DNA of 6,494 nucleotides from Deltaproteobacteria bacterium (GTDB lineage Bacteria > DRYD01). The notes under the pieces were generated by a model that was given only the letters and a program-made list of their open reading frames with translations, did no database searches and was not told the DNA's origin. Shown here one piece after another: positions 1-6,494 of the stretch (its first letter is position 1; each line of letters starts with the position of its first letter). Position numbers and translations under genes: made by a program. The stretch covers positions 1 to 6,494 of the forward strand of contig JAPYWL010000059.1 of the NCBI GenBank assembly GCA_028276365.1, written 5' to 3'.

Positions 1-70
1 ATAAAATTATTATTTTAAAAGGGATTAAGTTTTATATAAAAAATAGTAAAAAAGAAGGGGGATAAATTTT
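1..70 (+). promoter_or_regulatory. dapA leader with purine-rich ribosome binding site
   Basis: This is a short, very AT-rich leader. The only clear signal is the purine run GAAGGGGG at 54-61, nine bases before the ATG at 71. It is an imperfect but plausible Shine-Dalgarno sequence for dapA. No promoter can be called safely, because TATAAA-like strings are expected by chance at this base composition. One forward frame stays open from base 3 to a TAA at 63-65, so the tail of an upstream gene could overlap this stretch. That tail (ending Lys-Lys-Glu-Gly-Gly) is too short to identify. Confidence 0.5.
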
Positions 71-1024
71 ATGAATATAAAAAATAATCAAAATGAAAAC
101 AATCAAAAGAATTTTAAAAATAAATGGGGAAATGTTGTTACTGCTTGTATTACTCCATTTGACCAAGATTTAAAAGTAGATTTTAAGGAATTTAAAAAAC
201 TAATCTCTTACTTAGAAAATCATACTGATAGTATATTGATCTTTGGAACTACTGGAGAATCACCAACATTAAACTTGAAAGAAAAAATAGAGATTTCAAA
301 ATTTGTAAAAGAAAATACTAATTTACCTGTTATTGCAAATATATCCTCTAATAATTATGAAAAAGCTTTAAAAGAAATGGAAAAATTAAATAAAATGGAT
401 TTAGATGGATACCTTATAACTACCCCATATTATAATAAACCACCACAAGATTCACTTTATGATTACTTTTATAATTTATCACTTAATACTGATAAACCTA
501 TAATGATATATAATATTCCATCCAGAACTGGGATTGATCTATTACCTGATACAATTGTTGAATTAGCTAAAATAGATAATATAATAGCTTTAAAACAATC
601 ACATAGTGATATATCTAAGGTAATAGAGATAAAAGCTAAATTGATTAAGAATAATTTAGATAATAAGTTTTTTATTTATAGTGGAGATGATATTTTAACA
701 TTACCTTTATTAAGTTTAGGAGCATATGGGGTGGTTTCTGTTGCTTCTCACTTGATAGGTAAAGAATTAAAACAAATGATAAAAGAATTTAATAATAATC
801 CCAGTTTAAGTTATCAAATACATTATAAATATTACGATTTGTTTAATGTATTGTTTATAACAACTAACCCTATTCCAGTAAAGCAAGCTATGGAATTTTT
901 AGGATTTAATGTAAATAATTTAAGAAAACCACTAAGAAAAGCTAATGAAAAAGAAAAACAAACTATTTTACAAGTTCTTCAGAATTTAGGATTGTTAAAT
1001 ATTAATATTAAAGTTTCTTCTTAA
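71..1024 (+). CDS. dapA: 4-hydroxy-tetrahydrodipicolinate synthase (DapA)
   Basis: This enzyme condenses pyruvate with aspartate semialdehyde, the first committed step of the diaminopimelate/lysine pathway in the cytoplasm. The protein has 317 residues and fits the class I aldolase (beta/alpha)8 barrel of the DapA/N-acetylneuraminate lyase family. Visible motifs are TPF at 28-30, the GTTGESPTL signature at 59-67 (T60 and T61 of the proton relay), PYYNKP at 119-124, YNIPSRTG at 147-154 (catalytic Tyr147, substrate-binding Arg152) and the Schiff-base Lys175 in ALKQSHSD. The Glu that usually follows this lysine (KEA/KEAS) is Gln176 here. The first 18 or so residues are an Asn/Lys-rich extension absent from the usual ~292-residue enzyme. 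No in-frame ATG offers a shorter start, and the SD at 54-61 supports base 71. A related pyruvate aldolase is possible, but GTTGESPTL favours DapA. Confidence 0.9.
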   Translation: MNIKNNQNENNQKNFKNKWGNVVTACITPFDQDLKVDFKEFKKLISYLENHTDSILIFGTTGESPTLNLKEKIEISKFVKENTNLPVIANISSNNYEKALKEMEKLNKMDLDGYLITTPYYNKPPQDSLYDYFYNLSLNTDKPIMIYNIPSRTGIDLLPDTIVELAKIDNIIALKQSHSDISKVIEIKAKLIKNNLDNKFFIYSGDDILTLPLLSLGAYGVVSVASHLIGKELKQMIKEFNNNPSLSYQIHYKYYDLFNVLFITTNPIPVKQAMEFLGFNVNNLRKPLRKANEKEKQTILQVLQNLGLLNINIKVSS

Positions 1025-1035
1025 TTTTTTAAATT

Positions 1036-1989
1036 ATGATAACATTTTTAGGTAGCGGAACTTTAGGAACCAAACTATTAAACCATCTGCTAAAAAAATA
1101 TAACGATTTTAAAATAAATGTAATAACTAAGGTAGATAAGTTAGCAAATAGGGGTTATAAACCTAAACCTACCCCTATTAAAGAATATTTAATAAAAAAT
1201 GATTTAATAAATAAGGTTAATTTAATAGAAGTTGATACCCTAAAAAAGCTAAATGAAAATGAAAAAAATATAATAAAAGAGATGTTAATGAATAGTGAGA
1301 TAGGAATTGTATGCGATATTGGGTTAATTGTACCTGAAGATTTTATAAACTTACCAAAAATATTTATAAATATACATCCTTCTCTATTACCTTTTTATAG
1401 AGGACCTTCTCCTATTGAATTTACCTTGCTAAATAATGATACTATAACAGGGATAACTATATGCTTATTATCTAAGAAAGTAGATGCGGGAGAAATTATA
1501 ATTCAAAAAATTATAAAAATAGATCCTACTGATAACTCTTTTTCCCTTAAAAGTAAAATTATAGAATTAATTCCTGAGATTTTTGATAGTTTCTTTTATA
1601 TGTATAAAAAAAATAGTATTAATTTTATAAAACAGGATGAAACTATAGCAACTTATACTAAAAAAATAAATGATAATGATTTTGAAATAGATTTAAATGA
1701 AGATATAGAAAAAATTCACAATAAAATAAGAGCATTTTATCCTAATGCTTACCTAAATCATAATTCTCAAAGGATAAAAATATATGATTCTAATTTAATA
1801 GCTTCAAAATCTATTAATAATGTAAAATCTATAAAATATAATCCTAAATTCCCATTTTTTAAAGTTTTAAATAATAAGTTATTTTTGGTTAATTTAAAAA
1901 ATGAATTTTTAGAAATACTAAAATTACAATTACCTAATAAAAAACCTATTAAAAGTATAGACTTTATTAATGGATACTATAGAAATTAA
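1036..1989 (+). CDS. fmt: Methionyl-tRNA formyltransferase (Fmt), divergent
   Basis: Fmt formylates initiator Met-tRNA using 10-formyltetrahydrofolate. The length of 317 residues is normal for the family. The N-terminal formyltransferase domain carries a GSGTLG turn at 6-11 (usually GTPxFA), the Fmt-type RG loop around 36-50 (NRG, then PTPIK), and the core INIHPSLLPFYRGPSPIEF at 111-129 with catalytic Asn112 and His114. Catalytic Asp150 lies in VDAGE at 150-153. The C-terminal tRNA-binding domain begins near residue 206 and shows IRAFYPNAY at 231-239, matching IRAFNPWP of E. coli Fmt. GLIVP at 96-100 matches the family's GLILP, but the preceding Ala-Tyr is replaced by Asp-Ile. The start lies 11 bases after dapA stops and has no recognisable SD, only A/T-rich bases. 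Another folate-dependent formyltransferase is possible, but the RG loop and the C-terminal match favour Fmt. Confidence 0.85.
   Translation: MITFLGSGTLGTKLLNHLLKKYNDFKINVITKVDKLANRGYKPKPTPIKEYLIKNDLINKVNLIEVDTLKKLNENEKNIIKEMLMNSEIGIVCDIGLIVPEDFINLPKIFINIHPSLLPFYRGPSPIEFTLLNNDTITGITICLLSKKVDAGEIIIQKIIKIDPTDNSFSLKSKIIELIPEIFDSFFYMYKKNSINFIKQDETIATYTKKINDNDFEIDLNEDIEKIHNKIRAFYPNAYLNHNSQRIKIYDSNLIASKSINNVKSIKYNPKFPFFKVLNNKLFLVNLKNEFLEILKLQLPNKKPIKSIDFINGYYRN
1147..1179. repeat. Nine-base perfect inverted repeat inside fmt
   Basis: AATAGGGGT at 1147-1155 is the exact reverse complement of ACCCCTATT at 1171-1179, leaving a 15-base loop that contains a repeated AAACCT. Four G:C pairs in a row are unusual in this AT-rich DNA. 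The arms encode the RG loop and the Pro-Thr-Pro of Fmt, so codon constraint may be the whole explanation. A hairpin in the mRNA is possible. Confidence 0.45.
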
Positions 1990-2007
1990 AACTAAATAAA
2001 AATAAAG

Positions 2008-2703
2008 ATGAATTTTAAACTAAATTTTATTAGCAATTCTAAAAGAGAAAAACTTTTGAAAAAAAAATTAATCTTTGTCTTTATCTTTAATTTATTATTA
2101 TTATTTTTTTTAATTAGTTTTGTTTTTTCTCAAAATTCAAAAAATTATATTTTAAAACAGATTGTTAATATAAATGATGAAAAATATATAATAAATTCAT
2201 TAGGAAAAATATCTTTTGGGTTTTCTAATTTAGGGGTAGATATAAATATTTATAAAGTTAATTATGTAGTTTATAAAGAAATTGAAAATGAGTTAATTAG
2301 GTTATCTTCTAATTACTTTGAAAACGTATCTACAAATTTAAAAAAGTTAGGTAGTTATAATTTTAAATCAGATAATAATCCAAAATTTGATACTTATTTT
2401 TATCCATTTTTTTACATCTTTGCTGTTTTATATTTTGATAAAGATAATAAACTAAATACTAAAACAAAACTAAAACTAAATGATTCGGTTTTAAATATAA
2501 TTAAAATTCAAAATAATATCATTGAATTTCAGGAAATCTATAAAAATGAGATAATAAGTAATGGAAAATTGTATAAAAAATCTAATCAAAATTTTAAATT
2601 AGTTTTAAATTATAATGTTAATGGTTTAAAAAAAGAAGAAAAAGATAATTTAAAAAGAAATATTAATTTAAAAGGTTCTTATGTAGAGATTGAAGTAAGG
2701 TAG
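2008..2703 (+). CDS. Hypothetical membrane-anchored protein
   Basis: I do not recognise this 231-residue protein. It opens with a basic stretch (residues 10-20: KREK, then KKK) followed by a strongly hydrophobic segment at about 21-40, rich in Phe, Leu and Ile and ending in SFVFSQ. This fits an N-terminal membrane anchor or an uncleaved signal peptide, with the remaining ~190 residues outside the membrane. There is no Cys that would make a lipobox. The rest is Asn/Lys/Ile/Tyr-rich, with alternating polar and hydrophobic residues suggesting beta structure, and has no catalytic motif I can name. It starts 18 bases after fmt with no SD, and stops 27 bases before the lyase gene in a cluster of stop codons (TAG, then overlapping TAA and TGA). 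Length and position support a real gene; its function is unknown. Confidence 0.65.
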   Translation: MNFKLNFISNSKREKLLKKKLIFVFIFNLLLLFFLISFVFSQNSKNYILKQIVNINDEKYIINSLGKISFGFSNLGVDINIYKVNYVVYKEIENELIRLSSNYFENVSTNLKKLGSYNFKSDNNPKFDTYFYPFFYIFAVLYFDKDNKLNTKTKLKLNDSVLNIIKIQNNIIEFQEIYKNEIISNGKLYKKSNQNFKLVLNYNVNGLKKEEKDNLKRNINLKGSYVEIEVR

Positions 2704-2711
2704 TAATGAAA

Positions 2712-2723
2712 AAAGGAGGAGGG
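2712..2723 (+). promoter_or_regulatory. Strong Shine-Dalgarno sequence of the lyase gene
   Basis: AAAGGAGGAGGG lies immediately upstream of the ATG at 2731, 11 bases after the GGAGG core and 7 bases after the last G. It is the best ribosome binding site in the window and fixes the start of the fused lyase at its N-terminal copy. The N-terminal half is therefore meant to be translated and is not read-through debris. Confidence 0.85.
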
Positions 2724-2730
2724 TTTTATA

Positions 2731-3996
2731 ATGGTTCAACCTTTTAAAGCTAAAATAGTAAATTTCCCTAAGAAATTAGATTATCAGGATAAATTGATTA
2801 TTTGTAAGGAATATTTTTATAATGTTAATAATATTCCTAATGATTATGTATTTACGGATTTAAGTAGCTTAAGTTTAAATGCTTTAAGTCAGGAGCAATA
2901 TGCAGGATTGTTTTTAGGTGATGAAGCTTATGCGGGATCAGAAAACTTTATTAATATCAAAAACGCTATAAAAAATATATTTAATAAGGATTATGTTATC
3001 CCTACTCATAATTTTATTGGAGCTGTCCACTTAATAATTAAAACTTTATACCATACCTTCAATATTAAAAATATTTTAACTACTTACCATAATTATTACC
3101 TTTATAAATTATCTATTTACTTGAATCTAAATTATAAAATCTTTAATATTGATAATTTAGTTAGTTATATAAAGGAAATAAAGGAAGAATCAAATAAGTT
3201 TATATTTTTTGAGGCTTCAAATTTAATTGAAACTTTGAAAACGTATCAGGATTTTATTAATTTAATAAATTCTCTTGAATTAATTAAAAAAGAAGGATTT
3301 AAATTAATAGGGGATTTTAGTAGTATTTTTTCTTCTCTTTATTTATTTTTTAAAAAGTTAAATAATTCTTTTGATTATAAAGACTATAAATCAAAGATAA
3401 TAAAGTTTAGTAGTATTTTTGATTTAATTATAATGGATGCTGAATATGATATTATGTCTAATACAGGAGCTTTAATATTTACTAATGATTTTTCTTTATA
3501 TGAATTATTAACTCAATACTTAGTATCTTTTGAAGGATTACATACTTATGGGGGATTAGCTGGTAGAGATATGGAAGTAATCTATAGAGGATTAATACAA
3601 GCTTATAATTTTGAACCAAGTTATAACATATATGATTATAAGTATCAAGAAATAAAATATCTATACGATAATGTTAAAAATATTGGATATAAAGTAAGTG
3701 ATTTAACTAATATTCATTATTTTTATATTGAAATAGAAAATCCTTATAGTTTCAATTTATTACTGTTTTTAAGTTCTCAATGTAGAGGGTTAGCTGTTGA
3801 TAATAAATTATATTTTTATTTACCAAGTAGAAGATACCAAAAAGCTAATTATGACTTAATAATTACTGCTTTAAAAGAGTTATATCGTTATAAAGATAAG
3901 GAATATTTAAAACTAACGGATATATCTGAATTATCTAAAGATTACTCTAAATTAAATTATTCCATTGATTTTCAAGTATTGAAGTTTGACTTAATT
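2731..3996 (+). other. N-terminal TPL-like pseudoenzyme half (residues 1-422)
   Basis: Aligned by eye with Citrobacter TPL, the cofactor residues are gone: Gln98-Gly99-Arg100 become Asn94-Phe95-Ile96, Arg217 becomes Ser198, Lys256-Lys257 become Glu238-Tyr239, and Arg404 becomes Tyr361. The AGGQPVS segment is lost and the Arg381 loop is deleted. Asp195 (Asp214) and Asn244 (Asn262) persist. Two islands remain nearly identical to active TPL: residues 63-73, with Glu65 (Glu69) and Tyr67 (Tyr71), and residues 267-282, with Tyr273 (Tyr291) and GLAGRDME. The rest has drifted toward Lys, Asn, Ile, Tyr and Phe. This half is unlikely to bind PLP. The retained islands suggest a structural or active-site-donating role. 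Confidence 0.8.
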
Positions 3997-5409
3997 GTGG
4001 GAAAAAATTTACCAAAGGTTTTAGAAATTAATCCCTTAGATTTTGTTGCTTATAATTTTAATGGAGTAGAAATTATAAGTAATAAAGATAAGGAGTATAG
4101 ATTAGTTAAATTAGAGGAAGCTGGTTATAATACTTTTTTACTTGATTCAAAAGATGTATTTATAGATTTATTAACGGATAGCGGAACAAGTGCTCAAAGT
4201 GATGAACAATTTAGCGCAGCTATTAAATATCAATCTGCTGATGCTTATAATTTATTAAAGCAAAGTATATATGAGATTTTTGGATTTGATTATTTTATTC
4301 CTACTCATCAAGGTAGAGCTGCTGAACATATACTTTCTCAAACGCTTATCAAAAAAGGACAGTATGTTATTAATAATATGTATTTTACGACTACAAGATT
4401 TCATCAGGAATATGCTGGCGGAATATTTGTTGATTTAATAGTTGATGAAGCCTATAAACCTCAATCTGATTACCCATTTAAAGGGAATTTAGATGTTGAA
4501 AAAACAAAAGAATTTGTAAAGAAAAATTACGATAAAATAGCTTATATTTGTATAGAAAATAATGTTAATATGGCTGGTGGACAGCCTGTTAGTATGGAAA
4601 ATATAAAAAAAATTAAAGAAATATGTGATGAATATAGTATCCCTTTAGTTTTAGATGCTACAAGAATAGCAGAAAACGCTTTCTTTATTAAAGAACGAAA
4701 AAAAGGATACCAAAATAAAGAGATAAAGGAAATAATAAGGGAAATGATGAGTTATATAGATGCTGCTACTATATCTGCTAAGAAAGACCCACTAACTAAT
4801 ATAAGTGGATTAATATTAGTAAGAAATCCCAAATGGTATAACCATATGATACAATTAACTACTCTGTTTGAAGGTAGTTATTTTAATGGTGGTTTAAATA
4901 ATAGGGATTTAGCTATGTTAGCTTTTGGATTAAAAGAAATGACTAATTATTATTATTTAAAGCAAAGGATAGAGCAAGTAAGGTATTTAGGAACACTTTT
5001 AAAACAAAAGGGAATACCTATAGTAGAACCAATAGGTGGGCATGCTATTTATTTAGATGCTAAGGAATTTCTAAAACATATACCCCAAGATAATTATCCT
5101 GCACAAGCTTTAGCTGCTTATATATATCTATATGGCGGTGTTAGGACTATGGAAAGAGGTATTGTTTCTGCTGGTAGGGACCCTGTAACTAAACAAAATA
5201 GACATCCAGAATTAGAGTTAGTTAGAATAACTATCCCTAGAAGGGTATATACTAATGAACACATGGAATATGTGGCTAATGTTATTTTTGAGGTTTATCA
5301 AGATAAAGATAAACTTTCAGGATTAGAAATAGTTTATGAACCACCTTTTTTAAGATTCTTTACTGCTAAATTCAAACCCCTTAAAATCTCTAAAACTACC
5401 ACTACTTAA
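2731..5409 (+). CDS. tpl: Tandem-fused tyrosine phenol-lyase with one degenerate and one catalytic half
   Basis: Tyrosine phenol-lyase is a cytoplasmic PLP enzyme that splits L-tyrosine to phenol, pyruvate and ammonia. Family members are ~456-470 residues; this protein has 892 and contains two copies. Residues ~442-892 align end to end with Citrobacter TPL, from EAGYNTFLLDSKD (463-475) to RFFTAKF (875-881). They include PLP Lys685 in SAKKD, Arg809 (TPL Arg381, Ile in tryptophanase) and Thr553 (TPL Thr124, Asp in tryptophanase), which favours tyrosine over tryptophan. Residues 1-~422 are a diverged second copy: PF at 4-5 matches the family start, GDEAYAGSENF is at 63-73 and TYGGLAGRDME at 272-282, but the PLP lysine is Tyr239. 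Residues ~423-441 act as a linker. The frame is unbroken, so this is a fusion and not two genes. Tryptophan indole-lyase is the main alternative. Confidence 0.88.
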   Translation: MVQPFKAKIVNFPKKLDYQDKLIICKEYFYNVNNIPNDYVFTDLSSLSLNALSQEQYAGLFLGDEAYAGSENFINIKNAIKNIFNKDYVIPTHNFIGAVHLIIKTLYHTFNIKNILTTYHNYYLYKLSIYLNLNYKIFNIDNLVSYIKEIKEESNKFIFFEASNLIETLKTYQDFINLINSLELIKKEGFKLIGDFSSIFSSLYLFFKKLNNSFDYKDYKSKIIKFSSIFDLIIMDAEYDIMSNTGALIFTNDFSLYELLTQYLVSFEGLHTYGGLAGRDMEVIYRGLIQAYNFEPSYNIYDYKYQEIKYLYDNVKNIGYKVSDLTNIHYFYIEIENPYSFNLLLFLSSQCRGLAVDNKLYFYLPSRRYQKANYDLIITALKELYRYKDKEYLKLTDISELSKDYSKLNYSIDFQVLKFDLIVGKNLPKVLEINPLDFVAYNFNGVEIISNKDKEYRLVKLEEAGYNTFLLDSKDVFIDLLTDSGTSAQSDEQFSAAIKYQSADAYNLLKQSIYEIFGFDYFIPTHQGRAAEHILSQTLIKKGQYVINNMYFTTTRFHQEYAGGIFVDLIVDEAYKPQSDYPFKGNLDVEKTKEFVKKNYDKIAYICIENNVNMAGGQPVSMENIKKIKEICDEYSIPLVLDATRIAENAFFIKERKKGYQNKEIKEIIREMMSYIDAATISAKKDPLTNISGLILVRNPKWYNHMIQLTTLFEGSYFNGGLNNRDLAMLAFGLKEMTNYYYLKQRIEQVRYLGTLLKQKGIPIVEPIGGHAIYLDAKEFLKHIPQDNYPAQALAAYIYLYGGVRTMERGIVSAGRDPVTKQNRHPELELVRITIPRRVYTNEHMEYVANVIFEVYQDKDKLSGLEIVYEPPFLRFFTAKFKPLKISKTTTT
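4054..5409 (+). other. C-terminal catalytic TPL half (residues 442-892)
   Basis: This half keeps the expected cofactor set: Gln527-Gly528-Arg529 (phosphate binding), Phe552 (ring stacking), Asn613 before AGGQPVS, Asp642 and Arg645 in DATR, Lys684-Lys685 and Arg832 (substrate carboxylate). It also keeps the substrate-pocket residues Phe469, Thr553, Arg809 and Phe876, plus Gly485 and Asn690 of the cation site. GDEAYAGSENF is missing. An alignment counted back from IFGF (516-519) needs a 4-residue deletion and places Tyr500 (context KYQSADAY) at Tyr71. The YEGMPSYGGLAGRDME region reads FEGSYFNGGLNNRDLA (713-728), replacing Met288 and Tyr291. These changes would be hard to tolerate in an ordinary homotetramer. 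Confidence 0.82.
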
Positions 5410-5545
5410 ATAATGAAAATATAAACTTATACTAAGTAATATTGATACACTTTAAAACTAACCATTAAAGATTGTATTGTTAAATGAATGTATTCTTTAT
5501 ACCTAAAAAGCTAATCTTATTTAAACTTGAATTACTAAAAATTAG
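5410..5545. other. Gene-free AT-rich gap
   Basis: These 136 bases separate the lyase gene from the membrane protease gene. All forward frames are broken by frequent stops. I see no G:C-rich hairpin followed by a T run, so no intrinsic terminator can be called. A TTGATA at 5442-5447 resembles a -35 element, but no convincing -10 follows at 16-18 bases. A promoter for the next gene is plausible here but is not demonstrated. Confidence 0.4.
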
Positions 5546-6494
5546 ATGATTTTTAATCATAGGTTTAATTTATCTTATTTTTTTAAAACTTCCTTATTTT
5601 TTTTGTTTCTGTCTTTCCTTATTTTTGCTTATTATTTGTATTTAAAAAATAATTCAAACTCTTTTAAAGATTTAATAATTGACATACAATTTTTAAAAAA
5701 TAATAATTTAAAAAATGTAGAACTACAAGAAATTAAATCAAAATATCAACAAAAGTATATTTTGGAAAATAATATTGTCCAAAAATTTATTTACTATAAG
5801 ATAATCAGTAATGTTGAGTATATATTAAACAATTTAAATAAAAGTCAAGTAGAGAATAATTTTAATTTTAATACTTCTTTTAAATTAGCAATTATTAAAG
5901 CTAACATTTATTTGAAAATGTTTTTTTTTATTTTGTTTTTATTGTTTTATTTCCTTATTTTAATTTTTTTAAATTTTATTTTTGATAAATATATGAAAAG
6001 GAATAATGATTTTAAAAAGAAATCTTTTTTAAATTTTTATATTGTTTTTTTTATATTTTTTATTTTTTTTACTTTTGTTTTTCCTTTAATTAACGATTTT
6101 GTTTTAGGTTTTTTATTAAATTTTTTTAAAGAACATATTGTTTATTTGATTTTGGTTTTTAACATTTTTGTTTTAGGTTATGTTTTTATTGTATTTTTTT
6201 TATTTTATTTTGATTATAATTCATTAGTTTTTAGTTTTCATAAATTTAGGTTTAATTCTACATTTAATTTTATTAAAAATTTAGGTTTTATTTTGATTTT
6301 TTTTATAATTGTTTTCTTAAGTGGGTTGTTTTTGAAAGAGGAAAGTAATAATTTAATAATAGCTTTTGTTTTATTAAGTAATATTTGGGAATTAATTTTT
6401 ATTTTTTTAGCTTTAGTATTTCTTATACCATTAGTAGAAGAAATTATTTTTAGATTTTATTTAATTAGTTATTTAGAGGATATTTTTTATAATA
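5546..6494 (+). CDS. CPBP-family intramembrane protease, 3'-truncated by the window
   Basis: The frame opens with ATG at 5546, directly after an in-frame TAG at 5543-5545, and runs without a stop to the window edge (316 codons, incomplete). Near the end it reads FLIPLVEEIIFRFYL, with Glu298, Glu299 and Arg303 forming the EExxxR motif of CPBP (CAAX protease / Abi, PF02517) membrane proteases. The later FxxxH and HxxxN/D-type motifs would lie beyond the window. Hydrophobic segments are at about 12-31, 125-147, 161-182, 198-222, 246-263 and 270-297, very rich in Phe and Ile. Residues ~32-122 form a polar Asn/Lys/Gln-rich region between the first two membrane segments. The start has no SD, like fmt and the 2008 gene. 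Members process proteins or peptides in the membrane, or act in bacteriocin immunity; the substrate cannot be inferred here. Confidence 0.78.
   Translation, partial: MIFNHRFNLSYFFKTSLFFLFLSFLIFAYYLYLKNNSNSFKDLIIDIQFLKNNNLKNVELQEIKSKYQQKYILENNIVQKFIYYKIISNVEYILNNLNKSQVENNFNFNTSFKLAIIKANIYLKMFFFILFLLFYFLILIFLNFIFDKYMKRNNDFKKKSFLNFYIVFFIFFIFFTFVFPLINDFVLGFLLNFFKEHIVYLILVFNIFVLGYVFIVFFLFYFDYNSLVFSFHKFRFNSTFNFIKNLGFILIFFIIVFLSGLFLKEESNNLIIAFVLLSNIWELIFIFLALVFLIPLVEEIIFRFYLISYLEDIFYN

Follow-up and report, generated by a model that had tools for sequence, protein, structure and literature searches.

What might one open frame be doing with two copies of tyrosine phenol-lyase (TPL), each of which lacks what the other keeps? 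Both TPL and tryptophanase have been described as tetramers built from identical chains. An ordinary TPL is a homotetramer of 456-residue chains, each with complete residues, whereas the fused form considered here consists of two copies with complementary losses. It has long been asked how a symmetric homodimer turns into a fixed asymmetric pair, and the usual approach has been through separate paralogous genes. In this work we have analysed a stretch of 6,494 nucleotides (the window) which carries such a fused gene. We propose that its product is an obligate pseudo-heterodimer within one polypeptide, in which the C half would be catalytic and the N half its partner, and that the fused form had a single origin; we put the probability of this reading at about 85%.

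Two TPL-like halves in one open frame

The window is contig 33 of a metagenome-assembled genome of 1.59 Mb which is 87% complete. The fused TPL-like gene is an uninterrupted frame of 892 codons at positions 2731-5409 of the plus strand, on which all features described below lie, and a strong ribosome-binding site, AGGAGG (2714-2719), is found 11 bases 5' of its ATG. The earlier note on this DNA had claimed that two TPL copies lie within the one frame, and the family matches of both halves bear this out. The N half (aa 1-438; 2731-4044), a decayed copy, matches the NCBIfam tryptophanase/TPL models at 7e-37 and 1e-33 and Pfam Beta_elim_lyase at 2e-8. The C half (aa 441-892; 4051-5406) is about 50% identical to the TPL of Citrobacter freundii (EC 4.1.99.2; TIGR02618), with an E value of 2e-149. 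Both halves lie above the gathering score of PF01212, the beta-eliminating lyase fold family (236.3 and 34.5 versus 27). The equivalog cut-off of TIGR02618, 720.7 bits, is reached neither by the whole chain (694.4) nor by the C half (591.2), and the fused protein departs from a usual TPL in two respects, in scoring below this curated model cut-off and in having no full residue set in either copy.

The predicted structures of the halves can be compared with known enzymes. The AlphaFold2 model of the N half alone (aa 1-432) has the TPL fold, with Z of 32-34 to TPL and tryptophanase, and the C-half model superposes on Citrobacter TPL with Z 52.8 and an rmsd of 1.6 over 431 residues; in both Foldseek and VIA-align each half was matched to TPL/tryptophanase. 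The linker (aa 396-428; 3916-4014) is modelled with low confidence (pLDDT <50) and is partly a genus-specific insertion, seen as a gap in relatives.

Residues kept and lost in the two halves

Residues were mapped through an alignment with Citrobacter numbering, and 14 C halves and 14 N halves were tabulated. In the C half of the window's protein we recovered all the residues which had been listed for it beforehand: the PLP lysine K685 (=Lys257; 4783-4785), the QGR phosphate-binding loop (Q527-R529; 4309-4317), T553, N613, D642, R645, R809 (=Arg381) and R832 (=Arg404; 5224-5226). R809 stands together with M807 (=Met379) in the motif RTMERG (5143-5160), and these two are TPL substrate-specificity residues. 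The losses described for the N half were confirmed as well, with Tyr239 (3445-3447) where the PLP lysine would be and with QGR, R217, R381 and R404 gone. Two islands are retained in this half. Island 1, GDEAYAGSENF (aa 63-73; 2917-2949), includes E65 (=Glu69) and Y67 (=Tyr71), and island 2, EGLHTYGGLAGRDME (aa 268-282; 3532-3576), includes L270 (=288) and Y273 (=Tyr291). The claim that the N half keeps exactly two segments proved too narrow: both islands are kept, but so are scattered other residues (e.g. P95, H97, D214, R377 and R410). The claim that the C half has lost both segments holds for GDEAYAG, which is deleted or replaced there (aa 495-507; 4213-4251), but for the second (4870-4914) in part only: Y291, replaced by Asn719, is gone together with G296 and M299, while GG 292-293 and RD 297-298 stay. 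Y500 adjoins a four-residue deletion, and one placement of the gap aligns it with Tyr71, so that the absence of Tyr71 from the C half of the window's protein is ambiguous and a matter of alignment judgement. In the C halves of four other loci (L041-L044) nothing is deleted and position 71 is occupied by S, S, E and M, which makes their loss of Tyr71 unambiguous; they retain Glu at 69.

Is this division of residues peculiar to the window? At 19 cis positions all 14 tabulated C halves carry the residues of Citrobacter TPL, FGQGRFTNDRSKKNMRRFF; these positions include K257, QGR, F123, T124, N185, D214, R217, S254, M379, R381, R404, F448 and F449. The residues Q98, R100, F123, N185, D214, R217, S254, K257 and R404 are all present in 14/14 C halves and are not present as a set in the N halves; R381, M379 and K256 are kept in no N half and QGR only in that of L043. 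Most of the other cis residues, Arg404 among them, are likewise gone from the N halves. Tyr71, Leu288 and Tyr291 occur in 14/14 N halves and Glu69 in 13/14, and all C halves are without Tyr291 and without the GDEAYAG segment around Tyr71. Tyr71 and Tyr291 are not found together in each copy of about 456 residues; it is the N half that has both.

The concentration of these differences in the islands was assessed over 201 positions conserved in ordinary TPLs, 21 of them inside the islands and 180 outside. The N halves keep 20/21 of the former and 13/180 of the latter (Fisher p ~6e-18), and the C halves lose 13/21 inside the islands versus 12/180 elsewhere (p 7e-9), where the p-values are descriptive because related sequences are not independent. 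As the islands were named from one sequence, the other families can serve as a fair replication, and when the family of the window was excluded the N halves kept 21/21 versus 21/180 and the C halves lost 12/21 versus 13/180. The expectation that the islands are conserved in the N half only was borne out in the 12-13 other fused proteins on which we tested it.

The N half had also been called dead. Most of its active-site residues are indeed gone, but Lys occurs at position 257 in two of 16 N halves, those of L034 and L035, though Arg217, Arg381, Arg404 and most of QGR are absent there. Among the N halves, the one from Nitrospirota (L043:4712-7483) is the least decayed: it has kept QGR, carries Gly in place of Glu69 and scores 293 bits to the family model; it may represent an early-diverging stage. 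From this value the N-half scores to the family models go down to 116 bits (L032), a range which suggests different stages of decay.

The proposed pairing and its alternatives

What could be the use of the two islands? In TPL itself we take Tyr71, Met288 and Glu69 (with K+) to act across the subunit interface; direct trans evidence is for tryptophanase. This enzyme (TnaA) shares family and fold with the fused TPL and is the source of the structural evidence on Tyr74 and Tyr307, which, from where they stand with respect to the PLP lysine and QGR, presumably correspond to TPL Tyr71 and Tyr291, respectively. In E. coli tryptophanase, Tyr74 and Tyr307 reach from one subunit to the neighbour's PLP phosphate and bond it, and negligible activity is left in the Y74F mutant (PMC2770544). 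Given these contacts, the retained islands would hold the residues which one subunit gives its partner. Both of them carry residues whose tryptophanase equivalents cross the subunit interface, which supports the suggestion of the earlier note that the N half supplies in trans what is missing from the C half. If an N:C pair retains only one of two sites, the residues kept and lost in each half are the ones to be expected.

According to the mechanism we propose, the C half would bind PLP on Lys685 and bear the residues for catalysis and specificity. The N half, having retained its fold and lost its own active site, would act as the partner subunit and lend Tyr67 (=Tyr71), Tyr273 (=Tyr291), Leu270 and Glu65 (=Glu69) to the C-half site across the catalytic dimer interface. 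Each N+C pair would then have one active site, versus two in an ordinary TPL dimer, and after fusion each half would have shed the residues which served only the abandoned site, the cis residues in the N half and the trans residues in the C half. We infer the pairing geometry, the TPL activity, the one PLP per chain and the pairing within the chain. Several observations speak against the pseudo-heterodimer: Lys257 in L034 and L035, the kept QGR and lost Glu69 of L043, the Glu69 of the L041-L044 C halves, Y500 in the window and the TIGR02618 score.

Could the same N:C site be formed between two chains? In such a domain-swapped arrangement a dimer of fused chains would have two reciprocal sites, and the wide variation in linker length between lineages would be compatible with it. 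Under either kind of pairing a higher oligomer would be likely, as known TPL and tryptophanase assemble as dimers of dimers (PMC2770544). An AlphaFold2 model of the whole chain, made with 13 fused sequences, has a mean pLDDT of 78 and a pTM of 0.73. This pTM is probably higher than two freely placed halves would give and suggests some confidence in their relative placement. A fairly high pTM in a single-chain model would count against the swap, which we regard as possible but doubtful.

It may also be that the halves pair as proposed and that the enzyme has another substrate or reaction than TPL. Most fused C halves have E181 with N/D183 beside Asn185 (window aa 609-613), without counterpart in canonical TPLs, and this would favour such a change. 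However, in the C half all tested columns outside the islands which distinguish TPL from tryptophanase read as in TPL (Y122, T124, M379, R381, T406 and F448). Where tryptophanase has D124, V379, I/V381 and H448, all C halves have the TPL-type T, M, R and F, and we consider a different substrate improbable. The C halves of all fused loci read VINNMYF (window aa 546-552) where Citrobacter TPL has VAGNMYF; judged from the alignment, this and E181 with N/D183 are clade-specific changes near the putative active site.

A less favourable view of the N half is that it is a decaying relic or a passive folding aid and that the C half works alone as a symmetric C:C dimer. Most canonical residues of the N half are lost and its dN is about two to three times that of the C half, as this view would predict. 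However, when five pairs of related genes were compared, dN/dS lay at 0.04-0.24 in the N half and at 0.02-0.075 in the C half, rough values since synonymous sites are near-saturated in some pairs, and with such values the N half is not drifting freely; by this estimate both halves are under purifying selection, the N half clearly so. In addition, both interface islands are near invariant across phyla, the partner residues which a C:C dimer would need are absent from the C half, and dead N halves as genes of their own did not turn up in a sample of 290-386 genomes. We therefore hold the relic to be very unlikely and keep to the pseudo-heterodimer.

Origin, known counterparts and surroundings

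In the tree, the C halves fall into a single, fully supported clade within the TPL group, and the N halves lie together on long branches; separate trees of N and C halves agree at well-supported forks. At the diagnostic TPL/tryptophanase columns in or next to the islands the N halves mostly have the TPL letter (70A in 12/14, 76N, 283V and 288L). As far as sequence comparison can tell, these results show a TPL ancestry of both halves in a single clade. The history which fits best is that a TPL gene was duplicated and fused once and was later passed between phyla, the transfer being suggested by how widely the hosts are scattered, many of them metagenome bins with uncertain labels.

The search for other fused TPLs proposed in the earlier note was productive. 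A scan of 84,980 species genomes with two peptide patterns revealed 14 other full-length or near-full-length loci and two fragments in about six phyla, a lower bound because both patterns are apparently specific to the fused clade. The records of the fused loci are labelled Calescibacterium, Caldipriscus, WOR-3, Chlorobiota/Bacteroidetes, Anaerolineales and Nitrospirae, and they come partly from the same genomes as the set from the window's family (e.g. L031 = G001). Within the window's genus and family the fused form is complete in G001, G002, G003 and G005 and is cut by contig ends in G004. Split genes were rejected for G004, where the N half ends near a contig end (6836) and the C piece begins at a contig end. 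Among 386 kinship-sampled genomes, roughly 95 of which carried TPL or tryptophanase, the fused form was not found outside the window's family. Every source is a metagenome-assembled genome, but an artefact of assembly or binning, or a chance tandem of genes without a stop, is almost certainly not the explanation, because independent assemblies from different sites and phyla carry the same fusion and the N and C trees are congruent. At L039:5920-8454 a single in-frame stop splits the fused gene; its close relatives L038 and L040 are intact.

How does the fused protein relate to known enzymes? Citrobacter freundii TPL is the closest reference, as the C half has all its cis catalytic and specificity residues and the N half has its fold and keeps its interface-crossing residues. 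Double-length or alpha-beta glycine decarboxylase has been described as unusual for a PLP enzyme of fold type I (PMC7259800). The P-protein of this enzyme (GLDC/GcvP) is, like the fused TPL, a double-length fold type I protein with the PLP lysine in its C-terminal half. It exists in a split alpha-beta form in some bacteria and archaea, whereas for the fused TPL we found no split form among the genomes sampled. The fused TPL gave no match to the GcvP family in Pfam or NCBIfam at E 0.001, all matches being to Beta_elim_lyase, TPL and tryptophanase, and it is most likely an independent TPL-family counterpart of the P-protein, an internal pseudo-dimer with one PLP site. In serine palmitoyltransferase, one member of the homologous pair LCB1/LCB2 is without the PLP lysine and is believed to help form the one active site by completing it (PMC3794620); unlike the fused TPL, these are two separate chains, of another family and eukaryotic. 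By analogy, the fused TPL may work like glycine decarboxylase and serine palmitoyltransferase while being of TPL lineage. We found no published account of a fused TPL in the open-licence literature, outside which subscription journals largely lie. It is probably a second, independent single-chain obligate pseudo-heterodimer of fold type I, with decay stages preserved in living lineages, from the near-complete N half of Nitrospirota to the heavily decayed one of the window.

If this is true, the path from a homodimer to a fixed asymmetric dimer could be replayed in the laboratory. The fused TPL offers duplication, fusion and reciprocal loss within one well-understood family, with single-residue predictions and several decay stages that can be compared. 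It would be inadvisable to annotate or express the TPL-like genes of these lineages as the C half alone. Biocatalysis would gain a TPL-type enzyme whose active site could be mutated on one side without touching the other.

The surroundings of the gene were also inspected. Upstream lies a methionyl-tRNA formyltransferase-like gene (1036-1989), which scores below the curated cut-off; a second, weaker copy is on G000:C46. The flanking frames 2008-2703 and 5546-6493, the latter running off the contig end, have no match in Pfam or NCBIfam. At L031 the fused gene is flanked by genes similar in size and place to those of the window, and in other lineages it is not. A conserved operon was rejected, since the neighbours of the fused gene vary from lineage to lineage, and the genomic context is therefore uninformative on function. 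The genome of the window also has a separate tryptophanase-type enzyme (L002; G000:C93:2554-3879) with D124, V379, V381 and H448, and all five other genomes of the family contain a related copy.
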